A stretch of DNA of 41,294 bases. It comes from Candidatus Rokuibacteriota bacterium. GTDB taxonomy: Bacteria > Methylomirabilota > Methylomirabilia > Rokubacteriales > CSP1-6. Position numbers and translations under genes: made by a program. The notes beneath the pieces were generated by a model. The model made no database searches, was not told the DNA's origin, and was given only the letters and a program-made list of their open reading frames with translations. Below are positions 1 to 41,294 of this stretch, one piece after another. The DNA lies in assembly GCA_003221635.1 (NCBI GenBank), contig QHSR01000247.1:1-41294 (forward strand), read 5' to 3'. The first letter of the stretch is position 1. Each line of letters opens with the position of its first letter.

Positions 1-921
1 GAGACGGGTGGAGAAGTAGCGTTCGCCGAGGTCGTTGAAGACGGTGACGAATCGGCCGCGCCGTACGCGTTGCGCGACGCGCTCGACGCCGGCCATGTAG
101 GCCCCGGACGACTGACCGACGAAGAAGCCTGCCGCCGCCAACCGTACGCACATCTGATACGCCTCGTCGACGGTCACCGGGACGCGCTCGTCGATCACTT
201 TCTCGTCCAGGATTGCCGGCACGATGTCCTCGGCGCGCCCCAGTGGCTTGAGTCCCTCGACCCCGGGGAAAGCTTCGGGGATGACGCAGACGAGGCGGAT
301 CGCCGGGTCGTGCTCCTTCAGGCGTCGCCCCAGGCCGGTGAGGGTGCCGCCCGTGCCGACGCCGACGACGACGTGGGTCAGCCGGCCGTCGGTCTGTTGC
401 AAGATCTCAGCGGCGGTCGTCTCGTAGTGGGCCCGCCAGTTGTCCTGGTTGCTGTACTGGTCGCAGAAAAAATAGCGGCCGGGATTGGCCTCCCAGCGGC
501 GGCGAACCTCCCGTAGCGCCTCGTCGTAACCCAGGAGCGCGTCCGTGAAGACCAGCCGAGCTCCGTGCGCGAGCATGCGCTTCTTGCGTTCGGCGCTCGC
601 GTTGTCGGGGATCACGATCTCGACCTGCGCGCCGATGATCCGCCCGATCATCGCGTAGGCGATGCCCGCGTTGCCGGACGAGCTGTCCAGCACGGTCTTG
701 CCCGGCTTGAGCCGGCCGTCGTCCAGCGCCCCGAGAAGCATGCGCAGCACCGGCCGGTCCTTGAGCGACCCCCCGGGATTCAGCGACTCCATCTTCGCGA
801 ACACCTCGACCTCCGGGAGCTCGCGGTGGAAGATATCGAGCGGGACGAGAGGGGTGTTGCCCACGGCCCGCAGCGCGGGGTAGCGCTCGACGAGCGCCTG
901 GATGCGCGGATCCCAAGGCAT
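1..921 (-). CDS. Cysteine synthase family PLP enzyme (3' end cut by window edge)
   Basis: Reading the minus strand from the ATG at 921 gives 307 open codons that run off the window, so the ORF track misses it. The protein starts MPWDPRIQALVERYP and shows the fold-type II PLP signature. There is a GNTPLV motif near residue 21, GGSLKDR with the probable Schiff-base lysine K54, an SSSGNAGIA loop (substrate carboxylate binding), GTGGTLTG (phosphate binding) and GQSSGA. The last visible residues, ERYFST, match the usual C-terminal ERYLST, so only a few residues are missing. The family makes cysteine from O-acetylserine (or O-phosphoserine) and sulfide or thiosulfate in the cytoplasm. A cystathionine beta-synthase-like role cannot be excluded. 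No partner gene is visible, and the next gene, pal, is divergent. Confidence 0.9.
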   Translation of the reverse strand, partial: MPWDPRIQALVERYPALRAVGNTPLVPLDIFHRELPEVEVFAKMESLNPGGSLKDRPVLRMLLGALDDGRLKPGKTVLDSSSGNAGIAYAMIGRIIGAQVEIVIPDNASAERKKRMLAHGARLVFTDALLGYDEALREVRRRWEANPGRYFFCDQYSNQDNWRAHYETTAAEILQQTDGRLTHVVVGVGTGGTLTGLGRRLKEHDPAIRLVCVIPEAFPGVEGLKPLGRAEDIVPAILDEKVIDERVPVTVDEAYQMCVRLAAAGFFVGQSSGAYMAGVERVAQRVRRGRFVTVFNDLGERYFSTRL

Positions 922-1192
922 CGCGTGACTATCTCACAAACCGGGAACGGGTCACGGAGCGATTCTATCGTCCCTGGCAAGCGCGGCGCCGACCCGGTTC
1001 TCGGACGACGGGAGCGGCGGACGGCGCCTCGAGGCGAGCTGGTCTTCGGCGCTCACGGCCTCGGCGAGCCCGCCGACCGCGACCGCAATGGCGTCCAGCA
1101 GCAGGGCCGGTCATGAGATCATCCGACCAACGTCCCATCGAGCCGAGCCGCGACTACGTATAACGAAGCATCAACTGAGCGGAGGACCAATC

Positions 1193-1771
1193 GTGCGTAC
1201 ACTTCTTGACCGTTCGGTGGTTGCCACGGTAATCGTCGGCCTCATCCTGGCGGCCGGGTGCGCCAAGCGTCCAGTCGAAACTGTCAGCTCGGCGCCCGCG
1301 CCCGCTCCGGCGCCGACCGCTCAGCCCCCCGCCCCCGCCGTCGCGGCCCCGGCACCATCTGCCCCCGCGGTGGCCGCCCCGACGCCTCCTGCGCCCGCCC
1401 CGCGTCCCTCGCCGCCGAAGGATTATCGGGCGCACGAGGCCCTCACGCCGATCTATTTCGACTTCGACAAAGCGACGGTCCGTCCTGGCGATGTCAAGAT
1501 CCTGGACGCGAACGCCGCCTGGCTCAACGCCAACCCCGGCTATCTCGTCCTCATCGAGGGCCACTGCGACGAGCGGGGGACGAGCGACTACAATCTCGCC
1601 CTCGGCGACCGGCGCGCGAAGGCCGCCCTGAACCACCTGGCGGCGCGGGGCATCAAGAGTGACCGCATCACGATCGTTTCGTACGGGGAGGAGCGGCCGG
1701 TTTGCACCGAGCACAACGAGACGTGCTGGTCGAAGAACCGCCGCGCTCAGTTTCTGATCAAGGAGCGCTAG
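1193..1771 (+). CDS. pal: Peptidoglycan-associated lipoprotein Pal
   Basis: Outer-membrane lipoprotein that tethers the envelope to peptidoglycan as part of the Tol-Pal system. I start it at GTG 1193, just after GGAGGA at 1181, because this gives a clean lipoprotein signal (VVATVIVGLILAAGC, lipid-bearing Cys23). The track's ATG at 1088 would put about 35 polar residues in front of it. A Pro/Ala-rich linker (residues about 30-75) follows, then an OmpA-like domain: YFDFDKATVRP, LIEGHCDERGTSDYN, LGDRRA and a C-terminal NRRAQF. The Asp and Arg of these motifs bind diaminopimelate. Length is 192 residues, normal for Pal. No tolB or tolA lies next to it here. The gene converges with another OmpA-type lipoprotein. 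Confidence 0.93.
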   Translation: MRTLLDRSVVATVIVGLILAAGCAKRPVETVSSAPAPAPAPTAQPPAPAVAAPAPSAPAVAAPTPPAPAPRPSPPKDYRAHEALTPIYFDFDKATVRPGDVKILDANAAWLNANPGYLVLIEGHCDERGTSDYNLALGDRRAKAALNHLAARGIKSDRITIVSYGEERPVCTEHNETCWSKNRRAQFLIKER

Positions 1772-1827
1772 GGTCGTACAGGGGCGCGTCCCTCACTGGT
1801 TGCATTGTCGCGTCCCCTCGGCTAGCG
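1766..1827. terminator. Shared bidirectional hairpin between pal and the OmpA-like gene
   Basis: The 50 bases between the two convergent stop codons form a nested inverted repeat. The outer stem is CGCTAG (1766-1771) with CTAGCG (1822-1827). The inner stem is AGGGGCGCG (1780-1788) with CGCGTCCCCT (1809-1818), with one bulged base. Both TAG stops lie inside the outer arms. There is no clear T-run, so termination is inferred from symmetry and position. Confidence 0.5.
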
Positions 1828-2841
1828 AGCGGCGCTCTCGGCGCTCGCCCCTTCGTTCAGGACCACGACCTCGACCCGCCGGTTCTGCTGGCGGCCGGCG
1901 GCCGTGTCGTTCGCCACAGTCGGATATTTCGGGCCATACCCCTTGGTCGTGATCCGCTCGGCGGCGACGCCTCGCGCCACCAGCAGATCCTTGACGGCAT
2001 CGGCACGCTGCTGCGACAGCTTGAGGTTGAAGTCCTCGGCCCCGGTGTTGTCGGTGTGGCCCTCGATCAGGACGTTGCGCTTTGGATTCTTCTTGAGAAA
2101 CTCCACCAGCTTGTCGACGCTCCTCTGCGCGCCGGCTGCTGTCTCCGCCTTGCCGCTGGCGAAGAGCACGTCGCCCACCGTGAGGACGAGACCCCGATCG
2201 GTCTGCTGCGCCCGGAGGTCCGACAACTCCTTCGTCAGAGCGGCCGTCTTGGCCTGCTCGGCAGACCGGGCTTTTACTTCGGCCTCCGCCTGCATACGAG
2301 CTTGCTCCGCCTGCACGCGCGCTTGCTCGGCCTCCGTACGGGCCTGCTCCGCTTCGCGCGCCTTCGCCTCCGCATCACGCGCGCGCGCCTCGGCCGCCAT
2401 CCGGGCCTGCTCCGCCTCCAGCCCCTTCGCCTCGGCCTCCATCCGGGCCGCTTTGAGCTCGCGATCGCGCTTCTGTAAGAGAATGTCCGAGGTCTCCTTG
2501 CCCATCTGCTGCGTGTCCTGCTCCATCTTCCTGATGGCGCCGGCGGTCGTCGCGATCCGGGCCTTTTTCTCCGCCACGTAGCCGAGATGCTGCATCTCTC
2601 CCGCGTCCTTCGCCTGCTCGGCGGCCTGCATCGCTTTCTGTGCTTCCGACAGCCGCGACTGTGCGTAGGACTGCACGTTCGGATCGGCCTGAGCCTGTCG
2701 GTATGCGATCTGCGCCCGCTCGAGCTGGGCCCTGGCAGCCGCGTCCTGGTCTGAGGAGGCGCAGCCGACGACGACAGCCAGCGGAAGGAGTCCCGCGACG
2801 ACACGTCTCAGGTGGGCGAGGGCCAGAGTCATCGTCTTCAC
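1822..2841 (-). CDS. OmpA-family lipoprotein with DUF4398-like N-terminus
   Basis: 339-residue predicted outer-membrane lipoprotein. The signal MKTMTLALAHLRRVVAGLLPLAVVVGC places the lipidated cysteine at residue 27. Residues about 30-120 resemble the DUF4398 helical region (RAQLERAQIAYRQA, SRLSEAQKAMQAAEQAKDAG). Residues about 140-210 are a long Ala/Glu/Arg-rich heptad stretch, almost certainly a coiled coil. The C-terminus is an OmpA peptidoglycan-binding domain (DVLFASGKAE, NVLIEGHTDNTGAEDFN, LSQQRADAV, QNRRVEVV). It probably spans from the outer membrane to peptidoglycan. It lies 18 bp downstream of a second DUF4398 lipoprotein on the same strand, so the two are likely one operon and may interact. 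Confidence 0.88.
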   Translation of the reverse strand: MKTMTLALAHLRRVVAGLLPLAVVVGCASSDQDAAARAQLERAQIAYRQAQADPNVQSYAQSRLSEAQKAMQAAEQAKDAGEMQHLGYVAEKKARIATTAGAIRKMEQDTQQMGKETSDILLQKRDRELKAARMEAEAKGLEAEQARMAAEARARDAEAKAREAEQARTEAEQARVQAEQARMQAEAEVKARSAEQAKTAALTKELSDLRAQQTDRGLVLTVGDVLFASGKAETAAGAQRSVDKLVEFLKKNPKRNVLIEGHTDNTGAEDFNLKLSQQRADAVKDLLVARGVAAERITTKGYGPKYPTVANDTAAGRQQNRRVEVVVLNEGASAESAAR

Positions 2842-2859
2842 CTCCGCGTGCGGGCTTCG

Positions 2860-3246
2860 CTACTGGGGGAGCCGCTCGAGCTCCTGGCGAAGCGTCTGGA
2901 TGTTTTGCCGCATCTCGTCGGCCATCCGCCTGACGCGCTCGCTGGCGGTGCGCGCGCGCGCATAGTCCGCGTCGACGGCCGCCTGCTCCGCCAGCCGGAT
3001 CGCCTGGCCGTAGTCCTGCTTGGCCACGGCCGCCTGGGCCGCCTTCAGCTTGTCTTCCGCCGTTCTGAGCTCGACCGGCGCGCTGAGCGCCGCGCCGCTT
3101 TGCTGCGCCTCGTCAACGGCCCGCTCCGCCTGAGCGACCGTCGTGCTCGCCAGGGGACCGTTGCTGGCGCAGCCGGTCGCCGCCGGCGCTGCGAGCACGA
3201 TCAGGGCGAGCCCCCACACGTGCCGTCGTTGCATCAACTCGTTCAC
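2860..3246 (-). CDS. DUF4398 lipoprotein
   Basis: 128-residue lipoprotein of the DUF4398 type. The signal (WGLALIVLAAPAATGC) gives a lipid cysteine at residue 26. The mature part is nearly all helix and charged (QAERAVDEAQQSGAALSAP, RTAEDKLKAAQAAVAKQDYGQAIRLAEQAAVDADYARAR), ending in a heptad-like tail (MADEMRQNIQTLRQELERLP). It is the first gene of a pair with the OmpA/DUF4398 protein, which carries a similar helical region, so a paired envelope role is likely. The family has no assigned biochemical function. Confidence 0.82.
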   Translation of the reverse strand: MNELMQRRHVWGLALIVLAAPAATGCASNGPLASTTVAQAERAVDEAQQSGAALSAPVELRTAEDKLKAAQAAVAKQDYGQAIRLAEQAAVDADYARARTASERVRRMADEMRQNIQTLRQELERLPQ

Positions 3247-3372
3247 GGGCGTCTCCTTCCATTCGCTGCCGGATCCTAGCCGACAGCCTGCGGCTCCCTG
3301 CCGACGCCGGCGGTAGTGACGCTGACCGGCGGCGCGCTATCGGACGTTGGTCTTAAGCCAGGCGCCGACCCG

Positions 3373-3480
3373 TCAGACTTTTCCGAGTGCGCGGCCGGCG
3401 TCGAGCGCGGAACGGGGGCTCTCGTCGATCACGGCGTTCCCCGGCAGCTCGCGGCGAGCGACGTCCAGGTGGCTTGGCAT
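3373..3480 (-). CDS. Possible 35-residue small protein
   Basis: An ORF too short for the track: ATG at 3480, stop at 3373, product beginning MPSHLDVARRELPGNAV and ending GRALGKV. It has a possible ribosome site (AAGGACGG) about 10 bases upstream, and roughly 80 percent of its codons end in G or C, like the genes around it. No signal, membrane segment or known motif is visible. It could be a real small protein, a remnant, or chance in GC-rich DNA. Confidence 0.3.
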   Translation of the reverse strand: MPSHLDVARRELPGNAVIDESPRSALDAGRALGKV

Positions 3481-3507
3481 CTGGGTTCCGTCCTTCGCGG
3501 CAGGTAT

Positions 3508-3518
3508 TTTGTCACAAA
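3508..3518. promoter_or_regulatory. AT-rich palindrome, possible operator
   Basis: TTTGT-C-ACAAA is a perfect 5-1-5 palindrome in otherwise GC-rich DNA, 28 bases upstream of the small ORF start and about 260 bases upstream of the DUF4398 gene. It could be a regulator site, but there is one copy only. Confidence 0.25.
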
Positions 3519-3606
3519 TCGGGCCAGATCGGAGTCGCCCAGAACCCGGCGCCCACGGCGATGCCCACGACGAAGGAGGAATGACCTCGAGGACAGGACC
3601 TCGGTC

Positions 3607-4659
3607 CTACGGCGCTTGAGCCGACGGGGCGTTATTTCGGAGCCGAAGCGCTTCGATCTCGTAGATCCGGAGCATGGCGAGGGCGAGGGACATCACCACG
3701 GGCCCCACGATCAACCCGGCGAGCCCCATGGCCTCCACGCCCCCGAACAGGGCCACGAACGTCAGGAGCGCTGGCGTGCCGTGGGCGTCGCGGACGAGAC
3801 TCGGCCGGATCACGTAGTCCGACACGAAGACCACGATCAGGGCGCCGTAGATCAGCTCGACCACGCCCGCGGTCGCGTGCCCGGTCAGGATGAGGTAGAT
3901 CCCCGCGGGCACCCAGACGAGCGCCGTGCCAACAGCGGGCAGGAGCGAGGCCACGGCGGTGAGCGCGCCGAAGAATGCAGGCTGCGGAACTCCCGTGACC
4001 CAGTACCCGATGCCGGCCAGTAACCCCTGCGCCAGGCCGGTGAAGATCGTGCCGAGCAGCACGCTTCGCCCGACGCGCTGGAATTCCTCGAGCAGCGCGC
4101 GGGTGTGGCGCGCCTCGAGCGGCAGGACGGCCTCGATCCGGGCCGTGATCGCGTGCCAGTGGCGCAGGACAAAGTGTGTGGTCATGACCGCGAACACGAT
4201 CCCCAGAAGAATCCTGAACGACGCGCTCGCGATCGCGGCGCCGATCTCGGCGGCGGACGTGGCGATCTGGCCGGCCGCCGCCGCGACGCGCGTCGTGACG
4301 TGCTCGGGGGTGATCTCTCGGATGCCGAGGCGATGCGCGACCTGCTGCAGGAACGCCCAGCCCTGGCCTTCGGGCGCGAACGCGACCTGGGCGGCCCTGG
4401 CCATGTCCACACCGCGGGAGACCAGCAGGTAGGCGAGACACGCGATCGCGACCGAGAAGAGGAGCGCGGTACCCGCGGTGCACGTGATCGCCGCGAGCTC
4501 GGGCCGGCCCCAGCGGGCGGTGAGGCGCCGGTAGTTGGACTCGACCGTGAAGGCTGTGAGCGTGCCGAGTAGCAGGCCGACGCCCACGGGCAAGGCGAGC
4601 CACAGAAAAAGCGCGACGCCGACGAGCGCCAGGACGGAGAGCGCCGCTCTCGGGCTCAC
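3607..4659 (-). CDS. AI-2E family (PerM-type) transporter
   Basis: 350-residue integral membrane protein of the AI-2E exporter/PerM superfamily, whose members include AI-2 exporters and Na+/H+ antiporters. The substrate cannot be told here. Hydrophobic segments occur near residues 5-40, 60-85 and 145-165, with more in the C-terminal half. The half contains the family-typical GLLAGIGYWVTGVPQPAFFGALTAVASLLPAVGTALVWVPAG block and a later VFVSDYVIRPSLV stretch. The GTG start at 4659 follows GAGGTGAA, a good ribosome site. It begins 21 bp after the broken glycosidase gene on the same strand, suggesting co-transcription. Confidence 0.85.
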   Translation of the reverse strand: MSPRAALSVLALVGVALFLWLALPVGVGLLLGTLTAFTVESNYRRLTARWGRPELAAITCTAGTALLFSVAIACLAYLLVSRGVDMARAAQVAFAPEGQGWAFLQQVAHRLGIREITPEHVTTRVAAAAGQIATSAAEIGAAIASASFRILLGIVFAVMTTHFVLRHWHAITARIEAVLPLEARHTRALLEEFQRVGRSVLLGTIFTGLAQGLLAGIGYWVTGVPQPAFFGALTAVASLLPAVGTALVWVPAGIYLILTGHATAGVVELIYGALIVVFVSDYVIRPSLVRDAHGTPALLTFVALFGGVEAMGLAGLIVGPVVMSLALAMLRIYEIEALRLRNNAPSAQAP

Positions 4660-4680
4660 TTCACCTCGGCTCTGCGCCCG

Positions 4681-6113
4681 TCATCCGCGCACGGTCACCT
4701 CGAAGAGATGGTAGCCCCAGGCTGGAAGGTCCACGTAGAGCCCGCGTCGCGCGAGGTCACCACCGTCGCGCTCGTACGTCAGGGTCGGGTTCGTGAGGTC
4801 GCGCAGGACGACGCTATCTCGGTCCAGGTCCCGGTACGGGAGCCGCACGTAGCACTGCCCCTGCGTCGGGCCGTAATTGACGGCGACGAGCAGCCGGCGG
4901 CCGGCGTCTTCCCAGGAGAAGGCGATGAAGCGGTCCCACGTGGGGTTCCTGTCCCAGGCGGGCTCAGCGTCCAGGAGCCGCCAGTCGCCGTCTCGCACCT
5001 CCGGGCGCCGCATGCAGGCGAGCAGGCGGACGTAGTAGGACTTCAGCTCCTGGTCGACGGGCTCCGGCGCGCGCCGCCGCAGGTGGTTGGAGGTTCGCAG
5101 GCGGCGGCCCGAGCGCTGCCCCTCGTGGACGAAGCGCAGGCCCGGCACCAGGAAGGTGAGCACCGCGGCGGCCTGGTGGACCGCCGGAGGGAAAACAGCG
5201 GCCGCGCGCGGCTCGTCGTGGTTCTCCAGAAAGCGCGCGGACCGACGCTGGTACTCGGGATCGGCCAAGAGATGGCCGCGCACGGCGCGGGCGTCCTGTG
5301 CGTGCAGGCGATCGTAGAAGCGCTTGTCGTAGGTGTAATCGAACCCTTGTTGCTGCAGCGTCCACTCGAGGTCCCAGTACGCCTCGGCCATGAACAGGAA
5401 GCCCGGCTTGCGCAGGCGCCCGCGCGCGGTCGCCGCCGGCCAGAAAGAGTCGTCGACGGGCGGACTGCCGTCGGCGGGGCGCGCGCGGTCGCCCCAGGTG
5501 CGCGCGATGACGTCGGGCAGCACCAGCATCGCCATGTCGCAGCGCACGCCGTCGCACTGGGCGGCGATGCTGTCGGATCGCGGCCATGCGCGAGCACGCG
5601 CGAGCCATGGCGCGTGTCGACGCGGCGGTAGTTTCTTGGCTCGCGGGTCAGATCCTCCTCGCTCCCCGATACGTAGAACTCGGGATGCTCGTGAACCCAG
5701 GGATGATCGAGCGCGGTGTGGTTGGGCACGAAGTCCAGCATGAGCCTGATGCCGCGCTCGGCGAGCCGCTTGCGAAATTGCTCGAGCGCCCGCGGGCCCC
5801 CGAACTCGCGGTTCACGACATACTCCCGGACGGCGAACGGCGAGCCGCACACGTCGTCGGCGGTGAAGTCGGGCAGGAGCTCGCGGTACTCCGGCTGCCA
5901 TTCCGGTTGGCGCAGCGACACCTGACGTCCGGTCTCGCCCGTCTGCCAGATGCCGAGGAGCCAGACCCAGTCGAAGCCGTCGCTGGCGAACTGATCGAGC
6001 GACGCGTCGGAGATGTCCTCCAGTGTCGCGGGTCGCACCAGTGTGACGCCGAGCTCGTGAAGCCAGACCCGCGTATTGATCTGGTAGAGCGCCGGGTAGA
6101 GCGGCCCGGCCAT
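4681..6113 (-). pseudogene. Alpha-amylase-family glycosidase (GH13), internal deletion with frameshift
   Basis: Two overlapping ORFs in different frames together make one GH13-type protein. The first frame (from ATG 6113) starts MAGPLYPALYQINTRVWL and carries the GIRLMLDFVPNHTALDHPW region down to VDTRHGSRVLAHGRDP. The second frame resumes at SIAAQCDGVRCDMAMLVLPDV, holding the catalytic-Asp region (GVRCDMAM), and continues through FMAEAYWDLEW, FLENHDEPRAA and a beta-rich C-terminus to 4681. Between HGRDP and SIAAQ the homologues I recall carry about 20-25 residues (a FPGW-DTAQLN-type stretch) that are absent here. The break therefore looks like a lost segment not divisible by three, near 5571-5577. 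Family enzymes act on alpha-glucans or trehalose/maltose. As it stands no full-length enzyme can be made, unless this is an assembly fault. Confidence 0.8.
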
Positions 6114-6116
6114 CCC

Positions 6117-6275
6117 TCAGCTCCGTCCCGCCGTCGCGGTCTCGAAGGTCTGCCGGTCGTCCGAGATGCCGGCGAGACGGTCCTCGCCGCACCGGTCGGT
6201 GCGCGCGCGGGCCTGATCGTGGCTGAAGCTGAAGAAGTCCCATGCACATTCGGAGATCGGGCCCCACTTCTTCAA
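6117..6275 (-). CDS. Small ORF directly upstream of the glycosidase gene
   Basis: An untracked frame reads ...KKWGPISECAWDFFSFSHDQARARTDRCGEDRLAGISDDRQTFETATAGRS and stops 3 bases before the glycosidase ATG. About nine of ten codons end in G or C, and the residue mix is that of a folded protein. With a TTG start at 6275 behind GAAGAAGGA it would be 52 residues. The frame stays open further upstream without a clear ATG, so the true start is uncertain. I recognise no family. Position suggests translational coupling with the glycosidase, or an N-terminal remnant of another gene. Confidence 0.45.
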   Translation of the reverse strand: MKKWGPISECAWDFFSFSHDQARARTDRCGEDRLAGISDDRQTFETATAGRS

Positions 6276-6647
6276 GGCATCCTTCTTCAGTTGTGGCCTC
6301 CCCCCCCACGTCGGGCCTCGTGGTCGAACGGCGCTAGGCTCAGAGTGCCACGGGACGGGCAGACGCGGCGTAGGACTTTCGTCCCCTTCGGCGCTTCGTC
6401 ACCGCGTGCTATGCCCGTCGTGGCAGGGAGGAGGCACGGCGAAGGATACTTCAAACGTCGACGGGATACAGCGCCAGCCGACGTGGGACGAGCGCGTCGT
6501 AGGCGCTCGCGTGGGGCGTCCTCGGTCGGTGGCGGTGGGTCGAGCTACAAGCGTCGCCGCGTTGCGCCCAGAACAGCGCAAGCCGAACGACCCGGTCGAG
6601 ATCGTGGTGCCGATGAGGACGGCTCACCCGTAGGCCGCGGTGAGGCC
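6276..6647. other. Intergenic stretch without a supported gene
   Basis: About 370 bases upstream of the small ORF and downstream of the lipoprotein gene. Track ORFs here are short and unlike known proteins. A minus-strand frame ending ...YDALVPRRLALYPVDV is mildly coding-like but has no recognisable start or homologue. A run of nine C sits at 6299-6307. No terminator or promoter stood out. Confidence 0.3.
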
Positions 6648-7868
6648 TCAATCGGCGTCGTGCTCAGCCGTCGCTGTGGGGTCGGGCGCAGGGTGAAGCC
6701 GCACGGCGACATCTACCGCTCGCAGCATCGCAAGGGTGAAGGCGTCCTCTCGCCCACGACTGAAGAGGTGATCGGCGCCGAGCGCGACGAGGTTGACTCC
6801 ACCCGGCCACACCGTGTCGGCCAGTAGCACCACGCCGTCGTTTGGGCCATGAAAGAGGAGAATCTGATAGCCCGCGTAGACCTGGTAGCCGACGCTGCCG
6901 GAGACGGGTACCGCGACGACGTTGACGACGGCGATCGTTTCCGGCAACCGCGCGCCCTCGAGGCGTCGCCGACTCGGCTCCGTGGCCAGCGAGGCCAGGC
7001 CCGCCCAGTCCCAGCCGTTCAGCCAGAGGACCCCGCGGGTCAGCCACGAGGCGGGTGGGCGCAGAGCGGCGTCCGCCAGCGGCGTCCCGCGCAGGGCTCC
7101 GGCGATGTTGACCCAGGCGGCGACGTGAGCCGCCTCCACCGGCGCCAGTAGTCGAGTCAGCGCCAGTGCCGCCTCGGCGCCCGACTTGCTCGCGCTGACC
7201 AGGATCACGGGACCGCCATCACGTGCGGACGCGCGCACCGCCTCCGCGATGGCTGCGGCGTTGCCCTCGACCGAATCGCTCTCGCCGGACGCGATCAGCC
7301 GGTTGGGGATCCCGAGCTGGTCGAGGAGCCGGCGCTGGTGCGCGAAGTCGGACCCCGTCTCGGGGTGGCTCCGGTAGAGCCACGACGGCGCGAAGAGCAC
7401 CGTGTACGGGAAGGCGCGAGGTTGTCGCAGGGCCACCGCGGAGCGGTCCGGCCCTGCCCGGCGGAAAAGCTCGAAGGCCGCCTGGACCGCACGGCTCCTG
7501 GCGTCGGCGTTGAGCGCCCGTGCGAAGGTGAGCGCGGCGAAGTCCACCGACATCACCCGCGCGAGTTCCCGCAGCTGCGCTTGATCGAGCAGCGGACTCG
7601 TTTGCGGGTCGCCTCCCTCGACGACGCCGTCGACGCGAGGGTCCGCCGCCGCGGCGGCGATCCGGGGATCAGGGGAGTGGCGCGCCAGGATTTCGGCGAG
7701 CAGCCGCCGGGCCGCGTCGGAGTCCACCTGCCCCGCGAGCTCCGATGCCGTCTGGTCGGTGTTGACCACGTCGAGCAGGCGGGCACAACCGAGCGCCAGC
7801 GTCGTCGCCACGAGCACCAGCGCAGCGCCCAGCACCGACGGCCGCGACATCAGCCTGCTGTGGCCCAT
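6648..7868 (-). CDS. Lipoprotein with alpha/beta-hydrolase-like features, unknown function
   Basis: 406-residue predicted lipoprotein. The N-terminus MGHSRLMSRPSVLGAALVLVATTLALGC gives a lipid cysteine at residue 28. The ATG at 7868 is preceded by AAGGAG at a slightly long distance, and Met7 (7850) is the alternative start. The middle has features of the alpha/beta-hydrolase fold: a strand-turn-helix VILVSASKSGAEAALALTRLL (nucleophile-elbow-like, although the exact GxSxG is replaced by SASKSG), then AAWVNIAGALRGTPLAD. Near the C-terminus GPNDGVVLLADTVWPGG and ALGADHLFS look like the acid and histidine regions. An esterase-like activity is an inference. I cannot name a family. It stands alone between two damaged genes. 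Confidence 0.65.
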   Translation of the reverse strand: MGHSRLMSRPSVLGAALVLVATTLALGCARLLDVVNTDQTASELAGQVDSDAARRLLAEILARHSPDPRIAAAAADPRVDGVVEGGDPQTSPLLDQAQLRELARVMSVDFAALTFARALNADARSRAVQAAFELFRRAGPDRSAVALRQPRAFPYTVLFAPSWLYRSHPETGSDFAHQRRLLDQLGIPNRLIASGESDSVEGNAAAIAEAVRASARDGGPVILVSASKSGAEAALALTRLLAPVEAAHVAAWVNIAGALRGTPLADAALRPPASWLTRGVLWLNGWDWAGLASLATEPSRRRLEGARLPETIAVVNVVAVPVSGSVGYQVYAGYQILLFHGPNDGVVLLADTVWPGGVNLVALGADHLFSRGREDAFTLAMLRAVDVAVRLHPAPDPTATAEHDAD

Positions 7869-8024
7869 TTCAGGTCGCGCTCCTTCTCGTGCACGGCTTC
7901 TTCGCTACGCCGTCAGCGTACCGCGCACCGCGCTCAGCGCCGCCAGTCTGCCTGACGCGGCCTGCGTGGGGATGCCGAGCGTCTGGCCCGCCGCCAAACA
8001 ATGCAAAAGGATCGGCCATGCGAC

Positions 8025-9225
8025 CTAGGTCTCAAGCCGCGTCAGCTCCAGGGCGATCTCGCGCAGATACCACTCCGTGTAGCGGATCACGTTGTATTCG
8101 CGTTTGGTGGAGTAGGGCCCGGGCGTGAACGCGGAGGAGCTGACGCCGGCCTGGTTCCTCGCGCAAAGGTCCCAGTCCTGCTCGCTGGTGAGCTGCCAGA
8201 ACGGGAGCAGTGCGTCCAGCGTGTAATCTTTGCCCTCGACGGCGTCCTCGTGGACGAGCCACTGAACCTGGACGAGCGTCTTCTGCGGGCCCGCCGGCGC
8301 CAGCCGCGTCGACACGCTGTGGTCGCCGCTGGAGTGATTCCAGAAGTTCGGCATCGTGCGCATGCGCAGCGTGCCGACATCGCGCGTCCGATAGGCGCCC
8401 ATCAGCGGAGCGACCGGCCGGCCGTCCATCGACTCGGAGACCCAGCCCGAGACCAGCGGCGTGCGGTTGATCGACCACCAGCAGCCCGGAGACGGGAATC
8501 GCACCAGGCCCGCCGCCTGATGATCGATAGCGAGGCCGTCCGGCTCGACATGCGCCGAGCGCGCCCGGACCTGCGCCTCGATCTCGCGCTTGAGCGCGGG
8601 ATCGTCGATCGGCGCGTTGTCGTAGTTGGCCCTGACGTACTGGGGATGATTCACGGTGCAGTGCCAGCACTCGCGGTTGTTCTCCCACACGAGTTTCCAG
8701 TTCGCGCGCACCTCGTAGCTCCGCGCCGCGGCGACCTTGGCGCGCTCGAGGCCCTGGGGTTGCAACGGCGCGCGCGCGGTGCAGCGCGAAGTCGCGGCGG
8801 TCGAGATCGCCGTCCTCGTCCATGCCGCCGCACGCCACGAGCGCGCCGTCTCGTGCGTACGACCACTGGTGATAGGGGCAGACGATCCGCCCGAGGTGAC
8901 CGGATTCGGTCGCGCAGACCTTCATGCCGCGGTGGCGACAGGTGTTGTGCAGCGCGTGGATCCGGTCGTCGTCACCGCGGACGACGACGATGGAGTCGTT
9001 GTCGATGTCGAAGACGAAATAGTCGCCGGGGCGCCTCACCTGACACGTGTGGCCGGCGAAGAGCCAGCCGCGGCGCCAGATGCGCTGGAGGTCGAGCTGA
9101 TAGATCCCGGGATCGGTCTGGAACTCGCGCTGGAGTGCAAAGCCCGGCGTGTGCTCGGCGATGAGGCGGTCGAGCAGCTTCTGGGCTTCCGCGAGCTGCG
9201 AAGACGTCAGGAGGAGGCCCGACAT
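8025..9225 (-). pseudogene. Rieske-type ring-hydroxylating oxygenase alpha subunit, internal loss with frameshift
   Basis: Two frames make one protein. The first, from ATG 9225 (MSGLLLTSSQLAEAQ; ATG 9234 is an alternative), contains the Rieske [2Fe-2S] site CRHRG...CPYHQW (C-x-H...C-x2-H). The second frame, ending at 8025, begins near QPQGLERAKVAAARSYEV and has the mononuclear-iron region NWKLVWENNRECWHCTVNHPQ. The frames meet in an alternating CG run at 8767-8778. About 30-35 residues normally linking FALHRA to PQGLERAKV seem to be missing. The ENNRECWHC context resembles glycine-betaine/choline-type Rieske monooxygenases, a tentative substrate hint only. No reductase or beta subunit gene lies nearby. 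Either the gene is dead or the contig is misassembled here. Confidence 0.8.
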
Positions 9226-9376
9226 CGCCTCCATATTATAAACGGCGCTATCGCAGGGACGGCGGCGACGCGCGGAGTCGGGCCCCCGCGAGCAACACCG
9301 CCCCGACAACAACCACCCGCGCCCGTCTGTCGCGCGCCGCACCGCAGAGTGTCAGCTGATTCATGCGGACGGAGCA

Positions 9377-10976
9377 CTAGCGGCGGCGCCACGCCTGCGT
9401 GCGGCGCTCGAGCCAGCGGGCGAGCAGCAGATGGAGCCCGCGTGCCCCCGCGTTGGTGTAGAAGATCATCATCGCCATCGCCGCCGCCGAGGCGATCTCG
9501 CCCGTGTCGTCCATGTTCAGGACGGAGATCGAGGCCAGCTCGGTCTTGGGGCCGTAGATGAAGACGACGCCGGAGACGGTCGTCATGGCGTTGACGAACA
9601 TGTAGATCGCGATGTCGAGCGTCGAGGGCAGGCACACCGGCACCGTCACTCGCCAGAACGTCCGGTAGAAGGGCTGCTTCAGCGACGCGGACACGGTCTC
9701 GAACTCGGGATCCATTTGCCGGAGCGCGGTCAGCGCCGTCAGGTGGCCCACGGTGTAGAAGTGCACAATCGTGTTGATGACCAGAATCGTCATCGTGCGG
9801 TACAGCACGTTCAGCGGGTTCGCGGGGGCGTTGAAGAAGAAGATGTACGCCAGACCGAGGACGAGCCCGGGCACCGCCATCGGCAGCATGGCGAGGAAAT
9901 GAAAGAGGCCGCGACCGAGGGCGAAGCCGCGCGCCTTCTCGGTGAGATAGGCGCCCACGAACACCACGGCGGTGCCGACCACGCCCGTCGAGAGCGCCAG
10001 GCGAATCGAGTTGTAGTAGGAGGCCCAGCCGCCGCCGCCTTTCTGGTCGAAGTCGTAGTGCGCCCAGGTCAGGCTCAGGTTGTAGGGAAAGAACCTCACC
10101 AGGGCCGCGAACTGGGAGACCGCGACGATGCTGAGGATGCCCGCGCCGATCAGGACGCAATAGGCGAGCATCGCGAGGTCGAAGGGGCGCTGCTCGGCCA
10201 CAGCATCTACGGGCCGATCGGCATCGTGATGGCGGAGGTGTTCACCACCTTCCCGCACGCTTTGCTGATCATCCTGGCCGCGCTGGCCCTCGCCGACGCG
10301 CGGCTCTACGAGGCGGCGACGGCCCTGCGGGCCTCGCGGCCGCGCATCTTCTGGACGGTGACGCTCCCGGGAGCGCGCTGACCGTGGTGAAGACGACGAA
10401 GGTCGCGCTGATCAGGCCGTAGCGCGCTCCCGGGAGCGTCACCGTCCAGAAGATGCGCGGCCGCGAGGCCCGCAGGGCCGTCGCCGCCTCGTAGAGCCGC
10501 GCGTCGGCGAGGGCCAGCGCGGCCAGGATGATCAGCAAAGCGTGCGGGAAGGTGGTGAACACCTCCGCCATCACGATGCCGATCGGCCCGTAGATGCTGT
10601 GGCCGAGCAGCGCCCCTTTCAAGAGGCCCTGGTTGCCGAAAAGATAGACGAGGGCGAGGCCGGGCAGGAGGGAGGGGACGAGGATGGGCACGAGCGCCAC
10701 GGTCTTGAAGAGCCCGCGGAGCGGCATGCGGGAGCGCGTGAGCGCGTAGGCGTAGAAGAACGCCGACGGCACGGTGATGACGGTGCTGAGGATCGAGACC
10801 CAGAGGCTGTTGCCGATCGACTGGAACAGGGCCGGCGTCGAGAAGTACCGGACGTAGTTCGCGAGCCCGACGAATTCGTCCTTGGGGCCCTGGACGCTCT
10901 TTCCGAGCATGAGGCCGAGCGGCAGCGCGAGGGCGATGACCAGACAGAGGCCGATGATCCCGATGACGGCGCGCAT
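9377..10976 (-). pseudogene. 2-aminoethylphosphonate-type ABC permease (double-permease, PhnV/PhnU-like), interrupted
   Basis: The N-terminal half starts at ATG 10976 (MRAVIGIIGLCLVIALALPLGLMLGKSVQG) and runs through a binding-protein-dependent permease core (EAATALRASRPRIFWTVTLPGA) to YGLISATFVVFTTV near 10380. The C-terminal half (LAMLAYCVLIGAGILSI ... FETVSASLKQPFYRTFWRVTVPVCLPSTLDIAIY ... RRTQAWRRR) ends at 9377. In the family these two permease halves form one protein of about 550-570 residues. Here about 60 linking residues are absent, and the space is filled by an inverted copy of 198 bp of the gene itself. The ATPase and binding-protein genes lie directly upstream on the same strand. 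Family assignment rests mainly on the partner proteins. Confidence 0.75.
10182..10618. repeat. Perfect 198-bp inverted repeat, 41-bp spacer
   Basis: Bases 10182-10379 are the exact reverse complement of 10421-10618, separated by 41 bases (10380-10420). The right arm is the natural coding sequence of the permease (HSIYGPIGIVMAEVFTTFPHALLIIL...TLPGAR). The left arm is a flipped copy that replaces the expected downstream coding sequence. I compared the arms base by base and found no mismatch. Confidence 0.97.
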
Positions 10977-11049
10977 GAGCCGGTCGTCGCGGCTCGTCTC
11001 CGGCCGGACGACGGTCGCGGCGACGTCCCGGGAGCGCGTGGCCGCGGCG

Positions 11050-12150
11050 TCAGCGATGGACCGTGCTCCCGGGGTAGATCCGGATCCGCTCTCGCGGCAG
11101 GCGAACCGACAGGGTGCTCTTCTCCGCGATCCCCAGACGGCGGACGAGATCGACCGGAAGATCGGCACGGAGGAGCACACCCTCCAGGGCGTCGCCGGCC
11201 AGGTCGGCGCGGAAGAACGAGCCGAGGAACGCGAGCGCGTCCACCCGCGCCCGCAGGGAGTTCGGCTCACTTCCGGGCCCGGGGGCGTCCTGGACCACGA
11301 TGTCCTCCGGGCGGATCGCCAGCGTCACCTCGGTGCCGGCGGCGAGGCCGTCCGCCTCGCAGGCAAGCTCGACCCGGCCGAGCCGTACCACGCCGTCGTG
11401 CACCACGGTGCCGGCGACGAAGTTCATCAGCCCGATGAAGTCGGCGACGAACGGGGACGCCGGCTCGCGGTAGATCTCGAGCGGTGGGCCGATCTGCTCG
11501 ATCGCCCCGTGGTTCATCACCACGATGCGGTCGGCCATCGTGAGCGCCTCCTCCTGATCGTGCGTGACCATGATCGTGGTCACGCCGAGACGCCGCTGGA
11601 GCTGCTTGATCTCGTGGCGCAGGCGCACGCGCACCTTCGCGTCGAGCGCCGACAGGGGCTCGTCGAGCAGCAGGAGGCCGGGCGAGGTCGCCAGCGCGCG
11701 GGCGAGCGCGACCCGCTGCTGCTGGCCTCCCGAGAGCTGGGCCGGATATTTCCCGCCGTGCTCGCCCAGGCCGATCATGTCGAGCAGCTCGCGCACCCGC
11801 TTCGCCACGTCCGCGCGCTTCGCCCGCGTGTTCTCGAGTCCGTAGGCGACGTTCTTCGCGGCGGTCAGGTTGGGGAAGAGCGCGTAGGACTGGAACACGA
11901 TGCCGAAGTCCCGCTTGGTCGGCGGCAGCGCCGAGATGTCCCGGCCACCTTGCTCGATGCCGCCGCTCGTCTGGATGTCGAGGCCCGCGATCGCGCGGAG
12001 CAGCGTCGTCTTGCCGCAGCCCGAGGGGCCGAGAAAGCAGACGAACTCGCCCTCGGCGATCTCGAGCGAGATGTGATCGAGCGCAGTGAACGCGCCGAAC
12101 TTCTTGGTGAGGTTCCGGATGCGGAGGTAGGGCACGCTGCGCGTCGTCAA
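11050..12150 (-). CDS. ABC transporter ATPase, 2-aminoethylphosphonate type (PhnT-like)
   Basis: 366-residue ATPase. Walker [10 protein letters not shown] is at residues 41-49, the Q-loop region follows in [14 protein letters not shown], the signature is LSGGQQQR, Walker B is [12 protein letters not shown], and the switch histidine is in [11 protein letters not shown]-terminal TOBE-like regulatory domain follows residue about 240. The stretch [32 protein letters not shown] resembles the 2-aminoethylphosphonate (PhnT2) subgroup, although iron/polyamine ATPases are close relatives. The TTG start at 12150 follows AGGAGAGG. It sits between the binding protein and the permease genes, all on the minus strand. 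It supplies energy for import and acts at the inner membrane. Confidence 0.87.
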
Positions 12151-12189
12151 CCCTCTCCTGGCCTTCTGGAGCCTCCGCGATCTACTGAA

Positions 12190-13179
12190 CTATTTTTTCG
12201 GTTCCGACTTCGCGTTGTAGCGCTCCTGCCATTTGTCCAGGATCGCCTTGCGGTTCTTCGCCGCCCACTCGAAGTCGTTCTTGATCATGTGGTCCAGCAC
12301 GTTCGCGGGCAGATGCTCGACCGGCTGCGACATCTTGGGGATGGCGACGACCGCGTACCCCTCACTGTAGAGCTTCATCGCTTTCTCGCTCACCGACCAG
12401 TCCACCAGCGCCCTGACCGCCTCGACGTTCTTCGTCCCCCTGACGATGGCGGTCGTCTCCATGTCCCAGCCGGATCGCTCGGACGGGAAGACGATGTCGA
12501 TGGGGGCGCCCTGCTTCTTGACGCGGGCGCTGCGGAACTCGAAGGAGATGCCGATCGGGTATTCGCCGGCGCCCGCCATCGTGCAGGGCTTCGAACCGGA
12601 GTGCGTGTAGACGCCCATGTTCTGGTGCAGGGCGTCCATGTATTTCCAGCCCTCCACCTCACCGAATCCCTGCAGCCACGCCGAGACCTGGAGGAACCCG
12701 GTGCCGGAGGACGCGGGGTTCGGCATGACGATCGTGCCCCTGTAGACCGGCTTGGTCAGATCCTTCCACGAGGCGGGTTTGGGCAGGTTCTTCTTCTGGG
12801 CTTCCACCGTGTTGAAGCAGATGACCGCGACGTAGGCATCCATGCCGACCCACGTCGGCGGGTTGTCCCGGTCGCGGAACTGGGGGTCCAGCTTCTCCAG
12901 ACCCTTGGGCGCGTAAGGCATCAGCATTCCCTCGAGCTTGAGGACCATCAGGCTCGTCGCGGACAGGCCCCACACCACGTCCGCCTGCGGATTGGCCTTC
13001 TCGGCGAGAAGCTTGGCGGTGATGACGCCGGTCGAATCGCGCACCCACTTGATCTCGATGTCCGGATGATCCTCGTTGAAGCGGGCGGCGTACTTCTTGA
13101 GGTCGTCGGCCTCGACGGCCGTGTACACGGTCAGCGTCGCCTTCGCGGCCCGGACGGCGGTCGCCGCGAGCCCGATCAC
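12190..13179 (-). CDS. Periplasmic binding protein, 2-aminoethylphosphonate type (PhnS-like)
   Basis: Extracellular solute-binding protein of the FbpA-like class (LTVYTAVEADDLKKYAARFNEDHP ... VVWGLSATSLMVLKLEGMLMPYAP ... NPASSGTGFLQVSAWLQGFGE ... SGWDMETTAIVRGTKN). The overall pattern and neighbours point to a phosphonate, probably 2-aminoethylphosphonate. Iron or polyamine cannot be ruled out. The tracked GTG start leaves only about 13 residues before the AKA cleavage-like site, too short for export. The frame stays open upstream and encodes a good hydrophobic core (VRLGSVPLCIVVGAAVIGLAATAVRAAKA) but without an ATG, GTG or TTG. The true start is therefore unclear, or a base is wrong in the GC-rich DNA at 13200-13320. 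It heads the operon with ATPase and permease. Confidence 0.82.
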   Translation of the reverse strand: MIGLAATAVRAAKATLTVYTAVEADDLKKYAARFNEDHPDIEIKWVRDSTGVITAKLLAEKANPQADVVWGLSATSLMVLKLEGMLMPYAPKGLEKLDPQFRDRDNPPTWVGMDAYVAVICFNTVEAQKKNLPKPASWKDLTKPVYRGTIVMPNPASSGTGFLQVSAWLQGFGEVEGWKYMDALHQNMGVYTHSGSKPCTMAGAGEYPIGISFEFRSARVKKQGAPIDIVFPSERSGWDMETTAIVRGTKNVEAVRALVDWSVSEKAMKLYSEGYAVVAIPKMSQPVEHLPANVLDHMIKNDFEWAAKNRKAILDKWQERYNAKSEPKK

Positions 13180-13366
13180 CGCCGCGCCGACGACGATGCA
13201 CAGCGGGACGGAGCCGAGCCTGACGAGTGTCGGGCCTGGGGGCCCCAGCCCCCGGGCGGCCCTGCGGCTCGCACTGCGGCCCCGCGACGGCGTGCGGCGC
13301 GCACCGCGTGCGAGGGGCTGATTCTAGCGTAGACGCGCGGCTTTGTCAGGGCGCGCAACGGAATCG

Positions 13367-14107
13367 TCACACCAGACGATCGCGGAGCCGCGAGCTGATC
13401 GCGTCCACCACCATCACCATGACCACCGTCACGAGCAGCACCGTGGACGCCGCCGGGTAGTCGATCATGCGCAGATAGGTCTGCAGGTAGAAGCCGATGC
13501 CGCCGGCGCCGACGAACCCGAGGACGGTGGCCGCGCGGATGTTGGACTCGAGCCGATAGAGCGCATAGGAGAGGAAGAGCGGGAGAATCTGTGGCATCAC
13601 CCCGAAGCGCAGGATCTGCAGCCGCGTGGCGCCGGTGGCCGTGATGGCGTCGACGGGCCCGGGGTCGATGCCCTCGACGGCCTCGGAGTAGAGCTTGGCG
13701 AGCGAGGTCGTCGTGTAGGCGACGACGGCGAGGACGCCGGGAAAGGGGCCGAGCCCGACCGCCGCCACGAAGACCAGGGCGTAGACGAGCGTGTCGACGC
13801 TCCGGAAGAAGTTGAGCACGGCTCGCGCGGGGTAGAAGACGGCGCCGGGCGCCACGTTACGCGCGGAGAGGAAGCCGAGCGGCAGCGCCAGGACCGCGGC
13901 CACGGCGGTGCCGAGCAGCGCGATCTCGACGGTCTTGAGGGCGCCCAGGAGCGCCGCCGGGAGCACGCGCAGGTCGGGTGGCAACATGCGCCGGATGAAG
14001 TCGAGGATCCACGGCACGCCGCGGGCCAGGCGCACCGGGTCGGCGCCGGTGTCCCAGACGAGCCACGCGAGAACGATCAAGGCGACGAAGATCGCGGCGC
14101 GAGTCAT
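13367..14107 (-). CDS. phnE: Phosphonate-type ABC permease PhnE
   Basis: 246-residue inner-membrane permease. The start is ATG 14107 (MTRAAIFVALIVLAWLVWDTG). The longer tracked start would add a repeat-encoded, non-hydrophobic tail. About six membrane segments are visible. The PhnE hallmarks are GALKTVEIALLGTAVAAVLALPLGFLSARN, FFRSVDTLVYALVFVAAVGLGPFPGVLA, and the permease loop EAVEGIDPGPVDAITATGATRLQILRFGVMPQILPLFLSYALYRLESNIRAATVLGFVGAGGIGF. It works with PhnC and PhnD just upstream on the same strand, making a complete PhnD-PhnC-PhnE importer for phosphonate, phosphite or phosphate-like oxyanions. The exact ligand is not determined by sequence. Confidence 0.9.
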   Translation of the reverse strand: MTRAAIFVALIVLAWLVWDTGADPVRLARGVPWILDFIRRMLPPDLRVLPAALLGALKTVEIALLGTAVAAVLALPLGFLSARNVAPGAVFYPARAVLNFFRSVDTLVYALVFVAAVGLGPFPGVLAVVAYTTTSLAKLYSEAVEGIDPGPVDAITATGATRLQILRFGVMPQILPLFLSYALYRLESNIRAATVLGFVGAGGIGFYLQTYLRMIDYPAASTVLLVTVVMVMVVDAISSRLRDRLV

Positions 14108-14151
14108 TGTAGCGGGGTCCGTGAGGCCGGCTTGTACCGAGGGTGGCCTGA

Positions 14152-14224
14152 GAGAGGCGCGACCCGGCTCCGCACGCCCGAACCTCCTGAGAGGCGCGAC
14201 CCGGCTCCGCACGCCCGAACCTCC
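14152..14224. repeat. Tandem direct repeat, 2 x 36 bp
   Basis: The 36-base unit starting GAGAGGCGCGACCCGGCTCC occurs at 14152-14187 and again, identical, at 14189-14224, one base apart. It lies in the gap between phnC and phnE. It may affect spacing or mRNA folding in the operon, and it also extends the false N-terminus of the tracked phnE ORF. Confidence 0.9.
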
Positions 14225-14256
14225 CGAAGGGGGCGTTCCCCGGCTTCTTTGTTGCT

Positions 14257-15000
14257 TCATCGGCCGTCCTCGCCGTAGATCGCCTGGACGACGGCCGGCG
14301 TGACCGCCGCGGGCGGCCCGTCGAAGGCGAGGCGCCCCTGACGAAAGCCGACGATGCGGCTCGCGTAGGCCAGCGCCGTCTCGAGCTGGTGCTGGCTCAC
14401 GACCAGCGTGAGCCCCTGCTCGCGATTGATCGTCTTGAGGATGTCCATGATGCTGCTGGTCAGCGCGGGATCGAGGCTCGCGGTGGGCTCGTCGGCCAGG
14501 ATGACCGCGGGCCGCTGGGCCAGGGCGCGCGCGATGGCCACCCGCTGCTGCTCACCGCCCGAGAGAGTGTCGGCGCGGCGGTCGGCGAGATGCGAGAGGC
14601 CGACTTGCGCGAGGCACGCATGCGCCAGCTCGCGGTCGGTGTGCGGAAAGCGCCCGAGCAGGCTCGCGACGGATGGGACGTAGCCGAGTCGCCCGGCCAG
14701 AACGTTCTCCAGCACCGAGGCGCGGCGCACCAGGTTGAACTGCTGAAAGACCATCCCGATCTGTCGGCGGACCTCGCGGAGCTCGGTGGTGTCGGCGCCG
14801 GTGACCGCCCGCCCAGCCACGCGGACCGTGCCGGCGGTCGGCTCGACGAGCCGGTTGAGCGAGCGGAGGAACGTGGTCTTGCCGGCGCCGCTGCGGCCGA
14901 GGATGACGACAAACTCACGCTGACGGACGACGAGGTCGATGCCGTGAAGGGCGACCGTCGCCGGCGGCAGGACGACGCGGAGCCCCGCGACCTCGATCAT
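14257..15000 (-). CDS. phnC: Phosphonate-type ABC ATPase PhnC
   Basis: 247-residue ATPase beginning at ATG 15000 ([25 protein letters not shown]). The track shows it only inside an 876-residue read-through frame. Walker A is GRSGAGKTT at residues 35-43. Then come [26 protein letters not shown] (PhnC-typical), the signature LSGGEQQR, Walker [12 protein letters not shown], and the switch region VSQHQLETA, in which Gln precedes the usual His. It lies 20 bp after phnD and upstream of phnE on the minus strand, separated from phnE by a tandem repeat. Confidence 0.92.
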
Positions 15001-15020
15001 CCCGGAGGCGGCGGGCGGAC

Positions 15021-15896
15021 TCAGCGGGGTCGGACGCCGAGCAGCTCGATCGCTGCGCGCACCGGGTCGTACTCGCGGTCCTCCGCCGGTGCGAACCCGT
15101 CGATCTCGTAGAGACGCTTGAGCAGCTCGGCATAGGCGGGCCCGCGGATCTGCAGGAGTGCCTCCCGCACCTTCGCGAAGGTCGCCGGGTCCAGCCCCCC
15201 GCGCGCCGCGATCCCCGCCTCTGGGATCGGGGGCGTCTCCGCCACGAAGAGGATGCGCTCGCGCTCCGCCGGGTCGGTGAGGTACTGCTCGCGGGCCATG
15301 TCGAACGAGGCGAGCGCGTCGACGTGGCCGTTGAGGAGCGCGCGCATGCCGGCGTCGTGCGAGCCGGCGAAGACGACCTCGCGGAAGAACGTCTTGGGGT
15401 CGCGGTTCTTCACGAGTCCGCGCTCGATCAGGAGCACCATCGGGTAGATGTAGCCCGAGGAGCTGGCCGGATCGATGAACGCCATCGTCTTGCCCCGCAG
15501 GTCCTCCAGCCTCCTGAGGCCCGAGTCGGTGCGGACGTAGATGCGCGAGGTGAACGAGCTCTTGCCGTGCCAGAGATTCTTGGCGACGATCACGGCCTTC
15601 GCCTCGCGGCTCGCGAGGACATAGCCGCCGGGGTGCACGAACGCCAGATCCGCGGTTCGATTCCGCAGCGCTTCGATCACGGCCGCGTAATCCGAGGCGA
15701 CCGTCACCCGCACGGGGATGCCGGTCAGCCGGACGAGCACCTTGCCGAACTCCTCGCCGGTGGCCAGCAGGTCGGTCGGCTTCTGCGAGGGCGTGAGGAC
15801 CAGGTGCAATCCGTCGGCGCCGACCCCCTCGCGCGGCGTTCCCGCGAGCAGCGCGAGCGTGGACAGCGCGAGCAGCCTGAGAACGCGGGCGATCAT
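15021..15896 (-). CDS. phnD: Phosphate/phosphite/phosphonate-binding protein PhnD
   Basis: 291-residue periplasmic binding protein of the PhnD family. I start it at ATG 15896 (MIARVLRLLALSTLALLAG), a normal Sec signal. The tracked start (15929) adds 11 residues and overlaps the divergent gene. Family features are LVLTPSQKPTDLLATGEEF, a V-x-SDYAAVIEALRNRTADLAFVHPGGYVLA ligand-binding region, RIYVRTDSGLRRLEDLRGKTMAFIDPASSSGYIYPMVLL and SHDAGMRALLNGHVDALASFD. The serine-rich DPASSSGY loop usually contacts the phosph(on)ate group. It is the first gene of the phnDCE operon. Only 31 bases separate its ATG from the ATG of the divergent gene. Confidence 0.9.
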   Translation of the reverse strand: MIARVLRLLALSTLALLAGTPREGVGADGLHLVLTPSQKPTDLLATGEEFGKVLVRLTGIPVRVTVASDYAAVIEALRNRTADLAFVHPGGYVLASREAKAVIVAKNLWHGKSSFTSRIYVRTDSGLRRLEDLRGKTMAFIDPASSSGYIYPMVLLIERGLVKNRDPKTFFREVVFAGSHDAGMRALLNGHVDALASFDMAREQYLTDPAERERILFVAETPPIPEAGIAARGGLDPATFAKVREALLQIRGPAYAELLKRLYEIDGFAPAEDREYDPVRAAIELLGVRPR

Positions 15897-15927
15897 CGGC
15901 GGTGAGTGTACCATCGAGGCACACGCC

Positions 15928-16635
15928 ATGAGCGCCCTCCGCCCCTGGTTCCTCTGGCTGCTGCTCCTCGTCGCCGCGGGCGCGGGCGGCGTCTACCTGG
16001 CGGACCGGATGGTGCTGGCGCCGGGACGGGCGCTCCAGCGCCAGCTGGCGGAGCGCGACGCTCAGATCCGCGCCCTGACCGAGCGGAACCAGGCCCTCGA
16101 GGCCGCCGTTCGGCTCCTCCGGCACACGGAGCGGCGCGCCCGGATCGTGGTGCTGGACCAGGGGCCCGGCCCCGAGGGGCACGTCCGGACGCGCGTGCGG
16201 TTCACCGAGCTCGACGCCCAGGGCGACACCGTCGGCGAGCCCCGGGAGCTCTCGCTCGACGGCGACGAGATCTACATCGACGCGCTCGTCATCAAGTTCG
16301 AGGACACGTCCGTGATCGCCAGCGACGCCCTCAAGGGCAAGGCGCTGCTGCTGTTCCGGCGGATCTTCACCGACCGCCGCCGGCCCGCGGACGGAGACGT
16401 CCTGGACCGGGAGGGACAGATGCCGCAGAGCTACGCCGCGGAGCGCGCGCCGACGGTGTTCGAGCGGGAGCTTTGGGCGCGATTCTGGGAGCTGGCCAAC
16501 GATCCCGAGGAGGCCCGGCGGCGCGGCGTCCGGGCCCTGCACGGCGAGGCGGTCTCGACCCGGCTCCGGAAGGACCGCATCTACACCATCACGCTCCGCT
16601 CGACGGGCGAGCTGACGATCCGGCCGGGCCCGTAG
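15928..16635 (+). CDS. Membrane-anchored protein with coiled coil, unknown function
   Basis: 235 residues from ATG 15928 (MSALRPWFLWLLLLVAAGAGGVYLADRMV). One N-terminal membrane segment lies at residues about 7-26. A coiled coil follows (APGRALQRQLAERDAQIRALTERNQALEAAVRLL, about 32-66). A soluble domain of about 165 residues continues with beta-like stretches (RARIVVLDQGPGPEGHVRTRVRFTELDAQG, DALVIKFEDTSVIASDALKGKALLLFRRIF) and ends ...TITLRSTGELTIRPGP. The protein should face the periplasm. I do not recognise the family. It is divergent from phnD and upstream of the peptide-type transporter genes. Confidence 0.72.
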   Translation: MSALRPWFLWLLLLVAAGAGGVYLADRMVLAPGRALQRQLAERDAQIRALTERNQALEAAVRLLRHTERRARIVVLDQGPGPEGHVRTRVRFTELDAQGDTVGEPRELSLDGDEIYIDALVIKFEDTSVIASDALKGKALLLFRRIFTDRRRPADGDVLDREGQMPQSYAAERAPTVFERELWARFWELANDPEEARRRGVRALHGEAVSTRLRKDRIYTITLRSTGELTIRPGP

Positions 16636-16738
16636 CCGCGTTGACAAGCTCGCGGGGCGTGTGATTATGTCTCTCCACCGTCGACGCCCCGACCGCCGGA
16701 GTCTGGTGCGCCAGGGAGTCCCCTCACGGGAGGAGCCC

Positions 16739-18331
16739 ATGCATCGCGTACGACACCTCGCCGTCGCGTGTTCGCTGGTGTCCACCGCGCTGTTCGCGAG
16801 TGCGGCGCCCGGGCCCGTGCTGGCGCAGACCACGGTCCGCGCCGTCATGCATTCGGATCTGAAGATCGTGGATCCGATCTGGACCACGGCCTACATCACG
16901 CGGAACCACGGCTACATGGTCTACGACACGCTGTTCGCCACCGACGCCAAGGGCGAGATCCGCCCGCAGATGGTGGACAAGTACGACGTCAGCGCCGACA
17001 AGCTCACGTACACGCTCACCCTGCGCGACGGCCTCCTCTGGCACGACGGGGCGCCCGTGACCGCCGAGGACTGCGTCGCCTCGATCAAGCGCTGGGCCGC
17101 GAAGGACTCGATGGGACAGAAGCTCATGACCTTCGTCGGCGACCTCGTCGTCGTCAACCCGAAGACGTTCCGCATCGTCCTCAAGGAGCCGACGGGCCTG
17201 GTGCTGTCGGCGCTCGGCAAACCCAGCTCGAACGTCCCGTTCATGATGCCCAAGCGGGTGGCCGAGACGGATGCGAGCACCCAGATCTCCGACTCCACTG
17301 GCTCGGGGCCCTTCGTCTTCAGGAAGGACGAGTGGAAGCCGGGCGATAAAGCGGTCTACGTGAAGTTCGACAAGTACAAGCCGCGGCTGGAGCCGGCCTC
17401 CGGGCTGGCCGGCGGCAAGGTCGTCAAGGTCGACCGCGTCGAGTGGCGCGCCATGGCCGACCACCAGACTGCCATCAACGCGCTGCTCGCCGGCGAGCTC
17501 GACTACCTCGAGGCGCCCCCGCACGACCTCCTGCCCGTGCTCAAGAAGGACGCGAACGTCAGGCTCGTCGACTACAATCCGCTTGGCAATCAGTACACGT
17601 TCCGCTTCAACGTCCTCCACAAGCCCTTCGACAATGCCAAGATCCGGCAGGCGGTGTTCTACGCGTTCAACCAGAAGGACTTCCTCGAAGCGGTCATCGG
17701 CGACGCCAACTATTACAAGGTCTGCAAGTCCCTGTTCCCGTGCGGATCGCCGTTCGAGTCCACGAAGGGGATGGATGGCCTCCTCGAGTCGAATGTCGAG
17801 AAGGCCAAGGCGCTCCTCAAGGACGGCGGCTACGACGGCACGCCGGTCGTGCTCATGCACTCGACGGACCTCGTCGTGCTCGCCAATCTGGCTCCCGTCG
17901 CCAAGTCGCTCCTGGAGAAGGCGGGCTTCAAGGTCGATATGCAGTCCATGGACTGGCAGACCCTGGTCGCCCGTCGGGCCAAGAAGGAGCCGCCGTCGCA
18001 GGGCGGATGGAACGCGTTCCTGACCGCGTGGGTGGCCGCCGACATTTTGAACCCGGTGATGACGGGGTTCCTCAACGCGAGCTGCGACAAGGCCATGTTC
18101 GGCTGGCCGTGCGACGCCGAGATGGAGAAGCTGCGCGATCAGTTCGCGCGGGAGACGAGCCCGTCCCGGCAAAAGGCGATCGCCGAAGCGGTGCAGGTGC
18201 GCCTCACGCAGTATCCGACGCACATCCATCTGGGTCAGTGGTATCAGCCGATCGCGGTCCGCAAAAACGTCGACGGGATCATGACGGCGCCCGTGCCCGT
18301 GTTCTGGAACGTCGAGAAGAAGGGGCGCTGA
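16739..18331 (+). CDS. Peptide-type ABC binding protein (family 5)
   Basis: 530-residue solute-binding protein of the DppA/OppA class. ATG 16739 follows GGGAGGAG and starts a Sec signal (MHRVRHLAVACSLVSTALFASAAPGPVLAQ). Typical stretches are LKIVDPIWTTAYITRNHGYMVYDTLFA, YTLTLRDGLLWHDGAPVTAEDCVASIKRW, RFNVLHKPFDNAKIRQAVFYAFNQ and LLKDGGYDG. Ligands of this class include peptides, opines, glutathione and betaine-like compounds; none can be chosen here. Two matching permease genes follow directly, then a flavoprotein oxidase and RidA, which hints at uptake of an amine or amino-acid derivative. Confidence 0.92.
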   Translation: MHRVRHLAVACSLVSTALFASAAPGPVLAQTTVRAVMHSDLKIVDPIWTTAYITRNHGYMVYDTLFATDAKGEIRPQMVDKYDVSADKLTYTLTLRDGLLWHDGAPVTAEDCVASIKRWAAKDSMGQKLMTFVGDLVVVNPKTFRIVLKEPTGLVLSALGKPSSNVPFMMPKRVAETDASTQISDSTGSGPFVFRKDEWKPGDKAVYVKFDKYKPRLEPASGLAGGKVVKVDRVEWRAMADHQTAINALLAGELDYLEAPPHDLLPVLKKDANVRLVDYNPLGNQYTFRFNVLHKPFDNAKIRQAVFYAFNQKDFLEAVIGDANYYKVCKSLFPCGSPFESTKGMDGLLESNVEKAKALLKDGGYDGTPVVLMHSTDLVVLANLAPVAKSLLEKAGFKVDMQSMDWQTLVARRAKKEPPSQGGWNAFLTAWVAADILNPVMTGFLNASCDKAMFGWPCDAEMEKLRDQFARETSPSRQKAIAEAVQVRLTQYPTHIHLGQWYQPIAVRKNVDGIMTAPVPVFWNVEKKGR

Positions 18332-18379
18332 GCCGTCCTCGGCTACATCGCCCGACGCCTCCTGGCCACGGTCCCCGTC

Positions 18380-19276
18380 ATGGGGGTCGTGGCGGTCGTC
18401 GTGTTCCTGCTGCTGCGGCTCACCGCGGGGGATCCGGCCGCGATCATCGCGGGTGACAACGCGACGACGCAGCAGGTCGCGGAGATCCGGGTCCGGCTCG
18501 GCCTGGATCGCCCGATCGCCCAGCAGTTCGCCATCTGGCTCGGCAACGTCCTCCGCGGCGACTTCGGCGAGTCATTCTTCTTCAAGAAAAAGGTCGCCGA
18601 CTTGATCCTCGAGCGGCTCGAGCCCACCCTGGCGCTCTCGGTCTGCACGGTCGTCCTGGCGGTGGTGGTGGCGGTGCCGCTCGGCGTGATCGCGGCCTAC
18701 CGGCGCGCCACCTGGATCGACCGCGGGGTGATGGCGCTCTCGGTGCTCGGGTTCTCGGTGCCGGTCTTCGTGACCGGCTACGCGCTCGTCTATCTGTTCG
18801 CGATCCAGCTCGCCTGGCTCCCGGTGCAGGGCTATCAGCGGCTCCACGAAGGGCTCGGCGGATTCGTCACGCACCTGATCCTGCCGAGCCTCACACTCGC
18901 GGCGATCTACGTGGCGCTCATCGCGCGGATCACGCGCGCGAGCATGCTCGAGGTGCTGGACGCCGACCACGTCAGGACGGCGCGGGCGAAGGGTCTCGCC
19001 GAGATGCCCGTGCTGCTCCGGCACGTCCTGCGCAACGCCGCCGTGCCCATCGTGACCGTCATCGGGCTCGGCGTCGCGCTGCTCATCGGCGGCGTCGTCG
19101 TCACCGAGTCCGTCTACAGCATCCCCGGGCTCGGGCGCCTCACCGTGGACGCGGTGCTGGCGCGCGACTTTCCCACGGTCCAGGCCGTGATCTTGTTGTT
19201 CTCCCTGGTCTACGTGCTGATCAACCTTGTCGTGGACCTGACCTACACTGTGCTCGATCCGAGAATCCGCTATTGA
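18380..19276 (+). CDS. Peptide-type ABC permease (DppB-like)
   Basis: Inner-membrane permease, 298 residues from ATG 18380, with the DppB pattern: LTAGDPAAIIAGDNATTQQVAEIRVRLGLDRPIAQQF, WLGNVLRGDFGESFFFKKKVADLILERLEPTLALS and the permease loop HVRTARAKGLAEMPVLLRHVLRNAAVPIVT. Family members usually begin about 15 residues earlier with a MLxYIxRRLLATVPVM-like stretch. This stretch is present in frame here (VLGYIARRLLATVPVM from 18335), but its first codon is GTC. Either the start is non-standard, a GTG was misread, or translation begins at 18380 with a clipped first membrane segment. It directly follows the binding-protein stop. Confidence 0.88.
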   Translation: MGVVAVVVFLLLRLTAGDPAAIIAGDNATTQQVAEIRVRLGLDRPIAQQFAIWLGNVLRGDFGESFFFKKKVADLILERLEPTLALSVCTVVLAVVVAVPLGVIAAYRRATWIDRGVMALSVLGFSVPVFVTGYALVYLFAIQLAWLPVQGYQRLHEGLGGFVTHLILPSLTLAAIYVALIARITRASMLEVLDADHVRTARAKGLAEMPVLLRHVLRNAAVPIVTVIGLGVALLIGGVVVTESVYSIPGLGRLTVDAVLARDFPTVQAVILLFSLVYVLINLVVDLTYTVLDPRIRY

Positions 19277-20205
19277 AGGCGGTGGCCGATCGCGCGCTGG
19301 CGATCGACTTCGGAGCCGAGGCGGCGGTCCGCGTGGGCGGCGCGCGCGGGCTGGCGCGCCACCCGAGCGTAGCGCTCGGGGCCGCGATCCTGGCCCTGGT
19401 CGTCGCCATCGGGCTCCTGGCCCCGTGGCTCGGCACCAGGGACCCCGGGCAGATCGACCCGGTCTTCCGCAACCGGCGGCCCGGCGCCGAGCGGGTCGTC
19501 AGGAACGCCGACGGAAGCGAGGCGAAGCGCACGTACTGGATGGGCACCGACAGCCTGGGGCGCGACGTGTACAGCCGCGTCCTCTACGGTGCGCGCGTGT
19601 CGCTCGTCGTCGGCGTGACCGTCGCGCTGATCAGCGCAACGGTCGGGCTCGCGATCGGCCTCCTGGCCGGCTACCTCCGATGGCTCGACGCCATCGTCAT
19701 GCGTGTGATGGACGGGCTCATGTCGATCCCGGCCATTCTTCTCGCCATCGGGCTCGTCTCGCTGTCGCGGGCCGGCCTCCGCACGGTCGTGCTGGCCATC
19801 GTCATCCCAGAGGTCCCGCGGGTCGTCCGGCTCGTCAGGTCGGTGGTGCTGTCCCTCCGGGAGGAGCCGTATGTCGAGGCGGCGGTGGCGCTCGGCGCCC
19901 GGACACCGGTGCTGCTGATGCGTCACGTGCTGCCGAACACCCTGGCGCCGCTGATCGTGCAGGCCACGTTCGTCTGCGCCTCCGCGATCCTGGTCGAGGC
20001 GATCCTCTCCTTCCTCGGCGTCGGCATCCCGCCCGAGACACCGACCTGGGGCAACATCATGGCCGAAGGCCGCGCGCTCTTCCGGGTCTTCCCCCACAAC
20101 ATTCTCTTCCCGGGCGTCTTCCTGGCGGCGACCGTGCTGGCCGTCAACATGCTCGGCGACGGGCTGCGCGACATGCTCGATCCGCGCATCCGCAAGCGGC
20201 TCTGA
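19273..20205 (+). CDS. Peptide-type ABC permease (DppC-like)
   Basis: 310-residue permease with the DppC layout: an N-terminal cytoplasmic tail, a membrane segment (GAAILALVVAIGLLAPWLG), then TYWMGTDSLGRDVYSRVLYGARVSLVVGVTVALIS and the permease loop EEPYVEAAVALGARTPVLLMRHVLPNTLAPLIVQATF, ending DGLRDMLDPRIRKRL. The TTG at 19273 overlaps the upstream stop (TTGA), giving tight coupling to the DppB-like gene; GTG 19282 is an alternative. No DppD/DppF ATPase follows, so the importer must borrow ATPases encoded elsewhere. Confidence 0.9.
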   Translation: MKAVADRALAIDFGAEAAVRVGGARGLARHPSVALGAAILALVVAIGLLAPWLGTRDPGQIDPVFRNRRPGAERVVRNADGSEAKRTYWMGTDSLGRDVYSRVLYGARVSLVVGVTVALISATVGLAIGLLAGYLRWLDAIVMRVMDGLMSIPAILLAIGLVSLSRAGLRTVVLAIVIPEVPRVVRLVRSVVLSLREEPYVEAAVALGARTPVLLMRHVLPNTLAPLIVQATFVCASAILVEAILSFLGVGIPPETPTWGNIMAEGRALFRVFPHNILFPGVFLAATVLAVNMLGDGLRDMLDPRIRKRL

Positions 20206-20247
20206 TGCGTCTGCGCCCGGATCCGAGATGACCCGGACCGAGGTGCG

Positions 20248-21624
20248 ATGAGCTCGCGCAGCGCCGAGGTCGTGATCTGCGGCGCCGGGATCGCCGGGAT
20301 CGCTGCCGCGTATCATCTGGCGGTGCGTCGCGATGTCCGGGGCGTCGTCCTGGTGGACGAGGGCTCGCCGCTCTCGCTGACGAGCGACAAGTCGATGGAG
20401 TGCTACCGGAACTGGTGGCCGGGGCCGGGCGACGATATGGTCGCGCTCATGAACCGGAGCATCGATCTGCTCGAGGAGCTGGCGCGCGAGAGCGACAACC
20501 TGTTTCGGCTCAACCGCTGGGGCTACCTCTTCGCGACCGCCGACCCGCCCCAGGTGCCCGTGTTCCTCGAGCGGCCGCGGGAGGCGGCGGCCCGCGGCGT
20601 CGGCCCCGCCCGCGTCCACACCGGTGCGGCGAGCGACTACCGGCCCGCCCCCGCCGACGGCTTCGAGGACCAGCCGACCGGCGTCGACGTCGTCACCGAG
20701 CCCGCTCTGGTGCGCCGGTACTTTCCGCACCTGGCGGACGACACGCTCGCCGTGCTGCACGCGCGTCGCGGCGGATGGTTCAGCGCCCACCAGCTCGGCA
20801 TGTACCTGCTCGAGCGCGCCCGCGCGCGCGGCGTGCAATTTCTCGAGGGGCGAGTGGAGTGGGTCGACACGACCGGCGGACGGGTCCGCGGCGTCCGGGT
20901 GAGCGCGCGGGGCGGGGACGTGACCATCGCGACGCCACGCTTCGTGAATGCCGCTGGCCCGTTCGTCGGGCGCGTCGGGCGCCTGCTCGACATCGACCTG
21001 CCGGTGTTCTGCGAGCGCCACGCCAAGGTCGCGTTCAACGACGTCCTGGGCGCGGTGCCGCGCTCGGCGCCGCTGACGATCTGGACCGATCCGATCTGTC
21101 TCGTTTGGACCGACGAGGAGCGGACGGAGCTGGCCGGGTCGCCGGAGCACAAACGCCTCGTCGAGGAATTCCCCGGCGGTGTGCACGGCCGGCCCGAAGG
21201 CGCCGGCGAGAGCCCGGTCGTCCTCCTGATCTGGACGTACGACATTGAGCCGGTGGAGCCCACGTTCCCGATCCGGTTCGATCCCGCGTACGGCGAGATC
21301 TGCCTGCGGGGGATGTCACGGATGATCCCGGCGCTCGGGGCGTACCTGCCGCGCCTGCCGCGAGTCTTCGTCGACGGCGGTTACTATACGAAGACCCGCG
21401 AGAACCGTCTTCTCGCGGGTCCGCTACCCCTCGAGGGGGCCTACGTGCTGGGCGCGCTCTCCGGCTACGGGCAGATGTCCTCGAACGGTGCCGCGGATCT
21501 TCTGGCCGACCACATCACCGGCCGCGCGCTCCCGCGGTATGCGCCGGCGTTCCTCCCGGCCCGCTACGACGATCCGGAGTACCGCGCGCTCCTCGAGCAG
21601 TGGGAAGACTCCGGGCAGCTCTGA
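20248..21624 (+). CDS. FAD-dependent oxidoreductase (DAO family)
   Basis: 458-residue flavoprotein of the D-amino-acid oxidase/sarcosine and glycine oxidase superfamily. The Rossmann FAD motif GAGIAGIAAAYHL lies at residues 12-24. The chain continues VVLVDEG, GGWFSAHQLGMYLLERARARGVQFLEGRV and ATPRFVNAAGPFVGRVGRLL (FAD-contacting). A C-terminal FVDGGYYTKTRENRLLAGPL ... GALSGYGQMSSNGAADLLADHITG segment closes the FAD site. It oxidises a C-N bond in an amine or amino acid to an imine. The substrate is unknown. RidA, which clears reactive imines and enamines, is the next gene, and the peptide-type transporter is upstream, so a small catabolic unit is plausible. Confidence 0.88.
   Translation: MSSRSAEVVICGAGIAGIAAAYHLAVRRDVRGVVLVDEGSPLSLTSDKSMECYRNWWPGPGDDMVALMNRSIDLLEELARESDNLFRLNRWGYLFATADPPQVPVFLERPREAAARGVGPARVHTGAASDYRPAPADGFEDQPTGVDVVTEPALVRRYFPHLADDTLAVLHARRGGWFSAHQLGMYLLERARARGVQFLEGRVEWVDTTGGRVRGVRVSARGGDVTIATPRFVNAAGPFVGRVGRLLDIDLPVFCERHAKVAFNDVLGAVPRSAPLTIWTDPICLVWTDEERTELAGSPEHKRLVEEFPGGVHGRPEGAGESPVVLLIWTYDIEPVEPTFPIRFDPAYGEICLRGMSRMIPALGAYLPRLPRVFVDGGYYTKTRENRLLAGPLPLEGAYVLGALSGYGQMSSNGAADLLADHITGRALPRYAPAFLPARYDDPEYRALLEQWEDSGQL
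21393..21421. other. Perfect 12-bp-stem hairpin inside the oxidoreductase gene
   Basis: GACCCGCGAGAA (21393-21404), five bases, then its exact reverse complement (21410-21421). It lies in the coding part for KTRENRLLAG. No T-run follows. It could pause transcription or stabilise mRNA, or be chance. Confidence 0.6.
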
Positions 21625-21633
21625 TCGGGTCGG

Positions 21634-21681
21634 TCCTCACCACACAGGCGTCATTCATCCTCACCACAGAGGCGTCATTCA
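21634..21681. repeat. Tandem 24-bp repeat upstream of RidA gene
   Basis: TCCTCACCACACAGGCGTCA-TTCA (21634-21657) is followed at once by a copy with one change (21658-21681). The repeats end where the RidA ribosome site (AGAGGAGGG) begins, so they form most of the RidA leader. Confidence 0.88.
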
Positions 21682-21698
21682 GAGGAGGGCAGATCATC

Positions 21699-22091
21699 AT
21701 GGCGAAGATCGAGAAGTACTGCGCGGCCGGCGTCTACGACCCGCCGGGCTACAGTCAGGCGATCAAGGTCACGGGCGTCCAGACGATTCTCTTCCTCGCG
21801 GGCCAGGTGCCCTACGAGATGGACGGGACCGTCAAGCATCGAGGCGACTTCCGGGGTCAGGCGCGCGCGGTGTTCGGATCGGTCAAGGCGCTCGTGGAAG
21901 CGGGGGGCGGCAGCCTCGCCAACGTCGTGAAGATCACGACCTACGTCACCGACGTCCGCTACCGCCTCGACTTCCGCGCCGTGCGCGACGAGGTCTTCGG
22001 CGCCAAGGGTCCCGCCTCGACGATGGTGCAGGTCAGCTCGCTCTCGCACCCGGACTACCTGATCGAGGTCGAGGCCCTCGCGGTCGTGTAA
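21699..22091 (+). CDS. RidA-family protein (imine/enamine deaminase type)
   Basis: 130-residue protein of the RidA/YjgF/UK114 family, trimeric proteins many of which hydrolyse reactive imines and enamines. ATG 21699 sits behind AGAGGAGGG. Recognisable stretches are ILFLAGQVPYEMDGTVKHRGDFRGQARAVFGSVKALVEAGGGSLANVVKITTYVTDVRYRLDFRAVRDEVFG and the C-terminal PASTMVQVSSLSHPDYLIEVEALAVV. The canonical catalytic Arg of RidA (in an RS/RxxV segment) is not obvious: STMVQVSSL has no Arg there. It may therefore be a divergent subgroup. It follows the flavoprotein oxidase gene by 74 bp. Confidence 0.9.
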   Translation: MAKIEKYCAAGVYDPPGYSQAIKVTGVQTILFLAGQVPYEMDGTVKHRGDFRGQARAVFGSVKALVEAGGGSLANVVKITTYVTDVRYRLDFRAVRDEVFGAKGPASTMVQVSSLSHPDYLIEVEALAVV

Positions 22092-22129
22092 GCGCCGGTC
22101 GGGAGACCGAGCCGCTGGCCAGCGGCGAG

Positions 22130-23359
22130 CTACCCGCGCGTGGTCACGGTCACGCCGCCCTTGATCACGCGCCTGATGCGGCGCTTGTCCTGAAGCAGCG
22201 TGATGTCGCGGAGCGGATCGCCCTCGACGAGAATGAGATCGGCCCACTTGCCCTTCTCGATCGTGCCGATCTCCTGCGCGAGCCCGAGGCACTCGGCCGC
22301 GCGGCTCGTCGCCGCCTGGAGGGCCTGCATCGGCGTCATCCCGGCCGAGACCAGAAGCGCCAGCTCGAGCGCGTTGTTCGGGTGGCCGTGGCCTCCCGCA
22401 TCGGTCCCGGCGACGACCTTGACGCCCGCCGCGAGGGCGCGCGCGACGCTCTCGACGTGGTGCGCGCGCAGGGCGTGAGCGCGCTCGCGCACGTACGGGG
22501 CCGGCGACTCGCGGTGGTACTCGTAGACGGTCAGGGTCGGAACGAAGAAGATGCCGTGCTCGGCCATCATCGGGATCAGCTCGCGGTCTTCGTTCAGGTA
22601 GCAGCCGTGCTCGATGGAATCGACCCTCGCCTCGACCGCCACCCGCAGGCCCGGCCCGCCCAGCGCGTGGCACATGACCCGGCGCCCGAGGGCGTGAGCT
22701 TCGTCCACCAGCGCCTTCATCTCCTCGAGCGTGAACTCCGAGTCTTTCGGGCCGTGGCCGGCGCGTGAGCTGGCGCCGCCGGTCGTGGCGCACTTGATCA
22801 CGTCGGCGCCGGCGCGGACCATGGTGCGCACCGTCGTCCGCACGGCCTCCAGGCCGTCGGCGACACTCGGCGGCAGGCCCGGATCGCTTCCCGTCGGCGC
22901 CGCGTGACCGGAGGGGCTCACGCGATCGCCGAGCCCACCGGTTGGCGAAATGATCGCCAGGGACAGGACCAGGCGAGGTCCGGTGATCAATCCTTCTTGA
23001 ATCGCGAGCCGGAAGCCTGCATCGAGCCCGCCGGCGTCCCGTATCGCCGTGTACCCCGATTCGAGGATCTGGCGCGCCACGCCGGCCGTGCGGAGATGAC
23101 GTGTGCTCTGCGGCTCGTCGAGGCCCCAGCGCTTCGCCAGCTCGTAGCCGTGGAAAGCGAGATGGTCGTGGCAGTCGATGAGGCCCGGCAGCACGGTGAG
23201 GCCGGAGGCGTCGATCACCTCGGTGCTGGCCGGCCAGCTCCCGCTCGGTCCAGCCGTCGTCACGGCCTCGATTCGCCCGTTGTCGATCTGCACAACCGCG
23301 TCGCGGACGGGTGGAGCTCCCGTCCCATCGATGAGGGTGCCCGCCCGGATGATCTTCAT
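22130..23359 (-). CDS. Amidohydrolase family protein (imidazolonepropionase/prolidase-like)
   Basis: 409-residue metal-dependent hydrolase. An N-terminal beta region (IIRAGTLIDGTG) precedes the metal motif H64-x-H66 in LPGLIDCHDHLAFHG. Further metal or active-site regions are IKCATTGG, VMCHALGGPGLRVAVEARVDSIEHGCYL and VVAGTDAGGHGHPNNALEL, and the C-terminal half ends AAECLGLAQEIGTIEKGKWADLILVEGDPL, all typical of the superfamily. Substrates in this branch are cyclic amides or dipeptides; it is not possible to say which. It is downstream of the sugar-type permease genes on the same strand (55 bp) and converges with RidA. Confidence 0.9.
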   Translation of the reverse strand: MKIIRAGTLIDGTGAPPVRDAVVQIDNGRIEAVTTAGPSGSWPASTEVIDASGLTVLPGLIDCHDHLAFHGYELAKRWGLDEPQSTRHLRTAGVARQILESGYTAIRDAGGLDAGFRLAIQEGLITGPRLVLSLAIISPTGGLGDRVSPSGHAAPTGSDPGLPPSVADGLEAVRTTVRTMVRAGADVIKCATTGGASSRAGHGPKDSEFTLEEMKALVDEAHALGRRVMCHALGGPGLRVAVEARVDSIEHGCYLNEDRELIPMMAEHGIFFVPTLTVYEYHRESPAPYVRERAHALRAHHVESVARALAAGVKVVAGTDAGGHGHPNNALELALLVSAGMTPMQALQAATSRAAECLGLAQEIGTIEKGKWADLILVEGDPLRDITLLQDKRRIRRVIKGGVTVTTRG

Positions 23360-23414
23360 CGCTTGCCGACGACTCCGAGGCGTCTCATGGCCATGCTCCT
23401 CATCGTCTCCTTCC

Positions 23415-24260
23415 CTAGCCCTTCACCGAGCCGGCCGTAAGGCCGGCCACATAGTACTCCACAAAGAACGCGTAGATGATGGCGACCGGCACCGAGCCGA
23501 GCAGCGCCGCCGCCATCAGCTGGCCCCAATAGAAAACGTCGCCGCGGATCAGCTCCGTGATGGCGCCGACCGGCACCGTCCGCACGTCGCTCCTGGCCAG
23601 GAAGATCAGCGCGTACAGGAACTCGTTCTGGGCCAGCGTGAAGGCGAAGATGCCGGCCGACAGGAGGCCGGGCGTGCAGAGCGGCAGCACGATGCGCGTC
23701 ATCGCCTGGAATCGGCTGGCGCCGTCGATACGAGCGGCATCCTCCAGCTCGCGGGGCACGCTCTTGAAGTAGCCCATGAGGAGCCAGGCGCAGAACGGGA
23801 TCAAGAGCGTCGGGTAGGTCAGCATGACCGCCGTCAGCGTGTTGCCGAGCTCGAGCTTGTTGATGATATCGGACATCGGGATGAAGAGCAGGGGCTGCGG
23901 CACCAGGTACGTGGCGGCGACGCCGATGGCGACGACCGCCGCGCCCGGGAACCGCATGCGGGCCAGCGGATACGCCATCATCGTCCCGAGCACGACCGAC
24001 ACCACCGTGGTGACGACGGCCACCAGCATCGTGTTGTACGTCCAGGTGAGGAAGTTCGTCTCGTACAGGAGATCGACGTAGTGCTGGAGCGTGGGCTGGT
24101 GGACGATCAGCGGCATGACCCGCGCGTTGTAGAGCTCACGGTTGGGCTTGATCGAGGTGATCAGCATCCAGTAGAAGGGGAACAGCATCCCGAGCAGGAA
24201 GACCGCCAGCGGCAGGTAGAGCCGGAGCGCGCGCGAGCGGAGTCCGCGGCCGCCGACCAT
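23415..24260 (-). CDS. Carbohydrate-type ABC permease (MalG-like)
   Basis: 281-residue permease. The first membrane segment is at residues about 13-32 (YLPLAVFLLGMLFPFYWMLITS), followed by a MalG-like YNTMLVAVVTTVVSVVLGTMMAYPLARMRF. The permease loop is RELEDAARIDGASRFQAMTRIVLPLCTPGLLSAGIFAFTLAQNEFLYALIF (EAA motif). The C-terminus VEYYVAGLTAGSVKG is typical. It pairs with the MalF-like permease 139 bp upstream and the binding protein beyond. The gap between the two permease genes holds nothing recognisable. Confidence 0.92.
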   Translation of the reverse strand: MVGGRGLRSRALRLYLPLAVFLLGMLFPFYWMLITSIKPNRELYNARVMPLIVHQPTLQHYVDLLYETNFLTWTYNTMLVAVVTTVVSVVLGTMMAYPLARMRFPGAAVVAIGVAATYLVPQPLLFIPMSDIINKLELGNTLTAVMLTYPTLLIPFCAWLLMGYFKSVPRELEDAARIDGASRFQAMTRIVLPLCTPGLLSAGIFAFTLAQNEFLYALIFLARSDVRTVPVGAITELIRGDVFYWGQLMAAALLGSVPVAIIYAFFVEYYVAGLTAGSVKG

Positions 24261-24399
24261 TTACCGGATGAGCCGTCGGAGCGCCTTCGCAGCGCCTCCG
24301 GCGCTCGACGTTCGGGCAGGATCACGCCTGGTGGTCATGTGGGGATTCGCCGTCGGGGCGCATCCGCGCCCGACGTTCGGCCCGTCAACCGTTGGGGCG

Positions 24400-25332
24400 T
24401 CATTCCCGTCTCAGGTAGATCGTCAGCGCGACGATGAGGACGGCGAGCGCCGGCAGGATCGCCAGCGCCACCGCCGCGCCCATCCCGAGCTGCCCGGCCG
24501 ACATGCCGATGTCGAACGCCCAGGTCGAGAAGACGTGGGTCGCGTTGGCCGGCCCGCCGTGGGTGAGTGCGTAGATGAGCTGGAAGTCGCCGAAGGTGAA
24601 GATCACCGAGAACATCGTCACGATGACCAGCACGGGCTTGATGATGGGCAGCGTGACGTAGCGGAAGCGCTGCGCGCCGCTGGCGCCGTCGATGGCGGCC
24701 GCCTCGTAGAGATCCGACGAGATCGTCTGCAGCCCGGCGAGCAGCGTGATGCCGTAGAACGGCATGCCCCGCCAGGTGTTGACCACGATCAGCGATCCCA
24801 TCGCCAGCGTGGCGTTGCCGAGGAACGAGTAGCCGCTGGTGATCACGCCGGCGCGGACCAGCAGCCAGTTGACGACGCTGAAGGTGGGATCGAGGATCCA
24901 CATCCAGGCGACCGTCGACAGCGCGGTCGGGACGATGAAGGGGAGGAGCAGGGCGGCCCGGGCTAGGTTCCGGCCGCGGAAGGCCTGGTTGATCACCAGC
25001 GCCATGGCGAGGCCGCCCGTCAGCTTCAGCACCGTCGTGATCGCGACGTAGACGCACGTGTTGCGGGTGACCTGCCAGAAGACCGCGTCGTGCGCGAGGG
25101 TCACGAAGTTGGCGAGGCCGACGAAGGTGCCCGCGCTGGCGACCCGCCTATCTTGCAAACTCAGGAAGATACCGTAGAAGAACGGGTAGGCGACGAACGC
25201 GAGCAGGAAGAGGACCCCGGGGCCCAGCATGAGCCAGCTGAAGACCCCTTCGCGCTCGAAGAAGCCGCGCAGCGTGAACCGCTGGCCGGCGAACGGAGTC
25301 GGGCGCGCCAGAGTCGCCGGCCGGACGGCCAT
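24400..25332 (-). CDS. Carbohydrate-type ABC permease (MalF-like)
   Basis: 310 residues from ATG 25332 (MAVRPATLARPTPFAGQRFTLRGFFERE). The tracked start at 25551 overlaps the binding-protein gene and adds arginine-rich shadow sequence. The membrane core contains FSWLMLGPGVLFLLAFVAYPFFYGIFLSL, then SAGTFVGLANF, and the EAA loop SSDLYEAAAIDGASGAQRFRYVTLPIIKPVLVIVTMFSVIFTFGDFQLIYALTHGGP. It begins 5 bp after the binding-protein stop. Together with the MalG-like protein it forms the import channel. No MalK-type ATPase gene is in the window. Confidence 0.92.
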   Translation of the reverse strand: MAVRPATLARPTPFAGQRFTLRGFFEREGVFSWLMLGPGVLFLLAFVAYPFFYGIFLSLQDRRVASAGTFVGLANFVTLAHDAVFWQVTRNTCVYVAITTVLKLTGGLAMALVINQAFRGRNLARAALLLPFIVPTALSTVAWMWILDPTFSVVNWLLVRAGVITSGYSFLGNATLAMGSLIVVNTWRGMPFYGITLLAGLQTISSDLYEAAAIDGASGAQRFRYVTLPIIKPVLVIVTMFSVIFTFGDFQLIYALTHGGPANATHVFSTWAFDIGMSAGQLGMGAAVALAILPALAVLIVALTIYLRRE

Positions 25333-25337
25333 ACCGT

Positions 25338-26612
25338 CTACTTCGCTTTGTAAATCTGCTTGAGCTGCGCCGCGGCGGTGGCGATGACGTCCTTGGTCGA
25401 GTCGCCCCGGCACGCCTTCGCGAACATGTCGACGAGGACGTACTTGGCGACGCTCTCCGACAGGGCGTGGCTGGCCGGCCCCGGCCAGCCGTGCAGGTGC
25501 GCCGTCTTGAGCGACTCCTTGTAGGGCAGGTAGCGCGGCTCCGGGTTCCACATCGGGTGGTTCTCGTAGGCGGTGAGGAACGGCGCGTAGTACGCGTCGC
25601 CGGACGTGAGCCAGCGCGACATCTGCCTGTCATCGTAGAGCCAGCGCAGGAACGCCTTGGCCGCGGCCTGGTCGGGGGCATGGTTCACGATGGCGTGGGA
25701 CACCGCGTTGATGATATGGAAGCGGCCCTTCGGTCCCTGGGGATTGAGGCCATGGTCGGTGACCTTCGCGATCTCGGGGAAATCGCGCTTGGCCACGACC
25801 AGGATCGACGAGGCGTTGTTGGTGCAGGAGATCTGCTCGCCGAGGAACGCCTTGTTGTTGTTGACGTCGGTCCAGCCGAGCACGTCCTCGAACATCGTCT
25901 CCTTGTAGAACCGCCGGCAAAAGTCGACCGCCTTGGCCGTCTCATCGGAGTCGATCAACACGGTCTTGCCGTCCTTGTCGACCTCCCGGCCGCCGTACGA
26001 CCACAGCAGCGGATAGAGCCAGCCGTGGTTGTCGCCGAAGCCGTGGCCCAGCTCGAAGCCGAATGGATGCCCGTTCTTCTTCAGCAGGCGCCCGGCCGCG
26101 AGCAAATCGTCCCAGGTGTCGGGGAACTTGCCGACACCGGCCTCCTTGAACCAGTCGGTGCGGTACACCTCGAGCTGGCCGATGTTGCCCCACGGCAGCG
26201 CCTTCCACTTCTTGTTCACCACGACGGCGTCAAGGATGTTGTCGTGCCAGGGACCGATCTTCTTGCCGATCTCGGTCGCGAGATCGGTGACGTCGACCAG
26301 GCTCGCGTCGAAGAGGTGAGGCCAGTTGACCGCCGTCATCGCGATCTCCGGCCCCGACTTGGTCTCGGCGATCGTGGTCAGCCGCGTGAGCATGCCGCCG
26401 ACGCTGACCGCCTCGTAGCTCATCTTGATCCCCGTGAGCTTCTCGTATTCCATCAACAGCGTCTTGGCGAAGTAGTCGTCGAACGCCTTGATGAACGAGC
26501 TCTCGCGGACGACGGTCATCGCCCTGGGGGCGGCGCCCGCGCGCCGGGGGCCGAGGGTCGCGCCCGCGACGGCGCCCGCAGTCAAGGTCAGGAATTCGCG
26601 ACGGCTCGTCAT
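25338..26612 (-). CDS. Sugar-type ABC solute-binding protein (family 1), Tat signal
   Basis: 424 residues from ATG 26612 (MTSRREFLTLTAGAVAGATLGPRRAGA). The twin-arginine SRREFLTL followed by a hydrophobic core is a Tat export signal, which is less common in this class. The longer tracked start (26705) adds a non-signal tail. Characteristic regions are FAKTLLMEYEKLTGIKMSYEAVSVGGMLTRLTTIAE, FPDTWDDLLAAGRLLKKNGHPFGFELGHGFGDNHGWLYPLLWSYGG and INAVSHAIVNHAPDQAAAKAFLRWLYD. The family binds sugars, sugar alcohols or glycerol phosphates. It heads the cassette with two permeases and an amidohydrolase. Confidence 0.9.
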   Translation of the reverse strand: MTSRREFLTLTAGAVAGATLGPRRAGAAPRAMTVVRESSFIKAFDDYFAKTLLMEYEKLTGIKMSYEAVSVGGMLTRLTTIAETKSGPEIAMTAVNWPHLFDASLVDVTDLATEIGKKIGPWHDNILDAVVVNKKWKALPWGNIGQLEVYRTDWFKEAGVGKFPDTWDDLLAAGRLLKKNGHPFGFELGHGFGDNHGWLYPLLWSYGGREVDKDGKTVLIDSDETAKAVDFCRRFYKETMFEDVLGWTDVNNNKAFLGEQISCTNNASSILVVAKRDFPEIAKVTDHGLNPQGPKGRFHIINAVSHAIVNHAPDQAAAKAFLRWLYDDRQMSRWLTSGDAYYAPFLTAYENHPMWNPEPRYLPYKESLKTAHLHGWPGPASHALSESVAKYVLVDMFAKACRGDSTKDVIATAAAQLKQIYKAK

Positions 26613-26772
26613 GGCGTCCTCCGGGTCTCGGGGTGTCCTGCGGGGCATGATTTCGGGACGATAGGCCGCGCCGGCGAGGTCTGTCAAGGCCGGGCGCCTT
26701 GACACCCACGGGCCCGGCGCGTATCACACCCGTCGTACCGATCGATGACTCCGAGCCGAAGGGGAGGACAGC

Positions 26773-27708
26773 ATGCGTGCGACCTCGAAGCTCCGCCAGC
26801 TCCTGAAATCGGGCCAGACGCTGTTCGTGCCCGGCTGCTACAACGCGCTCAGCGCCAGGATCCTCGCCGAGGTCGGTTTCCCGGCCGTCTACATGACCGG
26901 CTACGGGACCTCGCTCGCGCTGCTCGGGATGCCCGACGCTGGGCTCGCGACGATGACCGAGATGCATCTGAACGCGCGCTACATCGCCAACGCGGTGCCG
27001 GTGCCGGTCATCGCCGACGCCGACAACGGATACGGCAACGCCATCAACGTGATGCGCACGATCCGTGAGTACATCGGCACGGGCGTGGCCGGGATCCATA
27101 TCGAGGATCAGGCGATCCCCAAGCGCTGCGGCCACGTGGCGGGGCGTCGGGTGATCCCGATCGAGGAGGCGGTCGGCAAATACCGGGCCGCCGACGCCGT
27201 GCGGCGCGAGCTCGACCCGGACTTCGTCCTCATCGCCCGCACCGATGCTCGCGGCGCCAGCGGTGGCTCGCTCGACGAGGCGATCCGACGCGCCAACGCC
27301 TATCTCGAAGCGGGCGCCGATCTCGCGTTCGTGGAGGGACCGACGAGCGTCGAGGAGGTCCGCCGCGTCTGTCGCGAGGTGAAGGGGCCGGTCTTCTACA
27401 ATCAGACCGGCGTGTCGCCTCGGTTCAGCCTCGCCGAGATGCAGGAGCTGGGCATCGCCGTGACGATCATCCCGGGCGCCACCTTCCGGGCGACGATCGA
27501 GGCGGTCTACGATCTCGCGGTCGCGCTCCGCGACGAGGGGCCGTTGGCCGAGGAGCGCTTCGCCGAGCGGTTCAAGCGACACCCGCTCGGTGACCTGCAC
27601 ACCTTCGCCGGCTTCGATCGTATCCGTGAGTGGGAGGCCCGGTACCTGCCGCCGGAAGAGCTGGAGAAGTACGCGGGCTCGATCGGCCACCAACCGGCGA
27701 GCGCGTAA
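26773..27708 (+). CDS. Isocitrate lyase/PEP mutase family enzyme
   Basis: 311-residue TIM-barrel enzyme of the methylisocitrate lyase / 2,3-dimethylmalate lyase / carboxyphosphonoenolpyruvate phosphonomutase group. Key sites are GCYNALSARILAEVGFPAVYMTGYG, Mg-binding acids in VIADADNGYG (about D82, D84), IHIEDQAIPKRCGH with the lyase catalytic-loop motif KRCGH (C119), and LIARTDARG. The intact KRCGH favours C-C lyase activity (acting on a 2-substituted malate or citrate) over P-C mutase activity, although phosphonate importers occur elsewhere in the window. The gene has the ribosome site GGGGAGGA, and its stop overlaps the next gene's ATG by one base. Confidence 0.9.
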   Translation: MRATSKLRQLLKSGQTLFVPGCYNALSARILAEVGFPAVYMTGYGTSLALLGMPDAGLATMTEMHLNARYIANAVPVPVIADADNGYGNAINVMRTIREYIGTGVAGIHIEDQAIPKRCGHVAGRRVIPIEEAVGKYRAADAVRRELDPDFVLIARTDARGASGGSLDEAIRRANAYLEAGADLAFVEGPTSVEEVRRVCREVKGPVFYNQTGVSPRFSLAEMQELGIAVTIIPGATFRATIEAVYDLAVALRDEGPLAEERFAERFKRHPLGDLHTFAGFDRIREWEARYLPPEELEKYAGSIGHQPASA

Positions 27709-28409
27709 TGGCGAGCGTACGGAAGCAGATCGTCGCCATGGGCGGCGGCAGCTTCGGCGCTGAGCCGGAAGGCTCGTGTCTCGACGCGTACGTGCTCGAG
27801 CTGTCGGGCAAGCCGCGACCGAAGATCTGCTTTCTGCCGACCGCGAGCGGCGACGCGGCCATGTACATCACGAAGTTCTACGAGGCGTTCGGCGAGCGGG
27901 CGCAGGCGACTCATCTCGGCCTCTTCGGACGCCCGCGGACGGACATGGCGGCGATGCTCACGGGCCAGGACATCATCTACGTCGGCGGCGGCAACACCGC
28001 CAACATGCTCGCGGTGTGGCGCGTCCACGGCGTCGACCGGATCCTGCGCGAGGCGTGGGCGCGCGGCGTGATCCTGACCGGCGTCAGCGCCGGGATGATC
28101 TGCTGGTTCGAAGCTGGGGTGACAGATTCCTTCGGACCCCTCAACGCCCTGCGCGACGGGCTGCACGTCCTTCCCGGTAGCGCCTGCCCGCACTACGACG
28201 GCGAGCAGGATCGGCGACCGACCTACCACCGGCTTGTCCGCGCCGGGTTTCCCCCCGGTTACGCCGCGGATGACGGCGCCGCGCTGCACTTCGTCGACAC
28301 GAGCCTCGAGGTGTGCGTCGCCTCTCGGCCGACGGCCGGCGTCTACCGGGTGGCCGCCGACGGCGAGGCGATCACGGAGACGGCGTTGCCGGTCCGGCTC
28401 CTCGGCTGA
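27708..28409 (+). CDS. Peptidase E (S51 dipeptidase) family protein
   Basis: 233 residues from ATG 27708 (TAATG overlap with the preceding lyase gene, so coupled translation). Features of the S51 family are QIVAMGGGSFGAEP, KICFLPTASGD, IIYVGGGNTANMLAVW, and the nucleophile elbow GVSAGMICWF with Ser127. Later come LHVLPGSACPHYDGEQDRRPTYHRL and ALHFVDTSLEVCVA. The family cleaves Asp-X dipeptides or acts as cyanophycinase. This one could also be a relative with another substrate. Its C-terminal 38 bases overlap the convergent VOC gene. Confidence 0.88.
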   Translation: MASVRKQIVAMGGGSFGAEPEGSCLDAYVLELSGKPRPKICFLPTASGDAAMYITKFYEAFGERAQATHLGLFGRPRTDMAAMLTGQDIIYVGGGNTANMLAVWRVHGVDRILREAWARGVILTGVSAGMICWFEAGVTDSFGPLNALRDGLHVLPGSACPHYDGEQDRRPTYHRLVRAGFPPGYAADDGAALHFVDTSLEVCVASRPTAGVYRVAADGEAITETALPVRLLG

Positions 28410-28929
28410 GGACGCCGTTGCCGTATTCAGAGGCGACGAAGCCGGGGAGCTGAGTCCAGCGGAGCCCCGGGACGTCGTGCGCCGTCTCCACCCTGTTTCC
28501 CTGGGAGTCTTCCAGACCGAGGGGATGGTGAACCAGCTCGATCAGGTTTCCGTCGGGGTCGTGGATGTACGTGTAGTGCTCGCCGGTGTCCTCGCGGCGC
28601 CCGTGGTGCGGGTCCGTGCCGCCGATGTTCTGCATGGTGCTGGCGGCCGACGTCCGCACGTGCGCAATGCCGAGCTCGTCCAGGCGGGTGAGCATGGCAT
28701 CCCAATGGTCCACCTCCAGGGCGAAGTGGCTTGAGGGAATGGTGGCCGGCTCCGGCCTTTCGGTGAAGTGGATCTCGCTGCTGCCGAGGCGCAGCTGGAG
28801 CTGGCGCCGGTTGAGCGCGGGCCCTCGGTCCAGAAACTCGGCGCCGAGGACCTTCGTGTACCAGTCTCGGGCGCGTTCTCGATCGCTGATCTGGACATTG
28901 ACATGATGGATCAGCTTGATCCTGAACAT
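28372..28929 (-). CDS. VOC (glyoxalase/bleomycin-resistance) family protein
   Basis: 185 residues from ATG 28929 (MFRIKLIHHVNVQISDRERARDWYTKVLGAEF). The tracked start at 29016 adds 29 residues of unlikely leader. Two beta-alpha-beta-beta-beta modules are visible: the first with the HHVNVQ metal-type histidine and LRLGSSEIHF, the second with HFALEVDHWDAMLTRLDELGI and HTYIHDPDGNLIELVHHP, whose His and Glu fit metal binding. The class includes dioxygenases, glyoxalases and epimerases. A C-terminal tail of about 40 residues (QGNRVETAHDVPGLRWTQLPGF...) is an extension. It overlaps the convergent peptidase gene by 38 bp. Confidence 0.86.
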   Translation of the reverse strand: MFRIKLIHHVNVQISDRERARDWYTKVLGAEFLDRGPALNRRQLQLRLGSSEIHFTERPEPATIPSSHFALEVDHWDAMLTRLDELGIAHVRTSAASTMQNIGGTDPHHGRREDTGEHYTYIHDPDGNLIELVHHPLGLEDSQGNRVETAHDVPGLRWTQLPGFVASEYGNGVLSRGAGPATPSP

Positions 28930-29029
28930 GGCGCGGCCTCCTCTCGAGCGCTCGCCCTCCGGAGTCATTGGGTCGGCGACGCCCGAATCATCGTCCGCCA
29001 GGCAGGCGCGCGTCAAGCCCGCAGCCGAC

Positions 29030-29209
29030 TTATCGCATCGCGAGGGTTCTCACGGGATCCCGACGGCGGCGACGCGGGATCGGGCCGCGTCCGCGTGTCA
29101 GCCAGGTCTTACGCCCGACCGCGAAGCTCCGCAGCTCACCGAAGTAGTCGATCACACAATCGATCCGACGTGGCGAGTCCGACTTGAAGAGCACTGTGTG
29201 GGTGATCAT
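29030..29209 (-). pseudogene. Possible Dabb-domain remnant
   Basis: The frame from ATG 29209 reads MITHTVLFKSDSPRRIDCVIDYFGELRSFAVGRKTWLTRG and then becomes arginine-rich. MITHTVLFK and ELRSFAVGRKT match two adjacent parts of stress-responsive Dabb proteins, which normally have about ten more residues between them and about 60 more after. I read it as a decayed or truncated copy. It is only 59 codons long and lies in a gene-poor stretch. Confidence 0.35.
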
Positions 29210-29484
29210 GACCCCGAAACCACTCAAGTTTCATGCCACCGGTGAGAACTTGCGTTTTCCGAACGGTTGCGAGGGCACGCGACGCGGGCTGTTCCGAAAG
29301 AGAACGCGGGGTTCCGCCGCGAGGCAGCCCGGGCGCCGCCGCCGCGCAATTCCGTCGAACTCTGTGGAGGTCGGACAGAATTCCCGCAGGCGGGTATTCC
29401 ACCCGAATACGACGATGGTCGTGCAGGTCGTCGACCTCCTCCGCGGGCCTCAGGACCGGGACGCTGGTCTGGCTCCTTGGCCTG
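29210..29484. other. Intergenic stretch after the response-regulator gene
   Basis: Together with the Dabb remnant this forms about 555 bases with no intact gene. No terminator is obvious. One near-match to the regulator-type palindrome seen at 32.2-32.3 kb (GTTCC-GAAAG-AGAAC, 29291-29305) is present, with no sigma-54 promoter that I could find beside it. AT content is slightly higher than in the neighbours. Confidence 0.35.
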
Positions 29485-30831
29485 CTAGCGCTCGATCCCG
29501 TACTCCTTGAGCTTGCGCCAGAGCGTGGTGCGGCCGATGCCGAGCGCCTCGGCGGCGCCGGAGTGGTTGCGGCCGAAGCGCTCCAGCGTCTGGAGAATAT
29601 GGACGCGCTCGGCGTCCGCGAGGCTGATCTGCCGGGGAAGCGCCGGCGAGGGACCCAGCTGGAGCCCCGCCGACACGTGCGGCGGCAAGTCCTCCGGACC
29701 GACGGAGTCGCTTCGAGCCAGGATGGCCGCGCGCTCGAGGGCGTTCTCCAGCTCTCGCACGTTCCCTGGCCACGGGTAGCGGAGGAGGCGTTCGAGAGCC
29801 TCGGGCGCCAGACGGAGCCGGCGGCCGAGCTTGCCGGCCGACCGCGCGAGGAAATGCTCGGCCAGCGCGGGAATGTCCTCGCGGCGGTCGCGAAGGGGCG
29901 GGAGAACGACCTGGATGACGTTGAGGCGATAGAAGAGGTCCTCGCGGAAACTTCCCTGGCTGATCAGCGCCGCGAGGTCGCCGTGCGTGGCCGCGATCAC
30001 GCGCACGTCGATGGTCGCGGGCTGCGTCGCGCCGAGCCGCCGGACCTCGCCGCTCTGGAGTGCGCGGAGGAGCTTTACTTGAAGAACGCCGGACATCTCG
30101 GCGATCTCGTCCAGGAACAGCGTGCCGCCGTCGGCCTCTTCGAAGAGGCCGAGCTTGTTGACGGCGGCGCCGGTGAACGCACCCCGCATGTAGCCGAAGA
30201 GCTCGGACTCGAGCAACGTCTCGGGCACCGCGCCGCAGTTCACGGCCACGAACGGGCGCGTCGCGCGCGCGCTCGCGTGGTGGACGGCCTTGGCGATGAC
30301 CTCCTTGCCAGTCCCGGATTCACCCTGGATCAAGAGCGTGGCATCGGTCGGCGCCACGCGCTGCACGAGGTCCAGGACCGTCAGCATGGCCGGGGACTGC
30401 GCGATCAGGCCCGGGAGACCATAGCGCTCCCGGAGCTGGGCGCGCAGGTTCTCGTTCTCGCGGCGCAGCGCGCGACCGGCCAGCGCCTTGTCGATGCGGT
30501 GATTGAGCTCGTCCGGCTCCTGCCCCTTCTCGAAGTAGTCGAGGGCGCCGAGGCGGATCGCCTCCTTGGCCGACTTCCATTCGGCATAGGCGGTGAGGAG
30601 GATCACCTCGGTCGCAGGGGCGTGGGCCTTGGCCGCCCGCAGCACGTCGAGGCCGTCGCCGTCCGGCATCCGGAGATCGGTGACGACGAGGTCGAAGACC
30701 TCCTCCGCGAGGCACTTCGTCGCGGCGGTGACGCCGTCGGCCTCGAGCACACGGTGGCCTCGCTTGCGGAGCAGCAGGGACAGTGTGCTCCGCGCCGCCG
30801 GCTCGTCGTCCACGACCAGCAGGTGCGCCAT
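29485..30831 (-). CDS. NtrC-type sigma-54-dependent response regulator
   Basis: 448 residues in the standard order. The receiver domain (1-115) has acidic pocket DDE 8-10 and phospho-acceptor D52 in VVTDLRMPDGDG. The AAA+ sigma-54 activator domain (about 140-375) has Walker A GESGTGKE at 170-177, the sigma-54-contacting GAFTGA loop at 217-222, Walker B GTLFLDEIAEM, RLGATQPATIDVRVIAATHGDL, FREDLFYRLNV and YPWPGNVRELENALERA. The C-terminal Fis-type helix-turn-helix is HSGAAEALGIGRTTLWRKLKEYGI. All functional motifs are intact. It starts 2 bp after the kinase gene, so they form a two-component pair. Predicted targets are the two sigma-54 promoters in the divergent region at 32.15-32.49 kb. Confidence 0.95.
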   Translation of the reverse strand: MAHLLVVDDEPAARSTLSLLLRKRGHRVLEADGVTAATKCLAEEVFDLVVTDLRMPDGDGLDVLRAAKAHAPATEVILLTAYAEWKSAKEAIRLGALDYFEKGQEPDELNHRIDKALAGRALRRENENLRAQLRERYGLPGLIAQSPAMLTVLDLVQRVAPTDATLLIQGESGTGKEVIAKAVHHASARATRPFVAVNCGAVPETLLESELFGYMRGAFTGAAVNKLGLFEEADGGTLFLDEIAEMSGVLQVKLLRALQSGEVRRLGATQPATIDVRVIAATHGDLAALISQGSFREDLFYRLNVIQVVLPPLRDRREDIPALAEHFLARSAGKLGRRLRLAPEALERLLRYPWPGNVRELENALERAAILARSDSVGPEDLPPHVSAGLQLGPSPALPRQISLADAERVHILQTLERFGRNHSGAAEALGIGRTTLWRKLKEYGIER

Positions 30832-30833
30832 GC

Positions 30834-32150
30834 TCAGGCGGCCTCGAGGGGAAACAACAGTGTCACGCGCGTCCCGTGGCCGGGCGCGGAGTCGATCTCG
30901 ATACGACCGCCGTGCGCGGCGACGATGCGCTCAGCGATCGTGAGGCCGAGCCCGCTACCGTTCGGCTTGCCGGAGTAGAACGGCTCGAACACCCGCGGAA
31001 GACTCTCGGAGGAAATCCCGGTCCCGGTGTCGCTGATCGCGAGGGCGACGTCGCCATTCTGCCGGGCGACCTCGAGGGACAACCGGCCGCGGCCGTTCAT
31101 CGCCTCGACGCCGTTCAGCGCGACGTTCCAGAGCACCTGGATGACCTGGTCGCGGTCGAAGGGGAAGCGTGGGACGGCCGGGTCGACCGCCACGCGCACG
31201 TCCACGCGGGGCGCGCGCGAGCGGTCGTCGCGGATCAGCGCGCTCACGTGCTCCACCACCTCGCGGATGTCGCCGGGCGCGCGCCGCGCCTTCTGGGGTC
31301 GGGCGAAGTGCAGGAAGTCTGAGAGGATGCGGTTGAGCCGTCGTGCCTCGGTGCGGACCGCCGCGAGCGTCGCCGAGCGCTCGGCGGGCGTGAGCCCCGC
31401 CTCGTCGGTGAGTAGCGCAGTGGCGTTGACGATGGCCGCGAGCGGGTTGCGGATCTCGTGCGCCATGCCGGCGGCGAGCTCGCCCGACGTCGCCAGGCGC
31501 TCAGCCTCGCGCAGGCGCGCGTGGAGATGCTCGCTCTCGCCGCGTGCCCGCTCGAGCACCATGATGATCACGGCGAACGTCGAGAGGAAGTAGAGCGTGA
31601 TGAACACCGCGTGCACCGCCATGTATCCGGCCGACCCGGGGTCGGTGTTCACGAACTGCGTCGCGATGCGATGGATGCCCCAGAGCGTCAGAAGTCCGGC
31701 CAGAAGCCGCTCAGCTCGAAATCGGGTGATGCAACCGCGCGCCGGCCAGAACAGCACGCCGGCCGCGATCTGGACGACGCCGAGGCTCGCGCCCACGATC
31801 CGCTGACCCGCGTCACCGCCGCTCGCGAGCGCCAGCAGCGCTGTCACCCCGGCTCCCACCAGGACGTCCCGCCCGCGCAGTCGGTAGTCCCAGCGGTGCG
31901 CGAAGGCGGCGGCCAGCGTGAAGCCGACGGCGGCGACGGTGACCGCGTCGGTGGCGAAGCTCGGATGGTAGACGTTCAGAACGAGCCCGTCCACGAGCCT
32001 GAGGCCTTTGGACAGCGTGTACGCGCCCCACGCGAGCAGCAGGTACTCGAAGAAGCGCACGCGGTGCGACGAGTAGAGGTACGCGAAGATCAGGAGCTGG
32101 ATCGCGAAGGCGAGCGTCGAGACGAACGTCAAGACGAGCGGCGCCGGCAT
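30834..32150 (-). CDS. Membrane histidine kinase, partner of the sigma-54 regulator
   Basis: 438 residues from ATG 32150, directly behind GGGAGGATGAA. The N-terminal 200 residues contain about seven membrane segments (for example LVLTFVSTLAFAIQLLIFAYLY, AVTVAAVGFTLAAAFAH, AVFITLYFLSTFAVIIMVL) and no clear periplasmic sensor domain, so it may sense a membrane-soluble or membrane-state signal. The cytoplasmic part has the H-box AAGMAHEIRNPLAA with phospho-acceptor H231, an N-box (VLWNVALNGVEAM), and the ATP-lid motifs DTGTGI, FEPFYSGKPNGSGLGL and HGGRIEI. No PAS domain is visible. It lies immediately downstream of a strong -24/-12 promoter match, implying that its own regulator activates it. 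Confidence 0.93.
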   Translation of the reverse strand: MPAPLVLTFVSTLAFAIQLLIFAYLYSSHRVRFFEYLLLAWGAYTLSKGLRLVDGLVLNVYHPSFATDAVTVAAVGFTLAAAFAHRWDYRLRGRDVLVGAGVTALLALASGGDAGQRIVGASLGVVQIAAGVLFWPARGCITRFRAERLLAGLLTLWGIHRIATQFVNTDPGSAGYMAVHAVFITLYFLSTFAVIIMVLERARGESEHLHARLREAERLATSGELAAGMAHEIRNPLAAIVNATALLTDEAGLTPAERSATLAAVRTEARRLNRILSDFLHFARPQKARRAPGDIREVVEHVSALIRDDRSRAPRVDVRVAVDPAVPRFPFDRDQVIQVLWNVALNGVEAMNGRGRLSLEVARQNGDVALAISDTGTGISSESLPRVFEPFYSGKPNGSGLGLTIAERIVAAHGGRIEIDSAPGHGTRVTLLFPLEAA

Positions 32151-32183
32151 TTCATCCTCCCATCGAGTCAGTCTACGCCGAGG

Positions 32184-32199
32184 GGCAAATCGCGTGCCA
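32184..32199 (-). promoter_or_regulatory. Sigma-54 promoter facing the kinase-regulator operon
   Basis: On the minus strand the sequence reads TGGCAC-GCGAT-TTGCC, an almost perfect match to the -24/-12 consensus TGGCAC-N5-TTGCA. The implied start of transcription is near 32173, about 22 bases before the kinase ATG, leaving room for its ribosome site. Confidence 0.8.
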
Positions 32200-32240
32200 C
32201 GCGAGCCCGGCGGAAATCGAGTCACGTCCGAGACAGGCGC

Positions 32241-32334
32241 GTTCCAGTTCGAAACATCGTTCCATCGCGGAACACCCGTCGCGACGACCGCGCAACGGTT
32301 TCATCGTGAACCCCCCCGGGTTTCGCCCTGGAAC
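32241..32334. promoter_or_regulatory. Cluster of GTTYC-N5-GRAAC palindromes, probable activator sites
   Basis: Three sites fit one pattern: GTTCC-AGTTC-GAAAC (32241-32255), GTTCC-ATCGC-GGAAC (32259-32273, a perfect palindrome) and GTTTC-GCCCT-GGAAC (32320-32334). A fourth, GTTTC-ATCG-TGAAC (32298-32311), is degenerate. They lie about 75-155 bases upstream of the minus start site and 85-165 upstream of the plus one, the usual distance for enhancer sites of NtrC-type regulators. Confidence 0.7.
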
Positions 32335-32387
32335 CGGCGCCGGTCCCGCCGCGATCGCCTCCTCAATGATTCCGTTCGGTTGGCGGT

Positions 32388-32403
32388 TGGCACGCTCGAT
32401 GCC
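32388..32403 (+). promoter_or_regulatory. Sigma-54 promoter facing the VQAPRG small-protein gene
   Basis: TGGCAC-GCTCG-ATGCC keeps the essential -24 GG and -12 GC with correct spacing. The implied start near 32414 gives a leader of about 78 bases before the ATG at 32492. Confidence 0.68.
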
Positions 32404-32491
32404 ATGGAAGCCCGGTCGGCCGGCTGGAGAGCGTTGGACCCTCGGAGCGCTCGGTCCCCGGCGAATACTGACGTCAAAGGAGAAAGAGACA

Positions 32492-32677
32492 ATGACACGC
32501 ACGAACGCACTCGCAATCGCGCTCGCAACGGCGCTGATGGCCACCACCGCGTACGCCGAGCGGTCACCGATCGACGACGTCCAGGCGCCGCGCGGCCAGG
32601 ACGTGCAGGCTCCGCGCGACCGCCCGGATGAGGTCCAGGCCCCGCGCGGCCAGCAGGTGCGGCCGCCGCGCGGTTGA
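32492..32677 (+). CDS. Small secreted VQAPRG-repeat protein
   Basis: 61 residues from ATG 32492 behind AAAGGAGAAAG. The first 22 residues (MTRTNALAIALATALMATTAYA) form a classical Sec signal with an AYA cleavage site. The mature 39-residue part is ERSPIDD followed by four tandem units: VQAPRGQD, VQAPRDRPDE, VQAPRGQQ, VRPPRG. It contains no cysteine, aromatic residue or lipobox and is Pro/Arg/Gln-rich, so it is likely unstructured and periplasmic or released. I recognise no family. The repeated PRG could bind a surface, metal or partner, or be a processed peptide; all of these are inference. It is preceded by a sigma-54 promoter match and followed by a strong hairpin, and is divergent from the kinase-regulator operon. 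Confidence 0.85.
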   Translation: MTRTNALAIALATALMATTAYAERSPIDDVQAPRGQDVQAPRDRPDEVQAPRGQQVRPPRG

Positions 32678-32684
32678 TGCGCGC

Positions 32685-32719
32685 GCCGGGCGAGCGAGTC
32701 TCATCCTCGCTCGCCCGGC
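32685..32719 (+). terminator. Hairpin terminator after the VQAPRG gene
   Basis: GCCGGGCGAGCGAG (32685-32698), seven-base loop, then its perfect reverse complement (32706-32719): a 14-bp GC-rich stem starting 7 bases after the stop codon. Only TTG follows instead of a T-run, so it may be a pause/stability hairpin rather than a classical intrinsic terminator. Confidence 0.7.
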
Positions 32720-32791
32720 TTGGGCCCGATGAACGGTGTAACCACGTGGAGCCCTGGACGCGTGTATTGATCCGCGCGAGCATCACCTCGT

Positions 32792-33718
32792 TCACCGCGC
32801 GGCGACGAGGGCGGCCATGCGCTCGCGCGTCGCCGCATCCGGAAGAGTGCCCCGCCCCGCCTTCATGTTGTCGATGAGGTGCTGCGGCCGGCTCGTGGCG
32901 GGAATGACGCACGTGACGGTGGTGTGCGCGAGGATCCACTTCAGGAAGAACTGGGCCCAGCTCTCGCAGTCGAGCGCGGCGGCCCATCCGGGCAGCGGCT
33001 GGCCCCGCACGCGCTGGAAGAGGTTGCCTTCCGAGAATGGGCGATTCGCGAGCACGGCGACGCCGCGGTCACGGGCGAGGGGCAGGATGCGGCGCTCGGC
33101 CTCGCGCTCGTCCAGCGAGTAGTTGACCTGCACGAAGTCCAGCGGCTCGCTGCGGAGCACCCGCTCCAGCTCGTCGTACGCGCTCGAGGTGTAGTGCGTA
33201 ACGCCGACGTAGCGGACGCGCCCCGCCGCCTTCCAGTCGCGCAGCGTGCGAAGGTGCGTGCGCCAGTCGAGCAGATTGTGGATCTGCATGAGATCGAGGC
33301 GCTGCGTGCGCAGCCGTCGGAGCGATTGCTCCATCTGCGCCACGCCGGCGTCGCGCCCGCTCGTCCAGACCTTGGTGGCGAGGAACAGCTTGTCGGTGAT
33401 CGCGAGGTCGGCGGCGAGATCGCCCACCACCGACTCGGCGGCGCCATACATCGGCGAGGAGTCGACGACGCGGCCGCCCAGCTCGGCGAAGTCCTTCAGG
33501 ACGTCCCGGAGCGGAGCGCGCTCGGTCGGCGACGCGCCGACGTCGAAGGTTCGCCACGTGCCGAGCCCGACGGCGGGAATCGTCTCGCCGCTGGACGGGA
33601 TGGGTCGCGCCAGGGGGGCGGGCGAAGCGCTCGCCGGTGCCGGCCGCGCCGCGGCAGCCGCCATCAGCCGTAGCACCGCGCGCCGCGTGAGCGGCTCGCC
33701 CCGAAACGCATGGTCCAT
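32792..33718 (-). CDS. Aldo/keto reductase with Tat-like signal
   Basis: 308 residues. The N-terminus MDHAFRGEPLTRRAVLRLMAAAAARPAPASASPA looks like a twin-arginine signal (TRRAVLRL), so the enzyme is probably exported. The AKR barrel follows: PAVGLGTWRTFDVG, the catalytic Asp/Tyr in VVDSSPMYG, Lys in LFLATKVW, His in DLMQIHNLLDW, then VRYVGVTHYTSSAYDELE, DFVQVNYSLDERE, and an ending TCVIPATSRPQHLIDNMKAG that corresponds to the NADPH phosphate-binding area. All four catalytic residues are present. Its natural substrate is unknown. It converges with the VQAPRG gene, with 72 bases between its stop and the hairpin. Confidence 0.87.
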   Translation of the reverse strand: MDHAFRGEPLTRRAVLRLMAAAAARPAPASASPAPLARPIPSSGETIPAVGLGTWRTFDVGASPTERAPLRDVLKDFAELGGRVVDSSPMYGAAESVVGDLAADLAITDKLFLATKVWTSGRDAGVAQMEQSLRRLRTQRLDLMQIHNLLDWRTHLRTLRDWKAAGRVRYVGVTHYTSSAYDELERVLRSEPLDFVQVNYSLDEREAERRILPLARDRGVAVLANRPFSEGNLFQRVRGQPLPGWAAALDCESWAQFFLKWILAHTTVTCVIPATSRPQHLIDNMKAGRGTLPDAATRERMAALVAAR

Positions 33719-33802
33719 GTGTCATCCCTCGAGCCGCACGCCGGCGATTTGTAGTTGAGGTGCCCGGTGGCACCGAGTAGTCTTCCGGAGAGGTTGCCGA
33801 TC

Positions 33803-34315
33803 GTGTCCACGCCGCACACCATGTTCGAGAAGATCTGGGCCCGGCACGTGGTGGCCGAGGGGCCCGGGGGCCACGCCCTCCTGTATGTCGATCGCCACCT
33901 GCTCCACGAGGGTACGACCGCCGCCTTCGGGCGACTTGCGAAGAGCGGGCGGCGGGTGCGACGCCCCGACCTCAGCTTCGCGACGGCGGATCACTACGTT
34001 CTGACCTCGCCGGGCTCGCCGGCGCCCGACGCCGAGGTGCGCGGCATGGTCGAGTCGCTCGCACGCTACACCGCCGACCAGCGTATCGTCCACCTCGGGC
34101 CGGGCGCCACGCTCACCGTCGACCTCGAGGCGCAGACGGTGACGGCGCCCGACGGCGGGCGGCACCCCTTCGAGGTCGACGCGTTCCGCAAGGAGATGCT
34201 GCTCCCCGGCCGGGACGAGATCGGCCTGACGCTCGGCTTCGAGGCGCGGATCCGCGAGTTCGAGGGGCGCCACGCGCGCGAGATGGCGTGGGTCGTGCCC
34301 CGCGCGAGCACCTAA
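33803..34315 (+). CDS. Miniature LeuC-LeuD fusion (isopropylmalate dehydratase-like), probably an in-frame deletion
   Basis: 170 residues from GTG 33803. Residues 1 to about 90 match the N-terminus of the isopropylmalate dehydratase large subunit (MFEKIWARHVVAEGPGGHALLYVDRHLLHEG, GRRVRRPDLSFATADHYV, DAEVRGMVESLAR). Residues about 100-160 match the C-terminus of the small subunit (LTVDLEAQTVTAPDGGRHPFEVDAFRKEMLLPGRDEIGLTLGFEARIREFE). All [4Fe-4S] cysteines and the aconitase core of LeuC (several hundred residues), and most of LeuD, are absent. The frame runs through the junction near 34080-34110 without a stop. It cannot be a normal dehydratase. It could be a deletion remnant of a leuCD fusion, a new small protein, or an assembly collapse. 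It is followed 15 bp later by MaoC. Confidence 0.75.
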   Translation: MSTPHTMFEKIWARHVVAEGPGGHALLYVDRHLLHEGTTAAFGRLAKSGRRVRRPDLSFATADHYVLTSPGSPAPDAEVRGMVESLARYTADQRIVHLGPGATLTVDLEAQTVTAPDGGRHPFEVDAFRKEMLLPGRDEIGLTLGFEARIREFEGRHAREMAWVVPRAST

Positions 34316-34330
34316 TTCCAGGAGGGAGAG

Positions 34331-34795
34331 ATGGCCACGCTCAAAGTGGAGTACCCCAAGGATCTGCTCAAGCTCGTCGGACGCGAGCTCGGTCCCTCGG
34401 AGTGGGTCACGGTCGATCAAGCGATGATCGACAAGTTCGCGGACGCGACGGGCGACCATCAGTGGATCCACGTGGACGTCGAGCGGGCGAAGCGCGAAAT
34501 GCCCGGAGGGAAGACGATCGCCCACGGCTACCTGACGCTCTCGCTGGTCCCGCGGATGGCCGCCACGCTGCTGGAGGTCACCAAGCGAAGCCGGGGCATC
34601 AATTACGGCTCGAACAAGATCCGCTTCATCTCCCCCGTTCAGGCGGGCTCGCGCATTCGCGTGCGCCAGCGCATCACCGGCGCCGAAGAGGTGGCGGGCA
34701 ATGGCGTGCGCGTGAGCTCCGAGATGACGGTCGAGATCGAGGGGCAGGAGCGCCCCGCGCTCGTCGGCGAGATCATCGGCGTGAGGTACGCCTGA
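34331..34795 (+). CDS. MaoC family hot-dog dehydratase
   Basis: 154 residues, start ATG 34331 behind AGGAGGGAG. The MaoC/(R)-enoyl-CoA hydratase pattern is clear: VTVDQAMIDKFADATGDHQWIHVDVERAKREMPGGKTIAHGYLTLSLVP, with catalytic Asp and His of the D-x5-H type (DATGDHQWIH), followed by INYGSNKIRFISPVQAGSRIRVR. It hydrates or dehydrates acyl-CoA thioesters in the cytoplasm. It sits between the LeuC-LeuD remnant and an FAH-family gene, and its 3' end runs into a 20-bp tandem repeat array. Confidence 0.92.
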   Translation: MATLKVEYPKDLLKLVGRELGPSEWVTVDQAMIDKFADATGDHQWIHVDVERAKREMPGGKTIAHGYLTLSLVPRMAATLLEVTKRSRGINYGSNKIRFISPVQAGSRIRVRQRITGAEEVAGNGVRVSSEMTVEIEGQERPALVGEIIGVRYA

Positions 34796-34878
34796 GATGC
34801 GTGAGGCACGCCTGAGATGCGTGAGGCACGTGTGAGATGCCTGGGGCACGCCTGAGAGGCGTGAGGCACGCCTGACAT
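34779..34878. repeat. Five tandem 20-bp palindromic units between MaoC and FAH genes
   Basis: Units GCGTGAGGCACGCCTGAGAT start at 34779, 34799, 34819, 34839 and 34859, each exactly 20 bases with 1-4 changes. Each contains the inverted repeat GCGTG-AGG-CACGC (altered in units 3 and 4), so each can fold into a small hairpin. Unit 1 encodes the MaoC C-terminus and stop; unit 5 ends in the ATG region of the FAH gene. Confidence 0.93.
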
Positions 34879-35722
34879 GAAGCTCGTGCGATACGGCCGT
34901 CCCGGCGCCGAGCGGCCGGGCGCGATCGACGCCGGCGGTACGCTTCACGACCTGTCGCGAGTCATCGAGGATGTGACCCCGGCCACGCTCGACCCCGCGA
35001 CGCTCCGGCGTCTGCGCGCGGCCAATCTCGCGCGCCTGCCGGTGGTGCGCGGCCGGCCGCGGCTGGGCTGCCCGCTGGCCGGGATCGGCAAGATGGTCTG
35101 CATCGGACTCAACTACACCGACCACGCCGCCGAGGTCGGCATGGCGCTTCCCAAGGAGCCCACGCTGTTCATCAAGGCGCCCAGCGCGATCTGCGGCCCC
35201 GACGATCCCATCGTGCGGCCGCGCGGCTCGGTGAAGCTGGACTACGAGGTGGAGCTCGGCGTCGTGATCGGGCGCGACGCGCGCTACGTCAGCGAGGCCG
35301 ACGCGCTCCGCCACGTCGCCGCGTACTGCCTGGTGAACGACGTCTCGGAGCGCGAGTTCCAGATGGAACACGGCGGCACGACGACGAAGGGCAAGAGCGC
35401 CGACACCTTCGGTCCGACGGGCCCGTGGCTGGTCACCGCCGACGAGGCCGGCGATCCGCAGGCGCTGGCGCTGTGGACGACGGTCAACGGCGAGCGCCGG
35501 CAGAACGGCAACACCGCGAAGATGATCTTCTCGGTCGCGTCCCTGATCGCCTATGTCACCCGCTTCATGTCACTGCGCGCGGGCGACGTGATCTCCACGG
35601 GCACGCCGGCCGGTGTGGGGCACGGCCAGAAGCCGCCAAAGTACTTGCAGCCCGGGGATGTGGTCGAGATGGGGATCACCAACCTCGGCACCCAGCGCCA
35701 CAAGGTCATCGAAGCCCGGTAG
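34877..35722 (+). CDS. Fumarylacetoacetate hydrolase (FAH) family protein
   Basis: 281 residues, typical two-part FAH: a short N-terminal domain (MKLVRYGRPGAERPGAIDAGGTLHDLS) and a catalytic barrel from about residue 70 (IGKMVCIGLNYTDHAAEVGM, PTLFIKAPSAICGPDDPIVRP). The metal-binding acids are in KLDYEVELGVVIGRDAR, followed by YCLVNDVSEREFQ, KSADTFGPTGPWLVTADE and the final DVISTGTPAGVGHGQKPPKYLQPGDVVEMGI. Family reactions include fumarylpyruvate hydrolase, 2-keto-3-deoxy-sugar-acid dehydratase and oxaloacetate decarboxylase. No neighbour settles which. Its ATG lies in the last unit of the 20-bp repeat array. Confidence 0.92.
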   Translation: MKLVRYGRPGAERPGAIDAGGTLHDLSRVIEDVTPATLDPATLRRLRAANLARLPVVRGRPRLGCPLAGIGKMVCIGLNYTDHAAEVGMALPKEPTLFIKAPSAICGPDDPIVRPRGSVKLDYEVELGVVIGRDARYVSEADALRHVAAYCLVNDVSEREFQMEHGGTTTKGKSADTFGPTGPWLVTADEAGDPQALALWTTVNGERRQNGNTAKMIFSVASLIAYVTRFMSLRAGDVISTGTPAGVGHGQKPPKYLQPGDVVEMGITNLGTQRHKVIEAR

Positions 35723-35738
35723 CGCCGCGTCCGGTCGG

Positions 35739-35912
35739 TCACGGGTCCTTGCCGGTGAAGCGACGAACGAGCCCGAGCGCGATGAGGCCTATCCCGACCG
35801 CCAGGAGGACCCCGTAGTCCGGCACGTCGAACACCTTGACCAGGACGATGCACAGGCCGGAGAAGGCGACGATCGCCCCCGCCAGGATGAGTCCGTTCCC
35901 GGGTCTAGCCAC
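35739..35912 (-). CDS. Small two-helix membrane protein, coupled to the PIG-L gene
   Basis: Absent from the ORF track. The GTG at 35912 overlaps the stop of the PIG-L gene by eight bases, and the frame runs 57 codons to a TGA at 35739. The protein has two hydrophobic segments (GLILAGAIVAFSGLCIVLV and YGVLLAVGIGLIALGLV) joined by KVFDVPD, with a positive C-terminus (RRFTGKDP), which predicts a hairpin membrane protein with a cytoplasmic tail. Codon use is strongly GC-ended like its neighbours. The family is unknown. Overlap implies co-translation with the deacetylase. Confidence 0.68.
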   Translation of the reverse strand: MARPGNGLILAGAIVAFSGLCIVLVKVFDVPDYGVLLAVGIGLIALGLVRRFTGKDP

Positions 35913-36645
35913 GGTTGAGGATGAAGCGGCGGTAAGCCTCAGCGTACTTCACGCCCACCCGTTTGCCGTCACGAAGGGCCCAGGCGCGCAGCAGGTCGTC
36001 GATCCACTCGCCCTTCCCCACCTGCGAGGCGTGGGCGCGGAGCGCCGCGCACTTGAGCGCCAGCGTGTCACCGATGTCGATCCAGGTGTCGGGCGGGATG
36101 GCGCCGCTGAGGAAGACTTCTTTTACCTTGTGCGGCTCGAGGCCCTCCGCCAGCAGCTCCTGGAAGATGACGCGGGTCTCCGCGGACGGAAAGACCGCGT
36201 CGAGCGCCGCGCTGGCGACGGCGCGGTGATCGGGATGATTGAGATATTCGTTGCCGTACCAGCGCACGGTCGGGTCGCCGGACACCACGACGTCGGGCCG
36301 GCAGCGGCGGATCACCCGCGTCAGGTCGCGCCGGAGCCCGAGGGTCGGCTCGATGACGCCGTCCTGATAGCCGAGGAACACGAGGTCCTCGACGCCGAGG
36401 ATCTTCGCCGCGTCCCACGATTCGCGTTCCCGCACGGGCACGAGGCCCGTGTTGTCGCGGGTGTGCTCGTTGGTGCCGGCGCCGCCTGACGTGACCAGAC
36501 AGAAGACGACATTGCGCCCTTCGCGGGCCCATCGGGCGACGCTCCCGGCGATCGTGAACTCGTTGTCGTCCGGGTGCGCCGAGATGCAGAGGATCCGCTT
36601 CAGCGACGCGTCGAGCGTGTGCGGTCGGCGTGCGGTGCCCGCCAT
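35905..36645 (-). CDS. PIG-L family deacetylase
   Basis: 246 residues with the zinc-dependent LmbE/PIG-L motifs: AHPDDNE at residues 23-29 (zinc His and catalytic Asp) and NHPDHRAVASAA with further zinc ligands. Other family stretches are VVFCLVTSGGAGTNEHTRDNTGLVPVRERESWDAAKILGVEDLVFLGYQDG and VVVSGDPTVRW. Members deacetylate N-acetylglucosamine-type groups on lipids, thiols or antibiotics. The substrate here is unknown. It follows the acyl-CoA carboxyltransferase by 17 bp and precedes the small membrane protein. Confidence 0.92.
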   Translation of the reverse strand: MAGTARRPHTLDASLKRILCISAHPDDNEFTIAGSVARWAREGRNVVFCLVTSGGAGTNEHTRDNTGLVPVRERESWDAAKILGVEDLVFLGYQDGVIEPTLGLRRDLTRVIRRCRPDVVVSGDPTVRWYGNEYLNHPDHRAVASAALDAVFPSAETRVIFQELLAEGLEPHKVKEVFLSGAIPPDTWIDIGDTLALKCAALRAHASQVGKGEWIDDLLRAWALRDGKRVGVKYAEAYRRFILNRG

Positions 36646-36662
36646 CGAGCCCCTCGCCTCGC

Positions 36663-38210
36663 CTAGCCGCGCATATGGTGCGTCGACGGTCCCGGCCGCC
36701 GGAGCGGCGCCGTCAGGTTGGCGAACTCGCAGAGGAGCGGCCGCGTGTCGCGCGGGTCGATGATCTCCTCGATCCAGAAAGTCTCAGCCGACCGGAACGG
36801 CGAGCGGAGCTTGGTCAACCGCTCCTCGATCTCGATCATCTTCGCCTCCCGGTCCGACGCGCCGTCGATCTCCGCCCGATACGCCGCTTCGATCCCGCCC
36901 TCGAGCGGCAGGGAGCCCCAGCGCCCGGAGGGCCAGGCGTAGCGGGTGCAGTAGCGGCTGCCGTTACGGTGGGCGGCGCCGGCGACGCCGAAAACGTTGC
37001 GGACGATCACGGCGCACCAGGGCGTCGTCGTCTGCCAGATGGCCGACATCGCGCGGACGCCCTGCTTGATGGTGCCGGTCTGCTCGGCATCCTTGCCGAT
37101 GAGGAAGCCGGGGCAGTCGACGAGGTAGACGATCGGCAGGTGAAAGGTCTGCGCGATGTCCACGAAGCGCTCGACCTTCTGGCAGGTGTCGGCGGTCCAG
37201 GCCCCGCCGTAGAAGAAGGGATCGCTCGCCATCAGCGCCACGGGCCAGCCGTCGAGACGCGCGAGGCCCGTGATGATCGCGCAGCCGTACCGGTTCGCCA
37301 CCTCGAAGAACGAGCCTCGGTCCACGACGGCCTCGACGATCGCGCGCATCTTGTACGGCTTGCGGACGTCGTGGGGAATCGCTTCGAAGAGCCAGGGCTC
37401 GCGCCGGTCGGCCTCGTCGGTGCGCGGGCCACGGGGCGGCAGGTCGTCGATCGACGACGGCAGATAGGAGAGAAACCGGCGCGCGCAGGCGAAGGCGTCC
37501 TCCTCGGTGTCCACGGCGTGGTCGACCGCGCCCGCTTTCAGCTGGATCTCCCAGCCCCCCAGCTCGTTCTTGGTGAGCTTCTGGCCGAGGCGCGCGACGA
37601 CGGGGGGCCCGGCGACGAACAAGGCCGACGTGTCCTTGATCATCACGGAATAGTGGGCGGCCGCGAGGTGAGCGGCGCCGAGCCCCGCGACCGAGCCGAG
37701 GCCGAGCGCCACGCGCGGGATGGTGCCCAGGTTGTCGACGACCAGCTCCCAGCCGTCGACGGCCGGGACGTTGGCGCGGCCGGTCGTCTCGATGGTCTTG
37801 ACCGAGCCGCCGCCGCCGGAGCCTTCGACGAGGCGAATCAGCGGCACCCTGAGCTCGTTCGCCATCCGCTCGCACATGTTGTGCTTGCCCTTGATGGTCG
37901 CGTCGGCGGAGCCCCCCCGCACGGTGAAGTCGTCGCCGCCGACGATGACCGGGCGGCGGTCGACCTGCGCCCGCCCGAAGACGAAGTTGGACGGCGTGAA
38001 GTTCTCGAGGTCGTTTCGCTCGTCGTAGGCCGCGCGGCCCGCGATCTTGCCCAGCTCGTGGAAGGTGCCCGGATCCACCAGCTTGGCGATCCGCTCGCGG
38101 ATGGTGTAGCGGCCGCCGTCGTGCTGGCGCTTGACGCGCTCGGGCCCGCCGAGCCGCTCGGCCAGCTCCTCGCGATGCCTCAGCTCGTCCAGCTCCTTTT
38201 GCCAGTCCAT
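36663..38210 (-). CDS. Acyl-CoA carboxylase carboxyltransferase subunit (PccB-like)
   Basis: 515-residue biotin-dependent carboxyltransferase. It has two crotonase-like halves: the N-half with FVFGRAQVDRRPVIVGGDDFTVRGGSADATIKGKHN and an oxyanion-type SGGGGSVKTIETTG, the C-half with YGCAIITGLARLDGWPVALMASDPFFYGGAWTADTCQKVERFVDIAQTFHLPIVYLVDCPGFLIGKDAEQTGTIKQGVRAM. It transfers CO2 from carboxybiotin to an acyl-CoA such as propionyl-, methylcrotonyl- or geranyl-CoA. The specificity is not readable from sequence. No biotin carboxylase or carrier gene lies in the window, so its partner subunit must be elsewhere. It begins the minus-strand operon with PIG-L and the small membrane protein. Confidence 0.92.
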   Translation of the reverse strand: MDWQKELDELRHREELAERLGGPERVKRQHDGGRYTIRERIAKLVDPGTFHELGKIAGRAAYDERNDLENFTPSNFVFGRAQVDRRPVIVGGDDFTVRGGSADATIKGKHNMCERMANELRVPLIRLVEGSGGGGSVKTIETTGRANVPAVDGWELVVDNLGTIPRVALGLGSVAGLGAAHLAAAHYSVMIKDTSALFVAGPPVVARLGQKLTKNELGGWEIQLKAGAVDHAVDTEEDAFACARRFLSYLPSSIDDLPPRGPRTDEADRREPWLFEAIPHDVRKPYKMRAIVEAVVDRGSFFEVANRYGCAIITGLARLDGWPVALMASDPFFYGGAWTADTCQKVERFVDIAQTFHLPIVYLVDCPGFLIGKDAEQTGTIKQGVRAMSAIWQTTTPWCAVIVRNVFGVAGAAHRNGSRYCTRYAWPSGRWGSLPLEGGIEAAYRAEIDGASDREAKMIEIEERLTKLRSPFRSAETFWIEEIIDPRDTRPLLCEFANLTAPLRRPGPSTHHMRG

Positions 38211-38305
38211 GCCGGCCTCCGTCCGACGTTCTCGCGTTCGGTACAGAGTGTACTCGATACGTGCTTGCCGCGCCGCCGCTGGCCGCGGTATCGTCGATCG
38301 CTCAC

Positions 38306-39430
38306 GTGAAACAACCCATCCGCGTCCTCGAGCTCCTGGTGACGACGAGCCCCGGCGGCGGGCCCAAGCACGTCTGGGATCTCGTCCAGCATCTGCCGCG
38401 GAGCGAGTTCGAGTTCGTGATCGGCGCTCCGCGCGACGGGATCTTCTTCGATCGGTTTCGCGATCGCGGCCTCGAGGTCGTCGAGTTTCCGCTCGCGCAT
38501 CTGGGCGTGCGGCACTTCCACCTCACCCGCCGTCTGATCTCACGACTCCGCATCGACGTCGTCCACACGCACGGCAAGGGACCGGGATGCTACGGCCGGC
38601 TGGTCGCGCGGTGGATGCGCGTGCCGGCGATCCACACCTTTCACGGACTTCACGACAGCGGCTATCCCCCGCTCAGCCGACATCTCTATCTGGCTCTCGA
38701 GCGACAGCTGGCGCGCTGGAGCCACACCATCATCAATGTCTCCCGCTCTCAGCACCTCGAGGGGCTCGGCCTCCGCCTCTTTCGACCGGAGCAGAGCGTC
38801 GTCATCGTCAACGGAGTCGACATCGAGGACATGGAGCGGGTCTTGCTCGAGTCGCCGATCCGCCGGGAGAGCCTCGGGCTCACCGCCGCCGACGTGATCA
38901 TCGGCTGCGTCAGCCGCTTCGACCCGGTCCAGCGGATCGAGCTCCTCGTCGAAGCCCTGCGGCGCCTGAGGGCGCGGTTTCCGCGCCTGGTCCTCGTTCT
39001 CGTCGGGGGCGGCGGCGAGCAGCAGCGGATTCGCCGGCTCGTCTTCGAGGGCGGCGTGTCGGAGCAGGTGATCTTCACCGGCTTCCTCGAGAGCCCGGCG
39101 CGCATCCAGCCGGTGCTCGACCTCTACGTAGCCAGCTCCCGGAAGGAGGGGCTCCCGCCCTCGATTCTCGAGGCCATGGCGGCCGGGCTCGCGGTCGTGG
39201 CCACGGACGTGCCCGGCCACCGTGACGTCGTAGTCCCGGGCGAGACGGGCCTGCTGGTCACGCCCGAGGATCCCGCCGCGCTGGCGGACGCCATCGCGGC
39301 GTTGCTGACCGATCCCGCCCGGCGAAAGAGCCTGGGTCAGGCCGGACGTGAGCGTGTCCGCCAGGAGTTCAGTATCAGCGCGATGGTGGACGCGACGGCC
39401 GCAGCCTACCGCCGGGCGGCGCGTCGGTAG
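38306..39430 (+). CDS. Glycosyltransferase family 4
   Basis: 374 residues from GTG 38306 (MKQPIRVLELLVTTSPGGGPKHVWDLVQHLP). The earlier GTG at 38261 would add 15 residues and is an alternative. Two Rossmann domains (GT-B fold) are visible. The N-domain has SPGGGPKHV (glycine loop), DVVHTHGKGPGCYGRLVARWMRVPAIHTFHG. The C-domain has VIIGCVSRFDPVQRIELLVEALRRL and VLVGGGGEQQ, plus the nucleotide-sugar motif SSRKEGLPPSILEAMAAGLAVVATDVPGHRDVV (the E-x7-E region). It likely adds a sugar to a lipid- or protein-linked glycan at the inner membrane. A second GT4 gene starts 15 bp later. Confidence 0.92.
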   Translation: MKQPIRVLELLVTTSPGGGPKHVWDLVQHLPRSEFEFVIGAPRDGIFFDRFRDRGLEVVEFPLAHLGVRHFHLTRRLISRLRIDVVHTHGKGPGCYGRLVARWMRVPAIHTFHGLHDSGYPPLSRHLYLALERQLARWSHTIINVSRSQHLEGLGLRLFRPEQSVVIVNGVDIEDMERVLLESPIRRESLGLTAADVIIGCVSRFDPVQRIELLVEALRRLRARFPRLVLVLVGGGGEQQRIRRLVFEGGVSEQVIFTGFLESPARIQPVLDLYVASSRKEGLPPSILEAMAAGLAVVATDVPGHRDVVVPGETGLLVTPEDPAALADAIAALLTDPARRKSLGQAGRERVRQEFSISAMVDATAAAYRRAARR

Positions 39431-39445
39431 GCTATAGTCGCCGCA

Positions 39446-40588
39446 GTGAGCGTGCATGGCCGGGTGGGCGTCAACGCGTCGATCGTCGGAGAGAACCCGA
39501 CCGGCCTCGGTCTCTACACCATCAACCTCGTCCGCGAGCTGGACAAGCTTCGCGACGACCTCGTCGTCTACACCTCGGCACCGGCCGCGTTCGACGGTGT
39601 CCGAGCGCCGATGATTGCGATCACATCAGCCGTGCGCCCCGACCGGGGGATGCGCGGCCACGCGTGCCGGGCGCTCTGGCTCCAGACCGTTCAGCGCGTG
39701 AGAGCGCGGATCCACGGGTTTCGAGTCGTCCTCAACACGGTCCCCGAGGCCATCCTCGACCGGCGGATCCCGCAGGTGACCGTGGTCCACGACCTCTTGC
39801 CGCTCCACTTTCCCTCCCAGTCCCGGCGGCAGCAGCACTACTTCCGCCACATCGTGCCGCGGGTCCTGCGGTTCTCCCGTCGAGTGATCGCAGATTCCGA
39901 GAGCACGCGCCGCGACGTCGTCCGCCACTTCGGCCTCGCTCCCGAGGCGGTGACGGTCGTCTATCCGGGCTATGACCCGGCCGCATACTTCCCCGACAGC
40001 CGTGGTACGTCGGTGCCGGTGAGCAAATCGCCCTACGTCCTCTACGTCGGGAACCTGTTCCCCCACAAGAACCTTCAGCGGCTGATCGATGCCTTCGCGA
40101 TGCTTCGCCGGCGTGTGCCGGTGAGGCTCGTCATCCGAGGAGCTGGAAGGCCCGAGTACGCTCGGAGCCTCCGCGAGCAGGTGGAGACGCTCGGACTCGA
40201 CGAGGCCGTCCGGTTCCTTGGCTATGCTGATGGGCGGACTTTGCGAGACCTCTACCTCGGCGCCACCTGCCTCGTCTTTCCCTCGCTCGGTGAGGGATTC
40301 GGACTACCGGTGCTCGAGGCGATGGCCTGCGGTCTCCCCGTGATCACCTCGCGCGTTTCGTCGCTCCCGGAGATCGCAGGGGACGCCGCCGTGATGGTCG
40401 ATCCGGGTGACGCGGTCGAGCTGGCGGAGGCCATGCACCGAGTCGTCACTCGTTCGGATCTCCGCGAGGAGCTTCGACGGCAGGGCCTCGAGCGGGCCAG
40501 CCAGTTCAGCTGGCGACGGACGGCGGTGGACGTCTCGCGGATCCTGGACGAGGTCGCAGAATCCGACGCGATCTCGCGGGGCGCGTGA
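39446..40588 (+). CDS. Glycosyltransferase family 4, mannosyltransferase-like
   Basis: 380 residues from GTG 39446. The GT-B fold begins VGVNASIVGENPTGLGLYTINLVREL. The acceptor domain includes IPQVTVVHDLLPLHFPSQSRRQQHYFRHIVPRVLRFSRRVIADSESTRRDV, typical of the WbdA/mannosyltransferase branch. The donor domain has YVLYVGNLFPHKNLQRLIDAFAML, VIRGAGRPEY and the sugar-nucleotide motif FPSLGEGFGLPVLEAMACGLPVITSRVSSLPEIAGDAAVMVDP. It forms an operon with the preceding GT4, suggesting a polysaccharide or O-antigen locus continuing beyond the window. Confidence 0.92.
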   Translation: MSVHGRVGVNASIVGENPTGLGLYTINLVRELDKLRDDLVVYTSAPAAFDGVRAPMIAITSAVRPDRGMRGHACRALWLQTVQRVRARIHGFRVVLNTVPEAILDRRIPQVTVVHDLLPLHFPSQSRRQQHYFRHIVPRVLRFSRRVIADSESTRRDVVRHFGLAPEAVTVVYPGYDPAAYFPDSRGTSVPVSKSPYVLYVGNLFPHKNLQRLIDAFAMLRRRVPVRLVIRGAGRPEYARSLREQVETLGLDEAVRFLGYADGRTLRDLYLGATCLVFPSLGEGFGLPVLEAMACGLPVITSRVSSLPEIAGDAAVMVDPGDAVELAEAMHRVVTRSDLREELRRQGLERASQFSWRRTAVDVSRILDEVAESDAISRGA

Positions 40589-40619
40589 TAGCCGCCGCGA
40601 GCCGCGGCCCGCGGATCGG

Positions 40620-40797
40620 ATGCTGGTGCACACCGCCTTTCTCCAGCCGTTCCACCGCGCCATTCTTTCAACCTGACGCGCTACGGACTGGAAACGTGGT
40701 TCGTGGGCTTCGAGACCGAGGTGCTGCACTTCTCGCACAACTTCAGCCCAGGCGATTCCCTCGCCTGGATCGCCTTCGAGTATGAGGCACAATCCGA
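40620..40797 (+). pseudogene. Methyltransferase-like C-terminal fragment, frameshifted
   Basis: ATG 40620 opens MLVHTAFLQPFHRA; one lost base (most simply a C in the GCC-CAT region, about 40661) then continues ...HSFNLTRYGLETWFVGFETEVLHFSHNFSPGDSLAWIAFEYEAQSEW. The pattern F-N-x-TRYGLExWF resembles the C-terminal part of SAM-dependent methyltransferases of glycan clusters. There is no upstream catalytic domain. I regard it as a remnant or as affected by sequencing error. Confidence 0.45.
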
Positions 40798-41294
40798 GTG
40801 GAGGGCTTGTCCTTCGTTACGTTCCCGAGAGCGCTTTCGAATCGTTGTTCGATTTCGGTTGCGGCTGCGGGCGCATAGCTCGTCAGTTTCTCCAGCAGAC
40901 GCTGAGACCAGTCCGTAACGTCGGTATTGATATCCATCAGGACATGATCAAGTGGTGCACTGAGAACCTGGCCCCCTTCAGAAGGGGTTCAAGTTTTTTC
41001 ATCATGACGTGTACAATCAGGGCCTTGCTCCTGCGAACACGGGGCGGCTTATGGCGCCTATCCACCAGCCGGATGGCACATTTTCGCTGGTGATTGCCTG
41101 GTCCGTGTTCACGCACCTCTATAAAGAGTAGAAGGAATTTACGTACGCGAGCTCAGGAGGATCATGCGGAAAGACGGGGTCCTCTATTCCACGTGGCTCT
41201 CCGACCGCGACCTCCGCGAGAACCTGCGCCAGTAGGGACTGGAACTTGTCCGAATAGGGGCTTCAATTATCGACAGTAACGCAGGCCTGGAGTA
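40782..41294 (+). pseudogene. SAM-dependent methyltransferase, fragmented and cut by the window edge
   Basis: The first frame has motif I of class I methyltransferases (SLFDFGCGCGRIARQFLQQ) and VGIDIHQDMIKWCTENLAPF. A lost T near 40979 shifts the frame. It then reads GFKFFHHDVYNQGLAPANTGRLMAPIHQPDGTFSLVIAWSVFTHLYKE, meets TAG at 41129, and after a second lost T in a TTT run (about 41140) continues VRELRRIMRKDGVLYSTWLSDRDLRENLRQ, then another TAG at 41233. Restoring the two Ts gives a continuous methyltransferase with two ambers. GC is clearly lower than in the rest of the window. It may be transferred and decaying DNA, or a low-quality contig end. Confidence 0.65.

Follow-up and report, generated by a model that had tools for sequence, protein, structure and literature searches.

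Paired palindromic sites between divergent sigma-54 promoters as the likely control region of a self-activating two-component switch in Candidatus Rokuibacteriota

The window, which is the whole 41,294-nucleotide stretch of Candidatus Rokuibacteriota DNA analysed here, carries a sensor kinase gene and a response regulator gene on the minus strand and, divergent from them, the gene of a small predicted secreted peptide. Between the two transcription units lie a putative sigma-54 promoter for each direction and a set of short palindromes. The features of this part of the locus are as follows.

29485 to 30831, minus strand: NtrC-type response regulator with a receiver, a Sigma54_activat domain (GAFTGA) and a Fis-type HTH, GIGRTTLWRKLKEYGI
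30834 to 32150, minus strand: sensor histidine kinase, an N-terminal predicted seven-helix membrane domain followed by HisKA and HATPase_c
32184 to 32199, minus strand: predicted sigma-54 promoter of the kinase-regulator operon, TGGCACGCGATTTGCC, nearest site 41 bp away
32241 to 32255: kinase-side palindrome, copy 1, GTTCCAGTTCGAAAC, exact; the pair is kept in 12 of 12 close loci
32259 to 32273: kinase-side palindrome, copy 2, GTTCCATCGCGGAAC, exact, 18 bp from copy 1
32298 to 32312: degenerate peptide-side palindrome, GTTTCATCGTGAACC, one mismatch; GGTTCACGATGAAAC on the minus strand
32320 to 32334: peptide-side palindrome, GTTTCGCCCTGGAAC, exact, 53 bp to the -24 of the peptide promoter
32388 to 32403, plus strand: predicted sigma-54 promoter of the QAPR peptide gene, TGGCACGCTCGATGCC
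32492 to 32677, plus strand: small predicted secreted peptide of 61 amino acids, a signal peptide ending in AYA and then (D/E)VQAPR repeats
32685 to 32719, plus strand: perfect 14-bp inverted repeat, GCCGGGCGAGCGAG-N7-CTCGCTCGCCCGGC, directly 3' of the peptide gene

A structure prediction with a mean pLDDT of 85 gives seven long helices for the N-terminal 220 residues of the kinase. No convincing Pfam family was found for this segment, and a sequence search of the sensor domain against the PDB returned no match. The seven-helix model was also considered for homology to GPCRs, but all Foldseek matches had E values above 0.02 and no homology is claimed. Among 95 genomes of the phylum, the sensor domain is present in 17, all from one family and spread over seven genera; the carrier records named here are Candidatus Rokuibacteriota metagenome bins, and these genomes are incomplete.

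Which protein, then, would read the palindromes? The sequence-only reading had nominated the adjoining regulator, and our analysis points to the same protein, which is a complete NtrC-type activator with a recognition helix that tracks the carriers, in a genome with rpoN (PF04552, E 1.5e-60). Its receiver matched Response_reg with an E value of 2e-25 and has a TDLRMPD segment in all carriers read, its AAA+ domain matched Sigma54_activat (E 7e-70) and contains GAFTGA, and its Fis-type HTH, the predicted DNA-binding part, matched HTH_8. The recognition helix GIGRTTLWRKLKEYGI occurs in nearly all carriers, with minor changes in the most distant ones, and is absent from all 11 same-genome paralogues with readable C-termini. 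The genome has about two dozen NtrC-type activators.

Positions 32241-32334 of the window hold three exact GTTYC-N5-GRAAC palindromes and one near-copy, set between divergent TGGCAC-N5-(T/A)TGCC elements. The letters and coordinates of the three copies and the degenerate fourth, as first described from the sequence, were verified, and the sigma-54 elements proposed on either side (TGGCAC-N5-TTGCC on the minus strand and TGGCAC-N5-ATGCC on the plus strand) were likewise found and are kept in 12 of 12 close loci. The distance of 75-165 bp upstream of both starts given before is right: measured from the inferred starts to the centres of the sites, it is about 76-155 bp for one promoter and 88-167 bp for the other. 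In the 41 kb window, TGGCACGCGATTTGCC and TGGCACGCTCGATGCC are the only matches to TGGCAC-N5-TTGC with at most one mismatch. The plus-strand promoter has ATGC at -12, not TTGC. The kinase and peptide promoters of all 12 loci show the GG core and the GC core at 10-bp spacing, with TGGCAC-N5-TTGC as their context. Each of the two divergent promoters also has a GATTTC-like block some 19-20 bp before its TGGCAC (window positions about 32210-32222 and 32367-32375), and the block on the peptide side is well conserved among relatives.

The window contains 7 matches to the motif with at most one mismatch, compared with 2.5 expected from shuffles, and such counts by themselves are only moderately unusual. 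Pattern searches of the window's genome found 19 exact GTTYC-N5-GRAAC sites in 5.17 Mb, three of them here, and 4 sites for a reversed-pattern control. With so few exact sites genome-wide, three within 94 bp are not background. The choice of pattern was controlled by ranking all 99,840 palindromes with a five-base half-site, one two-fold position and spacers of 0-12 on the 300-bp regions upstream of the kinase (12 regions). GTTYC with a spacer of 5 ranked first, with 33 matches in 12 of 12 regions; the runner-up had 12, and what follows is mostly variants of the leading pattern. It was also the only one of the 99,840 patterns with 3 matches in the window's own region.

Phylogenetic footprinting compared the window with the 11 close relatives whose upstream region is complete. 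Loss of the sites in relatives, the outcome that the sequence-only reading had set against itself, was seen in none of them: 12 of 12 loci retain the two -24/-12 elements together with three or more sites, down to about 66% sensor-domain identity. These 12 related loci are not independent events, yet the flanking and spacer bases have widely diverged while the specified bases are fixed. When 26 distinct exact sites were aligned, nearly all had a purine at position 6 and a pyrimidine at position 10, and the three central bases carried no information. The pattern GTTYC-N5-GRAAC was thereby borne out and sharpened to GTTYCR-N3-YGRAAC, positions 6 and 10 having been left open before. Most relatives share the deviation of the degenerate site at 32298-32312, which reads GGTTCACG.TGAAAC on the other strand.

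On the kinase side, the two copies are 18 bp apart in 11 of 12 loci and 19 bp apart in one. The end of this pair lies 41-43 bp from the -24 element, except in two loci with 51-53 bp, about one helical turn more. For the peptide promoter, 52-56 bp separate -24 from the nearest site. The gap between the neighbouring sites of the two pairs is 38-50 bp where all four match and 36-81 bp where three match. From locus to locus the two pairs shift by tens of bp relative to each other, whereas the spacing within the kinase-side pair is constant, and we therefore read the sites as two separate enhancer pairs, one per promoter; the cluster proposed earlier is real but does not form one group.

The specificity of this arrangement was measured by a composite search of the 57 family genomes, with G(T/C)GCCA followed by 38-56 bases and the palindrome, and with the hits tallied by hand. 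TGGCAC composites gave 21 hits in 15 genomes, all of them kinase carriers, and all hits lie at or within a few kb of the kinase. This corresponds to 15 of 17 carriers, compared with 0 of the 40 other family genomes. The 11 hits to TGGCGC (GCGCCA-type) composites were set aside as background, being scattered and mostly in non-carriers; no TGGCAC composite was found outside carriers. The motif had been put forward for a genome scan near -24/-12 elements, and the outcome of that scan points to a very small regulon, essentially this one locus and centred on it. Other matches to the sharpened motif in the window's genome, at C16, C69 and C188, were rejected as targets, as they have no TGGCAC at the right distance and the one at C16 is inside a gene.

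A third target at 29030-29325, downstream of the regulator, had been overlooked by the sequence-only reading. It consists of a site pair, a sigma-54-like element and a small ORF.

29030 to 29209, minus strand: small ORF of 59 amino acids with the core FKxDSxRRIDxVIDYFGE, start codon near the predicted transcription start
29223 to 29238, minus strand: third sigma-54-like element, TGGCATGAAACTTGAG, with TTGA, not TTGC, at -12, in relatives too
29291 to 29305: third-target palindrome, GTTCTCTTTCGGAAC on the minus strand, one mismatch, 52 bp from -24
29311 to 29325: degenerate partner site, GTTCCGCCGCGAGGC, one half intact, 20 bp from 29291

At the position of the degenerate partner, relatives have exact or near-exact copies of the site. 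Their site pairs are 19-20 bp apart and are followed, after about 50-53 bp, by TGGCA(C/T)-N5-TTGA (CGGCAC in two). The complete arrangement was found at 8 loci of the genus including the window, and the ORF motif is present at the locus in 9 of 9 genus genomes and in the more distant carrier G078. The ORF is read as a protein because third-position changes dominate (214, compared with 105 and 122). G078 has the ORF and a QAPR peptide side by side, both downstream of a single site and promoter, and the ORF of G012 comes after the QAPR peptide; on account of this adjacency the two small products seem to belong to one regulon. In most relatives about 28-31 bp separate the start of TGGC from the ATG of the third target (29209-29238 in the window), which would give a nearly leaderless message. 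The ORF core (window 29030-29209, counterparts L120-L129) also slightly resembles a segment of the PRPP synthetase of the same genomes, MKRASARRITAVLPYYGYAR, in 12 of 21 residues. Shuffles never rose above 9, the comparison is post hoc and its E values are weak; the likeness could be that of a microprotein mimic or a coincidence.

The layout departs from this scheme in the four most distant carriers, G020, G066, G070 and G078, whose sensor identity is 44-50% where measured. In G070 and G078 the site pairs are rearranged. G066 has a single site and neither a QAPR nor an IDYFGE ORF nearby, and its changed helix (ISRTTLWRKL) together with that single site fits, weakly, a co-variation of helix and site. 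G020 keeps the site pair without a recognised QAPR gene. Its pair (G020:C5, L119/L155) precedes another secreted ORF (MKRLTLALLLAFTALSGVGVAS...), at a distance of about 560-580 bp upstream from the kinase, and this different ORF behind the site pair suggests an exchange of target.

The 61-residue ORF of the peptide has a good ribosome-binding site and a typical signal peptide, MTRTNALAIALATALMATTAYA, followed by ERSPIDDVQAPRGQDVQAPRDRPDEVQAPRGQQVRPPRG. The repeat unit of the peptide family is (D/E)(V/I)QAPR. A counterpart divergent from the kinase was found in the nine relatives read directly. The inverted repeat at 32685-32719 is probably the end of the transcript; similar GC-rich repeats follow the peptide gene in relatives. 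It has no T run and so is not called by the terminator scan, which detected no terminator with a T run in this region. No Pfam or NCBIfam family matched the peptide, and a literature search on QAPR peptides returned no mention of the motif. QAPR matches occur in 51 of 57 family genomes and in 0 of the 38 other genomes of the phylum. Most family genomes encode larger secreted proteins in which a CPxEV...AK segment and, at the C-terminus, a segment of the EAEAACKAGDM type enclose (D/E)(V/I)QAPR repeats, up to about 40 of them. Examples are L038:1561-2385 (G000:C64) and loci L080-L107, mostly with QDVQAPRG/S repeats and without a Pfam or NCBIfam family.

Based on these results, we consider the region, with a probability of about 0.88, to be the control region of a self-activating two-component switch with three targets, namely its own operon, the gene of the secreted peptide and another small gene. 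Computed directly are the sites and promoter elements, their spacings and conservation, the gene content and the locus specificity. How would it work? The seven-helix membrane sensor kinase would pass phosphate to the NtrC-type regulator, which, once phosphorylated, would bind the GTTYCR-N3-YGRAAC pairs 41-56 bp upstream of the -24 elements. DNA looping and ATP hydrolysis would then open sigma-54 polymerase at three promoters, those of the kinase-regulator operon, the divergent QAPR peptide gene and the small ORF downstream of the regulator. Activation of its own operon by the regulator would amount to positive autoregulation. Phosphorylation, binding, looping and activation we infer from established NtrC/sigma-54 biology; the mechanism of the NtrC family is reviewed in PMC7175178. 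A literature search on sigma-54 in Rokubacteria returned nothing. For a sigma-54 regulator of an uncultured soil lineage, the motif offers a predicted recognition sequence that is backed by phylogenetic footprinting, and the regulon is compact enough to be rebuilt in a laboratory host.

The switch resembles ZraPSR (HydHG) of Escherichia coli and Salmonella, in which a kinase and an NtrC-family sigma-54 regulator control a small exported protein and themselves, and in which zraP is divergent from zraSR. The ZraR regulon is almost confined to its own locus, zraP and zraSR (PMC7657598). Against this likeness, the regulator scored 405.8 bits, below the ZraR cut-off of 760, and the kinase 194.2 bits, below the ZraS cut-off of 479; the product is a QAPR repeat peptide, not a zinc-binding periplasmic chaperone like ZraP; and the predicted seven-helix sensor, the extra third promoter and the binding motif are different. 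By analogy, the circuit is one that would work like ZraPSR without being a member of that system. The best NCBIfam score of the regulator, 450 bits, is to AtoC, a regulator that acts through two inverted sites of 20 bp placed upstream of its sigma-54 promoter (PMC3118216). The AtoC cut-off is 714 bits and the kinase scored 224 bits relative to 646 for AtoS, and motif and targets differ from those of AtoSC. The PrsK/PrsR pair of exosortase (PEP-CTERM) systems also combines a multi-TM kinase without a large periplasmic domain with an NtrC-type regulator, but the scores are again below the cut-offs (380.5 of 502.6 bits for PEP_resp_reg and 85.6 of 300 for PEP_his_kin). FhlA-type enhancer sites are palindromes with TTTC...GAAA half-sites in a sigma-54 context; their half-site letters are similar to those found here while spacer and flanks differ, and this likeness serves as a lead only. 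The regulatory logic is familiar; the sensor, the motif and the two small products look like new families.

What may the peptide do once exported? Tentatively, and apart from the probability given above for the switch, we place its action outside the cytoplasm, where it would be the output and perhaps also the feedback arm of a ZraPSR-like envelope-sensing circuit; a feedback or envelope role is our leading guess, ahead of a signalling role. It is also possible, at odds well short of even, that the peptide is a ZraP-like periplasmic accessory protein or chaperone that damps the kinase under envelope stress. The gene arrangement and regulon are as for ZraR, the peptide carries a signal peptide, and a title cited in PMC7657598 reports ZraP as a repressor of ZraSR. 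The peptide is, however, unrelated to any Pfam or NCBIfam family, and its repeats in the window contain no Cys or His.

It is unlikely that the peptide is instead a secreted signal sensed by the seven-helix kinase in positive-feedback cell-cell signalling. The tight genetic linkage of peptide and sensor, the repeat units with a conserved Arg that would suit proteolytic release, and the architecture of positive autoregulation are consistent with such a role, but no processing or export genes are seen beside the peptide gene, and Foldseek gave no significant receptor match for the sensor. Furthermore, since large QAPR proteins occur in the 51 of 57 family genomes and the kinase in 17, the repeats would be useful without the kinase. 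The broader proposal of a lineage-specific peptide-signalling circuit, in which the kinase senses the multi-copy QAPR peptide and one regulator serves three paired-enhancer promoters, with the small cytoplasmic RRIDxVIDYFGE ORF included, we regard as a long shot; if true, the large QAPR proteins, under another sigma-54 enhancer, would form a wider peptide system.

With about two dozen NtrC-type activators in the genome, the palindromes could be bound by another regulator, for example a repressor, and the sigma-54 promoters around them served by an unlinked activator. We give this little credence, as the site with TGGCAC is found only beside this kinase-regulator pair and only in carriers, the phasing of the sites relative to -24, seen at three promoters, fits an activator, and the HTH of the regulator is co-conserved with the site. 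A chance cluster or functionless remnant, to which the single-window counts would leave some room, has a negligible probability in view of free spacer bases, fixed specified bases and conservation in all 12 loci.

The locus also exposes a secreted QAPR-repeat family that is present in most family genomes and matched nothing in Pfam, NCBIfam or the searched literature. Many genes of the large QAPR proteins have a TGGCA-N6-TTGC element about 80-190 bp upstream. In the window's genus and beyond, this element is preceded by two different conserved enhancer-like sites, GGCAGAATGCC and GGCACAACGCC, about 35 bp apart. Judging from these upstream elements, at least two types of enhancer probably place QAPR products under the control of sigma-54, so the family would apparently be controlled twice by sigma-54, through two different enhancer motifs. 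Upstream of the large QAPR genes at L038, L091, L096, L099, L097, L101 and L106, TGGCA-N6-TTGCT is preceded by GGCAGAATGCC and GGCACAACGCC.
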